Assembly: GCF_013407765.1 (NCBI RefSeq)
Contig: NZ_JACBZD010000002.1
Location: 754,001-818,000, forward strand
From: Allostreptomyces psammosilenae
Lineage (GTDB): Bacteria; Actinomycetota; Actinomycetes; Streptomycetales; Streptomycetaceae
Length of the DNA stretch: 64,000 nt
Reading direction: 5' to 3'
The notes beneath the pieces are model-generated. The model was not told where the DNA came from. It saw only the letters and a program-made list of their open reading frames with translations, and did not search any database. A program made the translations under genes and the position numbers. Positions 1 to 64,000 of the stretch are shown one piece after another (the stretch's first letter is position 1; every line of letters begins with the position of its first letter).

Positions 1-1605
1 CTGCACCACTACGAGGCACTGCTCGCCGCCCTGCTCGACCCGGCGGCCGAGGACGGCTTCGCCGAGTCCCTCTACCGGCTCGCCGAACTCGCCCGGGACG
101 GCGGCCTGCCCGCCCTGCTGCGCTCCGAGGACGCCCTGCGCGTGCTGGACCGCCTCTGGGCGGCACGCGCCCACGCCGGCGGCCCCGGCGCGTCCGGCGG
201 CCCCCACCCGGACGGCACCCCGTACCCGGAGGGCGGCCCCGACGCCCCGCCGGTCACCGTCCGTGACCTGCTGGCCGCCACCGACCTGCTGGAACACAGC
301 CTGCGGCCGCTCACCGCCCCCTGGTACGCGCCCGGCGCGACACCCGGCGAGGAACCCTCCCTCGCCTCCGCGGACCTCGGCCACGCGGTGAGCGGCGGCC
401 TGGCCGCACTGCCCGGTCTGCTGGCGAAGCGGTTCTTCGGCACCCCGCTGCTGCTCACCGAGCACGGCGTCTACCTGCGCGAACGCTACCTCGGCTACCG
501 CGACGCACCGTTCACCCGACCGGTCCGGGCGCTGCTGCTGGCCTTCTTCCGGCTGCTCACCGTCGAGACCTACCGCGCCGCCGACGCCATCACCCCCGGC
601 AACGCCTACAACCGGCGCTGGGAGGAACGCTGCGGCGCCGACCCGGCGCGCATCCGCACCGTCTACAACGGGGTGGACCCCGCCGACTTCCCACCCGCCG
701 GGCCCGAACCGGCCGTCCCCACCCTCAGCTGGGCCGGCCGCATCGACCCGATCAAGGACCTGGTCACCCTGCTCCAGGCCTTCGCCCTGGTGCGGGAGGG
801 CGTGCCCGGGGCCCGGCTGCGCCTGTTCGGCCCCACCCCGCCGGGCAACGAGCCGTACCGGGACCGCCTGGTCGCGCTGGTCCGCGACCTCGACCTGGGC
901 GGGGCCGTCACCTTCGAGGGGCGGGTGCCCCGGATCACCGACGCCTACGCCGCCGGCGGGGTGGTCGTGCTCTCCAGCGTCTCCGAGGGCTTCCCGTACA
1001 CCCTCATCGAGGCGATGGCCTGCGGCCGCCCGACCGTGGCCACCGACGTCGGCGGGGTCCGGGAGGCGGTCGGGGACACCGGCCTGGTGGTGCCGCCGCG
1101 CAGCCCGCGCGCGCTGGCCGACGCCTGCACCGTGCTGCTCCGGGACGCCGGCCTGCGCGGCCGACTGGGGGCGGCGGCCCGCCACCGGGCGGTGGGGATG
1201 TTCACCGTGGAGCGCGCGGTGACGGCCTTCCGGGAGATCTACCGCGACCTCGCCCGGCCCACCGCCGACCACGCCGACCGCTCCGGTCCGCTCACCCACG
1301 CCGACCGCTCCCGTCCGCTCACCCACGCCGACGGCCCCGGCCACGGCGCCGCACCCGACCGCGCCCCCGGACGGGAGGCCGCGGCCGACCCGGAGGGAGG
1401 GCGGAACGCGCCCCGTGCCCTCGCGCTGCCCCCGGCCCGGCCCCGCCCCGCCCGGCCGGTGGCGGCGGACCGGCCGGAGCAGCCCGGCCGCCCACCGCGC
1501 ACGCTGCGCACCCCGCGGTTCCTCTCCGGAGTGCGCGCCGGGCGGGCCAGCCGGGTCCACGACGAACGCGGCGGCCTGGAGCGGGAAGGCGGGAGTCCCG
1601 AGTGA
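1..1605 (+). CDS. PelF-like GT4 glycosyltransferase, 5' partial
   Basis: The reading frame is open from the first base, so the N-terminus lies outside the window; 534 residues are visible. The fold is a retaining GT-B glycosyltransferase of family GT4, closest in pattern to PelF (DUF3492), which polymerises the Pel polysaccharide from a UDP-hexosamine in the cytoplasm. Visible marks are LLTEHGVYLRERYL near residue 150, a typical PelF/DUF3492 signature, the VYNGVD segment, the WAGRIDPIKD start of the nucleotide-binding half, and the GT4 E-x7-E motif EGFPYTLIE near residue 330. The last 110 residues are low-complexity Pro/Arg/Ala with a short HADRSGPLT-type repeat and look disordered. The stop overlaps the next start by four bases (GTGA), indicating translational coupling. 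Substrate is inferred only. Confidence 0.85.
   Translation: MHHYEALLAALLDPAAEDGFAESLYRLAELARDGGLPALLRSEDALRVLDRLWAARAHAGGPGASGGPHPDGTPYPEGGPDAPPVTVRDLLAATDLLEHSLRPLTAPWYAPGATPGEEPSLASADLGHAVSGGLAALPGLLAKRFFGTPLLLTEHGVYLRERYLGYRDAPFTRPVRALLLAFFRLLTVETYRAADAITPGNAYNRRWEERCGADPARIRTVYNGVDPADFPPAGPEPAVPTLSWAGRIDPIKDLVTLLQAFALVREGVPGARLRLFGPTPPGNEPYRDRLVALVRDLDLGGAVTFEGRVPRITDAYAAGGVVVLSSVSEGFPYTLIEAMACGRPTVATDVGGVREAVGDTGLVVPPRSPRALADACTVLLRDAGLRGRLGAAARHRAVGMFTVERAVTAFREIYRDLARPTADHADRSGPLTHADRSRPLTHADGPGHGAAPDRAPGREAAADPEGGRNAPRALALPPARPRPARPVAADRPEQPGRPPRTLRTPRFLSGVRAGRASRVHDERGGLEREGGSPE
1267..1337 (+). repeat. 27-bp coding repeat in GT4 tail
   Basis: Two nearly identical 27-bp units encoding HADRSGPLT and HADRSRPLT, followed by a partial third unit (HADGPG). 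They lie in the disordered C-terminal extension of the PelF-like glycosyltransferase and probably arose by slippage. Confidence 0.7.
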
Positions 1606-3482
1606 GCGCCCCGACCCTGCTGCTTCCGCCGTACCACCCACCTCATCCGCCCCGTCCGGCCGACGGACCGCGAACGGCGCCCCGGCCGGCCGACCCGCCC
1701 CCCGGGCCGTCCGGCGGCGTCCCCACCCCGGCCCCCGCCGCCGACCCGGCCACCGCCACCGACCCGGTCGGAGCGCTGCTGGAGCGGCACGCCGAACTGT
1801 GCGCCGCCGCCACCCACCCGCTGGAGATCGCGGCCGGCCTGGAGGCGGCCGGTGTCGGCGACCGCGCCGCCGCCGTCTACCGGCACCCCGACCTGTTCTC
1901 GCTGGCCGAGGAGCTCCACGCCCGCGCCGCCCGCCTGCCCCGGCACGACGCCCGGCCGGGGGACCGCGCCACCCCGGTGGACGACCGCGGCCCCTGGCAC
2001 GGGGGCGGCGTCCGCTCCCTGCTGCACGGGCTGCTCTACGCGGCCCCCGGCCCCGGCTACGCCGCCGTCGCCGACCGGCTCGCCGGCGGCCCGGCCGGAC
2101 CGTTCGGCCTCCCCGCCGGCACCGTGACCGCCCTGGCCGTGCTGCTGCTCGGCATGGCGTTCGGTCAGGGGCTGGCCTACCGCGGCCACCTGCTGCTGGG
2201 CACCACCGGCCGGGCGGCGGCGGCCCGCGCCCTGGGGCGCGGCATGGTGGCCGGCGCGCTCGCCGGCACGGTCCTGGCCGGGCTGCTCGCCGCGGTGCTG
2301 GGCGCCGGACCGGGGGCGGCCGTGGTCGGCGCGGGGGGCGTCTGCTACCTGACGGCCGCCACCACACTGCTGGTGCTCGGTCGGGAACGGGCCCTCGGCC
2401 TGGCCCTGCTGCCCGCGCTGGCGGCCGGCGTGCTGACGCTGTCCAGCCACCTGCCGGGGGTCTTCGCGCCGGCCGCCCGGTTGGCGCTGGGGCCGGTGGC
2501 GTCGCTGCTGGCCGGTGTCGCCGTGGCGGTGGCGCTCGGGCTGGCGGCGCTGGCCGTCCGCCGGGAACGGCGGACCGCCGGCGACCCGCGACGGCCCGCC
2601 GATGCGGCCGATGCCGTCGGAGGCCGGAAGCCGGCGGCCGGCGCCCCGGCGTCCCGCGCCGCGCGGATCACCGCCGCCCGGCTCACCACCGCGCGGATCA
2701 CCGCGGCCCGGTCCCTCGTGGCCCGGTCCCTCGTGGCCCGGACCCTCGCCACCCGGTTGCGCCCGGGCCGCCGCCCGCCCGGCCTCCCACGCGCCCTGAC
2801 GCTGCCCCCCACCCTGGCGCACGCCCTGCACGGCGCCGGGACCGGCTGGCTGATCACCCTCGCGGTCTTCGGCGAACGCCTCCTCCCCGCGCCGGCAGCC
2901 GCCGCGGGCCCCGGCCCGGACCTGCCCGCCGCCCCCGCCGTCCCGCTGGTCGCCGCGCTCTCCCTCTCCATGGGCCTGGCCGAGTGGTGCGTCCGCCGCT
3001 ACCGGAACGCCGGATGGCGGGGCCTCGCCAGCAGCGGGAACCTGCGCGACTTCTCCCGCGCCATGCGCCCCGCCCTCACCGGCTGGCTCGCCGTCTACCT
3101 GGTCGGCCTGCTCGCGCTGGCCGTGGCGCTCACCACCGCGCACCGCCTGCTGACCGGGGCGGCGACCGGACCTGGCCTCCTGCCGTACGCCGCGCTGCTG
3201 GCGCTCGGCACGCTCGTGCTGCTGCAGCTCCTGCTGCTCTCCTGCGGCGCGACGCTCGCCGCCGTCGCCTCCTCGCTGCTCGCCGCCGGCGCGCAGACCG
3301 GCCTGCTGCTCGCCGCCGGGGCGGTGGCCGGCGGGGCCGGACACCCCCTCGCGGGCCTGCCGGGCGGCGCCGGAGCCGCCACGGTCGTCGCCGCCACCCA
3401 GCTGGCCGGTTGCGGCGGCGTCGCCCTGGCCCTGCTGCCGCACGCCCGGGCCGTCCTCGTCCGCGCCAGCAGACACCGCTGA
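1602..3482 (+). CDS. Polytopic membrane protein in the PelG position
   Basis: A 626-residue membrane protein starting with GTG inside the stop of the glycosyltransferase gene. The first 130 residues are Pro-rich and then helical and soluble. Two hydrophobic blocks follow, roughly residues 135-320 and 405-620, each with five or six likely membrane helices. They are separated by a basic linker with internal repeats (RITAARL, SLVARSLVAR). In Pel operons the gene paired with pelF is pelG, a 12-helix MATE-like transporter that forms the export complex with PelF. The position, coupling and helix number fit such a partner, but I see no diagnostic PelG motif and the protein is longer than the usual 450 residues. 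It could instead be a separate exporter or assembly protein. Membrane protein: sure; PelG-like: a guess from context. Confidence 0.75.
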   Translation: MSAPTLLLPPYHPPHPPRPADGPRTAPRPADPPPGPSGGVPTPAPAADPATATDPVGALLERHAELCAAATHPLEIAAGLEAAGVGDRAAAVYRHPDLFSLAEELHARAARLPRHDARPGDRATPVDDRGPWHGGGVRSLLHGLLYAAPGPGYAAVADRLAGGPAGPFGLPAGTVTALAVLLLGMAFGQGLAYRGHLLLGTTGRAAAARALGRGMVAGALAGTVLAGLLAAVLGAGPGAAVVGAGGVCYLTAATTLLVLGRERALGLALLPALAAGVLTLSSHLPGVFAPAARLALGPVASLLAGVAVAVALGLAALAVRRERRTAGDPRRPADAADAVGGRKPAAGAPASRAARITAARLTTARITAARSLVARSLVARTLATRLRPGRRPPGLPRALTLPPTLAHALHGAGTGWLITLAVFGERLLPAPAAAAGPGPDLPAAPAVPLVAALSLSMGLAEWCVRRYRNAGWRGLASSGNLRDFSRAMRPALTGWLAVYLVGLLALAVALTTAHRLLTGAATGPGLLPYAALLALGTLVLLQLLLLSCGATLAAVASSLLAAGAQTGLLLAAGAVAGGAGHPLAGLPGGAGAATVVAATQLAGCGGVALALLPHARAVLVRASRHR

Positions 3483-3630
3483 CGCCACGCGGAAATCCCC
3501 GCACCGGCCGTGTCCCCCGGTGGGCGGAACCGGTTAACCAACGGTGCCCCGCCCACCCCGCCGGCCCCCCGTCCCCCGCCCACCCCCGCTCGTCCCCACC
3601 GACCCGGAACCCGGACAGGAACCACACGAC

Positions 3631-4629
3631 ATGGACACCAGCACCGTCGCCGTCACCGGCGCCGAGGGCTTCATCGGCTCCCACCTCGTCGAGGCCCTGG
3701 TGGCCCGCGGCCACCGCGTCCGCGCCATGGTGCAGTACAACTCGCTCGCCTCCCACGGCTGGCTGGACACCCTCCCCGCCGACGTGCTGGACGCGGTGGA
3801 GGTCCAGCTCGGCGACGTCCGCGACCCCGCCTGCTGCCAGGAGCTGCTGCACCGCGCCGGGACCGTCTACCACCTGGCCGCGCTCATCGCGATCCCCTAC
3901 TCCTACCGCGCCCCCCGCTCCTACGTGGAGACCAACGTCCTGGGCACCGTCAACGTCCTCGACGCCGCCCGCCAGCACGGCGTGGAGCGCGTGGTGCACA
4001 CCTCCACCAGCGAGACCTACGGCACCGCCCGCACCGTCCCGATCAGCGAGGATCACCCCACCCAGGCGCAGTCCCCGTACGCGGCCAGCAAGGCCGCCGC
4101 CGACCGGATCGCCGAGTCCTACCACCACAGCTTCGGCCTCCCCGTGGTCACGCTGCGCCCGTTCAACACCTACGGCCCCCGGCAGTCCACCCGGGCCGTC
4201 ATCCCCACCGTGATCGCCCAGCTCGCCGCCGGCGCCGAGGAGATCGTGCTCGGCGACCTGCGCCCCACCCGCGACTTCACCCACGTCACCGACACCGCGC
4301 GGGCCTTCGTGGCCGTGGGCACCGCCCCGGCCGAACGGGTCGTCGGCCAGGTCCTCAACGCCGGCAGCGGCGTCGAGGTGTCCGTCGGCGAACTGGTCAC
4401 CCGCATCGGCGACGTGATGGGGCGGCAGCCCGTCGTCCGCCAGGACCCGGAACGGCTGCGGCCCGACGGCTCCGAGGTGATGCGGCTGCTCTGCGACAGC
4501 CGCCGGCTGCGCGCGGCCACCGGCTGGAGCCCGCTGTACGACCTGGAGTCCGGCCTGAAGGAGACCGCCGCCTGGTTCACCGAACCGGCCAACCTGGCCC
4601 GCTACCGGCCCTTCGAGTACCAGCTCTAG
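3631..4629 (+). CDS. LegB-like NAD-dependent sugar-nucleotide 4,6-dehydratase
   Basis: A 332-residue extended SDR enzyme. The Rossmann motif TGAEGFIGS lies at residues 9-17, and the catalytic Tyr-Lys pair is YAASK (Y150, K154) preceded by TSTSETYG. Segments such as MVQYNSLASHGWLDTLP, HLAALIAIPYSY and RPFNTYGPRQS match my memory of LegB, the UDP-GlcNAc 4,6-dehydratase of the legionaminate route. The product would be a 4-keto-6-deoxy amino sugar nucleotide, although closely similar enzymes act as epimerases. ATG 3631 is chosen because a GGACAGGA ribosome site precedes it and the Rossmann motif follows directly. It sits 148 bases after the membrane-protein gene, with a GGTTAACC palindrome in the gap, so a new promoter is possible. 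It supplies sugar nucleotide for the glycosyltransferase in this locus. Confidence 0.85.
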   Translation: MDTSTVAVTGAEGFIGSHLVEALVARGHRVRAMVQYNSLASHGWLDTLPADVLDAVEVQLGDVRDPACCQELLHRAGTVYHLAALIAIPYSYRAPRSYVETNVLGTVNVLDAARQHGVERVVHTSTSETYGTARTVPISEDHPTQAQSPYAASKAAADRIAESYHHSFGLPVVTLRPFNTYGPRQSTRAVIPTVIAQLAAGAEEIVLGDLRPTRDFTHVTDTARAFVAVGTAPAERVVGQVLNAGSGVEVSVGELVTRIGDVMGRQPVVRQDPERLRPDGSEVMRLLCDSRRLRAATGWSPLYDLESGLKETAAWFTEPANLARYRPFEYQL

Positions 4630-4778
4630 CCGGCGACCGACGCCCGCGACCCGACGTCCACGTCCACACCCGCGACCACGTCCACGACCACGTCCACGAC
4701 CCGGCGCGAGGACGCCGGCGGCCCTCCCGGCCCCCCGTCCCCGCCCCCGGTCACCCGACCCACCAAGGACCGAACACC

Positions 4779-5630
4779 GTGCACGCAGTGATCCTGGCCG
4801 GCGGCAAAGGGGTGCGGCTGCGCCCCTACACCACCGCCCTGCCCAAGCCGCTCGTCCCGATCGGCGACGAACACTCCATCCTGGAGATCGTGATGCGGCA
4901 GCTCGCCGACCGCGGCTTCCGCTCGGCCACGCTCGCCATCAACCACCTCGGCCACCTGATCCGCTCCTACGTCGGGGACGGCAGCCAGTGGGGCCTGCGG
5001 GTGGACTACGCCACCGAGGACGCCCCGCTGGGCACCATCGGCCCGCTGGTGCAGCAGCGCGACCGCCTGCCGGAGCACTTCCTGGTGATGAACGGCGACG
5101 TCCTCACCGACCTCGACTTCGGCGACCTGCTCACCCGGCACGCCTCCTGCGGCGCCCCGCTGACCATCGCCACCTCCCCCCGTCAGGTGCGCATCGACTT
5201 CGGCGTGCTCACCACCCGGGCCGGCCGGATCACCGGCTTCACGGAGAAACCGGCCATGGACTACCGGGTCAGCATGGGCGTCTACGGGGTCACCCGCCGG
5301 GTCCTCGACGCCTACCCCCCGGGCCGGCCGCTGGGCTTCGACGAACTCGTGCTGGACCTGCTGGAGCGGGGCGAGGCACCCGCCGAGTACGCCTTCGACG
5401 GCTACTGGCTCGACATAGGCCGCCCCGACGACTACGACCGGGCGAACGCCGAGTTCGACGCCCACCGCGCGCACCTGCTGCCCGACCCGGACACCGCCCG
5501 CGCCCGCGGCCTGGACGCGAGCCGAGCCGCCTACGGCCCGGCCGGCTACGGTCCCGCCGCCTACCGCCCCGCCTACGGACACGCCCACTCCCTGGGCGAC
5601 GACGTCGACCAGCTCACGATGGGAGCCTGA
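4779..5630 (+). CDS. Sugar-1-phosphate nucleotidyltransferase
   Basis: A 283-residue NTP-transferase that joins a sugar-1-phosphate to an NTP and releases pyrophosphate. The signature GGKGVRLRPYTTALPKP is at residues 8-24, and the metal-binding Asp lies in MNGDVLTD near residue 107. The pattern is of the mannose-1-phosphate guanylyltransferase/RmlA-like superfamily, without the C-terminal hexapeptide repeat domain. The last 40 residues are a Tyr/Ala/Pro/Gly-rich tail (YGPAGYGPAAYRPAYG). GTG 4779 is chosen because AAGGA precedes it and the catalytic motif follows at once. Base and sugar specificity cannot be read from the sequence. The next start lies two bases after the stop, so this gene and the following epimerase are one transcription unit. 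Confidence 0.85.
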   Translation: MHAVILAGGKGVRLRPYTTALPKPLVPIGDEHSILEIVMRQLADRGFRSATLAINHLGHLIRSYVGDGSQWGLRVDYATEDAPLGTIGPLVQQRDRLPEHFLVMNGDVLTDLDFGDLLTRHASCGAPLTIATSPRQVRIDFGVLTTRAGRITGFTEKPAMDYRVSMGVYGVTRRVLDAYPPGRPLGFDELVLDLLERGEAPAEYAFDGYWLDIGRPDDYDRANAEFDAHRAHLLPDPDTARARGLDASRAAYGPAGYGPAAYRPAYGHAHSLGDDVDQLTMGA

Positions 5631-5632
5631 CC

Positions 5633-6523
5633 ATGCGAATCCTGCTCATCGGCGCCGACGGCTTCCTGGGCCGCCACGTCACCGACCGCCTGCTCGCTGA
5701 CCCCGAGGTCTCGCTGACCGTGCTCGGCCGGCGGGAGGGCGCCGACATCCGCTTCGACCTCGCGGAGGGCCAGCCCGGGGTGCTGGCCCGCTTCATCGAC
5801 GCCGTCGCCCCCCGCGCGGTGATCAACTGCGCCGGGGCGACCCGCGGCGGAGCCCGCGACCTCACCCTGGGCAACACGGTGGCGGTGGCCACCCTGTGCG
5901 AGGCGATGCGCCGCAGCCGGCACCGGGCCCGGCTGGTGCACCTCGGCTCCGCCGCCGAGTACGGCGCGGTGCCGCCCGGGGTGGTGATCGACGAGGCGAC
6001 GCCGCCGCAGCCGGTGGGCGGCTACGGCTTCAGCAAGCTGGCCGGCACCGAACTCGTCACCTCCTCCGGACTGGACGCCGTGGTGCTGCGGGTGTTCAAC
6101 CCGATCGGCCCCGGCACCCCCGGTGGGACGGTGATGGGCCGGCTGGCCACCGCGCTGCGGGAGGCCATGGAGAACGGCACCAACGTGGCGCGGGTCGGCG
6201 ACCTGTCGGCCTTCCGGGACTTCGTGGACGTGCGGGACGTGGCGCGGGCGGTGCACGCGGCGACCGTCTCCGGCGCCCAGGGCGTGATCAACATCGGCAG
6301 CGGGGTGCCCACCCGGGTGCGCGAGGCCGCCCGGATGCTGGTCCGGGCCGCCGGGTTCGTCGGCCGCGTCGAGGAGGAGGGCGTCGGCTCCGAGCGCTCC
6401 GCCGACGTGCTGTGGCAGCAGGCCGACGTGCGGGCCGCCAAGGAGCGCCTGGGCTGGCGGTACCGCATCCCGTTGGACGAGTCGCTGGCGGACGTCTGGA
6501 TGGAGGCGGCGTGCAAGGTGTGA
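5633..6523 (+). CDS. NAD-dependent epimerase/dehydratase (SDR)
   Basis: A 296-residue extended short-chain dehydrogenase. The nucleotide-binding motif GADGFLGRH is at residues 7-15 and the catalytic YGFSK (Y131, K135) follows LVHLGSAAEYG. RVFNPIGPG and FRDFVDVRDVARA are the usual sugar-nucleotide epimerase/reductase segments. It probably modifies the nucleotide sugar made by its two upstream neighbours, for example by C4 epimerisation or 4-keto reduction. In Pel loci a UDP-GlcNAc C4-epimerase often supplies UDP-GalNAc, so this gene is a candidate for that step. That is inference from context. It overlaps the following gene, whose start lies within its last codons. Confidence 0.82.
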   Translation: MRILLIGADGFLGRHVTDRLLADPEVSLTVLGRREGADIRFDLAEGQPGVLARFIDAVAPRAVINCAGATRGGARDLTLGNTVAVATLCEAMRRSRHRARLVHLGSAAEYGAVPPGVVIDEATPPQPVGGYGFSKLAGTELVTSSGLDAVVLRVFNPIGPGTPGGTVMGRLATALREAMENGTNVARVGDLSAFRDFVDVRDVARAVHAATVSGAQGVINIGSGVPTRVREAARMLVRAAGFVGRVEEEGVGSERSADVLWQQADVRAAKERLGWRYRIPLDESLADVWMEAACKV

Positions 6524-7290
6524 CCGCCGGCGGCGGCCCCCGGCCGGAGGGGCCCGACGGCCTGCCGGAGGCGCCCGGCGACCGGCCCGGGGTGGCGGCC
6601 GGCGTGCCGGCGTACGTGCACCCGCTGCTGGCCCCGGACGACTGGGACCGGCTGGCCCGGCCGGGCGCCCCGCTGGACTGGGTGGTCCTCAACGTCGCCG
6701 ACGGCCCGGGCACCCGGGTCGACCGCGCCTACGTCGAGACGGTCGCGGCGCTGCGCGCCGCCGGGGTCACCGTGCTCGGCTACCTCGACACCGGCTACGG
6801 CACCCGCCCGTCCGAGGAGCTGATCTCCGACGCCGCCCGGCACCTGAGCTGGTACCGGGTGGACGGCTTCTTCCTCGACCAGGTCTCCTCCGGTCCGGAG
6901 CGGTTGAACCGGTACCGGGGCAGCGCCGGCGCGCTGCGCGCCCTGGGCGCGCGCGAGCTGGTGCTCAACCCGGGCGTGCACCCGCACCCCGGCTACCTCC
7001 AGGTGGCCGACCAGGTGGTCACCTTCGAGGGGCCGTGGTCCGCCTACCGGTGGCTCCAGGCCCCGGACTGGGTGGCCGACCACCCCCCGGAGCGCTTCTG
7101 CCACCTGGTGTACGGCGTGCCGCACCGGTACCTGGACGCGGCGCTGCGGATGTGCCAGTGGCACGGCGCCGGCACGGCGCTGGTGACCGACCGCGCCGGG
7201 ACCAATCCCTGGGAGGGCCTGCCGGGCTACTGGGACGCCGAGGAGCGGCTGCTGGCCGCCGCGCCGCGCCCGCGCGAGCACGCGATCTGA
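6511..7290 (+). CDS. Spherulin-4-like (GH135-type) protein
   Basis: A 259-residue TIM-barrel protein of the spherulation-specific family 4. Recognisable segments are VPAYVHPLL, the strand-ending acidic motif VDGFFLDQVSSG, LNPGVHPHPGYL and FEGPWSAY. The family includes fungal Sph3 (GH135), a hydrolase of N-acetylgalactosamine-containing galactosaminogalactan. No signal peptide is visible, so the protein may be cytoplasmic or leave with a partner. Starts at GTG 6511 (GGAGG four bases upstream) and GTG 6520 (overlapping the previous stop) are both possible; I prefer 6511. Its place between a sugar-nucleotide enzyme and a GH114 gene suggests trimming or turnover of the same polymer. Activity is unproven for bacterial members. 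Confidence 0.82.
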   Translation: MQGVTAGGGPRPEGPDGLPEAPGDRPGVAAGVPAYVHPLLAPDDWDRLARPGAPLDWVVLNVADGPGTRVDRAYVETVAALRAAGVTVLGYLDTGYGTRPSEELISDAARHLSWYRVDGFFLDQVSSGPERLNRYRGSAGALRALGARELVLNPGVHPHPGYLQVADQVVTFEGPWSAYRWLQAPDWVADHPPERFCHLVYGVPHRYLDAALRMCQWHGAGTALVTDRAGTNPWEGLPGYWDAEERLLAAAPRPREHAI

Positions 7291-7428
7291 CGTGCCGACG
7301 GGCCGACGTGCCGACGTGTCATCGCGCCGACGTGCTGTCGTGCCGTCGTGCCGTCGCCGGCCGGTGGACGGCGGGACGGTGGGGGCCTCCCGCGCGGCCG
7401 GCGCCGGGGAGGTGGCAGACTGCCCGCC
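7291..7428 (+). repeat. Short CCGACGTG-type repeats between the two hydrolase genes
   Basis: Six or more degenerate copies of CCGACGTG / CCGTCGTG occur between 7291 and 7360, giving a simple-sequence tract. No terminator hairpin is obvious, so transcription probably continues into the GH114 gene. Confidence 0.5.
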
Positions 7429-8385
7429 GTGCGGACAGCAGCGTCCAGGACGCGGAACGCGGCGGGCGGGCCGGCGGCGGGTGGCCCCCGTCGGCCCGTC
7501 GCCCCACGGACTCCCGCCGGCATCGGCCTCCTCGTCGGCCCCCTGATCGCCCTGGCGCTCCTGGCGGCCTGCACCGGCGGCTCCCCGGAGCCGCCGGAGG
7601 CCGGCCGGTCACCGGGGGCCGGCGAGTCGTCGGGGGCCGGCCGGCCGTCGGAGGGATGGTGGCGGCCGACCGCCGGGCTGAGCTGGCAGTGGCAGCTCAG
7701 CGGCGAACTGGACCTCTCCGTGGAGGCGGACGTCTACGACGTCGACCTGCACGAGACCAGCGCCGAGCAGGTGGCCGCCCTGCACGGGCGGGGCCGCCGG
7801 GTGATCGCCTACCTCAACGCCGGGGCCTGGGAGGAGTTCCGCCCGGACGCGGACGCCTTCCCGGCGGAGGTGCTGGGCGAGCCGAACGGCTGGCCGGGGG
7901 AGCGCTGGCTGGACATCCGGCGCGTGGACGTGCTGGAGCCGATCATGGCCGCGCGGATGGACCTGGCGGTGGCCAAGGGCTTCGACGCGGTGGAGCCGGA
8001 CCTGCTGGAGGGCTACACCGAGCACACCGGCTTCCCGCTGACGGCGGAGGACCAGCTGGCCTACAACCGGCTGATCGCCCGGCTGGCCCACGAGCGGGGC
8101 CTGGCGGTCGGGCTGAAGAACGACCTGCCGCAGGTGCCGGAGCTGGTGGGGGAGTTCGACTTCGCGGTCAACGAGGAGTGCGCCGAGTTCGCCGAGTGCG
8201 ACCTGCTGCGGCCGTTCCTGGACGCCGGCAAGCCGGTCTTCCACGCCGAGTACGCCGTCCCCGCGGCCGAGTTCTGCGCCACCTCCCGCCGGCTGGGACT
8301 GTCGTCCCTCCACAAACGCCTGGAGCTCGACGCCTGGCGCGAGACCTGCTCGGGGCCACCGCTGTCAGGGGACGAGCTCGAATGA
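7429..8385 (+). CDS. GH114 endo-alpha-1,4-polygalactosaminidase-like lipoprotein
   Basis: A 318-residue exported hydrolase. GTG 7429 gives a basic N-terminus, a hydrophobic helix and a lipobox ending LLAAC with Cys48, so it is predicted to be anchored on the outer face of the membrane. The mature part has the GH114 pattern: TAGLSWQWQLSG, the barrel strands VYDVDLHET and VIAYLNAGAWEEF, the acidic segment FDAVEPDLLEGY, VGLKNDLPQ, and FAVNEECAEF. The acidic residues in the last two acidic segments are the candidate catalytic pair. GH114 enzymes, such as fungal Ega3, cut alpha-1,4-linked galactosamine polymers, as in Pel-type biofilm matrix. It closes the polysaccharide locus and would process the polymer after export. 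The ribosome site is weak (GGGGAGG about 16 bases upstream). The 3' end overlaps the convergent toxin gene by 21 bases. Confidence 0.85.
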   Translation: MRTAASRTRNAAGGPAAGGPRRPVAPRTPAGIGLLVGPLIALALLAACTGGSPEPPEAGRSPGAGESSGAGRPSEGWWRPTAGLSWQWQLSGELDLSVEADVYDVDLHETSAEQVAALHGRGRRVIAYLNAGAWEEFRPDADAFPAEVLGEPNGWPGERWLDIRRVDVLEPIMAARMDLAVAKGFDAVEPDLLEGYTEHTGFPLTAEDQLAYNRLIARLAHERGLAVGLKNDLPQVPELVGEFDFAVNEECAEFAECDLLRPFLDAGKPVFHAEYAVPAAEFCATSRRLGLSSLHKRLELDAWRETCSGPPLSGDELE

Positions 8386-8804
8386 ATGAACGTGTTGTGG
8401 CCGAACCGCTCTGAAGTGGCGGTGGTCCAGGGTGGCGACCGAGCGGGTCCCGAAGTGTTCCGCCGTCACCACCACCGCCGCATCGGCGGCACCGAGCGGG
8501 AAGTCCTGGTACTTCTCCACCAGGTCGGCCATGCGGAGGAGCTGTTCCCGCCCGGGGCGTAGAGCCTCAGCAGCTCCGACCCGCCCACGTCACGTAGGAA
8601 CGCGGCTTCGACTCGCGGCCCGCCCTCCCGTTCGAGCAGCTGGCACACCTCGGTGAGAACCGGGACGGGTACGACTAAGCGGCGCCGCTCCCGTGCCACG
8701 CGGGTCAGCCATTCCAGGCACCGCAGATGGTCCTTGTCGTCCGCGTGGGCGAGGGCTACGAGTGGTCCGGTGTCGACCACCGTGCAACGTTCCAGCGCCG
8801 TCAC
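8365..8804 (-). pseudogene. PIN-domain (VapC-type) toxin, frameshifted
   Basis: A PIN-domain ribonuclease gene split over two frames. From GTG 8804 the first frame reads VVDTGPLVALAHADD, then LTEVCQLLE, and loses sense after LLRLYAPG near 8557. The rest of the domain continues in another frame down to TGA at 8365: REQLLRMADLVEKYQ, AADAAVVV and SVATLDHRHF. The four PIN acidic positions (D in VVDT, E in LTEV, D in AADA, D in TLDH) are all kept across the two parts. A single missing base in the C/G run at about 8548-8557 explains the break. The lesion is therefore recent, or a sequencing error in a homopolymer. The start overlaps the antitoxin stop by four bases, as in vapBC operons. If real, the toxin is inactive. 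Confidence 0.8.
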
Positions 8805-9070
8805 TCCACCGGTTCCTCGTGGCCGCGTACCAGCTGCTTCGAACGGGCCGCCAGGTCGGCCGGGCCGCCGTGCAGTATCCCGACGAAGCCCGGCAGCGGG
8901 AAGCCGGGCAGCTCGGGGGGCGCCGCGTTCAGCGGCACGAGCCTGCGGCGGGCGCGGGCGCGCACACGTTCCCGCGCTGAAGCGAGCCTGGCGATTCGCG
9001 GGGGCCTGGGGCGACGGCCCGGCGCTTCGCCGTTCGTCGTACGGCACCCGGCGGATACGGAACGGGTCAT
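8801..9070 (-). CDS. Putative antitoxin partner of the PIN toxin
   Basis: An 89-residue basic protein directly upstream of the PIN gene, with GTGA overlap between stop and start. The N-terminal two thirds are Arg-rich; the C-terminus LPGFVGILHGGPADLAARSK resembles the toxin-binding tail of actinobacterial VapB-type antitoxins as I remember it. No clear ribbon-helix-helix or AbrB motif is visible in the first half, so the DNA-binding class is not assigned. Position and coupling are the main evidence. It would neutralise the toxin and autoregulate the pair. ATG 9070 is the first start and gives the expected length. Confidence 0.6.
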   Translation of the reverse strand: MTRSVSAGCRTTNGEAPGRRPRPPRIARLASARERVRARARRRLVPLNAAPPELPGFPLPGFVGILHGGPADLAARSKQLVRGHEEPVE

Positions 9071-9164
9071 ACGTTCAGCCTAGCCGCGCGCGCGTCGGCC
9101 GGGCGGCCGGTGAGCATCACCCGTTCGGCTGAGATCGGCCTCGTCCGGATACCTCTCCGCTCCG

Positions 9165-9224
9165 CCGGATACGCCTCGTCCGGGTACGCCTCGTCCGGGT
9201 ACGCCTCGCCCGGGTACGCCTCGT
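9165..9224 (+). repeat. 15-bp tandem repeat, four units
   Basis: Four head-to-tail copies of CCGGRTACGCCTCGY at 9165, 9180, 9195 and 9210, followed by a partial fifth (CCGG). They lie in the 213-base gap between the antitoxin start and the bioB stop. The unit is a multiple of three and reads DEAYP on the minus strand, but no convincing gene contains it. Confidence 0.85.
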
Positions 9225-9283
9225 CCGGTGGCCGCCCGACGAGGGGGGCGACGGCGGCCACCGGACGAGAGTCTTCCCGCCGC

Positions 9284-10594
9284 TCAGGCGTTGGGCGGCA
9301 GGTCGGTTCCGGCGCCGCGCTGCCGGACGGCGACCAGGTCGAGGCGGGCCGCGCCGGCCGGGACGGTCACCCCGCCGGTCGGCGCCGCGCCCGGACCGCC
9401 GGCGGCGCCGCAGGGGCGGCCGGCGGGGGTGGCGGCCGTGGTGGCGGCGTCGGCGGAGGGGCCGGGGACGGCGCGGGGGGTGCGGTCGGGCACCCCGGCG
9501 CGGTGCTCCGGCAGGGTCGTCCGGTCGGCGCCCTCCACGGTGAACCCGGCGTCGGCGATCATCTCCAGGTCGGCGCGGGCCTGCTGGCCCTCGCTGGTGA
9601 GGTAGTCGCCGAGGAAGATCGAGTTGGCCAGGTGCAGGGCCAGCGGCTGGAGGGTGCGCAGGTGGATCTCCCGCCCGCCGGCCAGGCGGACCTCGACGTC
9701 CGGGCAGACGAAGCGGGTCATGGCCAGGATGCGCAGGCAGCGCTGCGGGGTGAGCTCCCAGCGGCCGGCCATCGGGGTGCCCTCGAAGGGGATGAGGAAG
9801 TTCACCGGGACGGAGTCCGGGTCCAGGGTGCGCAGCGCGAAGACGGCGTCCACCAGGTCGGCGTCGCTCTCGCCCATGCCCGCGATCAGCCCGGAGCAGG
9901 GGGACAGGCCGGCGGAGCGGGCCTGGTTGACCGTCTCCACCCGGTCCTCGAAGCCGTGGGTGGTGCAGATGTCGGCGTAGCGGTCCGGGGCGGTGTTGAG
10001 GTTGTGGTTGTAGGCGTCGGCGCCGGCCTCCCGCAGCCGTTCGGCCTGGCCGGCGGAGAGCAGGCCGAGGCAGGCGCACACCTCCACCTCGGGTTCGTCC
10101 CGCTTGATCGCCGCGATGGTGTCGGCGACGCGCTCGACGTCGCGGTCGGTCGGCCCGCGTCCGCTGGCGACCAGGCAGACCCGCTTGGCGCCGCCGGCCA
10201 CTCCGGCGGCGGCCTGCTCGGCGGCCTGCTCGGGGCGCAGCCAGGTGTACTTGAGGACGCCGGCCTCGGAGCCGAGGCGCTGCGAGCAGTAGCCGCAGTC
10301 CTCGGGGCAGAGCCCGCTCTTGAGGTTGACCAGGTAGTTGAGCTTGACCCGGTCGCCGAACCAGTGGCGGCGGACCCGGCCGGCGGCGGCGACCACGTCG
10401 AGGAGGTCGGCGTCGGAGCTGGCGAGCACGGCGAGGGCCTCGTCGCGGGTGGGGGTCTCGGCGCGCAGGCCCTTGGCCACCAGGGAGGCGAGCAGACCGC
10501 TCAGTCCGGCGGCGTCGGCGGCCGTGCCGTCGGCGGCGGCGGGGCCGTCGTCGGTGGCGTCGGGGCGGGCGAGGTCGGAAGCGGTGTCGGCCAT
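9284..10594 (-). CDS. bioB: Biotin synthase
   Basis: Radical SAM enzyme that inserts sulfur into dethiobiotin, the last step of biotin synthesis. The radical SAM cluster motif C-x3-C-x2-C is [10 protein letters not shown] (Cys96, Cys100, Cys103), followed by SQRLGS. Other BioB landmarks are [35 protein letters not shown] and [13 protein letters not shown]. With ATG 10594 the protein is 436 residues, longer than the usual 340-400. The extra length is an Ala/Asp-rich N-terminus (residues 5-35) and a Pro/Ala/Gly tail. It stands alone, without bioA, bioD or bioF nearby, and shares a 293-base divergent region with moeZ. Confidence 0.95.
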
Positions 10595-10887
10595 GGCTCG
10601 ATCATGCTGGTGGGCGGGTGCCGGGCCATATGGAGGAACCGGACAGGAACCGTCCGACGGCGCGGTGGGGGTCGGCAAAATACCGTTTCAGCGGATCGGC
10701 GCCCGGCGGGGTGTGTTCCGTGGGCACAGCCCATCCCGCATGGTGAGACGGCAGCTCGGTCTCACTGGGGGCGTAACGGGAGGAATCGGACGTTTCCGTC
10801 CCGAGAAGTGGACCCGGCATCGGGGAATGCCCGGGTGCGTGGCAGGGTTGAGCACGAAGACCCGTTCCATCGACCACCGGAGTTCCC

Positions 10888-12066
10888 GTGTCGCTGCCAC
10901 CCCTGGTCGAGCCGGCTGCCGAGCTCACCGTCGATGAGGTACGCCGATACTCCCGCCACCTGATCATCCCGGACGTCGGGATGGACGGCCAGAAGCGGCT
11001 GAAGAACGCCAAGGTGCTGGCCGTCGGCGCCGGTGGCCTCGGTTCGCCCGCGCTGCTCTACCTGGCCGCCGCCGGAGTCGGCACCCTCGGCATCGTCGAG
11101 TTCGACGAGGTCGACGAGTCGAACCTGCAGCGCCAGATCATCCACGGCCAGTCCGACATCGGCCGGCCGAAGGCGGAGAGCGCGCGCGACTCGATCCTGG
11201 AGGCGAACCCGTACGTCAACGTGGTGCTCCACACCGAGCGCCTGGACTCCTCCAACGTGATGGAGATCTTCAGCCAGTACGACCTGATCGTCGACGGCAC
11301 GGACAACTTCGCCACCCGCTACCTCGTCAACGACGCCTGCGTGCTGCTGGGCAAGCCCTACGTCTGGGGCTCGATCTACCGCTTCGACGGCCAGGCCAGC
11401 GTGTTCTGGTCCGAGTACGGCCCCTGCTACCGCTGCCTCTACCCGGAGCCCCCGCCGCCCGGCATGGTGCCCTCCTGCGCCGAGGGCGGCGTGCTCGGCG
11501 TGCTGTGCGCCTCCATCGGCTCCATCCAGGTGACCGAGGCCATCAAGCTGCTGGCCGGCGTCGGGGAGCCGCTGGTCGGCCGGCTGATGATCTACGACGC
11601 CCTGGAGATGACCTACCGCCAGGTCAAGGTCCGCAAGGACCCGGAGTGCGCGGTCTGCGGCAAGAACCCGACGGTCACCGAGCTGATCGACTACGAGGCG
11701 TTCTGCGGCGTCGTCTCCGAGGAGGCCGAGGCGGCCGCGGCGGACTCGACCATCACCCCGAAGCAGCTCAAGCAGTGGATCGACGAGGGCCGCGACATCT
11801 TCGTGGTCGACGTGCGCGAGCCCAACGAGTACGAGATCGTCTCGATCCCGGGCGCCACGCTGATCCCGAAGAACGAGTTCCTGATGGGCGACGCGCTGAG
11901 CCGGCTGCCGCAGGACAAGCAGGTCGTCCTGCACTGCAAGACGGGCGTCCGCTCCGCGGAGGTGCTGGCCCAGGTCAAGGCCGCGGGCTTCGCCAACGCG
12001 GTGCATGTCGGCGGCGGCGTCGTCGGCTGGGTCAACCAGATCGAGCCGCACAAGCCGGTCTACTGA
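10888..12066 (+). CDS. moeZ: Adenylyltransferase/sulfurtransferase MoeZ
   Basis: A 392-residue two-domain protein. The ThiF/E1-like domain binds ATP at GAGGLGSPALLYL and carries two CxxC pairs (CYRC and CAVC) for zinc. The C-terminal rhodanese domain has the active-site loop HCKTGVRSAE with Cys350, which would carry the persulfide. MoeZ adenylates the C-terminal Gly-Gly of small sulfur carriers and converts it to a thiocarboxylate. In mycobacteria its partners include MoaD and CysO. CysO, Mec+ and CysM are encoded 21-23 kb downstream in this window, so this is their likely activator. The start is GTG 10888, read divergently from bioB. A strong bidirectional hairpin follows the stop. Confidence 0.95.
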   Translation: MSLPPLVEPAAELTVDEVRRYSRHLIIPDVGMDGQKRLKNAKVLAVGAGGLGSPALLYLAAAGVGTLGIVEFDEVDESNLQRQIIHGQSDIGRPKAESARDSILEANPYVNVVLHTERLDSSNVMEIFSQYDLIVDGTDNFATRYLVNDACVLLGKPYVWGSIYRFDGQASVFWSEYGPCYRCLYPEPPPPGMVPSCAEGGVLGVLCASIGSIQVTEAIKLLAGVGEPLVGRLMIYDALEMTYRQVKVRKDPECAVCGKNPTVTELIDYEAFCGVVSEEAEAAAADSTITPKQLKQWIDEGRDIFVVDVREPNEYEIVSIPGATLIPKNEFLMGDALSRLPQDKQVVLHCKTGVRSAEVLAQVKAAGFANAVHVGGGVVGWVNQIEPHKPVY

Positions 12067-12085
12067 CCGCCGCTCACACCATCCG

Positions 12086-12129
12086 GCGACGCCCACCGGG
12101 CCCCCGAGCGGGGGCGCGGTGGGCGTCGC
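12086..12129. terminator. Bidirectional terminator between moeZ and the amine oxidase
   Basis: Perfect 13-bp arms GCGACGCCCACCG (12086-12098) and CGGTGGGCGTCGC (12117-12129) with an inner CCCCC/GGGGG stem. It sits between two convergent genes. Confidence 0.85.
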
Positions 12130-12216
12130 CGCGTCGTCCCCGACCGCGCCCTCTCCCGCGTGGTGCCGGCGTCGTCCTTCCTGCGGGGCGCCGCCCCCCG
12201 GCGTTGCCCCGGCAAC

Positions 12217-13632
12217 TCACCGGCGCACGGCCGCCACCGCCTGCTCGGCCGCCCGCCGACCGGACAGCACCGCTCCGTGCACCGTCTGGTGGCAGGTGGT
12301 GTGGGTGGCCTCGCCGGCGAAGAACAGCCGGCCGCCCACCGGGCGGGCCAGGGCTTCCCGGTCCGCCGGGCCGGCCCCGGCGGGCGTGTAGGAGTACGAG
12401 CCGAACGCGTACGGGTCCGTCTCCCAGCGGCTGTTCTGGATCCCGATGGGCTCCGGCACCCGCGGGCCGAAGCACTTGCGCAGCACCGCCGTCGCCGCGG
12501 CGGCGATCTCGCGGTCGGTGTGCCGCTCGATCTCCCGGCCGGCCATGCCGCCGTTGAGGCCGAGCAGCACCGGCTCGCCGAGCACGGAGGAGAAGCTGTA
12601 CCAGTCCGACCACACGTGGTCGGCGGTGCCGAGGTACCCGTGGTTCAGCACCCCCTCGTCCCAGAACGCCCGGGGGAACCGCAGCCAGGTCTTGGAGAGC
12701 GTGCCCATCTCCAGGCGCTCGATCGCGTCGAGCTTCTCCCGCGGCAGCCGGGGCGTGAACAGGACGCCGCCGCGCTTGAGCACACCGAGCGGCAGGGTGA
12801 CGATCACGTCGTCGCCCTCGATGGAGCCGCGCGAGGTGTGCACGGTGACGCCGTCGCCGCGCCCGTACTCGATCTCCTCCACCACGTGGCCCAGCCGGGG
12901 CTCCAGGTCGGCCGCCATGGCCTGGAAGACCGCGCCGAAGCCGTCCGGGAACACCTCCTGGAGGCCGAGGTAGACGGCGTCGCTGTACCAGCGGTAGGAG
13001 ACGTTCTCCGGGGCCTCGCCGTACTCGTTCTGGAAGGACTGCCACAGCCGGAAGCGCACCCCGCGCAGCAGGGTGTCGTCGGCGGAGCAGGCGGTGCGCG
13101 CCACCGCGCGGTCGAGGGCGGCGGCGGGGGAGTCGTCGTGTCCGGCGTCCGGCAGTTCGCGGTCGACGTCGGCGAAGACCTGGTCGACGCACTCCTCGAC
13201 GCGCTCGCGCTCGTGCGGCGAGAGCGGGCTGCCGTCCGGGGCGTAGAGCAGCATCGAGTCCAGGTCGGTCTCGACGCTGGCGATGCCGTACTCGTCGCGC
13301 AGGTCGGACACCGGGTTGCCGCGGCAGCCGTGGATCCAGGAGGCGCCCATGTCGATCGGCACGCCGGCCCACGCCGTGCTGGTCCACACCCGCCCGCCGA
13401 CCCGGTCCCGGGCCTCGACCAGCACCACGTCCCGCCCCATGGCGCGCAGTGCGCGGGCGGCGGCCAGACCGGCGGCGCCGGCGCCGACCACGATGGTCCG
13501 GCCGGGGCGCGGGGTGCCGCCGTAGCGGTGGGGATGCAGCGGGCCGCGCCGGCCCCGGCGGCGGCCCATCATGGACCGGCGGCGGGAGGGGGCGAGTCGG
13601 CGGCGCAGCGCGGCGGAGGTCGCCGGTTCCAT
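12217..13632 (-). CDS. Flavin-containing amine oxidase
   Basis: A 471-residue FAD-dependent monoamine oxidase-type enzyme. After an Arg-rich N-terminus of about 45 residues comes the dinucleotide motif VVGAGAAGLAAARAL, then EARDRVGGRV, IDMGASWIHG and the C-terminal FAD segment LFFAGEATHTTCHQTVHGAV. These are hallmarks of the MAO/polyamine oxidase/LSD1 group; substrates are amines, but the specific one cannot be told. The basic N-terminus lacks a clear twin-arginine consensus followed by a hydrophobic stretch, so export is not supported. ATG 13632 is preceded by a GGAAGGAAC ribosome site. It is transcribed alone. Confidence 0.88.
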   Translation of the reverse strand: MEPATSAALRRRLAPSRRRSMMGRRRGRRGPLHPHRYGGTPRPGRTIVVGAGAAGLAAARALRAMGRDVVLVEARDRVGGRVWTSTAWAGVPIDMGASWIHGCRGNPVSDLRDEYGIASVETDLDSMLLYAPDGSPLSPHERERVEECVDQVFADVDRELPDAGHDDSPAAALDRAVARTACSADDTLLRGVRFRLWQSFQNEYGEAPENVSYRWYSDAVYLGLQEVFPDGFGAVFQAMAADLEPRLGHVVEEIEYGRGDGVTVHTSRGSIEGDDVIVTLPLGVLKRGGVLFTPRLPREKLDAIERLEMGTLSKTWLRFPRAFWDEGVLNHGYLGTADHVWSDWYSFSSVLGEPVLLGLNGGMAGREIERHTDREIAAAATAVLRKCFGPRVPEPIGIQNSRWETDPYAFGSYSYTPAGAGPADREALARPVGGRLFFAGEATHTTCHQTVHGAVLSGRRAAEQAVAAVRR

Positions 13633-13756
13633 GGGCTGGTTCCTTCCTCTTCGGCGGTCCCCGTCTCACCAGCCATGCTGGGCCAGGGCGGCCCACCCGG
13701 CGACCCGGGAGCCACCGTTCCGGGCGCGCCGCGGGGCGCGTTGGGCCCAGCCCTTT

Positions 13757-13862
13757 GTCATGTCCCACCCCAGAGTTGTCCACAGGCCGGAAGCGGGGGG
13801 CTGCGGTGCGTGATCAACTCATGAAATCCTTGAAACAAGGGGGTCCCCCTTCGGGGCCCCTA
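13757..13862 (+). repeat. Single diverged copy of the DnaA-box repeat family
   Basis: Contains GAGTTGTCCACAG (box TTGTCCACA at 13776-13784), GGGGGGCTGCG at 13795-13805, and an AAGGGGGTCCCCCTT palindrome at 13837-13851 preceded by ATCCTTGAAAC. The same three modules in the same order and with similar spacing make up the three tandem units at 37643-38112, read there on the opposite strand. Confidence 0.7.
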
Positions 13863-13896
13863 CGGGGCGTTGTGTTTCGAACGCAGAGAGTAAGGA

Positions 13897-14000
13897 GTGC
13901 TGCCGCTGTGCCTGCGGCTGGAGCGCTGTCGCTGTGCCGACGGCTCCAGCGTTGTAGCTGCACCTCCGGCCACAGCGCTGCCGCTGTGCCTCCGGCTACA
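13897..14000 (+). repeat. 26-bp tandem repeat, four units, at the flippase gene 3' end
   Basis: Four exact-length 26-bp units start at 13897, 13923, 13949 and 13975. The consensus is near GCGCTGCCGCTGTGCCTCCGG followed by CTACA. The last unit covers the stop codon of the minus-strand membrane-protein gene (TAG at 13998-13996). Each unit is rich in GCTG/CAGC and can fold on itself, so the array may act as a 3' structure. The rest of the 363-base gap 13633-13995 holds the DnaA-box copy described separately. Confidence 0.85.
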
Positions 14001-16524
14001 GCGCTTCCTTGCGCTGCAGGACGCTGAAGGCCACCCAGCCGGGGAGCACCGGGAGCCACAGGGTCAGCAGGCGGTACAGCAGCGTCGCGGAGACCGCCAC
14101 CTCCACCGGCAGTCCGACGGCCGTCAGGCCGCCCGAGAGGGTGGCCTCCACGGCGCCCAGGCCGCCGGGGGTGGGCGCCGCCGAGCCGATCGCGTTGCCG
14201 GCCAGGAAGACCAGCGCCACCGCGGCGAAGCTCAGCTCCCCGCCGAACGCGCGCACCGAGGCGTACAGGCAGCCCACGAAGCACAGGGTCAGCAGCAGCG
14301 TGCCGGCGGCGCCGGTGAGGATCTTCGACGGGCGCTGGAACAGGTCGAGCAGCCGCGGCACCACGCCCTGGAAGATCGAGCGCGCCTGCGTGACGATGAA
14401 CCGCCGGGCCGGCGGGATCGCCGCCACCAGCAGGGCGAGCACGGCCGCCGCCAGGATGCCGGCGATCACCGTGCTGGAGGGCGAGAGCGCCGACGGGGTC
14501 CGCTCGGTGCCGGTCAGGTAGCCGAAGACGGCCAGCAGCGCGATGGTGAACACCATCCCGAACAGCTGTGAGGCGCCGACGCTGGAGACCGCCTGGCCGG
14601 GCGGGATGCCGGACCGCTGGAGGAAGCGGGTGTTGATCGCCACGCCGCCGACCGCCGCCGGCGCCACCAGCTTCACGAAGGAGCCGGCGAGCTGCACCAG
14701 GAACGTCCGCCAGAAGGAGATGCGCTCCGGCACGAAGCCCAGGATCACCATCGCCGCCGCGACGTAGCTGAGCGCCGACGCCAGCACCGCCAGGGCCGCC
14801 CAGCGCCAGTCCGCGTCCCGGATGGAGCGCAGGTCGACGTGGGCCAGCTGGGAGCCCAGCAGGTAGGCCGCGATCGCCCCGGCGAGGATGGTGACCAGCG
14901 TGCGCGGCCGGATGCGCTGCAGGCGCACCGGCTCCACCGGTGCCTGCGGCTGCACCAGCAGGATCTGCTCGCGGATCCGGGAGAGCAGCTCCTCCTGCCC
15001 CTCCGGCCGCTCCTTGTTCACCGCCCGCAGCCGCCCGCGCACCTCCCGGTCGAGCGCCACCGGCTGCAGCAGCGGCAGCGCGGCGGCCACCGCGTCCACC
15101 CCGAGGACGTCGGCGGCGCCGGCCACCGCGCGCTCCGGACCGACCCGCAGCGCCAGCACGGTCAGCAGCTGCGCCAGGTCCATGCGCAGCGACAGGTCGC
15201 CGGCCGCCACCTCCCCGGCGCCCAGGTCCACCATGTGCACCCGGCCGTCCGGCTCGACCACCAGGGCGTCCTCGGAGAGCCGGCGGTGCACGATGCGGTG
15301 CTGGTGCAGCCGCCGCACCTGCTCCCACGCGGAGCGCAGCACCCGGTCGGTGATCTCCTCGTCGGGCACGGCCGACATCGGCCGTCCGCGCAGGTGCTCG
15401 TGCACCAGGATCGCGGCGTCCGGGCCGAGCTCGGCGGCCAGCACCAGGCGCGGGGTGCGCGCCCCCGCCTCGCGGGCGGCGTACCAGGCCAGCGCCTCCT
15501 GCTCCAGGGTCTGCCGCAGCGACTGCAGGCTGTGCCGGGGCGGGGTGAAGGCCCCGCGCAGCTGGAGCCGGCGCCACAGCCGGTAGAAGAAGCCGGAGGT
15601 GCGCTGCTCCCGGTCGAGCACGGTGACGTCGAGCGCGGTGCCGTCCGCGAGCTCCACCTGGTAGAGCCGGTCGGTGTCCTCCGCGCCGCCCGCGCGGCGG
15701 CAGCTGACCGGCTCCAGGCCGCTGCGCCGCAGGCCGGCCAGGAGCATCGCCCCGGTCGGCCGCACGTTGGGCACGCCGAGGGCGTACATGGTGCCGTGCG
15801 CCACGGTCCAGCCGATCAGCACGGTGACGATGACCGACATGGGGGTGGTGTAGCCGCCGAGCAGCACGGCGAGCCCGTCCAGGCCGACGACCAGCCACAG
15901 CACGATCTGCCAGCGCGGGCGGCGGGCCAGGCCGACCGCGCACATGTAGGCGACGACCGGCGCCAGGTAGCCGTGCACGGCGTCGGTCAGTCCCTCGCCG
16001 CCGGGGGAGCGCTGGGTGAGCGCGGCCACCAGCGACGCGGGCGCCCACTGGTCCACCCACAGGTCGATGGCGAGCGCCACGCCGTGCGCCAGCACGGCCG
16101 CCAGCACGCCGTCGGCGACGCGCAGCCCGTCCCGTTTGATCAGCCGCTCCACCGCGAAGGCGAGCGGCACGACCAGCACCGCGATGCTGGAGACCACGCC
16201 GGCCAGGGCGACGACGAACGGCGGGGTGTTCGCCGTGCCCTCGCCGATGTCGGCGCGCAGGCCGGCGCTGGTGGCCTCGGCGATCGTCGCGATGAACAGC
16301 ACCAGGGCGATGGTCAGGCAGCCCAGCAGGGCCTTGACCAGGTCACCGGGGCGGTGGAAGCGGGCCGGCAGCAACGGCTCGTCGACCGGCACCTCCACCG
16401 CCTTGGTGGGGCCGTCCGGCGCCGCCCGGTAGGGCCGGGCGCGGGAGAGCATGCCGGCGTCGGCGGCGGACTCCTCGTTCGGTCCGGCGCCGTCGCTGGT
16501 CGTTCCGTCGTGTTCTCGTATCAC
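13996..16524 (-). CDS. Flippase/LPG-synthase-type membrane protein with degenerate kinase-like domain
   Basis: An 842-residue membrane protein in three parts. Residues 45-240 form an N-terminal membrane block. Residues 260-500 form a cytoplasmic domain resembling an aminoglycoside-phosphotransferase/protein-kinase fold. Residues 520-835 form the UPF0104 (lysylphosphatidylglycerol synthetase/flippase) membrane domain, with VKLVAPAAVGGVAINTRF and GSAAPTPGGLGAVEATL. In the kinase-like part the catalytic loop reads HRIVHRRLSEDALVV: the usual HRD Asp is Arg and the conserved Asn is Asp. The metal-binding DFG position is VDLGAGE. This suggests a pseudokinase or a substrate-binding role. Such fused proteins are common in actinobacteria and are linked to envelope lipids or glycans; the precise function is unknown. 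It is transcribed alone, and its 3' end lies in a 26-bp repeat array. Confidence 0.85.
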   Translation of the reverse strand: MIREHDGTTSDGAGPNEESAADAGMLSRARPYRAAPDGPTKAVEVPVDEPLLPARFHRPGDLVKALLGCLTIALVLFIATIAEATSAGLRADIGEGTANTPPFVVALAGVVSSIAVLVVPLAFAVERLIKRDGLRVADGVLAAVLAHGVALAIDLWVDQWAPASLVAALTQRSPGGEGLTDAVHGYLAPVVAYMCAVGLARRPRWQIVLWLVVGLDGLAVLLGGYTTPMSVIVTVLIGWTVAHGTMYALGVPNVRPTGAMLLAGLRRSGLEPVSCRRAGGAEDTDRLYQVELADGTALDVTVLDREQRTSGFFYRLWRRLQLRGAFTPPRHSLQSLRQTLEQEALAWYAAREAGARTPRLVLAAELGPDAAILVHEHLRGRPMSAVPDEEITDRVLRSAWEQVRRLHQHRIVHRRLSEDALVVEPDGRVHMVDLGAGEVAAGDLSLRMDLAQLLTVLALRVGPERAVAGAADVLGVDAVAAALPLLQPVALDREVRGRLRAVNKERPEGQEELLSRIREQILLVQPQAPVEPVRLQRIRPRTLVTILAGAIAAYLLGSQLAHVDLRSIRDADWRWAALAVLASALSYVAAAMVILGFVPERISFWRTFLVQLAGSFVKLVAPAAVGGVAINTRFLQRSGIPPGQAVSSVGASQLFGMVFTIALLAVFGYLTGTERTPSALSPSSTVIAGILAAAVLALLVAAIPPARRFIVTQARSIFQGVVPRLLDLFQRPSKILTGAAGTLLLTLCFVGCLYASVRAFGGELSFAAVALVFLAGNAIGSAAPTPGGLGAVEATLSGGLTAVGLPVEVAVSATLLYRLLTLWLPVLPGWVAFSVLQRKEAL

Positions 16525-16812
16525 CAGTCACCGCCGCCACGATGGTGACACGACCGGCCCGGGCGCGTCCCCGCAACCCCGGTTGTGGGGCGAGGGGGCG
16601 GGGCGGAATGGGGGGAGGGTGGGGGAAACCATCAGGGTGTGGGGCGACCGGTGGAGGATGGCCCCGGCCGCCCCGAGCGTGGGCGGCCACGCCGCGGCGG
16701 CGGGCGATCCGGCGCGGGGCCGGGCGGACGGCGCGGCGGACGGCGCGGCGGGCCGCGGGGCGGACGCCCGGGGCGGACGGCCGCGCCGGCGGCACGGGAG
16801 ACCAGGAAAGCG

Positions 16813-17352
16813 GTGGTGGTGGCGGTGGAGCAGGCGGCTCAGGGCCCGGCGGAGCACCGGATCGACGAGTTCAGCGAGCTGGTCCTGGAGGTCGTCGAGG
16901 CGATCCCGCCCGGGCGGGTGCTGGCCTACGGCGACATCGCCGAACTGCTCGGACGGGGCGGGCCCCGGCAGGTCGGCCGGGTGATGAGCCGCTACGGCGG
17001 CGGCGTGCCCTGGTGGCGGGTGATCCGAGCGGACGGCAGCCCTCCGCCTGGGCACGAGCGCGAGGCGCTGGCGCGCTACCGGGACGAGGGCACCCCGATG
17101 CGCGGCGAGCCGGGGACGGGCGCGGGGCCGGGCGCGGGAGGCCGCCCGGCCGCCCGGGTGGACATGCGGCGGGCCCGCTGGGACTGCGGCCCGCTTCTCA
17201 GCCTGACGAGTGATCTCCGTCACGCCGCCCGGGACGGTGACGGCGCCCCGCCCGATGACGCCGACCGGCCGGACCACGGCGACCGGCCCGCCGACGCCGG
17301 CCGGCCCGAGCCGGCGCGCCGCCGCACCCGCCGCGGCCGGGGCGGGAGGTGA
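16813..17352 (+). CDS. Alkyltransferase-like (ATL) DNA-binding protein
   Basis: A 179-residue protein with the DNA-binding domain of O6-alkylguanine-DNA alkyltransferases: FSELVLEVVEAIPPGRVLAYGDIAELLG and the recognition helix GRGGPRQVGRVM. The active-site motif PCHR is replaced by PWWR (in VPWWRVIRADG), so no alkyl transfer is possible. ATL proteins bind alkylated guanine and hand it to nucleotide excision repair. Many carry PWHR; the second Trp here is unusual. The last 80 residues are a polar Arg/Asp/Pro-rich tail, longer than in typical ATLs of 100-120 residues. GTG 16813 is chosen for the AGGAAAG site just upstream; nearby GTGs at 16816, 16819 and 16825 are alternatives. The next gene encodes a helicase-nuclease, which fits a repair setting. 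Confidence 0.8.
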   Translation: MVVAVEQAAQGPAEHRIDEFSELVLEVVEAIPPGRVLAYGDIAELLGRGGPRQVGRVMSRYGGGVPWWRVIRADGSPPPGHEREALARYRDEGTPMRGEPGTGAGPGAGGRPAARVDMRRARWDCGPLLSLTSDLRHAARDGDGAPPDDADRPDHGDRPADAGRPEPARRRTRRGRGGR

Positions 17353-17659
17353 CGGCGTACCGGGGCTGCGGTGGACGGGCACGCAGGCATCCTGTTCCGC
17401 TCCGCCGGGGAACATGCCTGCCGGAGGGCTTCTCGGAGCGGAGCGCTCCGGGGACCGCGCTGTCGGTGCCGGTCCATAGACTCCTGCAGGGCCGGCCTCT
17501 CCCCGAGGGCGGGCCCGGCGCCACCCCGGCGGACCACCCGTCCCGCCGCCCGATCGACCACCGGCCCGACCGGGCGCCCGGCGGCCCCTCCGGGGAGCCG
17601 CCCGAGGAACCGCCCCCGCGCCGCCGCCCACCCCCGACCCCGTACGAAGAGCCCCGCAC
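17353..17659. other. 307-base gap before the helicase-nuclease gene
   Basis: No gene is supported. The gap contains a CGGAGCGGAGCGCTCCG inverted repeat near 17440 and Pro-coding-like C-runs close to the next start. A promoter for the helicase gene is expected but no clear -35/-10 pair is seen. Confidence 0.4.
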
Positions 17660-20600
17660 GTGACCACCACGCAGCCCCCGATGCCGACGGACGCCCCCGC
17701 GCAGGGCGCCGCACGGCCGGCGGGCGTGCCCTACCGACTGGTGCGCACCCCGGCGGCGGCTCCCGCCCCGCCGGTGCTGGACGCCTCCCAGCGGGCGGTC
17801 GCCGAGCACACCGGCGGCCCGCTGCTGGTGCTGGCCGGACCCGGTACGGGGAAGACCACCACGCTGGTGGAGGCGGTCGCCCGGCGGGTGGAGCGCGGCG
17901 CCGACCCGGAACGGCTGCTGGTGCTCACCTTCAGCCGCCGCGCCGCCGTCGAACTGCGCGACCGGATGACCGCCCGGCTCTCCCACGGCGGCCGCTCCGT
18001 CGCCGCCGTCCCCCAGGCCACCACCTTCCACTCCTTCAGCTACGCCCTGGTCCGCGCCCACCAGGACCCGCACCTGTTCAGCCACCCCGCCCGCCTGCTG
18101 TCCGGACCGGAACAGGACGTCCTGGTGCGCGAACTGCTCGCCGGCGACGCCGCCGACCTGACCTCCGGGCACCCGGCGGTGCGCTGGCCGGACGAGCTGC
18201 GCCAGTGCCTGACCACCCGCGGGTTCGCCGACGAGGTCCGCGCCGTGCTGGCCCGCAGCCGCGAACTGGGCCTCGCCCCCCGGACGCTGGCCGCCTTCGC
18301 CACCGCCGCCGGACGCCCCGACTGGTCCGCCGCCGCCGACTTCCTCGCCGAGTACCTGGACGTGCTCGACGCGCAGGGTGTGCTCGACTACGCCGAACTG
18401 GTGCACCGCGCCGTGCTGCTCGCCGAGACCCCGGCCGTCTCCGCCCGGCTGCGCCTGGACTACGAGGCGGTGTTCGTCGACGAGTACCAGGACACCGACC
18501 CCGCCCAGGTCCGGCTGCTGCGGGCGCTCGCCGGCGACGGCCGCGACCTGGTCGCCATGGGCGACCCGGACCAGTCGATCTACGCCTTCCGCGGCGCCGA
18601 CGTCAACGGCATCCTCGACTTCCCGACCGCCTTCCCGCAGGCCGACGGCACCCCGGCCCCGGTGCGGGTGCTGCGGGTCTCCCGGCGCTCCGGCGCCCGC
18701 CTGCTCGCCGCCACCCGGCGGATCACCGAGTCGATGCCGCTGCCCCGGCTGCCGGCCGCCGCCGTCCGCGCCCACCGCGACCTGCGCGCCGAACACGACG
18801 GCGGGCGGGTGCGGGTGTTCACCTACCCCACGCCCGGCGCCGAACTCGACAACATCGCCGACCTGCTGCGCCGCGCCCACCTGGAGGACGGCATCCCCTG
18901 GCGGGAGATGGCCGTGCTGGTGCGTGCCGGAGCCCGATCCATCCCGGTGGTGCGCCGGGCGCTCACCTCGGCCGGCGTGCCCCTGGAGGTGGACGGCGAC
19001 GACCTGCCGCTGCGCGAGGAGCCCGCCGTCGCCCCGCTGCTGCTCGCCCTGCGCTGCTGCGCGCAGGCCGCGGCCCGGGCGCACGCCCGGCTGCGCCGAC
19101 CCGCCCCGGGCTTCGACGCCGGACCGGACGCGTCCGGTGAGGGTCCCGGCGCCGCCTCCGGTGAGGGACCGGACGGGCCGGACGGAGCGGACGGCGAGGC
19201 GCCGGCCGCCCCGCCCGGTGAGGCGCCGGCGGACGCCGCGCCCGTCGCGCCGACGGACGCCGCGCCGGACGAGGACCCGCTGACCGCCGAGCACGCCCGC
19301 ACCCTGCTCGGCTCGCCGCTCGGCGGCCTGGACGCCTCCGACCTGCGCGCCCTCGGCCGGGCCCTGCGCGAGGAGGAACGCGCCGCGCTGGCCGCCGAGG
19401 GGATCGGCCGGGCGCCGCGGCCGGCCGACGAGCTGATCCGCGAGGCCCTGCTGGAGCCCGAACGGCTGGTCGCCATGGACCCCGCCTACGCCCGCCGCGC
19501 CCGCGAGCTCGGCCTGCTGCTGCGCAAGGTGCGCGGCCTGCTGGCCGGCGGGGGATCCGCCGAGCAGGCGCTGTGGGAGCTGTGGTCCGGCACCTCCTGG
19601 CCGGCCCGCCTGGAGGCCGCCTCGCTGCGCGGCGGCCCCGCCGGCCGCAACGCCGACCGCGACCTGGACGCCGTCTGCGCCCTCTTCGAGACCGCCGCCC
19701 GGGCCGAGGAGCGTTCCGGCCACCGCGGCGCGCTGAACTTCCTCGCCGAACTCCAGGCCCAGGACATCGCCGCCGACACGCTCAGCGGCCGGGCCGTCCA
19801 GCCGGACGCCGTGCGCCTGCTGACCGCGCACCGCTCCAAGGGCCTGCAGTGGCGGCTGGTCGTGGTGGCCGGGGTGCAGGAGGGGCTCTGGCCGGACCTG
19901 CGCCGCCGCGGCTCGCTGCTGGAGGCCGACCGGATCGGCCGGGACGGCCTGGCCGAGCCGCTCACCCCGGGCGCGCTGCTGGCCGAGGAGCGCCGGCTGT
20001 TCTACGTCGCCGCCACCCGGGCGAGGGAACGGTTGGTGGTCACCGCCGTCAAGGCCCCCGCCGAGGACGGCGACCAGCCCTCCCGGTTCCTGGAGGAACT
20101 CGGCGTGGACCCGGTCGACGTGGGTCACCGGCCGCGCCGGCCGCTGGCCGTGCACGCCCTCGTCGCCGAACTGCGCGCCACCACCATCGACCCGGAGGCC
20201 TCCCCGGCGCTGCGCGCCGCCGCCGCCGACCGGCTCGCCCGGCTGGCGGCGCTGCGCGACGGCACCGGACAGGTCCTGGTGCCCTCCGCCCACCCCTCCC
20301 GCTGGTGGGGGCTGCTGGAGCCGACCCGGGCGCCCGCCCGGCTGCGGGAGCCGGACCGCCCGCTGGCGCTGACCGGCAGCGCCCTGGAGCAGCTCGACGA
20401 CTGCGCGCTGCAGTGGTTCCTCTCCCGCGAGGTGCACGCCGACCCACCGGCCACCGCCGCCCAGGGCTTCGGCAACGTGGTGCACGTGCTGGCCGACGAG
20501 GTCGGCTCCGGCCGCACCCCGCCCGACCTGGACGTCCTGATGGACCGGCTGGACGGGGTGTGGGACGCCCTCGCCTTCGACGCCCCGTGGAAGTCGGAGC

Positions 20601-21205
20601 AGGAGAAGGGGGAGGCCCGCGCCGCGCTGGAGCGCTTCCTGCGCTGGCACGTCGCCGAGCGCGGCCGGCTGGTCGCCGACACCGAACGCTCCTTCACCAC
20701 CCGGCTGCGGGTGGGCGAGGTGGAGATCGTGCTGCGCGGCACCATGGACCGGGTGGAGCTGGACGCCGCCGGCCTGGCCTACGTGGTGGACTTCAAGACC
20801 GGCAAGACCAAACCGACGGCGGCCGAGGCCGCGCGCAGCGCGCAGCTGGCCGTCTACCAGCTGGCCGTCCGGCACGGCGCGCTGGACGGCATCGGCGGGG
20901 AGCGCGGCGAGGCCGAGGCGGCCGGGGTGGGCGGCGCCGAACTGGTGTTCCTGCGGCACGGCGGCGGGCGGGGCGGGGACCGCTCGGGCCCGCTGGTGTT
21001 CCGGCAGGACGCGCTGCCGGAGCCGGCGGGCGCCGAGTCCGGCGCCGCGGCCGACGGTCGGACCTGGGTGGAGGAGCTGCTGGCCGGGGCCGCCGCCACC
21101 GTGCTCTCCGAGCGGTTCCGGCCGGTCGCCGGGGACCGCTGCCGCACCTGCGCGTTCACCCGGGCCTGCTCGGCGCGGCCGGAGGGGCGTCAGCTCGTGG
21201 AGTAG
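17660..21205 (+). CDS. UvrD-like helicase with C-terminal RecB-type nuclease (Adn-type subunit)
   Basis: An 1181-residue SF1A helicase fused to a PD-(D/E)XK nuclease, of the AdnAB/AddAB class that resects double-strand breaks. Helicase motifs are complete: Walker A GPGTGKTT near residue 58, DEYQDTDP (II), GDPDQSIYAFRGAD (III), TAHRSKGLQW (V) and FYVAATRARERL (VI). The nuclease core VVDFKTGKTKPT is near residue 1040. The cysteines DDCALQWF and CRTCAFTRAC form the C...CxxCx5C pattern of an iron-sulfur staple. An acidic Ala/Pro/Asp-rich insert occupies about residues 490-540. AdnA and AdnB are normally encoded side by side; here only one is present, and which of the two it is cannot be decided from motifs. 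GTG 17660 starts the protein. Confidence 0.88.
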   Translation: MTTTQPPMPTDAPAQGAARPAGVPYRLVRTPAAAPAPPVLDASQRAVAEHTGGPLLVLAGPGTGKTTTLVEAVARRVERGADPERLLVLTFSRRAAVELRDRMTARLSHGGRSVAAVPQATTFHSFSYALVRAHQDPHLFSHPARLLSGPEQDVLVRELLAGDAADLTSGHPAVRWPDELRQCLTTRGFADEVRAVLARSRELGLAPRTLAAFATAAGRPDWSAAADFLAEYLDVLDAQGVLDYAELVHRAVLLAETPAVSARLRLDYEAVFVDEYQDTDPAQVRLLRALAGDGRDLVAMGDPDQSIYAFRGADVNGILDFPTAFPQADGTPAPVRVLRVSRRSGARLLAATRRITESMPLPRLPAAAVRAHRDLRAEHDGGRVRVFTYPTPGAELDNIADLLRRAHLEDGIPWREMAVLVRAGARSIPVVRRALTSAGVPLEVDGDDLPLREEPAVAPLLLALRCCAQAAARAHARLRRPAPGFDAGPDASGEGPGAASGEGPDGPDGADGEAPAAPPGEAPADAAPVAPTDAAPDEDPLTAEHARTLLGSPLGGLDASDLRALGRALREEERAALAAEGIGRAPRPADELIREALLEPERLVAMDPAYARRARELGLLLRKVRGLLAGGGSAEQALWELWSGTSWPARLEAASLRGGPAGRNADRDLDAVCALFETAARAEERSGHRGALNFLAELQAQDIAADTLSGRAVQPDAVRLLTAHRSKGLQWRLVVVAGVQEGLWPDLRRRGSLLEADRIGRDGLAEPLTPGALLAEERRLFYVAATRARERLVVTAVKAPAEDGDQPSRFLEELGVDPVDVGHRPRRPLAVHALVAELRATTIDPEASPALRAAAADRLARLAALRDGTGQVLVPSAHPSRWWGLLEPTRAPARLREPDRPLALTGSALEQLDDCALQWFLSREVHADPPATAAQGFGNVVHVLADEVGSGRTPPDLDVLMDRLDGVWDALAFDAPWKSEQEKGEARAALERFLRWHVAERGRLVADTERSFTTRLRVGEVEIVLRGTMDRVELDAAGLAYVVDFKTGKTKPTAAEAARSAQLAVYQLAVRHGALDGIGGERGEAEAAGVGGAELVFLRHGGGRGGDRSGPLVFRQDALPEPAGAESGAAADGRTWVEELLAGAAATVLSERFRPVAGDRCRTCAFTRACSARPEGRQLVE

Positions 21206-21415
21206 CGAGCCGATCGGCTTTCCTTCCGGTATGTCGGTTTTCGCCGGCTCGGGGCTCCTCCCGGACATGGGAGTTTCGTGTGAGTCCGTGCCACCCGCCC
21301 CTTCCTGGGCGAATCGCCGTCACCCGATGGAGTTACTTTCGCTGCGGGGGCGTCGCTCATCGCGCGGGCGTGGCACCCCGATGAACTCGCGGAACGACTA
21401 CCGGGGGAGAACCTC

Positions 21416-23737
21416 TTGGCCACCTACCTCTACCGGCTCGGGCGCCTGGCCTACCGGCGCCGATGGGCCGTGCTGATCGCCTGGCTGCTGGCGCTGGCGG
21501 TAGCCGTGGGCGCCTCCGTCGCCTTCAGCGCCGAACCAGAGGACAGCTTCTCGCTGCCCGGCACCGAGGCGCAGGAAACCCTCGACACACTCGGCGAGCG
21601 GTTCCCGGAGGCCTCCGGCGGCCGCGGACAGGTCGTCTTCCACGCCCCGGACGGGCAGCAGCTCACCACCCCCGAGGCGCGCGAGGCGATCGAGCAGACC
21701 ACCGCGGCCGTCGGCGCGGTCGACGGCGTCATCGCCGTGGTGGACCCCTTCACCGGGCAGTCCATCTCGCCGCAGGGAGACATCGCCTTCACCCAGGTGA
21801 ACTTCGCCCTCCCGGCCGCGGACCTCGCGGAGAGCACCCTCGAACGCGTGGAGGAGGCCGCCGAGCCGGCCCGCGCCGCGGGCCTGACCGTCGAGTACGG
21901 CGGTGACGCGTTCGCCCCGATCGCCCCGCCGCAGATCGCCGGCCCCGGCGAGATCATCGGCGTCGCGGTCGCCGTGGTCGTGCTGATCCTGGTCTTCCGC
22001 TCCGTGCTCGCCGCGGTGCTGCCGCTGTTCACCGCCCTGGTCGGGGTGGGCATCGGCGTGATGACGCTCCAGTCGTTCAGCGGCGTGGTCACCATGGACT
22101 CCACCGCCCCGATCCTGGCGCTGATGCTGGGCCTGGCCGTGGGCATCGACTACGCCCTGTTCATCGTCTCCCGCCACCAGCAGCAGGTGCGCGACGGCAT
22201 GGACCCGGAGGAGTCGGCCGCGCGGGCCAACGGCACCGCCGGCGGCGCCGTGGTGTTCGCCGGCTCCACGGTGGTCATCGCCCTCGCCGCGCTCGCCGTC
22301 GTCGACATCCCCTTCCTGACCGTGATGGGCGTGGGCGCCGCCGGCACCGTGGTGGTCGCCGTGCTCATCGCGATCACCCTGCTCCCGGCCATGTTCGGCT
22401 TCGTCGGCGGCCGGATCGCCAACACCCCCATCCCCTCCCCGTGGGCCCGCCGCGCCGCCCGGGCCCAGGCCGAGGGCCGCAAGGTCCCCGCCGGCCCGGC
22501 CGCCGCCTGGGTGCGCGGCATCGCCCGCATGCCGATCGTGGTGATCCTGGTCGGCGTGGTGGGCCTCGGCGCCGTCGCCCTGCCCGCCACCGACCTGCAC
22601 CTCGGGCTGCCGAGCAACGCCGACCCGGGCAGCAGCGCCGACCGCGCCTCCGAACTGCTCGACGACGGCTTCGGCCCCGGCTTCAACGCCCCGCTGCTGG
22701 TCGCGATCGGCGGCGAGGACCCGGCCACCGTGCAGACCGCCGCCGAGGGCTTCTTCGGCACGGTCTCCGAGCTGCCGAACGTCGTCATGGTGGCGCCGCC
22801 GCAGCCCAACGCCTCCGGTGACACGGTCCTGCTCACGGTGATCCCGGGCAGCGGACCGGCCGACGCCGAGACCGAGGACGTGGTGGAGGCCATCCGCGAC
22901 ACCGCCGGCTCCATCGAGGCCGAGACCGGCACCGAGATCGGCGTGACCGGCACCACCGCCATGAACATCGACATCTCCACCCAGCTCGCCGAGGCGCTGC
23001 CGATCTACTGCCTCGTCGTGGTCGGCCTGGCCCTGCTCCTGCTGATGCTGGTGTTCCGCTCCATCGCGGTCCCGATCAAGGCCGCCGCCGGCTTCCTGCT
23101 CTCCATCGCGGCCTCCATCGGCGCGGTCGTCGCGGTCTACCAGTGGGGCTGGCTGAACGACCTGTTCGCCGTGGACGAGACCGGCCCGATCATCTCCTTC
23201 CTGCCGATCCTGCTGGTCGGCGTGCTGTTCGGCCTGGCCATGGACTACGAGGTGTTCCTGGTCTCCCGGATGCGGGAGGACTTCGTGCACGGCGCCGACC
23301 CGCGCGAGGCGGTGGCGACCGGCTACCAGCACGGCGCGAAGGTCGTCGGCGCCGCGGCCCTGATCATGATCGCGGTCTTCGGGTCCTTCATCTACTCCCA
23401 CGAGCACATGATCAAGGCGATCGCCTTCTCGCTGGCCTTCGGCGTGCTGGTGGACGCCCTGCTGGTGCGGATGACGCTGGTGCCCGCGCTGATGACCCTG
23501 ATGGGCCGGGGCGCCTGGTGGCTGCCGGGCTTCCTGCAGCGGGCGCTGCCCAACGTCGACATCGAGGGCGAGCGGCTGGCGCACCTGCTCGACGCCGACG
23601 GACGCGGCCCCGGCCACGGCGACGGCGGTGAGGGCCACGGCGGGGGCGGCTTCGGCCCCGGCGGCGACTCCGGCCCCGACGACCCGGACGCCGGCGGCGC
23701 CCACGGCCGCGAGACGGTCGGCTCGGCCGCCCGCTGA
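21416..23737 (+). CDS. MMPL-family RND transporter
   Basis: A 773-residue inner-membrane transporter of the MMPL/RND superfamily, which exports lipids or hydrophobic compounds using the proton gradient. The topology is as expected: helix 1 (WAVLIAWLLALAVAVGASVAF), an extracytoplasmic domain, helices 2-6, then a repeat of the plan after residue 365. The conserved GLAVGIDYALFIVSR and GVLFGLAMDYEVFLVSRMRED segments carry the proton-relay Asp-Tyr pairs of helices 4 and 10. The C-terminal 55 residues are Gly/His/Asp-rich and may bind metal. The only in-frame start at the right place is TTG 21416, five bases after a GGGGGAGA site. No regulator gene is adjacent, and the substrate is unknown. Confidence 0.92.
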   Translation: MATYLYRLGRLAYRRRWAVLIAWLLALAVAVGASVAFSAEPEDSFSLPGTEAQETLDTLGERFPEASGGRGQVVFHAPDGQQLTTPEAREAIEQTTAAVGAVDGVIAVVDPFTGQSISPQGDIAFTQVNFALPAADLAESTLERVEEAAEPARAAGLTVEYGGDAFAPIAPPQIAGPGEIIGVAVAVVVLILVFRSVLAAVLPLFTALVGVGIGVMTLQSFSGVVTMDSTAPILALMLGLAVGIDYALFIVSRHQQQVRDGMDPEESAARANGTAGGAVVFAGSTVVIALAALAVVDIPFLTVMGVGAAGTVVVAVLIAITLLPAMFGFVGGRIANTPIPSPWARRAARAQAEGRKVPAGPAAAWVRGIARMPIVVILVGVVGLGAVALPATDLHLGLPSNADPGSSADRASELLDDGFGPGFNAPLLVAIGGEDPATVQTAAEGFFGTVSELPNVVMVAPPQPNASGDTVLLTVIPGSGPADAETEDVVEAIRDTAGSIEAETGTEIGVTGTTAMNIDISTQLAEALPIYCLVVVGLALLLLMLVFRSIAVPIKAAAGFLLSIAASIGAVVAVYQWGWLNDLFAVDETGPIISFLPILLVGVLFGLAMDYEVFLVSRMREDFVHGADPREAVATGYQHGAKVVGAAALIMIAVFGSFIYSHEHMIKAIAFSLAFGVLVDALLVRMTLVPALMTLMGRGAWWLPGFLQRALPNVDIEGERLAHLLDADGRGPGHGDGGEGHGGGGFGPGGDSGPDDPDAGGAHGRETVGSAAR

Positions 23738-23781
23738 CCCGGCACACCCGCGGGGCGCCACGGCCCCGCCCGTAGCACGAC

Positions 23782-23826
23782 GCCACGGCCCCGCCCCCCG
23801 GTCGTCCCGGGAGGCGGGGCCGTGGC
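23782..23826. terminator. Bidirectional terminator after the MMPL gene
   Basis: Perfect 14-bp inverted repeat GCCACGGCCCCGCC / GGCGGGGCCGTGGC separated by 17 bases, between the convergent MMPL and sensor kinase genes. Confidence 0.9.
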
Positions 23827-23916
23827 ACTCCTTCCACCGCTGTTGGGATGCCTGGTGAAACGGCTAGTGCGATAGCTGGTGGGACGGCCAGGTGCCTGGG
23901 CATCGCGGCATGGCCG

Positions 23917-25533
23917 TCACGTCGCTCCGCGTGCTTCGGCGAGGTGCGCCTCCTCCACCCGCTCCGTCTTCCCCGGCGCCGGCAGGCCGAGCACCGCCAC
24001 GTCGGTGCGCCGCGCCCGGGGCAGCCGGACCGTCACCGTGGTGCCCTCGCCCGGCCGGCTGTCCACCACCGCCTCGCCGCCGTGCGCCCGCGCCACCGTG
24101 TCCACGATCGCCAGGCCCAGCCCCGTCCCCCCGGAGGCCCGGCTGCGCGCCGGATCGGCCCGGTAGAAGCGGTCGAAGATGTGCGGCAGCGCGTCCGGCG
24201 GAACGCCCGGCCCGGCGTCCGTCACGGTGAGCACGGCCGTGCCGCCCTCGCCGCGCAGCCGCACCCAGCAGCCGGCCTCCACCGGCGTGTGCTGACGCAC
24301 GTTCGCCAGCAGGTTCGCCACCAGCCGGCTGAGTGCGTCCGGATCACCGCGCACCTGCACCCCGTCGGCCACCTCCACCTCGAACGGTCGGTCCGGCTGC
24401 ACCGCCGCGGCGTCCGCCGCGCTCTCCCGCACCAGCACGCCGAGGTCCACCGGCACCCGCTCCGGCAGCTGCTCGGAGTCGTACCGGGCCAGCAGCAGCA
24501 ACTGCTCCACCAGCCGCGACATCCGCCGGGTCTCGCCGGCGATCCGCTCCACCGCGCGGTCCACCGCCGCGGTGTCCGGCAGCGCCCCGTGCCGGTACAG
24601 GTCGGTGTAGCCGCGGATGGACTGCAGCGGGGTGCGCAGCTCGTGCGAGGCGTCCGCGACGAACCGGCGCAGCCGCCGCTCCGAGGCGTCCCGCGCCTGC
24701 AGGGCCGCCTGCACGGCCTCCCAGGAGCGGTTCAGCGCCACGCCCAGCTGGCCCACCTCGCTGCCGATGCGGGACAGCTCCACCCGCCGCCCGAGGTCGC
24801 CGGAGGCCACCGCCTCCGCCTGCCGGGCCATCGTCTCCAGCGGGCGCAGCTCCCGCCGCACCACCACGACCGTGGCGACGCCGAGCAGCAGCAGCCCGGC
24901 CCCGGTGAACGCCACGTTGAGCGGCACCACGGTGCGGGCGGTGCCGCGCAGGCTGTCCGGGTCGGTCACCACCAGGACCTCCGGGCTGGACCGCAGCCGC
25001 AGCGCCACCACCCGGTACTGGCGGGTCAGCGCGGAGTCCGCGGAGGTGCGCACCTCGCCGCTGTCGGCCAGCCGCAGCGCCTCGGCGTAGGAGGGCAGCT
25101 CGGGGTGGAAGCCGCGCTGGCTGATCAGCTCGGTGCGCCCGCCGTCCGGCTCCAGCAGGGTGGCCACCATCTGCGCGCCGGGGTCGACCACCGGGGGGAC
25201 GCCGCTGCTGGCCCGGGCGCGGACGTCGGGCTGGCCGTCCAGCAGCTGCCGGATGGACTCGGCGGCGAACCGCATCTCCTGGTCGTGCACCTCCGCCAGC
25301 TGGTTGCTGAGCACCCGGGTGGAGAAGAACCCCTGGAACGCCAGCACCACGGCGGTGGTGGAGAGCAGCAGGATCAGCAGCCGGTGCCGCAGCGTCATGT
25401 TGCACCACCACGGCATCGGCCGGATCCGTCCGGTCCGCCGGCCGGCCGCCCCGGTGGCCTCGGGCGTCGGGGCCGCCTTGGCGGCGTCGGTGGCGTCGCC
25501 GGCCACCTCGGAGGGGTCGGCCCGCGTGGTCAT
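23917..25533 (-). CDS. Sensor histidine kinase
   Basis: A 538-residue membrane sensor kinase. After a 45-residue polar N-terminus come helix 1 (LLILLLSTTAVVLAFQGFF), an extracytoplasmic sensor region of about 130 residues, helix 2 (VAFTGAGLLLLGVATVVVV), a HAMP domain, the dimerisation box FVADASHELRTPLQSIRGY with the phospho-acceptor His, and the ATPase domain with NLLANVRQH (N), DAGPGVP (G1) and GGTGLGLAIV (G2). All catalytic boxes look intact. The start ATG 25533 overlaps the stop of the response-regulator gene by four bases, so the two are translated together. The signal is unknown; the adjacent MMPL gene, convergently transcribed, is a possible but unproven target. Confidence 0.93.
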   Translation of the reverse strand: MTTRADPSEVAGDATDAAKAAPTPEATGAAGRRTGRIRPMPWWCNMTLRHRLLILLLSTTAVVLAFQGFFSTRVLSNQLAEVHDQEMRFAAESIRQLLDGQPDVRARASSGVPPVVDPGAQMVATLLEPDGGRTELISQRGFHPELPSYAEALRLADSGEVRTSADSALTRQYRVVALRLRSSPEVLVVTDPDSLRGTARTVVPLNVAFTGAGLLLLGVATVVVVRRELRPLETMARQAEAVASGDLGRRVELSRIGSEVGQLGVALNRSWEAVQAALQARDASERRLRRFVADASHELRTPLQSIRGYTDLYRHGALPDTAAVDRAVERIAGETRRMSRLVEQLLLLARYDSEQLPERVPVDLGVLVRESAADAAAVQPDRPFEVEVADGVQVRGDPDALSRLVANLLANVRQHTPVEAGCWVRLRGEGGTAVLTVTDAGPGVPPDALPHIFDRFYRADPARSRASGGTGLGLAIVDTVARAHGGEAVVDSRPGEGTTVTVRLPRARRTDVAVLGLPAPGKTERVEEAHLAEARGAT

Positions 25534-26297
25534 TCGTCCCCCGTTCCCGCGCCGGCGCGCAGCTCGTAGCCCAGGCCGCGCCGGGTGCGGATCAGCTCGC
25601 CGCCGGTGGCGGCCCCGCCCAGCTTGCGCCGCAGATAGCTGACGTAGGTGGCGACCACCGTGTCGTCACCGTTGAAGTGGTACGACCAGACGTGCTCCAG
25701 CAGCTGCGCGCGGGTGAGCACCCGCTCGGGGTGGAGCATCAGGTAGCGCAGCAGCCGGAACTCGGTCGGGGACAGCTCGACCTCCCGGCCGCCGCGGGTG
25801 ACCCGCCGGGCGTCGAGGTCCATCTCCAGGTCGGCGTAGCGCAGCACCTCCGGCCCGGTGGGGCCGGGGCGGCCCCGGGTGCGGCGCAGCACGGCCTGCA
25901 CCCGGGCGGCGACCTCCTCCAGGCCGAACGGCTTGGTGACGTAGTCGTCGCCGCCGGCGCGCAGGCCGGCGACGACGTCGCGCCGCTCGTCCCGCGCGCT
26001 GAGGAAGATCACGGCGGTGTCCAGGCCCTCCTGGCGCAGCCGGCGGGCCACCTCCAGCCCGTCGAGGTCGGGCAGCATGATGTCGAGCAGGATGAGGTCC
26101 GGCAGGGCGTCCCGGGCGGCGCGCAGCGCCTGGTGGCCGCTGGCGGCGGTCTCCACCCGGTAGCCGATGAAGCGCAGGGCGGTGGTCAGGGTGTCCAGGA
26201 TGTAGGGCTCGTCGTCCACGACCAGCAGTCGCGCGTCGGCCTCCGGTGCCAGGCGCGGCGCGGAGCCGCCGCCGTCGTCGTCGTTGTGCGTACCCAC
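25530..26297 (-). CDS. OmpR-family response regulator
   Basis: A 255-residue response regulator paired with the kinase gene that follows. The receiver domain (about residues 25-140) has the acidic pair DDEP, the phosphorylated Asp in LILLDIMLPDLDG, the Thr/Ser in FLSARDE and the Lys in YVTKPFGLEE. The C-terminal winged helix (about 155-250) has the OmpR signature LSPTEFRLLRYLMLHPERVLT and YVSYLRRKLG. It binds DNA when phosphorylated. A short acidic N-terminal extension precedes the receiver domain. The pair forms one operon read leftward. Confidence 0.95.
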   Translation of the reverse strand: MGTHNDDDGGGSAPRLAPEADARLLVVDDEPYILDTLTTALRFIGYRVETAASGHQALRAARDALPDLILLDIMLPDLDGLEVARRLRQEGLDTAVIFLSARDERRDVVAGLRAGGDDYVTKPFGLEEVAARVQAVLRRTRGRPGPTGPEVLRYADLEMDLDARRVTRGGREVELSPTEFRLLRYLMLHPERVLTRAQLLEHVWSYHFNGDDTVVATYVSYLRRKLGGAATGGELIRTRRGLGYELRAGAGTGDE

Positions 26298-26360
26298 CCG
26301 TGCAGTGTCCCTCGCCGGGGGCGGTGCGCCGCCCGGGTGGGCAGGGCTTTTCCGGGCGGG

Positions 26361-26969
26361 TCAGGGGGCGCGCAGCACCGGGCGGCCGGTCAGCTCGACC
26401 CCGGCGTCGGTGAGTTCGGTCAGCGCCCGCTTGGTGGTGGGCTCGGCCACCCCGGCGGTCAGGTCCAGCAGCACCCGGACCCGGAAGCCCTCCCGGGCGG
26501 CGTCCAGCGCGGTGGCGCGCACGCAGTGGTCGGTGGCGATGCCGACCACGTCCACGGCGGTGATGCCGCGTTCGCGCAGCCACTCCGCCGGCCCGACGCC
26601 GTTCTCGTCCGTCCCCTCGAAGCCGCTGTAGGCGGCGGAGTAGTGGCCCTTGTCGAAGACGGCGTCGATGGCGCCGCCGGCCACCGCGGGGGCGAAGTTG
26701 GGGTGGAAGCCGACGCCCTCGGTGCCGGCCACGCAGTGCGGCGGCCAGCTGTCCACGTAGTCCGGGTGCTCGGAGAAGTGGTCGCCGGGCTCGATGTGGT
26801 GGTCGCGGGTGGCGACGACGTGGCGGTAGCGCGGACCGTCCGCCCCCTCCCGCGAGCCGACCACCAGGTCGGTGATGGCGGCGGCGACGTCGGCGCCCCC
26901 CGGGACGGCCAGACTGCCTCCCTCGCAGAAGTCGTTCTGCACGTCCACGACGATGAGTGCTCGCTCCAT
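26361..26969 (-). CDS. pncA: Nicotinamidase/pyrazinamidase
   Basis: A 202-residue isochorismatase-fold amidase that converts nicotinamide to nicotinate in NAD salvage. The catalytic triad is visible: Asp in VVDVQNDF (D9), Lys in FDKGHYSAAYSGFEG and Cys in GIATDHCVRATALDA. Metal ligands lie in the DHHIEPGDHFSEHPDYVD segment. ATG 26969 is chosen because MERALIVVDVQ is the family start. Nicotinate phosphoribosyltransferase, the next enzyme of the route, is encoded just upstream on the same strand, although a 347-base gap with its own palindrome separates them. Co-regulation is suggested by matching palindromes before both genes. Confidence 0.93.
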   Translation of the reverse strand: MERALIVVDVQNDFCEGGSLAVPGGADVAAAITDLVVGSREGADGPRYRHVVATRDHHIEPGDHFSEHPDYVDSWPPHCVAGTEGVGFHPNFAPAVAGGAIDAVFDKGHYSAAYSGFEGTDENGVGPAEWLRERGITAVDVVGIATDHCVRATALDAAREGFRVRVLLDLTAGVAEPTTKRALTELTDAGVELTGRPVLRAP

Positions 26970-27316
26970 TGGTTCCCCGCTCCTGTGCTGTCGCGGGGCC
27001 CGGGCCGCCTGCACGGCCCGGGCCCTGTTGACGCCGCCGGTCGGTGGACGGCGTCGCCCCTCGGCGTCCCCCGTGTCCGGCCGGCGCCGCCCGTCACCGT
27101 GACGGTCATCACGGTGTCCTCACGATCACGGTGTCATCACGCCGTTGCCGCCGCATCCGCATCGCGCGCGTGTGCGTGGGTGCGCGTCCGCGTGCGGTTG
27201 TGGCTTTCCCCTCCGCGGGCCCGGTCACGCGTGCGTCGCACGGGATCCCGATCGGAACCGGACGGCCGGCGCGGCCCACCGTGCGGCCCCGCCGGAGGTG
27301 TCCGGCGCCCCGGAGG
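26970..27316. promoter_or_regulatory. pncA upstream region with palindrome and 17-bp repeats
   Basis: This gap holds a perfect 15-base palindrome CCGTCACCGTGACGG at 27091-27105 and, directly after, two tandem 17-bp units ATCACGGTGTCCTCACG / ATCACGGTGTCATCACG at 27108 and 27125. A closely matching palindrome lies before pncB (28705-28719). No gene is supported in the gap. Confidence 0.55.
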
Positions 27317-28681
27317 TTACTCGCTCCCCAGGTGGTACTCGGTCGGGATCACCGGTTCGCCCCGGGAGAGCTGGGCGGCCGACATCGGCAGCCGGTCGAA
27401 CGCCCGCCGGTGGCGCTCGCGCGCCGCCTGGAGCGGCTCGCGCCCCACCACCTTCCCGTCCCGCACCAGGGGCACCAGCAGCCCGTGGCGTTCCACCTCC
27501 GCGGCCAGCTCGGGCGGCGGCGGGACGGCGCCGACGACCTCCGCCTCGGCGACGCCGTCGGCGTCCGGCCGGCGGTAGGCCCACTTCCGTCCGCCGACGC
27601 TCGGCTTGTTCCGGGAGAGCTTGGCGACCGGGAGCAGCGGGGCGTCCGGGTCGTCCGAGGCCGCGCGGGCCACCAGCTTGTAGACCATGGAGCAGGTGGG
27701 GTGGCCGCTGCCGGTCACCAGCGCGGTGCCGACGCCGTAGCGGTCCACCGGGGCGGCGGCCAGCGCGGCGATGGCGTACTCGTCCAGGTCGCTGGTCACC
27801 ACGATCCTGGTGTCCCGGGCGCCCAGCTCGTCGAGCTGGCGGCGCACCCGGTGGGCGAAGACCAGCAGGTCGCCGGAGTCGATCCGGACCGCGCCGAGGT
27901 CGGGTCCGGCCACCTCCACGGCGGTGCGCACGGCCTCGCGGACGTCGTAGGTGTCCACCAGCAGCGTGGTGCCCCGGCCGAGCGCGGTGACCTGGGCGGT
28001 GAAGGCGTCCCGCTCGGTGTCGTGCAGCAGGGTGAAGGCGTGCGCGCTGGTGCCGGCGGTGGGGATGCCGTAGCGGTAGCCGGCCTCCAGGTTGGAGGTG
28101 GGGCCGAAGCCGGCGACGTAGGCGGCGCGGGCGGCGGCCACCGCGGCCTGCTCGTGGGTGCGCCGGGAGCCCATCTCGATCACCGGCCGGCCGGCCGCGG
28201 CGTGCGTCATCCGGGAGGCCGCGGCGGCGATCGCCGAGTCGTGGTTGAGGATGGACAGGATGACGGTTTCCAGCAGCACCGCCTCCGCGAAGCTGCCCTC
28301 CACGACCATGATCGGCGAGCCGGGGAAGTAGACCTCCCCCTCCGGGTAGCCGTGGATGGAGCCGGAGAAGCGGTAGTCGGCCAGCCAGCCGGCGGTGGTC
28401 TCGTCGATCACCCCGGTGCGGGTGAGGAACTCCAGCCGCTCGCGGTCGAACCGGAAGTCCTCCACCGCGTCCAGCACCCGCCCCGTCCCGGCCACCACGC
28501 CGTAGCGGCGGCCCTCGGGCAGGCGGCGGGTGAAGACCTCGAACACCGAGCGGCGGTGCGCGGCGCCGCCGCGCAGCGCGGCCTGGAGCATGGTGAGCTC
28601 GTAGTGGTCGGTCAGCAGCGCCGTGGAGGCCGCCCGCGCGGCGTCGGCGGGCGCCGCGACGGCGCCGGGTGTCTCGTCCAT
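27317..28681 (-). CDS. pncB: Nicotinate phosphoribosyltransferase
   Basis: A 454-residue enzyme that makes nicotinate mononucleotide from nicotinate and PRPP, the entry of the Preiss-Handler route. Family landmarks are [13 protein letters not shown] near the N-terminus, [69 protein letters not shown], and [16 protein letters not shown] 28681 (MDETPG) is the plausible start. It is divergent from clpS, with 190 bases between them that contain a 15-base palindrome close to the start codon. It works with pncA downstream. Confidence 0.95.
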
Positions 28682-28704
28682 GCCGCCGATGGTACCCCGA
28701 GATG

Positions 28705-28719
28705 TCGTCACTTTGACGA
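28705..28719. promoter_or_regulatory. Palindromic operator candidate upstream of pncB
   Basis: TCGTCACTTTGACGA, 24 bases upstream of the pncB start. It aligns without gaps to CCGTCACCGTGACGG upstream of pncA, giving YCGTCACYKTGACGR. Likely a shared repressor site for NAD salvage; the regulator is not in the window. Confidence 0.5.
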
Positions 28720-28871
28720 TTTCTCGGGAGGATGGGCGGGACGGCGGGCGCGGGGCCGGTGCGGGAGGGCGCGGGCCCGTGCGGGCGGACGCCGCGAGCG
28801 GTACCACAGCGCGGCGGTCCGGGCGGGGTTTCGGGGAGCGGAGATCGCAGCGCCGCCCCCGCGATGGCAGC

Positions 28872-29183
28872 ATGGGGGCCGTGAGCGTCGCACCCGTCGA
28901 GATCGAGCGCCCCGAGACCCGCGAGTCCGCGCGGGAGTCGGCCCAGCCGGAACTGCCCTGGGTGACCGTGGTCCACGACGACCCGATCAACCTGATGAGC
29001 TACGTCGTCTACGTGTTCCAGAGCTACTTCGGCTACCCGCGCGAGAAGGCGCAACGGCTGATGCTGGAGGTCCACAACAAGGGCCGCGCCGTCGTCTCCA
29101 GCGGCTCCCGGGAGGAGATGGAGCGCGACGTCCAGGCCATGCACGGCTACGGCCTGTGGGCCACCCTCCAGCAGGACAAGTAG
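28872..29183 (+). CDS. clpS: ATP-dependent Clp protease adaptor ClpS
   Basis: A 103-residue adaptor that delivers N-degron substrates to ClpA/ClpC-type unfoldases. The core starts at [20 protein letters not shown]; the DDPIN segment and the following helices form the N-end-residue pocket, with [12 protein letters not shown] and the C-terminal [10 protein letters not shown] strand. The usual HDDPxT Asn/Thr position is Asn-Leu here, as in other actinobacterial ClpS that I recall. ATG 28872 and GTG 28881 are both possible starts, and no strong ribosome site precedes either. In related genomes clpS is followed by a DUF2017 gene; here a minus-strand Uma2 gene lies between them. Confidence 0.92.
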
Positions 29184-29240
29184 GCGGCCGCACCCGCCGC
29201 CGCGTCCCGTGTGGTGGCCCGCGACGGACAAGGCCGCGGG

Positions 29241-29807
29241 TCAGAACTCCCCGGTGTCCAGGTCGACGCCGAACGGATCCGGCAGCGGGAGCCTGTGTCC
29301 GAAGGGCACGCGGTGGAGGGTGAGGTACTCCCCGTCCTCCGGGTGGGAGTAGAGCGTGGTGCGCCTCTTCGCCGGCTCCACCAGCAGGCAGAGCGGGATA
29401 CCCGACAGGGCGTACCGACTCGCCTTGGTGACGCGGTCGACGGCGCCGCCGAGCGGGCCGACGATCTCGGCCACCAGAAGGACGAGGTCGGGTGGGATCG
29501 TCCCCGCGTCGCGAGCCAGGGCTTCCGTGGAGGTTGCGAGGACGTCGGGAACGAGGTCGTCACCGGTCCGTTCGTCCCGGACGGTCACCGCGGAGACGAG
29601 TTCGATCGCGTCCGTCGTGACGGCCCGCGCCAACCGGGACGCGATCGCCGCGTGGCGCACCAACGGAGGGGGCGACACGACGATGACCCCTTCCAGGATC
29701 TCCACGCGGTAGCCCTCAGGGGTGGAGATCTTCCCCGCGATGTCGCGGATCACGGGATCCGGCGGGCGCGCCGGGGCGCCGTCCGCCCTCGTGGTGGGTA
29801 GGACCAT
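29241..29807 (-). CDS. Uma2-family putative endonuclease (DUF820)
   Basis: A 188-residue protein of the Uma2/DUF820 family, a PD-(D/E)XK nuclease-like fold expanded in cyanobacteria and actinobacteria. Typical segments are YRVEILEGVIVVSPPP, the candidate catalytic Asp in DDLVPDVLATS, LLVAEIVGPLGG with the Glu of the ExK-like element, and KASRYALSGIPLCLLVEP. The usual VVEVVSPSS motif is varied. The biological role of the family is unsettled. It lies antisense between clpS and the DUF2017 gene, which are normally neighbours, so it looks like an accessory insertion. Confidence 0.82.
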   Translation of the reverse strand: MVLPTTRADGAPARPPDPVIRDIAGKISTPEGYRVEILEGVIVVSPPPLVRHAAIASRLARAVTTDAIELVSAVTVRDERTGDDLVPDVLATSTEALARDAGTIPPDLVLLVAEIVGPLGGAVDRVTKASRYALSGIPLCLLVEPAKRRTTLYSHPEDGEYLTLHRVPFGHRLPLPDPFGVDLDTGEF

Positions 29808-29885
29808 GCCAGGTCCAACGCCGCCTCCCTATGCTGGGTAACGCCTTCCGGCGCAGTCCGGTCAGCTCGCGCGAAACGGTCCCGC

Positions 29886-30548
29886 ATGCCCGCACACTTC
29901 CAGCCCACCGAGGACGGCGGCGCCGCCATCCTCCTCGACCGCATCGAGTTCTCCATCCTGCGCCGGTTCGCCGTGCAGATGCTGGAACTCCTCGGGCCGG
30001 GGGAGGAGGAGCGGGGCGACGCCGACGACCCCTTCGCGCGGCTGTTCGCCGAGGGCCCCTCGCGGGCGCCGGAGGACCCGGTGCTGGCCCGGCTGCTGCC
30101 GGACGCCTACCCGGACGATCCGGACGCCGCCGCGGAGTTCCGCCGCTTCACCGAGAACGACCTGCGGGACACCAAGCGCGCCGCCGCGCTCGGCATCGTG
30201 CGCGACCTCGACGCGGCCGGCCGGGACGTGCTGCGGGTCACCCGCTCGGGCGGCCCCCGGGCGGCCGAGGGCGGGGAGGACGAGGAGGGCGAGGGCGAGG
30301 AGCTGGACCACCTCGGTGGCGCCGAGCCCTCGGAGATGGTGCTGCTGCGGCTGGACCCGGAGGGCGTGCAGCGCTGGCTGCGCGGGCTGAACGACCAGCG
30401 CCTCGCGCTCGGCACCTGGCTCGGGGTGACCCAGGGCGAGCCGGAGCTGGACCACCTGCCCGACGACGATCCGCACCGCCCGCTGGCCATCGCCTACCGC
30501 TGGCTGGCCCTGCTCCAGGACACCCTGGTGGAGACCCAGTTGCGCTGA
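29886..30548 (+). CDS. DUF2017 family protein
   Basis: A 220-residue soluble protein of DUF2017, a family found next to clpS in actinobacteria. The N-terminus HFQPTEDGGAAILLDRIEFSILRRFAVQMLELL and the C-terminal WLGVTQGEPELDHL and YRWLALLQDTLVE are characteristic. An acidic insert EGGEDEEGEGEELD lies near residue 135. It is predicted to be helical and has no catalytic motif. The conserved clpS neighbourhood suggests a link to proteolysis, but no function is established. ATG 29886 follows TCCCGC without a strong ribosome site. Confidence 0.85.
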   Translation: MPAHFQPTEDGGAAILLDRIEFSILRRFAVQMLELLGPGEEERGDADDPFARLFAEGPSRAPEDPVLARLLPDAYPDDPDAAAEFRRFTENDLRDTKRAAALGIVRDLDAAGRDVLRVTRSGGPRAAEGGEDEEGEGEELDHLGGAEPSEMVLLRLDPEGVQRWLRGLNDQRLALGTWLGVTQGEPELDHLPDDDPHRPLAIAYRWLALLQDTLVETQLR

Positions 30549-30749
30549 GCCGGGCGCGTCGGGACTCCGCTGGCGTGAGCCTGGGGGCGACGCGCCCGCG
30601 CGCCCCGTCGTCACCGAAGCGGCTGTGATAAACACACAGCGTTATGAGGCGTGACCCGCTCGTTGCCGGTCGGGCGCGCCGCCGAACGCGTCCCGCGGGC
30701 CGGACCCCGAGCGGCCGGGTGCGGGCGCCGCAGCACGGGACGAGGGCGC

Positions 30750-32237
30750 ATGACGTACCCCGAGGTGACCGCCGCCCGGCCGGACCCCGAGCCGGAACCC
30801 GGTGCGCGCCGGGGCCCGGGCCAGGCCCCGCCCGGCGCGGACGAGGGATACCAGCGGGGCCTGGGCGCCCGGCAGATCCAGATGATCGCCATCGGCAGCG
30901 CGATCGGCGTCGGGCTGTTCCTCGGGGCGGGCACCGCCATCACCACGGCCGGCCCCAGCCTGATCCTGGTCTACGTGGTCGCCGGCGCGGTGATCTTCCT
31001 CATCATGCGCGCCCTGGGCGAACTCCTCTCCTACCGGCCGACCTCCGGCAGCTTCGCCGAGTACGCCGGCGAGTTCATCGGCCCGTTCGCCGGCTTCGTC
31101 ACCGGCTGGACCTACTGGATCATGTGGGTCACCACCGGCATGGCGGAGATCACCGCCGCCGGCCTGTACGCCCAGTACTGGTTCCCGGCGATCCCGCAGT
31201 GGGTCACCGCGCTGGCCGTCCTGGTGGCGCTGTTCGGTGCCAACCTGGTCTCGGTCCGGCTCTTCGGCGAGGTCGAGTTCTGGTTCTCGATGATCAAGGT
31301 GATCGCCATCGTCGGCATGATCCTGATCGGGCTCGGCGTGCTCACCGTGGGCTTCGGCGACGCCGCCGACACCGCCTCGGTCACCCACCTGTGGGCGGAC
31401 GGCGGCCTCGCCCCGAACGGCGTCACGCAGACCCTGATGACCCTGCAGATCGTCATGTTCGCCTACCTCGGCGTGGAGATGGTCGGCGTCACCGCCTCCG
31501 AGACGGCCGACCCGGCGCGCACCCTGCCGCGGGCCATGAACGCCATCCCCTGGCGCATCGGCCTGTTCTACGTCGGCGCCCTGACCGTCATCCTCTCCGT
31601 GGTGCCCTGGCGCGAGTTCACCCCGGGCACCAGCCCGTTCGTGCTCGCCTTCGACCGGATCGGCATCCCGGCCGCCGCCGGCATCGTGAACTTCGTCGTG
31701 CTCACCGCGGCGCTGTCCTCCTGCAACTCCGGCCTGTACTCCACCGGCCGGATGCTGCGCTCGCTCTCCCAGCGCGGGCAGGCGCCGGTCGCGGTCCGCC
31801 GGATGACCCGGCGCAGGGTGCCGGCGACCGCCATCGCCTGCGGTGCGGCGGTGATGGTGGTCGGCGTCGTGGTCAACGCGGTCAGCCCGGACCGGGCGTT
31901 CACCTACATCACCTCGGTCGCCACCGTGGGCGCGCTGTGGGTGTGGGCCGTCATCCTGCTCTGCCACCTGCGCTACCGCCGCGCGGTCGCCGCCGGCCGG
32001 CTGCCGGCCGCGGCCTTCCGGATGCCGGGCGCCCCGTACACCACCTGGCTCTCGCTGGCCTTCCTGGCGCTGGTCCTGGCGCTGCTCACGCTCGCCCCGG
32101 AGACCCGGACCGCCCTGTACGTGGCGGCGGCGTGGGCGGTGTCCGTCTCGCTCGCCTACCTGCTGTGGAGCCGCCGCCGCCCGCCCCGGCCGGTGGAGCG
32201 GCCCGCGCCGGCGCCGGCCGGCGGGGCGACCGGCTGA
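30750..32237 (+). CDS. Amino acid permease (APC superfamily, AAT type)
   Basis: A 495-residue transporter with twelve predicted helices. The first helix carries the AAT signature MIAIGSAIGVGLFLGAGTAI; other landmarks are ALGELLSYRPTSGSFAEYAGEFIGPFAGFVTGWTYW and VGVTASETADPARTLPRAMN. Family members take up amino acids with protons; the exact substrate (GABA, proline, asparagine or others) cannot be told. ATG 30750 is chosen, following ACGAGGG and a 35-residue polar N-terminus, rather than an upstream GTG that would add Arg-rich sequence. The gene sits between DUF2017 and the JAMM protease gene of the CysO cluster. Confidence 0.92.
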   Translation: MTYPEVTAARPDPEPEPGARRGPGQAPPGADEGYQRGLGARQIQMIAIGSAIGVGLFLGAGTAITTAGPSLILVYVVAGAVIFLIMRALGELLSYRPTSGSFAEYAGEFIGPFAGFVTGWTYWIMWVTTGMAEITAAGLYAQYWFPAIPQWVTALAVLVALFGANLVSVRLFGEVEFWFSMIKVIAIVGMILIGLGVLTVGFGDAADTASVTHLWADGGLAPNGVTQTLMTLQIVMFAYLGVEMVGVTASETADPARTLPRAMNAIPWRIGLFYVGALTVILSVVPWREFTPGTSPFVLAFDRIGIPAAAGIVNFVVLTAALSSCNSGLYSTGRMLRSLSQRGQAPVAVRRMTRRRVPATAIACGAAVMVVGVVVNAVSPDRAFTYITSVATVGALWVWAVILLCHLRYRRAVAAGRLPAAAFRMPGAPYTTWLSLAFLALVLALLTLAPETRTALYVAAAWAVSVSLAYLLWSRRRPPRPVERPAPAPAGGATG

Positions 32238-32280
32238 CCCGGGCCCGCGCGGTTCACCGTGACGTCCTATCGTGACGTCC

Positions 32281-32706
32281 ATGCTGACCATCACCCAGGA
32301 GCTGCACGACGCGATCGTGGCGCACGCCCGCAAGGACCACCCGGACGAGGCGTGCGGGGTGATCGCCGGTCCGGTGGGCAGCGGCCGGCCGGAGCGGTTC
32401 ATCCCGATGCTGAACGCGGCCCGCTCGCCCACCTTCTACGAGTTCGACTCCGCGGACCTGCTCAAGCTGTACCGGGAGATGGACGACCGCGACGAGGAAC
32501 CGGTGGTCATCTACCACTCGCACACCGCCACCGAGGCCTACCCCTCGCGCACCGACGTCTCCTACGCGTCCGAGCCCGGCGCGCACTACGTGCTGGTCTC
32601 CACGGCGGAGTGCGGCAACGACGAGGGCCCGGTCTCCTTCCGCTCGTTCCGCATCATCGAGGGCGAGATCACCGAGGAGGAGGTCCGGGTGGTCGACTCC
32701 TACTGA
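32281..32706 (+). CDS. mec: JAMM/M67 metallopeptidase, Mec+-like
   Basis: A 141-residue Zn-dependent JAMM peptidase. The catalytic elements are Glu in DEACGVIAG and the metal motif YHSHTATEAYPSRTD (HxH-x7-S-x2-D). In mycobacteria Mec+ releases cysteine from the CysO-cysteine adduct made by CysM. Both partners are encoded 450-750 bases downstream, which supports this role. It may also remove the two residues after Gly-Gly in the CysO described below. The start is ATG 32281; GTG 32272 would add three residues. A CGTGACGTCC direct repeat lies just upstream (32262 and 32271). Confidence 0.9.
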   Translation: MLTITQELHDAIVAHARKDHPDEACGVIAGPVGSGRPERFIPMLNAARSPTFYEFDSADLLKLYREMDDRDEEPVVIYHSHTATEAYPSRTDVSYASEPGAHYVLVSTAECGNDEGPVSFRSFRIIEGEITEEEVRVVDSY

Positions 32707-32859
32707 GTCCGCCCCGCCCGCTGTCGCCCCCACCGCCCCACCGGGCCGCCGCGCCCAGCCGCGCCGGGCGCCCGCGCCACGTATCGCCATCCGGTCAGCG
32801 CTGCCCGCATGGTGATACGGGCATCCTGGAACGGGCGATCCCGCGCTTACGATGAGCCC

Positions 32860-32952
32860 ATGCGATCCGTCGACGCCCCCGCCGTGGACGCGGGCAGCCT
32901 GCTCGTGGAGCGCCGCCACCTGGACCTGTGCCGGCTGGCCAGCGCCCTGTAG
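32860..32952 (+). CDS. Cysteine-containing leader peptide upstream of cysO-cysM
   Basis: A 30-residue peptide with ATG 32860 and TAG 32950-32952. The C-terminal part LLVERRHLDLCRLASAL has the RRHxDL-C-R pattern that I recall from short leader peptides preceding sulfur-assimilation genes in actinobacteria. It ends 208 bases before cysO. Such peptides are thought to sense cysteine supply by ribosome stalling or coupling at Cys codons; here one TGC codon is at position 24. No single strong terminator hairpin is visible in the following gap. The assignment rests on motif and position. Confidence 0.75.
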   Translation: MRSVDAPAVDAGSLLVERRHLDLCRLASAL

Positions 32953-33160
32953 CTGACGCCCGCGCCGCACCGCCGCGCCAACGCCCGACGTCGGGGAACC
33001 CGGCGAACGGCCGGTGGGTCGGCCCATCCGCCCGCGCCGGGCGCCGCCGGGCCCGGACGCGGCGGAACAACCGCCCCGGTCGACTTGTTCGGATCGGTGC
33101 AAGCGATCAAGCGAAAGCGTCCGACCGACACGCCTCCCAACGAACCGCAGGAGCATCCCC

Positions 33161-33439
33161 ATGGCCGTCGAGGTCCGCATCCCGACCATCCTCCGCACCT
33201 ACACCGACGGCGCCAAAGCCGTCGAGGGCACCGGCAGCACCCTGGATGAGCTGATCACCGACCTCGACTCCCGGCACCCCGGGCTGCGCGAGCGCGTGGT
33301 CGACAACGGTGAGCTGCGGCGGTTCGTCAACGTCTACCTCAACGACGAGGACGTCCGGTTCCTGGACGGCATCGCCACCAAGGTCGCCGACGGCGACAGC
33401 GTCACCATCCTCCCCGCGGTCGCGGGCGGGGCCCGCTGA
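33161..33439 (+). CDS. cysO: Sulfur carrier protein CysO (MoaD/ThiS family)
   Basis: A 92-residue ubiquitin-fold sulfur carrier: MAVEVRIPTILRTYTDG, VNVYLNDEDVRFLDG, GDSVTILPAVAGG. Its C-terminal Gly-Gly would be adenylated and thiocarboxylated by MoeZ and give sulfur to CysM. The protein ends AGGAR, so two residues follow the Gly-Gly. They must be removed before activation, and the JAMM protease encoded upstream is the natural candidate. ATG 33161 follows AGGAG at good spacing. The stop lies three bases before the cysM start, so the two form one operon behind the leader peptide. Confidence 0.92.
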   Translation: MAVEVRIPTILRTYTDGAKAVEGTGSTLDELITDLDSRHPGLRERVVDNGELRRFVNVYLNDEDVRFLDGIATKVADGDSVTILPAVAGGAR

Positions 33440-34447
<1,008 letters not shown>

Positions 34448-34520
34448 CCCCGGGGTGTGCGGCGGCCGGCCGAGGAGGCCCCTCGCGCGCCGGCCACGGC
34501 GACCACCGTGGCCGGCGTCC

Positions 34521-34554
34521 GCGTCCCCGGGCCGGCACGCCGGCCCGGGGACGC
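34521..34554 (-). terminator. Terminator of the GNAT gene
   Basis: Perfect 14-bp stem GCGTCCCCGGGCCG / CGGCCCGGGGACGC with a 6-base loop, ending nine bases from the stop of the minus-strand acetyltransferase gene. Confidence 0.85.
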
Positions 34555-34562
34555 TGTCGGCC

Positions 34563-35084
34563 CTAGAGCAGGCTGCGCCACATGTGGACCTCGTCGCGGT
34601 CGTCGCCCGGCGCCACGCGCAGCGCGCCCGGCAGCCGGCCGACCTCCTTCCACCCGCAGCGGGCGTAGAAGACCTCCAGGCCCAGCCCGCCACGGAGCGT
34701 CAGGTGCAGCGCCTCGTAGCCCAGCGCCCGGCCCTGGCGGTCGACCTCCGCCATCAGCCGCCGCCCCAGCCCCCCGCCCTGGCGGTCCGGACGGACCATC
34801 AGCCGCTTGATCGTGCACCAGTGCTCCTGGAGCACGAACCGCTTGCCGGTGAAGAACACCATCGCCACCAGCCGCCCGGCCTCGTCACGGCCCACCAGCA
34901 GCCGGTCCGCCCCGTCGGCGAGCCCGGCCAGCGACGCCTCGGCGGTCGGCCGGACATCCTCCCGGTCCACCGGCGGCACGAAGCCCACCGCTCCGCCCGC
35001 GTTGGAGACGTCCGTCCACAGCTCCACGATCTCCTCGCGCAGCTCGTCGGTGACGTCCGGATCCAGGGTGAACAGCAGTTCCAT
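34563..35084 (-). CDS. GNAT-family N-acetyltransferase
   Basis: A 173-residue acetyltransferase. Motif A, which binds the acetyl-CoA pyrophosphate, is MVRPDRQGGGLGRRLMAEVD near residue 115; the following GYEALHLTLRGGLGLEVFYARCGWKEVG is the usual motif B with the Tyr general-acid position. The N-terminus LDPDVTDELREEIVELWTDVSNAGGAVGFV resembles stand-alone GNATs of antibiotic-resistance or small-molecule type, but the substrate cannot be assigned. It is monocistronic, convergent to cysM, and its promoter region is shared with the divergent murI. Confidence 0.88.
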   Translation of the reverse strand: MELLFTLDPDVTDELREEIVELWTDVSNAGGAVGFVPPVDREDVRPTAEASLAGLADGADRLLVGRDEAGRLVAMVFFTGKRFVLQEHWCTIKRLMVRPDRQGGGLGRRLMAEVDRQGRALGYEALHLTLRGGLGLEVFYARCGWKEVGRLPGALRVAPGDDRDEVHMWRSLL

Positions 35085-35206
35085 GCCCCGAGGGTAATGA
35101 CCGGAGCGTTTTGGTGTCTATTACTTCCCGGGGCCCCGGCACCCGGTGATTCCGGGCACATAGCCCTGCCGGTGGTAGGTACCAGCCGTCCCGCGCCTTA
35201 CCCTCG

Positions 35207-36085
35207 ATGCTCGTGGCAACGCTAGACGCACCCATCGGCATCTTCGACTCCGGCTTCGGCGGCCTGACCGTGGCCCGCGCCGTGCTCGACCAGCTCCCCG
35301 GGGAGTCGGTCCTGTACCTCGGCGACACCGCCCGTCAGCCCTACGGACCGCGCCCCATCGCCGAGGTGCGCGCCTACGCCCTGCAGTGCCTGGACCGCCT
35401 GGTCGAGCAGGGCGTCAAGATGCTGGTCATCGCCTGCAACAGCGCCAGCGCCGCCGTCCTGCGGGACGCCCGCGAACGCTACGCGGTACCGGTCGTCGAG
35501 GTGATCGCGCCCGCCACCCGGCGCGCCGCCGCGGCCACCCGCAACGGCCGGGTCGGCGTCATCTGCACCCACGCCACCCAGACGTCGCAGGCCTATGACG
35601 ACGCCTTCGCCGCCGCCCCGCACATCGACCTGACCACCCGGGCCTGCCCGCGCTTCGTGGAGTTCGTCGAACGGGGCGTCACCGCCGGCCCCGAGCTGAT
35701 GGGCGTCGCCCGCGAGTACCTCGACCCGGTGGCCGCCGCCGGCGTGGACACCCTCATCCTGGGCTGCACCCACTACCCGCTGCTCACCGGTGTCATCTCC
35801 TACATCATGGGCGACGGGGTCACCCTGATCTCCAGCGCCGAGGAGACCGCGAAGGACGTCTACCGCAGCCTGGTCGCCCACGGCCTGATGCGGGAGCCGA
35901 CCGACGACCGTCCCGCGCACCGGTTCCTCACCACCGGCGACCCGGCGCAGTTCCAGCGCATCGGCCGACGCTTCCTCGGCCCGGAGCTGGCCGACGTCGA
36001 CGTCATCCGCGAACCGGACGCCGGGCGGCCGGACACGTACGTCATTCCCGACACCCTTCCCACCGCCGTGGAGGCCCGCGCATGA
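35207..36085 (+). CDS. murI: Glutamate racemase
   Basis: A 292-residue cofactor-independent racemase that makes D-glutamate for peptidoglycan. The two catalytic cysteines are in [11 protein letters not shown] and [14 protein letters not shown]; the substrate-binding motif [15 protein letters not shown] is near the N-terminus and the [11 protein letters not shown] segment is conserved. ATG 35207 or GTG 35213 may start it. The last four bases overlap the next gene (ATGA), so the metallo-hydrolase is translationally coupled. Confidence 0.96.
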
Positions 36086-36828
36086 AACTGACCGTGGTCG
36101 GCTGCTCAGGCTCGTTCCCGTCCGCCGACTCGGCCTGCTCCAGCTACCTGCTGGAGGCCGAGGGCTTCCGCCTGGTGATGGACCTGGGCAACGGTGCGCT
36201 GGGCGCGCTCCAGCGGCACATCGGCCTGTACGACGTCGACGCCGTCTGCTTCAGCCACCTGCACGCCGACCACTGCGTCGATCTCTGCGCCTACTGGGTG
36301 GCCCGCAACTACCGCTTCGAGGGCTGCCCCGCCCGCATCCCGGTGTACGGCCCGGAGGGCACCTCCGCGCGGCTCGCCCGGGTCTACGACATGCCGGACC
36401 AGCCCGGCATGCACGAGGCGTTCGACTTCCGGCGGCTGCGGCCGGGCGTCTTCGAGGTGGGCCCCTTCCGGATCACCGCGGACCGGGTCGCCCACCCGGT
36501 GGAGGCGTACGCGTTCCGCGTCGAGTACGGCGGGCGCTCCCTGGTCTACAGCGGGGACACCGGCCCCTGCGACGCCCTGGCCAAGCTCTCCGCGGGCGCC
36601 GACCTGCTGCTGGCCGAGGCGTCCTTCACGCACGGCCGCGAGGAGATCCCCGACCTGCACCTCAACGGCCGTCAGGCCGGGGAGTACGCGGCCCGGGGGG
36701 CGGTCGGACGGCTGGTGCTCACCCACATCCCGCCGTGGACCGACCGCCAGCGGAACCTGGCCGACGCCAGCGAGGTCTTCGCCGGCCCCACCGGTCTGGC
36801 CCGGCCCGGGGACGTCTACTTCCTGTAG
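36082..36828 (+). CDS. MBL-fold metallo-hydrolase (RNase Z-like)
   Basis: A 248-residue metallo-beta-lactamase-fold protein. The metal motif is [12 protein letters not shown] (HxHxDH) near residue 60, followed by later ligands in [28 protein letters not shown] and LTHIPPW. The arrangement is that of RNase Z/ElaC-like and phosphodiesterase-like enzymes. The murI coupling is common in actinobacteria, but a link to cell-wall synthesis is not established and the substrate is unknown. Confidence 0.88.
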
Positions 36829-37074
36829 GGCCCTTCCTGCGGGCCCTTCCCGTGGTCCCTTGCTGCAGGGCCTTTCCGTGGGCCTGACGCGGGGCGCCGA
36901 CGCGGTCGGCGCGCAGGCCCCCGCGTCGACGGGCGCGTGGCGCCCCCGCGGGCAGGAGACGGCCGGACGGCGCGGTCCCCCCGCGCCGTCCCGGCCCGCG
37001 AACCGGCGATCCGCCCTCGCCCCGAGGAGGGCTCCGCCCCTCGCCCCGAGGAGGCGCGAGGCGGAATCAGGGGT

Positions 37075-37491
37075 TCAGAGATACAGCCCGGTGGCGTCCT
37101 CCGTGCCGCCGCCGAGGCGCTCGGCGGCCACCGCGTGCAGATCCCGCTCCCGCATCAGCAGGTAGCCCACGCCGCGCACCTCGACCTCGGCCAGCTCCTC
37201 CGGGTCGAACAGCACGCGGTCGCCGGGCTCCACGGTCCGCACGCTCTGGCCGACCGCGACGACCTCGGCCCAGGCCAGCCTCTTGCCGACCTGGGCGGTC
37301 GCGGGGATCAGGATTCCACCGCTGGACCTGCGCTCGCCCTCGCCCGTACCGCCGCGCACCAGGACGCGGTCGTGCAGCATCCGGATCGGGAGCTTGTGCG
37401 CGAAGCCGGGCTCTTCGGCCATGTCGTCCAGCTTCTTGGCGTGCGCGTCCGCGCTCTCGTTCGACGTGTCGTGCGACTGGTCAGTGCTCAC
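37075..37491 (-). CDS. GroES-like co-chaperonin family protein
   Basis: A 138-residue protein with a Cpn10 fold: PIRMLHDRVLVRGG, RSSGGILIPATAQVGKRLAWAEVVAVG, RTVEPGDRVLFDPEELAEVEV. A polar 35-residue N-terminal extension precedes the domain, and the C-terminus GGGTEDATGLYL differs from true GroES. It is not linked to a groEL gene. It is probably a divergent actinobacterial Cpn10-like protein of unknown role rather than the main co-chaperonin. The start is GTG 37491. Confidence 0.85.
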   Translation of the reverse strand: MSTDQSHDTSNESADAHAKKLDDMAEEPGFAHKLPIRMLHDRVLVRGGTGEGERRSSGGILIPATAQVGKRLAWAEVVAVGQSVRTVEPGDRVLFDPEELAEVEVRGVGYLLMRERDLHAVAAERLGGGTEDATGLYL

Positions 37492-37550
37492 CCGTGGAAC
37501 GTTACCCGGCGGACGACCCGGCCGGCGCGCCAGGGCGCCGTTGACGGCGG

Positions 37551-37616
37551 AGGGGACGGCGGCGGCGATGGCGGAGGGTACGGCGGCGGGGACGGCGGCG
37601 GGGACGTGCGGGGGAC
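37551..37616 (+). repeat. GGCGGCGGGGAC minisatellite
   Basis: Five to six degenerate 12-15-bp units of GGCGGCGGGGAC/GGCGGCGATGGC type, upstream of the GroES-like gene and directly before the 160-bp repeat array. Confidence 0.7.
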
Positions 37617-37642
37617 GTGGGGCCGCGGGGCGGGGTTCCCGC

Positions 37643-38112
37643 CTGGCGTCAGGATCATGCCAGGTGATGTCGCCTGATCAACCACTCGCCCTGGGGGGAC
37701 CCCCTTCTTCAGGATCCCACGCGGCTGTAGCCGTGCGCAGCCCCCCATGTGCTGTCTGTGGACAACTCGTGGCGGGTGCATGACCTCCCCTGGTGTCGCT
37801 CGCTGGCGTCAGGGGCATGCCAGAGGTTGTTGTCTGACCAACCGCTTGTTCTGGGGGGACCCCCTTCTTCAGGATCCCACGCGGCTGTAACCGTGCGCAG
37901 CCCCCCATGTGCTATCTGTGGATAACTCCTGGCGGGTGCATGATCTCCCCTGGACCCCTCACTGGCGTCAGGATCATGCCAGGTGATGCCGCCTGATCAA
38001 CCACTCGCTCTGGGGGGACCCCCTTCTTCAGGATCCCATGGGGTTGTGACCCCGCGCAGCCCCCATGTGCCCTCTGTGGATAACTCCTGGCAGGTGCATG
38101 ACGTTGCTCGCC
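37643..38112 (-). repeat. 160-bp tandem repeat with DnaA boxes, three units
   Basis: Three head-to-tail units begin at 37643, 37803 and 37962 (160 and 159 bases apart), each starting CTGGCGTCAGG. Each unit carries a GGGGGGACCCCC palindrome, a CGCAGCCCCC module, and on the minus strand a DnaA box: TTGTCCACA at 37757-37765, TTATCCACA at 37917-37925 and TTATCCACA at 38075-38083. Minus-strand peptides around GILKKGVPP recur, but the unit length breaks any common frame, so I treat the array as non-coding. The rest of the 769-base gene-free stretch 37492-38260 is simple repeats. Confidence 0.9.
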
Positions 38113-38117
38113 ATCGC

Positions 38118-38215
38118 TCGACCCCCGTAGCCCGTGCCCCGCGCCCCGTAGCCCGTGCCCCGTAGCGCCAGACCCGTAGCGCGAGACCCGTAGCGCCGGC
38201 CACCGGCCACCGGCG
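38118..38215 (+). repeat. CCGTAGCCCGTGCCC-type short repeats
   Basis: Degenerate copies of CCCCGTAGCCCGTG and AGACCCGTAGCGC follow the 160-bp array, ending in alternating GGCCACC/GGCGGC sequence near the DUF3618 gene 3' end. Confidence 0.7.
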
Positions 38216-38260
38216 GCGGCGACCGGCGGGGCGTCGCCGCCGGTCAACGCCGCCGGGCGG

Positions 38261-38620
38261 TCAGCGTCGCCGGCGGTACGCCGAGACGGCCAGCAGCGTC
38301 ACCACCGCCAAGCCCACCAGGGCCAGCGGCACCACGCGCTCCAGCCGCGGGCCGCCGTAGTCGTCCACGACCTGCTCCCGGGCCCGTCCGCCGACCTCGC
38401 CGACCACGGTCCGCGCCCGCCCCACGCCCCGGCTCACGGCCTCCCGGGCCCGGTCCTTGGCGTCGTCCACCACCGTCCGGGGGTGGACCCTGACCGCCAG
38501 CTCGTCCAGCGTGGCGGCCAGCCGCCGCCGGGTGCGGTTGATGTCGGCCTCGATCTCGGCGGGCGTTCTCACGTCCGGGGGCGGGGCCTCCTGACCGCTG
38601 TGCGGCTTGACCTCGCTCAA
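38261..38620 (-). CDS. DUF3618 family membrane protein
   Basis: A 119-residue protein with the DUF3618 start RTPAEIEADINRTRRRLAATLDELAVRVHPRTVV, a helical middle rich in Arg, Ala and Val, and one C-terminal membrane helix (VVPLALVGLAVVTLLAVSAY) ending in four Arg. The family is common in actinobacteria and often sits with phage-holin-like membrane proteins; function is unknown. The only usable start is TTG 38620, since an in-frame TGA lies a few codons upstream; a GGAGTGAGG site is in reach. Confidence 0.82.
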   Translation of the reverse strand: MSEVKPHSGQEAPPPDVRTPAEIEADINRTRRRLAATLDELAVRVHPRTVVDDAKDRAREAVSRGVGRARTVVGEVGGRAREQVVDDYGGPRLERVVPLALVGLAVVTLLAVSAYRRRR

Positions 38621-38935
38621 CTCGCCACCTCACTCCGTCATCGGCCGGTCCGCCGACCGGGCGGCGGTGCCCGGACGCCGGACCCGCGCCTCCCCACGAT
38701 GTCTGTACGCTACCCCGGCGCCGGCCGGTGATCCGGGCAGTGGTGGGCCGATCGCGCGGTCGTGGCGGCCGTGCCGGAGCCGTCCGCCTCTCCGCGGCGC
38801 GCCCGACGCCCCTCCGGCAACTCTCCGCGATGTGGAAGTCGCTTTCCGATGATGCTTGCCTCGGTGACGCCCGCTCCGTAGCGTGGCGGCGGGCCGAGTG
38901 TGCCCACCGCCGCGCGCACCACGAAGGAGCTTCCC
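38621..38935. other. 315-base divergent region, DUF3618/bcp
   Basis: No gene is supported. A GGTCCGCCGACC inverted repeat lies at about 38648 and a relatively AT-richer stretch (GTCGCTTTCCGATGATGC, near 38840) is the best promoter region for bcp. Confidence 0.4.
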
Positions 38936-39403
38936 ATGGCAGATCGGCTGACGACCGGCGACACCGCCCCGGCCTTCTCCCTGCCCGACGCCGACGGCCG
39001 GCAGGTCTCGCTGGCCGACTACGCGGGCCGCAAGGTGATCGTCTACTTCTACCCGGCGGCGATGACCCCGGGCTGCACCAAGCAGGCCTGCGACTTCACC
39101 GACAACCTGGAGGTCCTGGCGGGCGCCGGCTACGACGTCGTGGGCATCTCGCCGGACGCCCCGGCCAAGCTCGCCGCCTTCCGCGAGAAGGAGTCGCTGC
39201 GGGTCACCCTGCTCTCCGACCCCGACAAGGAGGTCATGCGGGCCTACGGCGCCTTCGGGGAGAAGAGCCTGTACGGCAAGACGGTCACCGGAGTGATCCG
39301 TTCGACCGTCGTCGTGGACGGCGACGGCACGGTCGCGAAGGCCATGTACAACGTCAAGGCCACCGGTCACGTCGCCAAGATCATCCGCGATCTCGGCCTC
39401 TGA
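38936..39403 (+). CDS. bcp: Thioredoxin-dependent thiol peroxidase
   Basis: A 155-residue peroxiredoxin of the BCP/PrxQ group that reduces peroxides with electrons from thioredoxin. The peroxidatic cysteine is in YPAAMTPGCTKQACDF; the second Cys five residues later (QAC) is the usual resolving position in many BCPs. The following GISPDAPAKLAAFREK and LLSDPDKEVMRAYGAFGEK are conserved. ATG 38936 has an AAGGAG site six bases upstream. It is followed by a tRNA gene. Confidence 0.95.
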   Translation: MADRLTTGDTAPAFSLPDADGRQVSLADYAGRKVIVYFYPAAMTPGCTKQACDFTDNLEVLAGAGYDVVGISPDAPAKLAAFREKESLRVTLLSDPDKEVMRAYGAFGEKSLYGKTVTGVIRSTVVVDGDGTVAKAMYNVKATGHVAKIIRDLGL

Positions 39404-39474
39404 GGCACGGGAAGGCCGGGCGGCCGGCCCGGGCGGGCCGTGCGGCGGCGGGGCGGGTAGTACAGTGGCGCCGG

Positions 39475-39549
39475 GGGCCCGTACCCCAGCTGGCTAGAGG
39501 GCTTCGGTTTAGGTCCGAAGTGTCGTGGGTTCGAGTCCCACCGGGCCTA
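39475..39549 (+). tRNA. tRNA with UAG anticodon (Leu codon CUA), short variable loop
   Basis: A complete cloverleaf can be drawn: acceptor GGGCCCG/CGGGCCT, D arm with three pairs and G18G19, anticodon stem TTCGG/CCGAA, T arm GTGGG-TTCGAGT-CCCAC, discriminator A. The loop TTTAGGT gives anticodon UAG at 39510-39512, reading CUA (Leu). The variable loop is only five bases (GTGTC), whereas leucine tRNAs have a long variable arm. CCA is not encoded. It is either a divergent tRNA or a tRNA-like element; the amino acid is uncertain. Confidence 0.8.
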
Positions 39550-39556
39550 CACGCGA

Positions 39557-39589
39557 ACGGCGCGGCACCCCACGCGGGTACCGCGCCGT
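39557..39589. terminator. Hairpin after the tRNA gene
   Basis: Nine-bp stem ACGGCGCGG / CCGCGCCGT with an inner CCC/GGG extension, eight bases after the tRNA and between it and the convergent rdgB gene. Confidence 0.7.
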
Positions 39590-39647
39590 CGCCGTTCCCC
39601 CGCCGGGGAGCCGGCCCCGGCGACAGCCCGCCCGGCGGCGGCCCGGC

Positions 39648-40283
39648 TCAGCCGGCCCGGTCGAGCAGCTCGCGCAGCACCGGCACCAGCGCGCGGAACG
39701 CCTTCCCCCGGTGGCTGATGGCGTTCTTCTCCGCCGCCGTCAGCTCGGCCACGGTGCGCTCCTCGCCGTCCGGCTGGAGGATCGGGTCGTACCCGAAGCC
39801 GCCGGAGCCGACCGGCTCGTGGCGCAGCACCCCCGGCAGGGTCCCCTCCACGACGCGCTCGGTGCCGTCCGGCAGGGCGACGGCCGCCGCGCAGGCGAAG
39901 TGGGCCCGCCGGTGCTCGTCGGAGATGTCGGCGAGCTGCGCCAGCAGCAGCCGCAGGTTGGCCGCGTCGTCGCCGTGCCGGCCGGACCAGCGGGCCGAGA
40001 AGATGCCGGGGGCGCCACCGAGCACGTCCACGCACAGCCCGGAGTCGTCGGCGATCGCCGGCAGCCCGGTGGCCCGGGCCAGGGCGTGCGCCTTGAGCAG
40101 GGCGTTCTCCGCGAAGGTGACGCCGGTCTCGGGGACGTCCGGCACCTCGGGGAACGCGTCGGCGCCGACCAGCTCGGGCACCGGGCCGCCGAAGGAGTCG
40201 GCGGACTCGGTGAGGATCGCGCGGAGCTCGACGACCTTGTGCGCGTTACGGGTGGCGAGGACGAGGCGGTTGTGACTGCTCAT
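39648..40283 (-). CDS. rdgB: XTP/dITP diphosphatase (RdgB/HAM1)
   Basis: A 211-residue pyrophosphatase that removes non-canonical purine nucleotides such as dITP and XTP. Landmarks are VLATRNAHKVVEL near the N-terminus, TFAENALLKAHALA, the catalytic ADDSGLCVDVL, GIFSARWSG, GSGGFGYDPILQPDG and the C-terminal KNAISHRGKAF. ATG 40283 starts the conserved SSHNRLVLATRN. In this block it precedes rph as in many actinobacteria, with one small secreted-protein gene between them. Confidence 0.95.
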   Translation of the reverse strand: MSSHNRLVLATRNAHKVVELRAILTESADSFGGPVPELVGADAFPEVPDVPETGVTFAENALLKAHALARATGLPAIADDSGLCVDVLGGAPGIFSARWSGRHGDDAANLRLLLAQLADISDEHRRAHFACAAAVALPDGTERVVEGTLPGVLRHEPVGSGGFGYDPILQPDGEERTVAELTAAEKNAISHRGKAFRALVPVLRELLDRAG

Positions 40284-40356
40284 GGCAGCGAGGGTAGGCG
40301 GTGCGGGCGCCCCGGGCACCGACCGGGGGCCCGCCGCCGCCCCATCGAGCCCGGAT

Positions 40357-40764
40357 CTACCCGCCGCAGGCCGCGGTGAGGCCGTCCACGCCGCTGACGA
40401 TGCCGTCCAGCTGGGGCGTCTGGCCGTCCTCGATGGCCGTGCGGGCCTCGGTCACCCCGGTGCTGATGTCCTCCACCGCCTGCTGGACCTCGTCGGTGGA
40501 GGTGTTCGCGGCCAGCTCGTCGAGGTTGCGCTCCATGCTCTCCAGGGCATCCAGCGCGGCCTGCGGGTCGTCCAGGGAGTTCTGCAGGGTCGTCAGGTCG
40601 GAGGTGATCTGGACGGCCGCCTGGCCGCAGTCGATCGCGTTGCTCAGCTCCGCGCAGGCGGTCGTGCCGGCGAGCAGCAGCCCGGCACCGGCGAGGGCCA
40701 CCGCGGTGCGCCAGCGCCGGGTGCGGGTCGGGCGGGCTGCGGGGCGGGCGGGGGTGGGGGCCAT
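40357..40764 (-). CDS. Small secreted or lipid-anchored helical protein
   Basis: A 135-residue exported protein. Arg-rich residues 10-25 and the hydrophobic TAVALAGAGLLLAGTTACAELS form a signal sequence. The Cys is preceded by TTA, which is a poor lipobox, so both lipid attachment and ordinary cleavage are possible. The mature part is acidic and helical with hydrophobic spacing (LTTLQNSLDDPQAALDALESMERNLDELA), suggesting a coiled coil, and has Cys near both ends. The family is not recognised. ATG 40764 has a GGAGGA site at good spacing. Confidence 0.75.
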   Translation of the reverse strand: MAPTPARPAARPTRTRRWRTAVALAGAGLLLAGTTACAELSNAIDCGQAAVQITSDLTTLQNSLDDPQAALDALESMERNLDELAANTSTDEVQQAVEDISTGVTEARTAIEDGQTPQLDGIVSGVDGLTAACGG

Positions 40765-41008
40765 GGCATTCCTCCATCGACTGTCGCGCGGTCGCGCTGC
40801 CGTGTACCGCAAGCCTGTCAAAGGCGGGCCCGCGGGGCCATGACGCGGAAGGTGACATCGCCCCTAAGGGGGACACCGGCCCGACGGGCCGCCGCCCCTA
40901 AGTGACGGGGCGACGACCGTCGGGGACGGCCGCCCCGCCATTCGGCCCGGGGGCGCGGGCGGCACTCCCGGGCGAGCCCTCCCGGGGCCGGTGCCGGACC
41001 GGCCGGCG

Positions 41009-41758
41009 TCAGCCCCGGTCGGTGGAGGGGAGTTCCTCGGCGAGGGCGACCTGCTGCAGCACCGTCAGCTCGGCGCAGCCCTTGACCGCCATGTCCAAGA
41101 GGGAGTCGAGCAGGGAGCGGTCGAAGGGGGCGCCCTCCGCCGTGCCCTGGACCTCGACGAAGCGCCCGTCCCCGGTGCAGACGACGTTCATGTCGGTCTC
41201 GGCCCGCACGTCCTCCTCGTAGGCGAGGTCGAGCATCGGGGTGCCGTCGATGATGCCGACGCTGACGGCCGCGACGCTGCCGGTGAGCACCTTGCGGCTG
41301 GGCCGGAGCATGCGGGTGCGGTGCATCCAGGCGACGGCGTCGGCCAGGGCGACGTACGCCCCGGTGATGGCCGCGGTCCGGGTGCCGCCGTCGGCCTGGA
41401 GGACGTCGCAGTCCAGCACGATGGTGTTCTCGCCCAGCGCCCGGTAGTCGATCACGGCGCGCAGCGAACGGCCGATCAGCCGGGAGATCTCGTGGGTGCG
41501 GCCGCCGATGCGCCCCTTGACCGCCTCGCGGTCGCCGCGGGTGTTGGTGGAGCGGGGCAGCATGGAGTACTCCGCGGTGACCCAGCCCTCGCCGCTGCCC
41601 TTGCGCCAGCGCGGGACGCCCTCGGTGACGCTGGCGGTGCAGAGCACGCGGGTGTCGCCGAAGTGCACGAGGACGGAGCCCTCGGCGTGGCGGCTCCAGC
41701 CGCGTTCCAGGGTGACGGGGCGGAGCTGGTCGGGGGTGCGGCCGTCGATGCGAGACAT
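41009..41758 (-). CDS. rph: Ribonuclease PH
   Basis: A 249-residue phosphorolytic exoribonuclease that trims tRNA 3' ends. Family segments are [100 protein letters not shown] and the C-terminal [20 protein letters not shown] 41758 is the usual start. Gene order rph-rdgB on one strand is typical of actinobacteria. Confidence 0.96.
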
Positions 41759-41916
41759 GCGGCTGAGCCTATCCGCCCCGGCGCGCGGCGCAGCGGCGCG
41801 CTGCCGGTGCCTCGCGGCCGGGCGTGGCGGCGGGTGCCGCGGGAGTCGAAGGCGCGCGGGAGTGTGAGGGCGCCGCGGGAGGCGGGGCGTGGAGGGTCGG
41901 GCGGGAGGGTCCGGGC

Positions 41917-41948
41917 GGCCCCGGCATGCCGCTGGGGCAGCCGGGGCC
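41917..41948 (-). terminator. Hairpin after nagF
   Basis: Nine-bp stem GGCCCCGGC / GCCGGGGCC, 12 bases beyond the stop of the minus-strand EIIB gene. Confidence 0.6.
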
Positions 41949-41959
41949 ACCGGGGGACG

Positions 41960-42193
41960 TCACATCATGTCCTCGATCTCGGCCGCGAGCGGGTCGGCGT
42001 CGGTGCCGATGACGACCTGGATGGCGGTGCCCATCTTGACCACGCCGTGGGCGCCGGCGGCCTTGAGGGCCTTCTCGTCGACCAGGGAGGCGTCCTTCAC
42101 CTCGGTGCGCAGCCGGGTGATGCAGCCCTCGATCTCCTCGATGTTGTCGATGCCGCCGAGGCCGGCGACGATCTTCTCAGCCTTGCTGGCCAT
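41960..42193 (-). CDS. nagF: PTS EIIB component, N-acetylglucosamine type
   Basis: A 77-residue IIB domain that passes the phosphate to incoming sugar. The phosphorylated Cys is in IEGCITRLRTEV, and GVVKMGTAIQVVIGTDADPLAAEIEDMM is typical of the glucose/GlcNAc family. ATG 42193 is preceded by a GGAGAC site. It is divergent from the EIIC gene; the shared 290-base region contains a DasR-type operator. EIIA (Crr), EI and HPr are not in the window. Confidence 0.92.
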   Translation of the reverse strand: MASKAEKIVAGLGGIDNIEEIEGCITRLRTEVKDASLVDEKALKAAGAHGVVKMGTAIQVVIGTDADPLAAEIEDMM

Positions 42194-42398
42194 GCGTGTC
42201 TCCTCGCTCCCACGGCCCCGCGGTCGGTGCACCGGGTGGACAGAACGGTTTACCTGTGCCCAATCGGTCCGTTATGTCACGGTAACTCATGAATGATTGG
42301 TCACTGTACGAACATATCGGATCTGTATCGGTCTGTTCCCGACGGGAACTCGGGGGGATCCCATCTTTCGGACGCCGTGCTAGAACAGGCCTACATCA

Positions 42399-42414
42399 AC
42401 TGGTATAGACCAGA
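42399..42414. promoter_or_regulatory. DasR-type operator (dre)
   Basis: ACTGGTATAGACCAGA matches the dre consensus of the GntR regulator DasR (about ACTGGTCTAGACCACT) with the inverted TGGT/ACCA core intact. It lies 69 bases before the nagE2 start and about 205 bases before nagF. DasR releases such sites in the presence of glucosamine-6-phosphate. Confidence 0.85.
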
Positions 42415-42483
42415 TCAGCGGGTTGACCCGACCCTACCGGACTGGCGGCGGGACACGAACCCGCCCGTCACAGGAGGACGAGC

Positions 42484-43713
<1,230 letters not shown>

Positions 43714-43732
43714 CGCCTCGCCCCACCGGCCC

Positions 43733-43784
43733 CACAGGGCCCGGTTCCGTTCCCCTCCGCACGGGGACGGAACCGGGCCCTGTG
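43733..43784 (+). terminator. Strong terminator after nagE2
   Basis: Perfect 18-bp stem CACAGGGCCCGGTTCCGT / ACGGAACCGGGCCCTGTG with an inner CCCC/GGGG pairing, followed by GGCCTTTG. Confidence 0.92.
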
Positions 43785-43866
43785 GCCTTTGCCAAACCGT
43801 GAGGGGTTGGGCATAGTCGGAAATGGCGCCCCGGCCGTGCCGTCCCCCGGCGGGTCGGCGGTGGCG

Positions 43867-43910
43867 CCCCCGACGAGACGCGCCGTACCGGGCCAGCAAA
43901 GACGACGCAC
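43867..43910 (+). promoter_or_regulatory. Guanidine-III riboswitch (ykkC-III)
   Basis: The element reads CCCGACGAG, then ACGCGCCGTACCGGG, then CCAGCAAAGACGACGC. It closely follows the Thermobifida-type guanidine-III aptamer as I recall it: a P1 stem (CCCG/CGGG), the ACGAG segment, and a GCGCCGT strand that pairs with the 3' ACGACGC to make the pseudoknot, with one C-A mismatch here. It lies 40 bases before a Gdx-type exporter gene, the expected target. The 3' pseudoknot strand is 29 bases from the ribosome site, so control of translation start is plausible. Confidence 0.8.
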
Positions 43911-43949
43911 CCCCGTGAAGAGAGCCATTCAATCCTCGGAGGTGCCGTG

Positions 43950-44273
43950 ATGGCCTGGATCCTGTTGACGTTCGCCGGCCTGCTGGAGATCTGCTGGTCG
44001 ATCGGCCTGAAGTACACCCAGGGCTTCACCCGGCTGTGGCCGAGCGTGTTCACCGTCGTCACTCTGGCCGGCAGCATGGTGCTGCTCGCCCAGGCCGCCC
44101 GGACCCTGCCGATCGGCACCGCCTACGGGGTGTGGGTGGGCGTCGGCGCGGTCGGCGCGGCGGTGCTCGGCATCGTGCTCTTCTCCGAACCCGTGACGGC
44201 GGGGCGGATCTTCTTCCTCAGCCTGCTGGTGATCGCCATCATCGGCCTGCGGGTCACCGGCGGGAGCCACTGA
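43950..44273 (+). CDS. gdx: SMR-family guanidinium exporter (Gdx/SugE type)
   Basis: A 107-residue protein with four membrane helices, of the small multidrug resistance family. The essential Glu is in FAGLLEICWSIGLKYTQGFTRLWPS; the remaining helices (VTLAGSMVLLAQAART, LPIGTAYGVWVGVGAVGAAVLGIVLF, FLSLLVIAIIGLRVTGGSH) match guanidinium exporters of the Gdx group rather than EmrE-type drug pumps. It works as an antiparallel dimer exchanging guanidinium for protons. ATG 43950 is seven bases after GGAGG. The guanidine-III riboswitch upstream supports the substrate. Confidence 0.92.
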   Translation: MAWILLTFAGLLEICWSIGLKYTQGFTRLWPSVFTVVTLAGSMVLLAQAARTLPIGTAYGVWVGVGAVGAAVLGIVLFSEPVTAGRIFFLSLLVIAIIGLRVTGGSH

Positions 44274-44401
44274 CCCGCGTCCCTCGGCGCCGAGGCGCCT
44301 TTTCCACGCCCCTCCGGCCGGCTCCCGGGCGGCGGCTCCGCGCCGTCTGCCACACTGCCTGACTGCGCTGTGGGCGCCCGGGATCCGGCCGTGGCGAAGG
44401 A

Positions 44402-45136
44402 GTGGGAACGCTGTCCGAACACGTGGGGTCGCGCACGCCGTCCCGGACCGTGGTCACGGCCGTCATCGGCGGCGCCGCGGCCTGCGGTCTGCTCGCCGGG
44501 GTGGTCTCCGGGCTGCTGCGGGCGGGCGGAGGGGAGGAGCCACCGGCGGCGCTGCCGGCGACCACCGCAGCCGCCCCGACCTCCGCCGACCCCGCCGGCG
44601 CCGGCCCCTCGGCCTCGTCCCCCGCCGCCTCCCTCCCGGCGTCCGCCCCGGCCTCCCCCTCCGCCCCGGCCTCCGCCTCCGCCTCCGCCTCGGGCACCCC
44701 GGCCGTCCAGCCGGCGCCCGGCCCGGCGGCCGGGCGCTACACCCTGGTGCTGGCCGGCACCCAATTGGCCGCCGACGTCGAGGGCGCCTCGGTGGCGCCG
44801 GGCGCCCGGGTGATGGGCTGGCAGTTCAGCGGGGCGCCGCACCAGCTCTGGCAGCTCCAGCCGTCCCCGGCCGGCGGCTACCACCTGGTCGCCGCGCACA
44901 GCGGCCAGTGCCTGACGACGGCCGGAGGCGCGGGCGCCCCCGTGGTGCAGCAGCCGTGCGCCGACCCGGCGGCCGCCGGCGGGTGGGGCATCACGGCGCT
45001 GCCCGGGCTCCCCGGCCAGTGGGCCCTGACCGACGCCGCGACCGGGCTCGCCGTCGGCCTCGGCCCGGCCGGAGACTCCTCGCTCGCCCTACTGCCGCCC
45101 GGCAGCACCCAGGGCTGGGTCCTCACCCCGGCGTGA
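44402..45136 (+). CDS. Membrane-anchored ricin-type beta-trefoil protein
   Basis: A 244-residue protein with an N-terminal hydrophobic helix (VVTAVIGGAAACGLLAGVVSGLL), a Ser/Ala/Pro-rich linker at about residues 45-105 that looks extracytoplasmic, and a C-terminal domain of about 135 residues with the repeated QxW pattern of ricin-type lectins (LWQLQPSPAGGYHL, SGQCLTTAGG, VVQQPC, WALTDAATGLAVGL). It probably binds carbohydrate outside the cell. No catalytic domain is attached. The start is uncertain: GTG 44402 sits directly on AAGGA, and GTG 44423 is an alternative. Confidence 0.78.
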   Translation: MGTLSEHVGSRTPSRTVVTAVIGGAAACGLLAGVVSGLLRAGGGEEPPAALPATTAAAPTSADPAGAGPSASSPAASLPASAPASPSAPASASASASGTPAVQPAPGPAAGRYTLVLAGTQLAADVEGASVAPGARVMGWQFSGAPHQLWQLQPSPAGGYHLVAAHSGQCLTTAGGAGAPVVQQPCADPAAAGGWGITALPGLPGQWALTDAATGLAVGLGPAGDSSLALLPPGSTQGWVLTPA

Positions 45137-45266
45137 CGCGCCGCCGAGACGGCGCCGCCCCGCCCCGGACGGGCCCCGCCCCGGACGGGCCCCGCCCGGG
45201 CGGGCCCCGCCCGGGCGGACCTGGCGGGGACGGGCCCGCCCCGGACGGGCCTCGCGGGCACCGCAC
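45137..45266 (+). repeat. GGGCCCCGCCC-type low-complexity tract
   Basis: Repeated units of CCCCGGACGGGCCCCGCCC fill the gap between the lectin gene and the convergent HxlR gene. They can form many alternative hairpins and probably serve as a bidirectional terminator. Confidence 0.6.
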
Positions 45267-45269
45267 GGG

Positions 45270-45956
45270 TTACGGAGCGCCGCCCTCCCCGGTGCGGGAG
45301 CGCCGACGCGGGAGCCGGAACAGCCGGTACAGCCGGCGCAGCGCCTCCTGGTCGCCGTGAGCCACCGCGGCGCCGGCGTCGACGGCCTCGGCGAGGCCGG
45401 TCCGGCCGGCGGCGATGTCGCGGAGGACCTCGCCGCCGGCCGTGACGCTCACGTCCGGCCGCTGGGCGGGGCCGTGGACCATGTCGATCGCGCCGTCGTC
45501 GATCCGGGCGTGGAAGACCTCGTCGTCGACGCGGAACTCGTAGACCGCCCGCAGGCCGGCCGCCGCGTCGGCGTCGAAGCAGGCCTCCAGACCGAGCAGT
45601 GCCCAGCCGGGGTGGAAGGTCTCCTCCTCCCGGGGGGAGTCCATCGCCCAGGTCAGCCCCCACCGGGCGAGCGCCAGCACGGCCGGGGCGAGGTCCTCGC
45701 CGGCGGGGGTGAGGGCGTAGGCGGGGGTGCGGGCCGGCGGGGGGAGGGTGACCCGGCCCACCAGCCCCTCGCGTTCCAGGTGCTTCAGCCTGGCGGCCAG
45801 CAGGCCGGTGCCCAGGCCGCGCAGGTTCCCCCGCAGGTCGCCGAAGCGCTTGGGGCCGGTCAGCAGCTCGCGGATCAGCAGCAGCGTCCAGCGCTCGCCG
45901 ACCAGGTCGAGCGTGCGCGCGGTGGCGCAGTACTGGTTGTAGGTGCGCTGTTCCAC
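45270..45956 (-). CDS. HxlR-family transcriptional regulator
   Basis: A 228-residue regulator. The N-terminal 100 residues are a winged helix of the HxlR family: YCATARTLDLVGERWTLLLIRELLTGPKRFGDLR, LLAARLKHLEREGLV and PAYALTPAGEDL. The C-terminal 100 residues look like an SCP2/sterol-carrier-like ligand domain, seen in other actinobacterial HxlR proteins. It follows the alpha/beta hydrolase gene by nine bases on the same strand. A 20-bp repeat before that operon is the likely operator, so autoregulation is expected. Confidence 0.9.
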   Translation of the reverse strand: MEQRTYNQYCATARTLDLVGERWTLLLIRELLTGPKRFGDLRGNLRGLGTGLLAARLKHLEREGLVGRVTLPPPARTPAYALTPAGEDLAPAVLALARWGLTWAMDSPREEETFHPGWALLGLEACFDADAAAGLRAVYEFRVDDEVFHARIDDGAIDMVHGPAQRPDVSVTAGGEVLRDIAAGRTGLAEAVDAGAAVAHGDQEALRRLYRLFRLPRRRSRTGEGGAP

Positions 45957-45965
45957 TCCGTCATT

Positions 45966-46670
45966 CTAATCTTCGAGCTTCTCGATTCCGAACCGCAGTA
46001 CCTGGGGGTGGAGCAGCAGGTCGGCCAGCGCCCGGGGGTGGGTGAGCATGATGTCGTGCGGGCCGTCCAGGGGGATCGGCCGGTATCCGATCGCCGTGCC
46101 GAGGCGGTCGAACGGATAGGTGAGCGGCCGGCAGTAGACGGCGGTCCCGGGTATCCGGTCGACGGCCCCGCTGAGCCGGGTGGCCTCGGTGAAGGAGCGC
46201 AGCGGCTGCGGCCGCAGGCGCCGGGCGAGCCGGTCCGCGTCGTGCGGGTCGGTCACGCCGAAGCTCGCGGGCGGGGGCGCGGGCACCTGGCGGCCGTCCG
46301 CGCCGGCGCGTGCGGCGGCCCGGACGGCGTCCGCGAAGCCGCGCGGCGCCAGGCCGAACATGCTGGCCCCGTCGCGGCCCGCCCAGCCGTCCACCAGGAC
46401 GACGTGGCGCACCGCCCCGGGCCGCTGGTCGGCGGCCTGGCGGACGACCAGGCCGGCGTAGCTGTGGCCGACCAGCACCAGGTCGTCGGCGCCGGCCGTG
46501 GCGTCGAGCGCGGTGACGACCTCCCGGACGTGGTCGTGCAGGCCGGTGTCGGCCTCCAGGGTGAGGGCCGGCGTGACGGTGCGCGCGCCGGCCCGGTGCA
46601 GTAACGGGGTGAGGCGGTCCCAGGCCCACGGGCCGTGCCAGGCGCCGTGGACGAGAACGAAGGTGGTCAT
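45966..46670 (-). CDS. Alpha/beta hydrolase
   Basis: A 234-residue hydrolase with the N-terminal FVLVHGAWHGPWAWD oxyanion region, the nucleophile elbow VGHSYAG (Ser), an Asp in VVLVDGWAGRDG, and a His in LDGPHDIMLTHP. The pattern is that of small esterases such as the salicylate-binding-protein/hydroxynitrile lyase-like group. Substrate is unknown. It is the first gene of a two-gene operon with the HxlR regulator, which may sense its substrate. Confidence 0.88.
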   Translation of the reverse strand: MTTFVLVHGAWHGPWAWDRLTPLLHRAGARTVTPALTLEADTGLHDHVREVVTALDATAGADDLVLVGHSYAGLVVRQAADQRPGAVRHVVLVDGWAGRDGASMFGLAPRGFADAVRAAARAGADGRQVPAPPPASFGVTDPHDADRLARRLRPQPLRSFTEATRLSGAVDRIPGTAVYCRPLTYPFDRLGTAIGYRPIPLDGPHDIMLTHPRALADLLLHPQVLRFGIEKLED

Positions 46671-46705
46671 GCGGTGCGGTTCCTTCCGTGCCGAGCGGGT
46701 GGCCC

Positions 46706-46771
46706 GCTGCTTCCTGCTCTCGAAGGCTGCTTCCTACTTCCGAAGTCTATGGTTCATTTTCAGGAAGCAAC
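46706..46771. promoter_or_regulatory. Operator-like repeats upstream of the hydrolase/HxlR operon
   Basis: Two tandem 20-base units (46706-46725 and 46726-46745) share GCTGCTTCCT and CGAAG ends and agree at 17 of 20 positions. A third, inverted copy of the core is CAGGAAGCAAC at 46761-46771. On the minus strand a TTGCTT / TAGACT promoter-like pair overlaps the second unit. Confidence 0.6.
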
Positions 46772-46797
46772 AGGGGTGCGGGCGGACTCCTCGACGA

Positions 46798-46850
46798 CGA
46801 CAGGGGCGCCCGGGCGGAAGGAGGGACCTTCCGTCCGGGCGCCCCTGTCG
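46798..46850 (-). terminator. Terminator of the penicillin-binding protein gene
   Basis: A 24-bp stem (46798-46821 with 46827-46850, one G-U pair) with a 5-base loop, beginning CGACAGGGGCGCCCGG. It lies 33 bases beyond the PBP stop. Confidence 0.92.
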
Positions 46851-46882
46851 CGCCCGCGCCGCGGCTACCGCGCGGCCGCCGA

Positions 46883-49800
46883 TCAGCCCACCGGGAGGGT
46901 CATGCCGGGGTCGTCCGCGCCGCCGGAGTCGGACCCGGAGCCGGAGCCGTCGCCCGCGCTGTCGCCGCTGGTTCCGGTGCCGGTGCCACCCGTTCCGGTG
47001 CCGGCGTTCCCGTTCCCGGCATCCGGCTGGGTGCCGCCGGAGTCCGTCCCGGAGCCGGTCGACCCCCCGGACGATCCACCGCCACCGGTCTGACCGGAGC
47101 CCGTCCCGCCGGAGACCGCCCCGCCCGACGGCGCGGCGCCGCCCGCCGGCGGCTGCACCACCGGTGGCGCGACCGGCGTGGAGCCGCCCGTGGCACCGGC
47201 GGTCGGTCCCGCCGTCGGCCCGGTGGTGGCGCCCGCTCCCGGCTCCGCCACCGGGGCCGGGCTGCCGGACGGCGTCGCCCCGGCCGTCGGCTCCTGCTGC
47301 ACCGGCGACGCCGACGCCGAGGCCGACGGCTGCCCGGACGGGGCCTGCGAGGCGTCCAGCAGGTCCTCGCTCAGCGAGAACTCCCGCACCGGCTCGCCCT
47401 GGAGCGCCACCGTGTTGTAGGCGGTCCAGATGCGCGTCGGGAAGTCACCGCCGTGTACCGACCCGCCGCCGCCCAGGCCGCGCAGCGACAGCCGTGCGTG
47501 CGTCTGCGGGTCCTCCCGGAACATGCCCACGCTCGTGGCCAGGTTCGGGGTGTAGCCGGTGAACCAGGCCGAGTTGTTGTCGTCCGTGGTGCCGGTCTTG
47601 CCGGCGGCCGGGCGCTCCAGCGCCATCGCGGCGTAGCCGGTGCCCGACGGGCTGATCACGTCCTGGAGCACCGACGTCACCGAGTCGGCGACGTCCCGGT
47701 CCAGCGCCCGGGTGGGCTCGTGCTCCGGCAGCTCCACCGTCTCGCCGTCGCGCTCCGCCTTCAGCACGGTCCACGGCTCGTAGTGCTCCCCGTGCGCCGC
47801 GAAGGTGCCGTAGGCGCTCGCCATGTCCAGCGCGCTGGGCGAGGCCACACCGAGCGAGAGGGCGGCGTGCGGCGCCAGGTCGCTGGTGCTCTCCGGGATG
47901 CCCAGGGCGATGGCGGTGTCCACCACGTTCTCCAGCCCCGCGTCCACGCCGAGCTGGGCGAACACCGTGTTCACCGACTTCTGCATGGCCGTGCGGATGG
48001 TGATCTGCCCGTAGGAGCGCTCGCCCTCGTTCGGCGGCTCGTAGGGCGGGGCGCCCGAGGCGATCCCCTGGATCGGGATGCGGTTGTTGCCGTTGTAGTA
48101 GGTCTCGGTGGTGACCGGGCGCCCGTCCCGGGTCCGGGCGCCCTCCTGGAGCGCCGTGGCCAGCACGATGGGCTTGAAGGTGGAGCCCACCTGCACGTCC
48201 CGGCGGGTCGCGTCGTTGACGAACTGCTCCAGGTAGTCCGGCCCGCCGTAGATCGCCATCACCTGGCCGCTGTTCGGATCCAGGGACGCCGCGCCGACCC
48301 GCACGTTGCGGTCCGCCTCACGGGTCTCGGGGTCCAGCGCGCTGTACAGCTCCTGCTCCACCGCCGCGATCAGCGCGGCCTGCTTGTCCGGATCGAAGGT
48401 GGTGGTGATCTCCCACCCGCCGGCGGCCAGGCTGGCCTCGTCCACGACACCGGCGTCCAGCAGCTCCTGCTGGGCCATCTCGATCAGGTAGCCGGCCTGC
48501 CCGCCGACGCCGTCCTGCGGCGCCTGGTCGATCGGCTCCGGGAACTCCATGCCCGCGCGCTCGCCGGCGTCCAGCCAGCCGGACTCCACCATGCCGTCCA
48601 GCACGTAGTTCCAGCGGGCGACGGCGGCGGCGCGGTCCTCCGCGTCGGCCGTGGCCACGTCGTACCGGCTCGGCTGGTTCACCAGGGTGGCCAGGTAGGC
48701 GCCCTCGGCCACGGTCAGCTCGGAGGCGTCCTTGTCGTAGAAGGCCCGCGCGCCGGCCTGGATCCCGTAGGCGTTGCGACCGAAGTAGCTGGTGTTGAGG
48801 TACCCCTCCAGGATCTCGTCCTTGGACATCTCCCGGTCCACCCGCAGCGCGATCAGGATCTCCTTCGCCTTCCGCGCGATGGTGCGGTCCTGGCTCAGGT
48901 AGTAGTTCTTCACGTACTGCTGGGTGATGGTCGAACCGCTCTGCGTGCCGCCGCCGGTCGCCATGTTCCAGCCGGCCCGCGCGATGGCCAGGACGTCGAT
49001 GCCCGGATCGGAGTAGAAGTTGCGGTTCTCCGCCGCGAGCATCGCCTTCTGCACGTGCTCGGGCACGACCGAGAGGTCCACGTTCTCCCGGTCGACGTCG
49101 CCGGTCCGGCCGATCTCCGTGCCGTCCCGGTACAGCCATATGTTGACCTCCTGGATGGCGGCGGCGTTCGGGTCCGGCACCGGGGTCATCTGGTAGGCGG
49201 CGTAGGCGCCGCCGGCGCACGCCAGCACGAACAGCATCGCGCCGCCGACCACCATCCGCCAGGTGGGCAGCAGGCGCCGCCAGCCGTGGCGGCGCTTGGA
49301 GCTGCGGAGGATCCGGGCCAGCACGCTGCGCCGCTTCGGTTCACCGGCGCCCAAGGAGTCGGTGTCCCGCGCCGGGCCGCCGCCGTCCGGGGGCACGTCG
49401 GCGCCGCCCGCCGGCACGGCGCCACCCGCCGTGGGGCTCGCGGTGGTGACGCTCGTGGTGGTGAGGCTCGCCGGGGTGGCGCTCGCGGTCGTGACGGCCG
49501 CCGGGTCCGGCAGGGCCCTGAGCTGCACCGTGCGGTCGGCGGCCGGCACCTCGTCGGCCACGGCCCCCGCCCCCACCAGGGCCGCCGCCCCGTCGCTGGC
49601 CGGGGTCTCGTCGTCCGCCGGCGCCTGCGCCTGCGCCTGCGCCGGGTCCGGGTCCTGGTCCGCGACGGCGGCGGCTCCGGCCACCGGGGCAGGCGCGGCC
49701 ACCCGTGCCGTCAGGACGGCCAGCGGGACGGGCCGCAGCGGCATGGTCTCGTCCGGCGCCGGGCCCGCCGCCTCGTCGCCGCCCTGGCGGTCCTGGCCGC

Positions 49801-50314
49801 TCTGGCCGCTCGGGCCCTCCTCGCCGTGCTCGCCGTGCTCGCCGACCGGAGCGTCCTCACCGTCCCGGGCGTCCTCACCGACTGGAGCGTCCTGGTTGTC
49901 CTCGGCCTCCCGGGTCTTGGGCGCGTCCGGTGCACCGTCGGCCCCACCGCCCGCGACCGGGTCGCGATCCGCCCCGCTCGCGCCCTCGTCCTCCTCGGCC
50001 GGCTTCTCCTCAGCCCGGGCCTGGTCGGTGGTGGCCCGGTCGGCGCGGTCGCCCCCCGCTACGGCGGCCGCGTCGTCGTCCGGGCTGCCGTCATCCGCGT
50101 CGTCGTCCCCCGTGCCGGTCGCTCCGTCGGAGCCGTCCTCGGGGCCCGTGGCGGGGGAGTCGGCCTCGCCCACGGGGGCGTCGCCCGGTTGGCCGTCCTC
50201 GACGGACTCCCGGGTCTCCCGCTCGCCCGTCGTCGCGCCGTCGGGTGCGGGTCTGTCGGGGGAGGGGGCGTCCTGGGAGGTCCGATCCTTGCTGCGTTCG
50301 TTCTCGACGGGCAT
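46883..50314 (-). CDS. Class A penicillin-binding protein (transglycosylase/transpeptidase)
   Basis: A 1143-residue bifunctional peptidoglycan synthase. Residues 1-350 are an unusually long acidic, disordered cytoplasmic region rich in Asp, Glu, Pro and Ala. One membrane helix (MVVGGAMLFVLACAGGAYAAY, about 352-372) precedes the GT51 glycosyltransferase domain with AAENRNFYSDPG, GGTQSGSTITQQYVKNYYL and EILEGYLNTSYFGR. The transpeptidase domain has STFKP (SxxK, about 710), SVNTVF (SxN, about 781) and KTGTTDDNNSAWF (KTGT, about 905). The last 180 residues are Gly/Ser/Thr/Pro-rich and extracellular. All catalytic motifs are intact. ATG 50314 is preceded by a GAGGAG site. It is transcribed alone. 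Confidence 0.94.
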   Translation of the reverse strand: MPVENERSKDRTSQDAPSPDRPAPDGATTGERETRESVEDGQPGDAPVGEADSPATGPEDGSDGATGTGDDDADDGSPDDDAAAVAGGDRADRATTDQARAEEKPAEEDEGASGADRDPVAGGGADGAPDAPKTREAEDNQDAPVGEDARDGEDAPVGEHGEHGEEGPSGQSGQDRQGGDEAAGPAPDETMPLRPVPLAVLTARVAAPAPVAGAAAVADQDPDPAQAQAQAPADDETPASDGAAALVGAGAVADEVPAADRTVQLRALPDPAAVTTASATPASLTTTSVTTASPTAGGAVPAGGADVPPDGGGPARDTDSLGAGEPKRRSVLARILRSSKRRHGWRRLLPTWRMVVGGAMLFVLACAGGAYAAYQMTPVPDPNAAAIQEVNIWLYRDGTEIGRTGDVDRENVDLSVVPEHVQKAMLAAENRNFYSDPGIDVLAIARAGWNMATGGGTQSGSTITQQYVKNYYLSQDRTIARKAKEILIALRVDREMSKDEILEGYLNTSYFGRNAYGIQAGARAFYDKDASELTVAEGAYLATLVNQPSRYDVATADAEDRAAAVARWNYVLDGMVESGWLDAGERAGMEFPEPIDQAPQDGVGGQAGYLIEMAQQELLDAGVVDEASLAAGGWEITTTFDPDKQAALIAAVEQELYSALDPETREADRNVRVGAASLDPNSGQVMAIYGGPDYLEQFVNDATRRDVQVGSTFKPIVLATALQEGARTRDGRPVTTETYYNGNNRIPIQGIASGAPPYEPPNEGERSYGQITIRTAMQKSVNTVFAQLGVDAGLENVVDTAIALGIPESTSDLAPHAALSLGVASPSALDMASAYGTFAAHGEHYEPWTVLKAERDGETVELPEHEPTRALDRDVADSVTSVLQDVISPSGTGYAAMALERPAAGKTGTTDDNNSAWFTGYTPNLATSVGMFREDPQTHARLSLRGLGGGGSVHGGDFPTRIWTAYNTVALQGEPVREFSLSEDLLDASQAPSGQPSASASASPVQQEPTAGATPSGSPAPVAEPGAGATTGPTAGPTAGATGGSTPVAPPVVQPPAGGAAPSGGAVSGGTGSGQTGGGGSSGGSTGSGTDSGGTQPDAGNGNAGTGTGGTGTGTSGDSAGDGSGSGSDSGGADDPGMTLPVG

Positions 50315-50813
50315 CGTGCTGTGTGTCTCCTCGGCCGCGAAGGCTCCGCGCGCGATCGCTGCGGATGGCGTGACGACGGAACGCCTCCGCGGGCCACGTA
50401 CGGCGGCGGGGCTGTTCGAATGGTGCCGGGGAGGACGATTCCACCCGTGGTGCGGGGGTTGTACCGGCCGGCGTCTCAAGCTAACACCGGACGGAAATTC
50501 GACGTCGCGCCACGAGGTGGCGCCACTCACAGGCGCCCGTGTGGATCAACGCGGGCCTGCTCCGTCCGGCCGCGCGACCTCCCGCGGGACCGCCCGCGGG
50601 ACCGCCCGCGGGCCTCCAGGGACCCGGCGGGCGCCGGCGCCGTACCGTGACGTGACGCGACGCGACGCACCAGGCGGGTCCGCCCCGGCCTTCCGGCCGG
50701 CGGACGGACCCGCCTGGGTACGAGCCTGTCTGTGACGAGGAGAACGGCAGGTGCCGCGCCGACCGCGATCGACCGCGATCAGGGGAGGCGGTGGGGCGGT
50801 CGGTCGGCGTGCC
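50315..50813. other. 499-base gap upstream of the PBP gene
   Basis: Holds the PBP promoter region, a CCCGCGGGACCG triplicate at about 50580-50618, repeats of GACGCGACGC near 50655, a 13-bp hairpin at 50670-50717 and a GATCGACCGCGATC repeat near 50765. No gene is supported. Confidence 0.5.
50670..50717 (-). terminator. Hairpin downstream of the small secreted protein gene
   Basis: Perfect 13-bp stem CCAGGCGGGTCCG / CGGACCCGCCTGG with inner GGCC pairs, about 97 bases past the stop of the minus-strand gene. Confidence 0.7.
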
Positions 50814-51134
50814 TCAGTAGTAGCGCAGCGAGTCCGCGGTGATCGTGAGGCTGGAGGTGTACGGCTGCATGACGGCTACCAGGCCGCCCGAGCAGTCCAG
50901 TCCGAGGTAGAGGTGCGCCACGCGGTCCGTCTGGTTGGACGGCAGCGAGGCGGGTTGCGCGCCGTCGGAGAGGGCGTGGCACACGTGGTCGGCCGGGTCG
51001 AGGATGACGTGCCGCCCGGCATCGGCGGTGGTGTACGAGAAGAACCCGGCGGCGGCCGACGCGCTGTCGACGGGCAGGGCGAGGGCCAGCAGCGCGCCGG
51101 CGCCGGCGGCGGCAAGGGCGGGGTGGAGGGGCAT
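50814..51134 (-). CDS. Small secreted protein, paralog A
   Basis: A 106-residue exported protein. The signal peptide is LHPALAAAGAGALLALALPVDSASA, with cleavage expected after ASA. The mature part of about 80 residues has two Cys (VCHALSD and LDCSGGL) that could form one disulfide, and ends ITADSLRYY. It matches its upstream neighbour in length, cysteine positions and motifs (FSY, CHAL, SNQTD, AHLY, DC-GGL, QPY, DxLRY), so the two arose by tandem duplication. No known family is recognised. ATG 51134 is chosen because GGGGAG lies at a suitable distance. Confidence 0.78.
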   Translation of the reverse strand: MPLHPALAAAGAGALLALALPVDSASAAAGFFSYTTADAGRHVILDPADHVCHALSDGAQPASLPSNQTDRVAHLYLGLDCSGGLVAVMQPYTSSLTITADSLRYY

Positions 51135-51239
51135 CGGGTGCACTCCCCTCGGAGTGGGGCGGGTGGGTCGCTTGATGGATACCCGCCCCCTCCGCCCTTG
51201 CCGCCGGTGCGCCGGGCCGAGCCCGTTGCGCCGCGGGGG

Positions 51240-51557
51240 CTAGAAGTAGCGCAGCCCGTCGGCTTCGAGCGCGGGGTCGGCGGTGGAGTACGGCTGGATG
51301 ACGCCGATCAGCCCGCCCGTGCAGTCGGCGCCGTTGTAGAGGTGGGCGCCCTTGTCGGTCTGGTTCGACAGGTGGGTGGCCCGGAACTCCTCGTCGGCGA
51401 GGGCGTGGCAGGTGCCGTCCGCCGGGTTGACGATGGTCTGCGGGGTGGGGTTGGCGTAGCTGAAGGTCCCGGTCGCCGCGGAGGCGGTGCCGGTCGGGAG
51501 GGTGAGGACGAGCAGCGCGGCGCCGGCGGTGGCGGCGAGGGCGGGGTGGATGCGCAT
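51240..51557 (-). CDS. Small secreted protein, paralog B
   Basis: A 105-residue exported protein: signal peptide MRIHPALAATAGAALLVLTL with cleavage near TASA-A, then an 80-residue domain with the same two-Cys plan as the neighbour (TCHALADEE and ADCTGGLIGV) and the end EADGLRYF. It is probably a compact beta-rich extracellular protein. The two genes are 105 bases apart on one strand and may be expressed together or separately. Function is unknown. ATG 51557 is preceded by AAGGAGACCC. Confidence 0.8.
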   Translation of the reverse strand: MRIHPALAATAGAALLVLTLPTGTASAATGTFSYANPTPQTIVNPADGTCHALADEEFRATHLSNQTDKGAHLYNGADCTGGLIGVIQPYSTADPALEADGLRYF

Positions 51558-51802
51558 GGTGAACGGGTCTCCTTCGACCTGAACCGTCGCGTGGATGTCG
51601 GCAGTTCCTGTTTATCGGAAGGTGAGCACCGCGATACTCACTGTCATCACATCGTGTGATTCTCGCGCCGGGGAGGTTAGCCACCGCCGTGGCGCGGACA
51701 GGGATCAGGCACTGCCGGGCGCCGGAGGGCCGGGGCGCCGGGGCCGGAACGGGGTCCGCTCCGGGCTCGCCCCTCCCGGCGCGTCCCTCCCGCGCCACCG
51801 GC

Positions 51803-53050
51803 TCACTCCCCGTGCGCGCCCGCTCCCACCTCGGCGAGGGCGGCGCGGACCCGCTCCACGGCCCCGGCGGTCGTCGAGCCGTGCGCCGAGAGCCGCACGT
51901 GCTCCGGGCGGACCGTGGCCACCACGCCGCAGGCCTCCAGCGCCCGCCCGACGGCGGCGGTGTCCCGGCCCGGCAGCGTGAACGTCACGATGCCGGCCCG
52001 CTCCGCCGGATCCACCGGGGAGGACGGCACGCCGCCGGCCGCCCGCACCACCTCCAGCAGCTCACCGACCACCTCGGTGACGTACGCGTCCAGGGCGGGC
52101 ACCCCCACCGACTCCACCAGCTCCAGGGCGGAGGCCAGCCCGCCGGCCGTCACCGGGGAGGGGTTGCTGAGCGAGAAGCGGCCGGCGTCGGGCAGCGGCT
52201 CGTGGGTGCGGTCGTCGAAGGCGTAGGCGTCCTGGGCCCCGGTCCAGCCGCTGAGCACCGGTTCCAGCCGCTCCAGCGCCCGGTCCCGCACCACCATGAA
52301 CCCGGTGCCCCAGCCGGCGCGCAGCCACTTCTGGCCGCCGACGACGATGACGTCCGCGGCCTCCCAGGCCATGTCGGCGACCCCGAAGCCCTGGATCGCG
52401 TCGACGATCAGCAGACGGTCGCCGGCGACCTCGCGCAGCGCCGCGAGGTCGGCGCGGTGGCCGGAACGGAAGTCCACCGCGCTCACCGCCACCGCCACGA
52501 CGGAGTCCGCGGGGCCCGCGTCCGTGGACCGTCCGCCCGCGAGCTGTGCGGCGGGGGCCGCGCCCGGCCCGCGGGTGCCCTCCAGGGCGGCCCGGACGGT
52601 GTCGGGGGTGGCCCACCCACGGTGGTCCAGGGGCACCGGGAGCGCCCGGGAGCGGCCCAGCGACGCGGCGCGTTCCCAGGCGTAGCGGTTGCTCGGGAAC
52701 TGCCGGCTGGGCAGCAGCACCCGCCCGCCGGGCAGGCCGAACGCCACGTGGAACAGCCCGGTGGAGGTGTTGGGCACCAGGACGACCTGGTCGGTGCGGG
52801 CCCGGGCCAGCCGGGCGGCGGCGGCCCTGGCCCGCTCGTACGCGGTCATCAGGTCGCCGACCGTGCCGGGGCCCGGGTCCGCCAGCCGTCCCATCATCTC
52901 GGCCTGGGTGCGCAGCACGGTGTCGGAGGGCGGGCCGACGGAGGCGAAGTTGAGGTAGCCCTCCGACTCCGAGAAGTGCTCGGCGTATCCGGGCAGCCCG
53001 CCGGGGGAGGAGGACGCCGGTGGGGTGGTGGCGTTCGTTGATCGGATCAT
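51803..53050 (-). CDS. Class V aminotransferase-like PLP enzyme
   Basis: A 415-residue fold-type I PLP enzyme of the class V group (cysteine desulfurase, kynureninase and isopenicillin-epimerase-like). The N-terminus GYLNFASVGPPS, the phosphate-binding region VPNTSTGLFHVAFGLPGG, the Asp in LLIVDAIQGFGV that pairs with the cofactor nitrogen, and the PLP Lys in VIVVGGQKWLRAGWGTGF are all present. No desulfurase active-site Cys loop is seen, so it is more likely an aminotransferase or epimerase. It is divergent from the DUF445 gene with which it shares the promoter region. Confidence 0.87.
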   Translation of the reverse strand: MIRSTNATTPPASSSPGGLPGYAEHFSESEGYLNFASVGPPSDTVLRTQAEMMGRLADPGPGTVGDLMTAYERARAAAARLARARTDQVVLVPNTSTGLFHVAFGLPGGRVLLPSRQFPSNRYAWERAASLGRSRALPVPLDHRGWATPDTVRAALEGTRGPGAAPAAQLAGGRSTDAGPADSVVAVAVSAVDFRSGHRADLAALREVAGDRLLIVDAIQGFGVADMAWEAADVIVVGGQKWLRAGWGTGFMVVRDRALERLEPVLSGWTGAQDAYAFDDRTHEPLPDAGRFSLSNPSPVTAGGLASALELVESVGVPALDAYVTEVVGELLEVVRAAGGVPSSPVDPAERAGIVTFTLPGRDTAAVGRALEACGVVATVRPEHVRLSAHGSTTAGAVERVRAALAEVGAGAHGE

Positions 53051-53181
53051 GTTCCCAGACGGTAGGACCTGCCCGACCTCGGGCGCTCGCGCGGTCTCGG
53101 GGGCGAGCCGGGGGTGGACTAGGGGAGCGATCAGGGAGTGGCCCCGGCGTTTTCCGACTCCGCTGGGGGAGAATCGACCCT

Positions 53182-54561
53182 GTGGACCAGCCGCACCAGG
53201 CGCTGAGAACGCCGCGACCGCCGACGTCGCGGCCGTCTTCGCCGTCCCCGAAGTCGGCGCCCCCGCCGCCCCCGCGCGGGCCGGTGGTGGGCGCGTCCCG
53301 GCGCGGCGCCGCGGCGCCCTTCGCCGCGGACGAGGAGAAGCGGCGCGGTGTGCGCCGGATGAAGCTGGTGGCCACCGGCTTCCTCGCCGTCGCCACCGTG
53401 GTGTTCGTGCTGGCCAGGTGGGCGGAGGCGTCGGGGGCCGGCCCGTGGGCCGGTTACGTGCAGGCGGCAGCGGAGGCGGGCATGGTGGGCGCGCTGGCCG
53501 ACTGGTTCGCCGTCACGGCGCTGTTCCGACGGCCGCTCGGGCTGCCGATCCCGCACACCGCGATCATCCCCACCCGCAAGGACGCCATCGGCACCAGCCT
53601 CGCCGACTTCGTCGGTGACAACTTCCTCAGCGAGGAGGTCATCCGGCGGCGGCTGAGCGGGATGGGCATCGGGGCCCGACTGGGCGGCTGGCTGGCCGAG
53701 CCGGCCAACGCGGAGCGCACCACCGCCGAGCTGTCCACGGCGGTCCGCGGCGTCCTGCGGGTGCTGCGCGACGAGGACGTCCAGACGGTGATCGCCCGCG
53801 CGGTGACCCAGCGGGCGGCGCGCACCCAGGTGTCGCAGCCGCTCGGCGAGCTGCTGGACCGCGTCGTCGCCGACGGCGGCCACCGCGGGCTGGTGGACCT
53901 GGTGTGCAACCAGGCACACGACTGGCTGGTCAAGCACCGCGACGCGGTGATCGACGCGGTCGGCTCGGGCGCGCCCGGCTGGACGCCGAGGTTCGTCGAC
54001 GAGCGGATCGGCGCGGCCGTCCACCGGGAACTGCTGCGCTTCGTGACCGACGTCCGTGACGACCGCCAGCACGCGGCGCGCGGCGCGGTGGACCGTTTCC
54101 TGCGCGACTTCGCCAACGACCTGCGCAACGACCCCGACACGATGATGCGGACGGAGCGGCTGAAGATCGAGGCGCTGTCGCGTCCGGAGCTCCAGCAGAT
54201 CGTGGCCTCGGCGTGGCGCGGCCTGCGGGAGATGATCGAGTCCGCCGCGGAGGAGCCGGAGAGCGAGCTGCGGGCGCGGCTGCGCGACGCCGTGCGGGGC
54301 CTCGGCCGGCGGCTGGCCGAGGACCCCCGCCTCCAGGGCAAGGTCGACGCGTGGCTGGAGGACGCCGCCGCCTACCTGGTCTCCACCTACCGCGGCGAGA
54401 TCACCTCGCTGATCACCGACACGGTGGCGAGCTGGGACGCGGAGGACACCTCCCGCAAGATCGAGACCCAGGTGGGCCGCGACCTCCAGTTCATCCGGAT
54501 CAACGGCACCGTGGTGGGCGCCCTGGCGGGGCTGGTCATCTACACCCTCTCGCACCTGTAG
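53182..54561 (+). CDS. DUF445 membrane-associated protein
   Basis: A 459-residue protein of DUF445 (YjiN-like). A Pro-rich N-terminus of about 40 residues precedes one membrane helix (MKLVATGFLAVATVVFVLARWAEA). The conserved AGMVGALADWFAVTALFRRPLGLPIPHTAIIP and KDAIGTSLADFVGDNFLSEEVI follow, then a long helical region, and a C-terminal membrane helix INGTVVGALAGLVIYTL. The family is widespread but uncharacterised. GTG 53182 is chosen as the start nearest the conserved part with a GGGGGAGA site. Its start lies 131 bases from the divergent aminotransferase. Confidence 0.88.
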   Translation: MDQPHQALRTPRPPTSRPSSPSPKSAPPPPPRGPVVGASRRGAAAPFAADEEKRRGVRRMKLVATGFLAVATVVFVLARWAEASGAGPWAGYVQAAAEAGMVGALADWFAVTALFRRPLGLPIPHTAIIPTRKDAIGTSLADFVGDNFLSEEVIRRRLSGMGIGARLGGWLAEPANAERTTAELSTAVRGVLRVLRDEDVQTVIARAVTQRAARTQVSQPLGELLDRVVADGGHRGLVDLVCNQAHDWLVKHRDAVIDAVGSGAPGWTPRFVDERIGAAVHRELLRFVTDVRDDRQHAARGAVDRFLRDFANDLRNDPDTMMRTERLKIEALSRPELQQIVASAWRGLREMIESAAEEPESELRARLRDAVRGLGRRLAEDPRLQGKVDAWLEDAAAYLVSTYRGEITSLITDTVASWDAEDTSRKIETQVGRDLQFIRINGTVVGALAGLVIYTLSHL

Positions 54562-54600
54562 ACGAGCGGCGCGGCCACGGCGCCCCCGGGTGGTCGCCGC

Positions 54601-54906
54601 TCAGTCGCCGTCGCCGACGAGGTCGGTGAGGCCTCCGTTCAGCAGGTCGTTGAGCCCGCCGACCAGGTCGAAGTGGAAGCCACCGACGTCGTTGGTGTAC
54701 GAGGTGGTGCTGTTGGTGTTGTGCGTCTCGGTCTGGTTGATGTTGTGGGTTTCGTTGGGGGCGGTGTCGGTGCGCTCCTGGGCCACGGCGGGAGTCGTCC
54801 ATCCGAGCACCGCGACCATCATCGGCACGGTGGCCGCGGCGACGATCGCGTCGCGGGTGATGACGCGCTGTCCGATGTGGTGCGCCCGGTCGACGTGGCG
54901 GAACAT
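54601..54906 (-). CDS. Asn/Thr-rich small secreted protein
   Basis: A 101-residue exported protein. ATG 54906 follows GGAGG closely. The hydrophobic stretch AIVAAATVPMMVAVLGWTTPAVA is a signal peptide with cleavage after AVA. The mature 60 residues contain an Asn/Thr-rich run (ETHNINQTETHNTNSTTSYTN) with a THN repeat, which stands out in this Ala/Arg-rich proteome, then DLVGGLNDLLNGGLTDLVGDGD with an LxxLLNGGLTDL repeat. The composition recalls surface-active or amyloid-forming small proteins of aerial hyphae, but there is no chaplin or rodlin motif. Unknown family. Confidence 0.68.
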   Translation of the reverse strand: MFRHVDRAHHIGQRVITRDAIVAAATVPMMVAVLGWTTPAVAQERTDTAPNETHNINQTETHNTNSTTSYTNDVGGFHFDLVGGLNDLLNGGLTDLVGDGD

Positions 54907-55050
54907 GGGGCCTCCAAGGGTTATGGCGGGACCTTCCCGCAGGAAGAACCTCGGGCGTTGGTACACATGGCTCAATGCGTCCGGGCCGATTCCATCCGAT
55001 TGGCTCGCGCCCGTCCGAGTGGTTCCCGGGTTCTCGGCGGCCGGCGTGCG

Positions 55051-55240
55051 GCGAGGGGGTTTCGCCAGCTCATGGCCGCGTCGGGTGAGGGGCGGGGTTT
55101 TCCGTGGCCGGTGTGGTCCGAGGGGGTTCCGTCAGCTCCGTGCCATCCCCGTCCGAGAGGGTTTCGCCAGCTCCTCGCCATCCGGCCCGAGGGCCCGGGC
55201 TTCGCCGCCACGGCCCGAGGGCGGGGTTTTCCACAGGAGG
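55051..55240 (+). repeat. Degenerate GGGTTTCGCCAGCTC repeats
   Basis: Six degenerate copies of a GAGGGGGTTTCGCCAGCTC-like unit every 28-40 bases (near 55058, 55097, 55123, 55158, 55198 and 55225), running into the DnaA-box array. Together with that array they fill the 879-base gap 54907-55785, in which no gene is supported. Confidence 0.6.
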
Positions 55241-55620
55241 CGTGAGTGCCTTTGCCTGCGTGCCCGTCACTCTGCTATCCCCATGAACAAGGGGGGTTTG
55301 AGTTATCCACAGGGAGAGGGTTCCCCCTTGTGGCCGGCCGCCCTTTCCGGATACTCCTGGGAAACAAGGGGGGCCTGGGTTATCCACAGGGGTTGGCTCC
55401 CTCTTGCGTCCGTGGGCTTTTTGGGATACCCCTGGGAAACAAAGGGGGCCTGGGTTATCCACAGGGGCGGGTTCCCTCTTGTGGCGGTGGGCTTTTTGGG
55501 ATACCTCTGGGAAACAGGGGGGCGTGGGTTGTCCACAGGCTGAACGAATCCCCTTGCATCCCCTCCGGCTCTCTTGCTAAGCCTGGAGAAAAAAGGGGGG
55601 CGTGAGTTTTCCACAGGGGG
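55221..55620 (+). repeat. 76-bp repeat array with six DnaA-box-like motifs
   Basis: Units of about 76 bases built from GGGAAACAAGGGGGGC, a box and a CCCTCTTG/GGGCTTTTTGGG module. Boxes on the + strand: TTTTCCACA 55227-55235, TTATCCACA 55303-55311, TTATCCACA 55380-55388, TTATCCACA 55455-55463, TTGTCCACA 55529-55537, TTTTCCACA 55607-55615. Box spacing is 76, 77, 75, 74 and 78 bases. Units 2-4 are the best conserved. The GAAACAAGGGGG module is shared with the 13.8-kb copy. Confidence 0.9.
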
Positions 55621-55785
55621 ACGCGGGGGCTGGTGGGCCGGCCTGTTTCGTGCGATCCTGTGGCGCGCAAAGTTGTTGGTGGTCAGTCATGCGCCTCCCC
55701 CGCCGCGGCATCGCGGAGAGTTCGTCTGGTGGTTCCCGGGCGGACCGGTCGACGTCACCCCCGCAGCACCGCCGTGGGAGACACC

Positions 55786-57225
55786 GTGGGCATGGACACG
55801 CTGACCCGTCCGGCCGAGGGCACCCGTGCCCCCGCCCGCGAGGAGGCCGGGCCGCGCGATGGAGGACTCTCCGTCGCGTCGCGGAGACCTCCGGAGCCGA
55901 CCCCCGCCCACACCGCCCTCGCGACCGCCACCCACACCCCCCACACCGCCCTCGCGACCGCCACCCACACCCCCCACACCGCCCTCGCGACCGCCACCCA
56001 CGCCACGCCCGCCACGCGCCCCACCACAACCCCCCACCCGGCGGGCGGGATGTCCCCGAACGGCGCCGCCCCGCCGCCCACCCCGCCGCCCACCCCCACC
56101 CGGCCGCTGCGCGTCGCGGTGGTCGCCGAATCGTTCCTCCCCAGCGTCAACGGCGTCGTCAACTCGGTCTGCCGCAGCGTGGACCACCTGGTGGCCTCCG
56201 GCCACGACGTGGTGATCGTCGCCCCCGGACCCGGCCCCTCCCACTACCGGGGCGTGCCCGTGCTGCGGGTGCACAGCCTCCCGGTGCCCTTCTACCGCTC
56301 CTTCCCGGTCGGCCTCCCCGTCGGCCGCCCGCTGCGCCGCCTGCTGCGCGGCTGGGCGCCGGACGTCCTCCACGTCGCCTCGCCCGCCGTGCTCGGCGGC
56401 ACGGCGCTGCGCGTCGCGCACCGCCTCGGAGTCCCCTCGGTCGCGGTCTTCCAGACGGACCTGGCGGGCTTCGCCCGCCGCTACCGGCTGGGCGGCGGCA
56501 CCCGGCTGATCTGGCGGCGGCTGCGCCGCATGCACGGCAGGGCGACCCGCACCCTGGTGCCGTCCACCGACACCCTGCGCGCCCTGCGGGAGCAGCGGCT
56601 GCCCCGGCTGGAGCTGTGGCGGCGCGGCGTGGACGCCCAACGCTTCCACCCGAGCCACCGTTCCTCCACGCTGCGCCGCGCGCTGGCCCCCGGCGGCGAG
56701 GTGCTGGTGGGGTACGTGGGACGGCTGAGCAGCGACAAGCGGGTGCACCTGCTCGCCCCGCTGACGGAGCTTCCCGGCGTGCGGGTGGTGGTCGTGGGCG
56801 ACGGCCCGGCGCGGGCCAGGTTGGAGCGCCTGATGCCGCGCGCGGTCTTCCTCGGCCTCCTCCAGGGGGAGGAGCTCTCGCGGGCCTACGCCTCCCTGGA
56901 CGTCTTCGTGCACACCGGGGCGGACGAGACGTTCTGCCAGGCCGTGCAGGAGGCCATGGCCTCCGGAGTGCCGGTGGTGGCCCCCGCCTCGGGTGGTCCG
57001 CTGGACCTGGTGGACGACGGCCGTACCGGTCTGCTCTACCCGCCGGACGACGCCGCGGCGCTGCTCGCGGCGGTGCACCGGCTCACCCGCTCCCGGGCCA
57101 CCCGGCGGGCGATGGGCGACTGGGGCCGGCGCGCCGTGCGGGAGCGCACCTGGACGGCGGTCGGCCGGCAGCTGGAGCAGCACTACCGGGAGGTGCTGGC
57201 GCAGGCCGCCGCCGGGCCCGGCTGA
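55786..57225 (+). CDS. MgtA-like GT4 mannosyltransferase
   Basis: A 479-residue retaining GT4 glycosyltransferase. The first 100 residues are a disordered Pro/Thr/His-rich extension with an 11-residue repeat. The catalytic part starts VAVVAESFLPSVNGVVNSV (with the GVV loop binding the sugar nucleotide), then YVGRLSSDKRVHLL, VGDGPARARLE, and the E-x7-E motif ETFCQAVQE. The pattern fits GDP-mannose-dependent alpha-mannosyltransferases such as mycobacterial MgtA, which acts on glycolipids or phosphatidylinositol mannoside-like acceptors. GTG 55786 has GGGAG at five bases; ATG 55792 is an alternative. It lies directly after the DnaA-box repeat array and is monocistronic. Confidence 0.85.
   Translation: MGMDTLTRPAEGTRAPAREEAGPRDGGLSVASRRPPEPTPAHTALATATHTPHTALATATHTPHTALATATHATPATRPTTTPHPAGGMSPNGAAPPPTPPPTPTRPLRVAVVAESFLPSVNGVVNSVCRSVDHLVASGHDVVIVAPGPGPSHYRGVPVLRVHSLPVPFYRSFPVGLPVGRPLRRLLRGWAPDVLHVASPAVLGGTALRVAHRLGVPSVAVFQTDLAGFARRYRLGGGTRLIWRRLRRMHGRATRTLVPSTDTLRALREQRLPRLELWRRGVDAQRFHPSHRSSTLRRALAPGGEVLVGYVGRLSSDKRVHLLAPLTELPGVRVVVVGDGPARARLERLMPRAVFLGLLQGEELSRAYASLDVFVHTGADETFCQAVQEAMASGVPVVAPASGGPLDLVDDGRTGLLYPPDDAAALLAAVHRLTRSRATRRAMGDWGRRAVRERTWTAVGRQLEQHYREVLAQAAAGPG
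55909..56007 (+). repeat. 33-bp coding repeat in the mannosyltransferase N-terminus
   Basis: Three 33-base units encoding HTALATATHTP twice and HTALATATHAT once, inside the disordered N-terminal extension. Confidence 0.85.
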
Positions 57226-57418
57226 GCGGGCGAGGAGGTCGGCTGCTGCGCACCGAGGGTGGTCCCGCGCTCCGGCCCGGCGTTACCCGGGAGACCCTCC
57301 GGCGGGCCCGGCACGATCCGCTGCCGGAGGGGCGGGGCGGTTGCGCCGGCGCGGACCGCGGCCCGGTGGTCGCCGGCCCCGAACCGGAGCAGCCGCGGCG
57401 GGGCGCCGGACGGCGCGC

Positions 57419-57634
57419 TCAGCGTGGCCGGCGCAGCTCGCCCGCGACGACTCCGGCGACGAACGCGTCGTACTCGCCCGGGGTGAACACCAGCGGCCGC
57501 TGACCGGGGACGCGGGAGCCGCGCAGCGCCACCATGCCGTCGACGAAGCTGATCTGAACGCAGTTCCGCTTGTCGCCGCGGCTGTGACTGCTGCGCATCC
57601 ATGACGCACGACTCAGATCAACCTGTTTCTTCAT
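57419..57634 (-). CDS. DUF397 domain protein
   Basis: A 71-residue DUF397 protein: ASWMRSSHSRGDKRNCVQISFVDGMVALRGSR and LVFTPGEYDAFVAGVVAGEL. DUF397 proteins are abundant in Streptomyces and usually follow an XRE-type regulator gene with which they form a pair resembling a toxin-antitoxin or anti-regulator system. No XRE gene is next to this one, so it is an orphan. ATG 57634 follows AAAGGACGGTC. The upstream 211 bases are less GC-rich and hold its promoter. Confidence 0.85.
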   Translation of the reverse strand: MKKQVDLSRASWMRSSHSRGDKRNCVQISFVDGMVALRGSRVPGQRPLVFTPGEYDAFVAGVVAGELRRPR

Positions 57635-57845
57635 GACCGTCCTTTGCTGGAACCTGCACTGTGAAGGCGCGCTGTTACCGCGCGTTCACATTGCAGCCGT
57701 CGCGCTGTTGCAACGTCAATTCCGTCCGAGTGGCGGGACGGCCGGGATGCGCTTTCGGTCGGCATTGGATTGTCGGATCGAATGAGAAAAGGAAGAGCTG
57801 TTCGTATTGGCGGTCGTCCGGGGTGTGCATTCGCCCCGGACGCCG

Positions 57846-58727
57846 TCAGGCCCGCACCGCGGCCAGGTCGTGACCCCGCATCGCGTCGATGATCGGGTTG
57901 CCGGTCGGTGGCGGCACCTCGGCCGCCGGGCCCACCGTGCCGCGCATCACCTCGGCGATGCTGCCGCTGGTGGAGACCCGGTCCGCGCCGGCGAGCGAGG
58001 CGGCCCCGTCCGCGCCGGCGAGCGATCCGGCTGCGGCCCCGTCCGCGCCGGCGAGCGAGGTGGCCGCAGCCGCCGAGGCACCGGCCGGGTCCGCCCCGCC
58101 CTGGTGGCCGGCGTCCCCCGCCCGCCCGGCGTCGTAGCCGTCGCGCAGCCCGGTGGCGTTCTCCAGCCCCCGCCCCAGCAACTCGGTCAGCACGCCCTCC
58201 AGGGAGGCCAGCACGGCGTCCCCGGCCGCCGCCGTCAGCGCCTCGGCGGCCCGCTCGGCCGTCTCGCGCAGGATCTCCCGGACGGCCGTCCGGGCCGTCT
58301 GCGCCGGACCAAGCCCCGCCAGGCTCGGCAGCCCCGGGGTTGCCGGCGCGGCGGCGGCGACGGCCGCGGCGATCTCCGGCGCCAGGACGTCCAACTGCGC
58401 GACGATCGAGCACTTGCCGGCCTCGATCGCGGTGGCGGCGGTGTCCAGCGCGGAGGCGATGGTGCGGGAGGCGTCGGCCAGACCCTGGAAGTGCTGGCCG
58501 GAAACCTTCTCCCAGTGGCCGCCGAACGCCTCCATCCCCTCGCCGGAGCTGCCGGCCAGGAGCTGCGCGACGGCGCCGTCGGCCTCCTCGCGGGCCGAGG
58601 CGATCTCGTCGGCGTAGTCCCGGAACGCCTGCGCCACCTCGCGCACGGCGTCCTCGTCGAGGTCGGGCCAGGTGATCCCGATGACCCGCAGCGGGTACTC
58701 CAGCTCCTCCGGCAGCATCACCGCCAT
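57846..58727 (-). CDS. CpnT-N/WXG100-like domain protein
   Basis: A 293-residue protein. Residues 1-200 resemble the helical N-terminal domain of large secreted toxins of actinobacteria (WXG100-like, CpnT N-terminal): LPEELEYPLRVIGITWPDLDEDAVREVAQAFRDYADEI, and GGHWEKVSGQHFQGLADASRTIASALD. The second half is Ala/Gly-rich with SLAGADGAA repeats and ends ERxxx-free, so no toxin domain is attached. It may be a truncated polymorphic toxin, or a carrier or chaperone-like partner secreted by a type VII-like route. ATG 58727 has a GAGGGGG site. The DUF397 gene lies just downstream on the same strand. Confidence 0.72.
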   Translation of the reverse strand: MAVMLPEELEYPLRVIGITWPDLDEDAVREVAQAFRDYADEIASAREEADGAVAQLLAGSSGEGMEAFGGHWEKVSGQHFQGLADASRTIASALDTAATAIEAGKCSIVAQLDVLAPEIAAAVAAAAPATPGLPSLAGLGPAQTARTAVREILRETAERAAEALTAAAGDAVLASLEGVLTELLGRGLENATGLRDGYDAGRAGDAGHQGGADPAGASAAAATSLAGADGAAAGSLAGADGAASLAGADRVSTSGSIAEVMRGTVGPAAEVPPPTGNPIIDAMRGHDLAAVRA

Positions 58728-58984
58728 CGTGACCCCCTCGTCGGTGGCTCGATCCGCTTCGCCACGCCCCAGCAGCCGGCCAGTCATGGTAGTGGCGACC
58801 CCTGTGGAAAGGGGCCCGGGCGGTGCCGGGCGGGGGCGGCGGATCCCGACTGCGAAAGAGGTCGGCAACGCGCCCATTCGTCCCTTACGGGCAGGCCATA
58901 AGCTGACCCCGGACGGGTAAGGCGTCCGGGGACGGCGCGCCATGGCCGTCTCTACCGCGCCTTCGCTGATGACGGGAGCTGCTG

Positions 58985-59764
58985 GTGAGTGAGCCCAAGC
59001 CGATCGAGTCGTGGCTGACGGACATGGACGGTGTCCTGGTCCACGAGGGCAAGCCGATCCCCGGGGCCGAGGACTTCCTGCGGACCCTGCGCGAGTCCGG
59101 CAAGCCCTTCCTCGTCCTGACCAACAACTCCATGTACACCCCCCGTGACCTGCACGCGCGCCTCGCGGACATGGGGCTGGACGTGCCGATCGAGTCCATC
59201 TGGACGTCCGCGCTGGCCACCGCCAAGTTCCTGACCGGCCAGCGCCCCGGCGGCACCGCCTACGTGCTCGGCGAGTCCGGGCTGACCACGGCGCTGCACG
59301 AGGCGGGCTACATCCTGACCGAGCGCGAGCCGGACTACGTCGTCCTCGGTGAGACCCGCACCTACAGCTTTGAGGCGATCACCAAGGCGATCCGGCTGAT
59401 CGTGGACGGCGCCCGGTTCATCGCCACCAACCCGGACAACACCGGTCCCTCGGAGGAGGGCGTGCTGCCGGCGACCGGCTCCGTCGCGGCGCTGATCACC
59501 GAGGCCACCGGCGTCGAGCCGTACTTCGTCGGCAAGCCGAACCCGCTGATGATGCGCGAGGCCCTGAACACCCTCTCGGCGCACTCCGAGACCACCGCGA
59601 TGATCGGCGACCGCATGGACACCGACGTGGTGGCCGGCATGGAGGCGGGCCTGCGCACCTTCCTGGTCCTCACCGGCACCACGACGCGGGAGCAGGTGGA
59701 CCGCTTCCCGTACCGGCCCACCAAGGTCGTCGAGTCGATCGCCGACGTGGTGGCGATGGTCTGA
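58985..59764 (+). CDS. HAD-IIA family hydrolase (NagD-like)
   Basis: A 259-residue phosphatase of HAD subfamily IIA. The nucleophile motif is [13 protein letters not shown], motif II is [12 protein letters not shown], and the metal-binding end is [25 protein letters not shown] with the cap domain between. Substrates of the family are small phosphates such as nucleotides or sugar phosphates; specificity is unknown. GTG 58985 starts it directly after GGGAGCTGCT. It is transcribed alone toward a 340-base gap. Confidence 0.92.
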
Positions 59765-60104
59765 GCGCCGAGGCCCGACTCGGGGCGGCCCCGGACGGCG
59801 GCCCGGTGACGGCACGGTGGTGCCCCCGGGCGGCCGGCGGCCAGGGGACGCCCAGAGGAGGGCCAGAGCGGTGCCCGGCCCCCGCCCGTTTCGCCGCCGA
59901 ACACACGGTTTCGGCCGCCGGGGACGGGCGTGTTCCCGCACGTTCCCCTATCGGAGTGTGCCGCAAGGCTCTACCGTGGGTCACGGCGAGCGCCTCGCGC
60001 GGATTCGGCCCGCAGCACCCGGGCGGGCCGGCGCGCGGAGGCAGTCCGGACTCGCCGAGCCCAGCGGGCTGACCCCCGCATCCTCCTGAGAAGGAACACG
60101 CCGG
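59765..60104. other. 340-base gap upstream of the SpoIIE-type gene
   Basis: No gene is supported. The likely promoter region for the phosphatase gene is the less GC-rich stretch at about 59930-59985. Confidence 0.4.
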
Positions 60105-61739
60105 ATGACGACATCCGAGGCCGGTCGCAGTGGCAGGGCAGGGGACGTCTCCGGCGGCGACCCCGCCGGTCGTGACGCTTCCCGGCCGGAGGCGTCCGGC
60201 GGTGGGCGGGGGGTGCCGCGCCCACGGAACCGGGCCGACGCCGTGCACCGGCCGGCGACTCCGACCGCCGCCGTCGCGGGCAACCCGCAGCGGGTGCGCG
60301 GCGGCGCCGGTCCCGCGCCCCGCGCCGGGACGGCCCCCGACGCCGGCGCCGAGACCGCCCATGAGGCCGACACCACCCCTGACGCCGAGGCGGCCCCCGA
60401 CGCCCACGCCGAGGCCGACGCGGCCGGCCCGGACACCGCGGGCGCGGCCGAACTGCTGCGGGACGTGCTGCTGCCCGCCGGCACGCCCGGCCTGGTCGCG
60501 GTCGAGACGGCGGTCGCCCACCGCCGGGCCGCCGCGCACGGCGCGGTCGGCGGCGACTGGCTGGACGTGATCAAGCTGCCGGGCGGCCGAGTCGGGCTCG
60601 TCGCCGGCGACGTCTTCGGGCGCGGCCTGCGCGCCGCCGCGCTGATGGGGCAGCTGCGCGCCACCGTGCTCAGCCTCGCCGTGCTGGACATGATGCCCTC
60701 GCTGCTGCTGCGTCACCTCGACGACGTGGTGCACCGGCTGGGCAGCGACTCCTACGCCACCTGCCTCTACGCCGTCTACGACCCGATCGCCAAGGAGTGC
60801 CGGGTCTCCTCGGCCGGCCACCAGCCGCCGGTGCTGATCCGCCCGGGGCGCTCCCCCGAGTCCCTGCCGCTGCCCTGCGGCGCCCCGCTGGGGATCGGCG
60901 GCGTGCCGTTCTCCACCGTCACGGTGCCGATCCCGGACGGCAGCCTGCTGGCGTTGGTCACCGATCCGCTCTCCGACGTCCGGGTCGAGTACGCGGCCGA
61001 GCGCGCGGCGGCCGAGCGCGCCGCGACGGAGCGGGCGGCGGCGGTCGGCGGGGAGCGGGCGGGCGTCCAGGACGTCCCGGATGCCCCGGGCGTCCCGGAC
61101 AAGGTCGAGCCGACGCTGCTGCCGGACCTGCTCGCCCGCCTCGGCGAAGGGCTGGCCGTGCCCCCGGCGGCGGCCGGCTCGTGGGGCGGCGGCCCGGCCG
61201 GTCCCGCCGGCGGCCAGGCGGAACCACCACCGGGCCTGCAGCCGCTGTGTGACGCCACGGCGGACGCCCTGCACGCCGCCGAACCGGCCGACGAGGTCGG
61301 GGTCCTGCTGGCCCGGCTGCGCGGGCTGCCGCCCTCGCACGTGGCCGGCTGGCAGCTGGCGCTGGACCCCCGCGAGGTCCGCCGGGCGCGCAGCCTGACC
61401 GGCGGCAAGCTCTACGACTGGGGCCTGGAGCCGTTCAGCGCCACCGTGGAGCTGATCGTCAGCGAGCTGGTCACCAACGCGATCCGGCACGCCCACCGCC
61501 ACCACGTGGAGCTGCGGCTGATCCGGGCCGGGAACCTGCTGGTCGGCGAGATCACCGACGACAACCACGACTTCCCGGCGCTCGTGGAGTGGGGCGGGGA
61601 GCGGGAGGACGGCTGGGGCCTGCGGGTGGTCAGCCGGCTGGCCACCCAGTGGGGGAGCGCCCGCGGCAGCACGGGCAAGACGGTGTGGTTCGAGGTGCTG
61701 CTGGTTCCCTCCGAGCGGGAGGAAATCGAACAGCCGTGA
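60105..61739 (+). CDS. SpoIIE-type PP2C phosphatase fused to HATPase domain
   Basis: A 544-residue fusion. Residues 1-110 are disordered. The PP2C domain (about 115-300) has the metal-site GGDWLDVIKLPGGRVGLVAGDVFGRGLRAA, SYATCLYAVYDP and VSSAGHQPPVLI; the later TDG motif is replaced by VTDPLSD. The C-terminal kinase-like domain (about 425-540) has LIVSELVTNAIRHA (N-box), EITDDNH and GWGLRVVSRLATQWG. Such fusions combine an RsbU-like phosphatase and an RsbW-like anti-sigma kinase and control sigma factors by partner switching. No GAF or PAS sensor is attached. ATG 60105 follows GAGAAGGAA. It is followed by a SsgA-like gene, which may hint at development. Confidence 0.9.
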   Translation: MTTSEAGRSGRAGDVSGGDPAGRDASRPEASGGGRGVPRPRNRADAVHRPATPTAAVAGNPQRVRGGAGPAPRAGTAPDAGAETAHEADTTPDAEAAPDAHAEADAAGPDTAGAAELLRDVLLPAGTPGLVAVETAVAHRRAAAHGAVGGDWLDVIKLPGGRVGLVAGDVFGRGLRAAALMGQLRATVLSLAVLDMMPSLLLRHLDDVVHRLGSDSYATCLYAVYDPIAKECRVSSAGHQPPVLIRPGRSPESLPLPCGAPLGIGGVPFSTVTVPIPDGSLLALVTDPLSDVRVEYAAERAAAERAATERAAAVGGERAGVQDVPDAPGVPDKVEPTLLPDLLARLGEGLAVPPAAAGSWGGGPAGPAGGQAEPPPGLQPLCDATADALHAAEPADEVGVLLARLRGLPPSHVAGWQLALDPREVRRARSLTGGKLYDWGLEPFSATVELIVSELVTNAIRHAHRHHVELRLIRAGNLLVGEITDDNHDFPALVEWGGEREDGWGLRVVSRLATQWGSARGSTGKTVWFEVLLVPSEREEIEQP

Positions 61740-61815
61740 GGGGGCTCCCTCGAAAGAGTCCGGAATTCGTCGCGAAATCCGCGTCATGTCGACGGCCGAC
61801 GTTGGTCTTACAAGC

Positions 61816-62349
61816 ATGAACGTCGACACACACGACCACCGCACGCCGGAGACCATCGACTCGCTGCTGCGGCTGCGGCTCCTGCTGGGCCCGGACGCGG
61901 CGGTCTCCGTCACCGTCCGCTTCCATTACGATCCGCGCCGCCCGTACGGCATCGACGCGCTCTTCCACGCCGACGGGGACACCCCGATCCGCTGGAGCTT
62001 CGCGCGGGAACTGCTCGCGGAGGGCCTGACCCGGCCGGTCGGGCTGGGCGACATCCAGATCTGGCCGTCCCGGAGCCACGGGCGCGGAGTCGTCTTCATC
62101 GCCCTGCGCTCGGCGGACGGCACGGCGCTGCTGGAGGCGCCGCACGGCCCGCTCGCCGCGTTCGCCGCGGAGGTCGAGGCGGCCGTGCCGCTGGGGCAGG
62201 AGGAGCGGTTCGCGGACCTGGACGCGGCCCTGGCGGCCCTGCTGGACCGGCGGCCGGCCGGAGGCCCGCGGTACCGGCCGTGCTCCGGGGGGTGCGGTGG
62301 CGAGCGGGGCGTGGACGGCGACCGGTCGGCCGAGCGGCCGGCCGACTGA
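61816..62349 (+). CDS. SsgA-like sporulation/cell division regulator (SALP)
   Basis: A 177-residue protein of the SsgA family, restricted to morphologically complex actinomycetes, where members place the division machinery or control spore-wall synthesis. The family pattern is clear: VSVTVRFHYDPRRPYGIDALFH, IRWSFARELLAEGLTRPVGLGDIQIWPS and VVFIALRSADGTALLEAP. The C-terminal 30 residues (Cys/Gly then Arg/Asp-rich) extend beyond the usual 130-150. Which SALP it is cannot be decided. Starts at 61786 or 61816 are possible; neither has a strong ribosome site. It lies 76 bases after the SpoIIE-type gene. Confidence 0.88.
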   Translation: MNVDTHDHRTPETIDSLLRLRLLLGPDAAVSVTVRFHYDPRRPYGIDALFHADGDTPIRWSFARELLAEGLTRPVGLGDIQIWPSRSHGRGVVFIALRSADGTALLEAPHGPLAAFAAEVEAAVPLGQEERFADLDAALAALLDRRPAGGPRYRPCSGGCGGERGVDGDRSAERPAD

Positions 62350-62390
62350 GCGGCCCGCCGCGCCCGTCCCGCACCTGCCGGGGGACGACT

Positions 62391-62423
62391 CGGGGCGGCG
62401 GGCGCCCTCCGCCCGCCGCCCCG
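62391..62423. terminator. Bidirectional terminator, SsgA-like/csoR
   Basis: Perfect 14-bp stem CGGGGCGGCGGGCG / CGCCCGCCGCCCCG with a 5-base loop between convergent genes. Confidence 0.88.
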
Positions 62424-62484
62424 TCCGCCTCGGCACTCGCCGCCGGGTGTCGCCCGCCGCTCGCCGGCCGGCGAGCGCCGGCGA

Positions 62485-62766
62485 TCAGGAGCGGACCAGC
62501 CGCGCGATCGCGTCCGACGCCTCCTTCAGCTTGACGTCGCCCTCCGCGCCGCCCTCCGCGACGGCGTCGCGCACGCAGCACGCCATGTGCTCGTCCAGCA
62601 TCTGCAGCGCGAAGGACTGCAGCGCGCGGGTCGTCGCGGACACCTGGGTGAGCACGTCGATGCAGTAGGTGTCGTTCTCCACCATGCGCTGGAGGCCACG
62701 CACCTGGCCCTCGATGCGCCGGAGCCGCTTGAGGACGTCGTCCTTGTGATTGCTGTAACTGACCAT
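62485..62766 (-). CDS. csoR: Copper-sensing repressor CsoR
   Basis: A 93-residue all-helical repressor. The copper ligands Cys-His-Cys are in DTYCIDVLTQ, MLDEHMACCV; the N-terminal KDDVLKRLRRIEGQVRGLQRMVE is the family signature. Cu(I) binding releases it from DNA and opens copper-export genes. A copper ATPase gene lies 219 bases upstream of its start but on the same strand and further right, so csoR is downstream of copA. ATG 62766 is preceded by AAGGAAG. The short palindromes CCGGTACCG at about 62818 and 62831 may be its operator. Confidence 0.92.
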   Translation of the reverse strand: MVSYSNHKDDVLKRLRRIEGQVRGLQRMVENDTYCIDVLTQVSATTRALQSFALQMLDEHMACCVRDAVAEGGAEGDVKLKEASDAIARLVRS

Positions 62767-62810
62767 GTCTTCCTTCTCGCCCTCCCGCTCGTGGCGCCCG
62801 GCCCCAGACA

Positions 62811-62840
62811 CCGCCTACCGGTACCGCCTTCCGGTACCGT
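62811..62840. promoter_or_regulatory. Candidate CsoR operator
   Basis: ACCGGTACCG and TCCGGTACCG occur in tandem about 14 bases apart, 45-75 bases upstream of the csoR start; each contains the GGTACC palindrome. The match to known CsoR sites is only general. Confidence 0.35.
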
Positions 62841-62995
62841 CTCACGCCGCCGGAACGCTTCTCCCGGGCGGCCGCTGGCCGCTGCCGTCTCCAGTGTGAC
62901 TGGTCCGGACGCCGGGAAGTAGACGGCTTCCGGCGCCTGTGGACAACCGGGCCCGACGGCCGGCCCGGCCCCCCGCTCCGTCCCGCCCCGGGCCC

Positions 62996-64000
62996 TCAGC
63001 CCTGGCCGAACCGCCGCAGCCGCAGGCTGTTGCCGACGACCAGCACGCTGGACGCCGCCATCGCCGCGCCGGCGATCATCGGGTTCAGCCAGCCCAGGGC
63101 GGCCAGCGGCAGCGCCGCCACGTTGTAGAAGAACGCCCAGAACAGGTTGCCCCGGATGGTGGCCAGGGTCCGCCGGGACAGCCGGATGGCCTGCGCGGCG
63201 GCCCGCAGGTCGCCCCGCACCAGGGTGAGGTCGGCCGCCGCGATCGCCGCGTCCGTGCCGCCGCCCATGGCCAGGCCCAGGTCGGCCCGGGCCAGCGCGG
63301 CGGCGTCGTTCACCCCGTCGCCGACCATCGCGACCACCCGCCCGGCCCGTTGCAGCCGATCCACCTCGGCCACCTTCTCCTCCGGGCGAACCCCGGCGAT
63401 CACCTGCTCGACGCCGATGCGCTCGGCCACCGCCCGCGCCGCGGAGGCGTTGTCGCCGGTGAGCAGCACCGGGGTCAGCCCCAGGGCGCGCAGCTCGCGC
63501 ACCGCCTCCGCGCTGTCCGGCCGGACGCGGTCGGCGACCACCAGCACGGCGCGGGCCACCCCGTCCACCCCGGCCAGCACGGCGGTCCGGCCGGCGGACT
63601 CGGCCCGCGCCGCGGCGGCCACCAGCTCCTCGGGCACCGCCACCGACTCCTGCTCGCGCAGCCAGGCGAGCCGGCCGACCACGACCCGGTGGCCCTCCAC
63701 CCGGCCCCGCGCGCCCAGCCCGCGCACCGCCGCGAAGTCCTCCACCGGCGGCAGTTCCCCGACGCGCTCGCGCGCCGAGGCCGCCACCGCCCGGGCGATC
63801 GGGTGCTCGGCGGCGTCCTCCACCGCGCCGACCAGCCGCAGCAGCTCCGCCTCGTCGGCCACGCCCCCGGCGGTGGCGGTGGCGGCGTCGGGGGCGGTGG
63901 CCGGAACCACCTCCACCAGCCGCATCCGGCCCTCCGTGACGGTGCCGGTCTTGTCCAGCACGATGGTGTCCACCCGCCGGGTGGACTCCAGCACTTCCGG
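62996..64000 (-). CDS. copA: Copper-transporting P-type ATPase, 5' partial
   Basis: The C-terminal 334 residues of a P1B-type ATPase; the frame is open to the window edge, so the start lies outside. Visible are the phosphorylation motif VLDKTGTVTEG, the P1B HP motif in AAEHPIARAV, the ATP-binding GLGARGRV, the hinge motif MVGDGVNDAAALARADLGLAMG and two C-terminal membrane helices (FWAFFYNVAALPLAALGWLNP, MIAGAAMAASSVLVVGNSLRL) with the Asn and Ser-Ser residues typical of Cu(I) transport. csoR follows downstream, supporting copper export. Confidence 0.93.
   Translation of the reverse strand, partial: PEVLESTRRVDTIVLDKTGTVTEGRMRLVEVVPATAPDAATATAGGVADEAELLRLVGAVEDAAEHPIARAVAASARERVGELPPVEDFAAVRGLGARGRVEGHRVVVGRLAWLREQESVAVPEELVAAAARAESAGRTAVLAGVDGVARAVLVVADRVRPDSAEAVRELRALGLTPVLLTGDNASAARAVAERIGVEQVIAGVRPEEKVAEVDRLQRAGRVVAMVGDGVNDAAALARADLGLAMGGGTDAAIAAADLTLVRGDLRAAAQAIRLSRRTLATIRGNLFWAFFYNVAALPLAALGWLNPMIAGAAMAASSVLVVGNSLRLRRFGQG

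What the first reader, a model, noticed from the sequence alone, without database searches (positions are those of the whole stretch)
55221..55620. 76-bp array with six DnaA-box-like motifs
Six boxes with 74-78-base spacing, three of them exact TTATCCACA, form a second array unlike the first in unit length but sharing the GAAACAAGGGGG and TTRTCCACAG modules. Regular spacing of about seven helical turns would place all boxes on one face of the DNA. No dnaA or dnaN is nearby, so it is not the normal oriC.
Basis: partly seen in the sequence, partly recalled or inferred. Interest (0 to 1): 0.72.

Follow-up and report, generated by a model that had tools for sequence, protein, structure and literature searches.

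The report
Genome-wide dispersed DnaA-box repeat family
The six regularly spaced replication-initiator (DnaA) binding motifs are real, but they are one of dozens of similar intergenic arrays scattered through this bacterium's genome, probably spread-out DnaA binding sites derived from a promoter rather than a second replication origin.

Summary
The array is real: six TTNTCCACA boxes at window 55227-55615, spacing 76, 77, 75, 74, 78. It belongs to a lineage-restricted, dispersed, intergenic repeat family. The 12-mer GTTATCCACAGG occurs 157 times in this genome and at most 27 times in any of 598 other genomes sampled from its class. The 19% of the genome that I read holds 39 such ~77-bp arrays (class B) and 123 related class A units. 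In units found without using the box, TCCACA is unchanged in 24 of 24 class A units from unselected stretches, and changed once in 79 class B units (8 from unselected stretches). Each unit keeps the box at a fixed distance upstream of a promoter-like -35 / ~18 bp / -10. Clusters are about 2.5 times denser within 400 kb of oriC. oriC itself is elsewhere, and the boxes do not share one DNA face. Most likely: amplified, promoter-derived DnaA-binding sites that titrate DnaA; DnaA binding is inferred, not shown. The same box spacing stands at comEA, comF-like, ssb and Ssd/CpaE genes of this genome.

The parts
55221..55620 (+). class B tandem array, six boxes, five box-to-box units of 74-78 bp
55227..55235 (+). 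box 1 TTTTCCACA
55303..55311 (+). box 2 TTATCCACA
55380..55388 (+). box 3 TTATCCACA
55455..55463 (+). box 4 TTATCCACA
55529..55537 (+). box 5 TTGTCCACA
55607..55615 (+). box 6 TTTTCCACA; this last unit continues with a class A-like -10
55328..55357 (+). unit 2: -35-like TTGTGG (55328-55333), 18 bp, TACTCC (55352-55357)
   Evidence: read by eye; geometry as
55404..55432 (+). unit 3: TTGCGT (55404-55409), 17 bp, TACCCC (55427-55432)
   Evidence: read by eye; geometry as
55479..55507 (+). unit 4: TTGTGG (55479-55484), 17 bp, TACCTC (55502-55507)
   Evidence: read by eye
55651..55659 (+). extended -10-like TGCGATCCT of the last unit (TG..A...T 44 bp after the start of box 6)
55792..57225 (+). glycosyltransferase gene downstream of the array (ATG start assumed)
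   Evidence: PF13439 6.5e-28, PF00534 5.9e-24
54601..54906 (-). small predicted gene on the other side, no Pfam match (divergent pair)
37643..38102 (-). first array: three class A units of ~160 bp, boxes at 37757, 37917, 38075
13776..13784 (+). single class A unit, box TTGTCCACA

Best explanation
The array is a local tandem expansion of a ~77-bp unit from a genome-wide family of intergenic DnaA-binding elements. Shown: dispersal, restriction to this genome among those searched, conservation of the box, fixed spacing to promoter-like -35/-10 modules, intergenic location, modest enrichment around oriC, tandem growth inside arrays. Inferred: the family arose when a promoter with an upstream DnaA box (a promoter type still present in this genome at comEA and other genes) was copied and amplified; the units bind DnaA, and the >150 strong sites, many near oriC and so duplicated early, act as a distributed DnaA sink that buffers initiation. 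Whether the promoter part still fires, and whether DnaA regulates it, is open.
For: GTTATCCACAGG 157 times (79 + / 78 -), reversed control 0. Units found by flanks alone: in unselected stretches 24 of 24 class A hits carry the box (13 perfect to TTATCCACAGG, 8 with one, 3 with two changes), departures only at box position 3 (7) and the trailing GG (7); 79 class B hits: position 1 10, position 2 3, position 3 29, TCCACA 1 of 474 cells. Cluster density within 400 kb of oriC 31.2 against 12.6 per Mb, 25 of 71 clusters, p = 4e-4 (200 kb: p = 1.4e-3; 600 kb: p = 3.8e-3); unselected stretches: 15 clusters in 400 kb near oriC, 9 in 464 kb elsewhere including this window. Of 232 units none lies wholly inside a predicted gene, 3 touch one. 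oriC boxes of this genome share the core; G follows in 6 of 7, GG in 3 of 7, G precedes in 4 of 7. Class B units 78% alike within arrays, 66% between. In E. coli, boxes accumulate near oriC and the chromosome titrates DnaA (PMC12371093, abstract and one section read).
Against: No binding data. A pure sink would not need the fixed -35/-10 geometry. The flanks G-box-GG are stronger in the units than at oriC, and 9 of 79 class B boxes begin with A instead of T, which the Streptomyces DnaA-box consensus as I recall it does not allow; another protein with a similar site is possible. One of 105 flank-only class A hits has no box. The class B count rests mostly on stretches picked for boxes (8 of 79 hits unselected). 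oriC enrichment is moderate, window widths were chosen after seeing the list, and this array lies on the other contig, whose distance to oriC is unknown. Only 100 of the 157 sites were placed. E. coli boxes favour the lagging strand; here there is no polarity about oriC (left 27 + / 24 -, right 24 + / 25 -).
Confidence: 0.45

Rival explanations
1. The units are regulated promoters: DnaA (or another activator) bound about 57 bp upstream of the start switches on short non-coding or antisense transcripts, mostly from class A units.
For: 85 units chosen by box and G-run only, with no demand on the -10: T, G, A, T of an extended -10 (-15, -14, -11, -7) kept at 99, 100, 100, 99% while the bases between vary at 65-87% (the 121-unit alignment agrees, but its model was trained on sequences picked for TG..A). 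-35-like (C/T)TG(C/T)(G/C) recognised together with the -10 in 82 of 121, spacer 18 in 64 of these. G run begins after a gap of 6-8 bases from -7 in 110 cases. In unselected stretches the extended -10 is at +44 to +47 in 20 of 37 non-B 12-mers (R = A or G) and nowhere else within +20 to +69. Five gene promoters of this genome have NANNNT at +48 or +49 too: comEA, comF-like, Ssd/CpaE, ssb, C1:3169201.
Against: T at -12 is nearly absent (1% of 85); class B lacks T at -7. Class A clusters point at a same-strand downstream gene in 32 cases and not in 50. No excess RNA structure in the A1 insert (mean z +0.39, 28 sequences); arm swaps show no covariation within subfamilies.
Confidence: 0.25
2. A selfish or passive dispersed repeat (minisatellite or short mobile element) without host function; the box is kept because the spreading machinery needs it.
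For: Dispersed, lineage-specific, tandem growth; avoids genes and divergent promoters (class A 8 of 85, class B 2 of 33 divergent; convergent 24 of 85 and 13 of 33; intergenic bp of the same stretches 29% divergent, 18% convergent).
Against: No Y1 (REP-type) transposase match in the genome (other transposases not searched); no match in plasmids (one class B query) or phages (one class A query); a passive repeat does not explain the selection at box and -10 positions.
Confidence: 0.2
3. The 12-mer is the site of an unknown activator of DNA-uptake and recombination genes, not of DnaA; the arrays are decoys or part of its network, or even uptake signals.
For: In three relatives 12-mers sit upstream of recA, a RecQ-like helicase, comF-like, Ssd/CpaE and prepilin peptidase; in this genome at comEA, comF-like, Ssd/CpaE and ssb. 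In 46 relatives' sites TANNNT occurs 16 times within +12 to +119, all at +36 to +52.
Against: Core and most of the degeneracy are those of DnaA boxes; the motif also stands in multi-box clusters and at oriC. Other relatives' sites stand before unrelated genes.
Confidence: 0.2
4. The array is a replication origin of contig C2 or an ectopic origin.
For: Six boxes; weak GC-skew sign change (+0.033 / -0.044).
Against: At least 39 arrays of this class in the part read; oriC with dnaA and seven boxes is at C1 about 2.888 Mb; lowest 50-mer nearby 52% GC, at oriC 46%; the skew change is within the window's noise.
Confidence: 0.03

Closest known systems
datA and chromosomal DnaA titration sites of E. 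coli
   Same: clustered DnaA boxes outside oriC; boxes enriched near oriC
   Different: here a repeated family of units, each with one box and promoter-like modules, in tens of arrays; no IHF-type site was looked for
Streptomyces DnaA-box clusters (Smulczyk-Krawczyszyn et al. 2006, recalled, paper not seen)
   Same: extra-oriC DnaA-box clusters in the same bacterial family
   Different: those are few, unique clusters (recalled); this is a repeat family whose class A pattern is absent from 244 order relatives
MIRU and other bacterial minisatellites (recalled)
   Same: dispersed intergenic tandem units of ~50-100 bp
   Different: I recall no DnaA boxes with promoter spacing in MIRUs; not compared by sequence
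REP/REPIN elements (PMC8049555, search listing only)
   Same: intergenic sequence population within one lineage
   Different: no Y1 transposase match in the genome
PafBC-type and DnaA-regulated promoters (PMC10693628 passages; PMC8203912 listing)
   Same: regulator site at fixed place upstream of the start, at recA and repair genes
   Different: here amplified and mostly not in front of genes

Membership tests
DnaA titration locus | multiple DnaA boxes outside oriC | tested here: met
   (by sequence)
DnaA titration locus | enrichment near oriC | tested here: met
   for the family on C1 0-4.45 Mb; not for this array itself
DnaA titration locus | binds DnaA and lowers free DnaA in vivo | not testable with these tools
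   needs ChIP, gel shift, deletion
Replication origin | next to dnaA | tested here: not met
Replication origin | AT-rich unwinding stretch | tested here: inconclusive
   lowest 50-mer 52% GC here, 46% at oriC
Replication origin | GC-skew switch | tested here: inconclusive
sigma70-type promoter | extended -10 with A-11 and T-7, 16-19 bp spacer (class A) | tested here: met
sigma70-type promoter | T at -12 (class A) | tested here: not met
   1% T
sigma70-type promoter | T at -7 (class B) | tested here: not met
   TACCCC type
sigma70-type promoter | transcription starts there | not testable with these tools
   no RNA data
REP/REPIN with RAYT | Y1 transposase in genome | tested here: not met
Structured RNA gene | covarying or unusually stable fold | tested here: not met
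   (class A1 insert and two hairpins only); Rfam at gathering scores finds only a tRNA and a guanidine-III riboswitch in the window
MIRU-like minisatellite | intergenic tandem units at many loci | tested here: met
MIRU-like minisatellite | sequence kinship with MIRU | not tested

The most novel reading that the evidence does not exclude
In Streptomycetaceae the 12-mer GTTATCCACAGG is the switch of a promoter class for recombination and DNA-uptake genes (recA, RecQ-like, comEA, comF, ssb, Ssd/CpaE, prepilin peptidase), read by DnaA, so that the replication initiator controls competence; in this lineage one such promoter was amplified over a hundredfold into a genome-wide DnaA sink.
Probability: 0.2. 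Interest if true: 0.85.

Novelty: new variant of a known kind. Interest (0 to 1): 0.58.

Why it matters
If DnaA binds these units, this genome is a natural experiment in DnaA titration with many times the strong sites of its relatives, and arrays can be added or removed to test titration models. The shared promoter motif also gives a concrete candidate for the unknown control of competence in actinobacteria: the Micrococcus luteus study PMC12849477 (abstract and passages seen) says that the upstream signals or regulatory cascade remain to be identified.

Tried and rejected
Rejected: structured RNA downstream of the class A start. By eye several hairpins seemed to covary; folding 28 inserts against shuffles gave mean z +0.39, and arm swaps within subfamilies gave nothing (the pooled hairpin-2 test was significant, 0 of 300, but subfamilies differ from each other there). 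The very low column-shuffle energies reflect base order, not covariation. Not supported: strand polarity about oriC, spread by a Y1 transposase, plasmid or phage kinship (one query each), viral contigs (no match). The genome-contig scan gave three single hits in unrelated MAGs, taken as chance. My regular expression for class A failed (7 hits); its class A counts were replaced by the profile search. That profile was trained on sequences picked with a pattern demanding TG..A with G or A at -12, so I repeated the -10 count on units picked without it; the result stood. A literature search for the 11-mer TTATCCACAGG gave 18 papers; by title the bacterial ones are on E. coli, Caulobacter and Cyanothece replication and on Deinococcus G-quadruplexes (listing; of these only passages of PMC11317965 were seen).

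Full report
Observation. The six boxes lie at 55227, 55303, 55380, 55455, 55529 and 55607, spacing 76, 77, 75, 74, 78. TTRTCCACA is found 9 times in the window against 0.07 expected. The array lies between a small minus-strand gene (54601-54906, no Pfam match) and a plus-strand glycosyltransferase gene (from about 55792).

One of many. The window is part of a 6.65-Mb genome in two contigs (C1 5.42 Mb, C2 1.23 Mb; window C2 754001-818000). GGTTATCCACAGG with up to one mismatch gives 212 places against 4 for the reversed pattern; the exact 12-mer GTTATCCACAGG gives 157 against 0. The 244 other genomes of the order sample have 2 to 24, and of the class sample of 394 no other genome has more than 27; 103 of 394 have none (together 598 other genomes). 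A 204-bp piece of the array has 30 matches at E up to 0.001 in its own genome. The class A pattern (box, gap, GGGATCCTGAA) has 55 matches here and none in 244 order relatives, three stray hits in unrelated MAGs (own genome left out there) and none in viral contigs. The genus has only this genome in the held set. The class B unit itself was searched in its own genome, and among plasmids only, not in the relatives.

Anatomy. I read 112 stretches, 1.277 Mb. Of these 864 kb were taken without regard to boxes (400 kb around oriC, twenty 20-kb samples, and this window); the rest were picked because they hold the motif or match the array, so totals are not densities. Profile models from 91 class A and 44 class B sequences, picked with patterns, find 123 A and 109 B units in 123 clusters; 29 A and 15 B units, and 5 of the 39 arrays, lie in the unselected stretches. 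The 39 class B arrays have 2 to 6 boxes and 67 complete units of 73-80 bp, consensus GTT.TCCACAGg - CCC.CTTGcgc - TAcCCCtgg - gAccA.GGGG. Arrays tend to stop after CTTGCG: the last box is followed by the CTTG module in 34 of 39 and by the TA-CCC..GGGG module in 1 of 39; the first box is preceded by that module in 11 of 39. Class A is mostly single (60 of 86 clusters), otherwise in uneven tandem units of 101-380 bp. The window's last unit, and those at C1 2615580 and 2958452, switch to a class A-like -10. Units in one array are 78% alike, between arrays 66%; 37 of 55 units have their best match in their own array.

The box is under selection. With models that leave the box out, 24 of 24 class A hits in unselected stretches have a box; departures from GTTATCCACAGG are at box position 3 (7) and the trailing GG (7) only. 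Over all 105 class A hits one has no box. In 79 class B hits, 8 of them unselected, departures are at positions 1 (10, nine of them T to A), 2 (3), 3 (29), the G before (5), the GG after (21), and in TCCACA once; in the 8 unselected ones they are at position 3 (3), the G before (1) and the last G (4). The stretches and training sets were chosen through the box, which limits the class B figure. Tolerance at positions 2 and 3 with a fixed TCCACA is what I recall for DnaA boxes of Streptomyces; A at position 1 is not part of that consensus as I recall it. In unselected stretches 1 of 64 TTRTCCACA sites lies in a predicted gene; of 232 units none is wholly inside one and 3 touch one. Gene prediction was home-made.

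Promoter-like geometry. In the alignment of 121 class A units the bases T, G, A, T at positions 46, 47, 50, 54 after the box start are kept at 96, 98, 100 and 99%, those between at 66-89%. Because the model behind that set was trained with a pattern demanding TG..A, I repeated it on 85 units chosen by box and G-run only: 99, 100, 100, 99%, others 65-87%, T at -12 1%. In unselected stretches, 20 of 37 non-B GTTRTCCACAGG sites have TG..A...T at +44 to +47, none elsewhere in +20 to +69, 17 have none. A -35-like element was recognised together with the -10 in 82 of 121, with an 18-bp spacer in 64. In class B, TTG(C/T) follows the box at +23 to +26 in 100 of 104 and TA at +47 to +50 in 69 of 104, spacer 18 in 58 of 68. 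The box centre is near -57. Against a plain promoter: T-12 is almost absent in class A, T-7 is missing in class B. Class A clusters face a same-strand gene in 32 and do not in 50 (24 codirectional same, 8 divergent; 26 codirectional opposite, 24 convergent; 3 mixed-strand clusters, 1 edge case and 2 mixed A/B clusters left out). RNA structure tests were negative.

Position. Of 71 clusters on C1 up to 4.45 Mb (from the 100 listed of 157 sites), 25 lie within 400 kb of oriC, 12.8 expected, p = 4e-4; within 200 kb 15, 6.4 expected, p = 1.4e-3; within 600 kb 30, 19.1 expected, p = 3.8e-3. oriC, between dnaA and dnaN, is at C1 about 2.888 Mb. C2 has no known distance to it. There is no strand polarity about oriC. 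The window array is not phased on one face.

What the motif does elsewhere. I read 46 sites of the 12-mer in five relatives (G054, G087, G199, G227, G017), chosen because their places happened to be listed. TANNNT occurs 16 times within +12 to +119, all at +36 to +52, nine at +36 to +38 (binomial p 1.5e-7 for +34 to +40, a range chosen after reading some sites); in the opposite direction 14, scattered over 9-63. The 16 include recA (L184, L213), prepilin peptidase (L185), M55 peptidase (L208, L182) and a MatE gene with a multi-box cluster (L189). No TANNNT was found at the RecQ-like (L214), ComF-like (L193, below the model's cut-off), Ssd/CpaE (L216) and DUF4192 (L183) sites, although a box stands shortly before the gene. 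Other sites stand before unrelated genes (paaA-like L190 and L211, MerR-like L201, by reading) or before nothing clear. In this genome I looked at 14 single sites. Five stand before genes with NANNNT at +48 or +49, the class A place: comEA (SLBB and HHH_3 above Pfam cut-offs; TIGR01259 E 2e-21 but below its cut-off) with TAGCGT and an ATG at +60; ComF-like (E 6e-7, below cut-off); Ssd/CpaE (TIGR03815 E 3e-104); ssb (PF00436 E 1.5e-17); and an unnamed protein at C1:3169201. In the relatives the commonest -10 place (+36 to +38) is about one helical turn nearer.

Interpretation. DnaA binding with titration is the reading that uses the box conservation, the number of sites and the oriC bias; a 2025 E. 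coli study reports that boxes accumulate near oriC and that the chromosome titrates DnaA (PMC12371093, abstract and one section read). The fixed promoter geometry says that the unit descends from, or still is, a promoter with this box, like those at the uptake genes. I cannot tell these apart from sequence. A second origin is unlikely. Literature: searches for the 11-mer, Streptomyces competence motifs, DnaA regulation, competence in actinobacteria, WYL regulators and DnaA-box clusters in Streptomyces showed, in their listings and the passages read, no description of this repeat or of this promoter class; many subscription papers are not in that library.

Noticed in passing
C1:4396628 (L134), 3776216 (L123), 3150147 (L079), C2:1016000 (L101), own genome; L184, L213, L185 in relatives: GTTATCCACAGG stands 48-49 bp before a NANNNT at comEA, comF-like, Ssd/CpaE and ssb of this genome, and at +37 to +52 before TANNNT at prepilin peptidase and recA of relatives; it also stands shortly before RecQ-like, comF-like and Ssd/CpaE genes of relatives (L214, L193, L216) without a TANNNT. 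A possible recombination/DNA-uptake promoter class in Streptomycetaceae.
   Followed up: partly
L189, L196, L198, L202 and C1:2932005: Several DnaA-like boxes stand upstream of a MATE gene (MatE by Pfam in L189, by reading in the others) in four relatives and in this genome.
   Followed up: partly
window 55907-56001: 2.9 copies of a 33-bp repeat, 100% matches, just inside the start of the glycosyltransferase gene downstream of the array.
   Followed up: no
window 55028-55232: A second, degenerate set of 14-44-bp repeats (GAGGGGGTTTCGCCAGCTC type) directly upstream of the array.
   Followed up: no
window 43852-43911: Guanidine-III riboswitch (44 bits); a tRNA lies at 39475-39549.
   Followed up: no
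class A1 units, e.g. window 37640-38100 minus strand: A further block TGGCATG..CCTG follows the GGGGGTCCCCC palindrome at a nearly fixed 29-31 bp with variable sequence between (28 cases, found with a pattern allowing 20-45); it looks like another protein site.
   Followed up: partly
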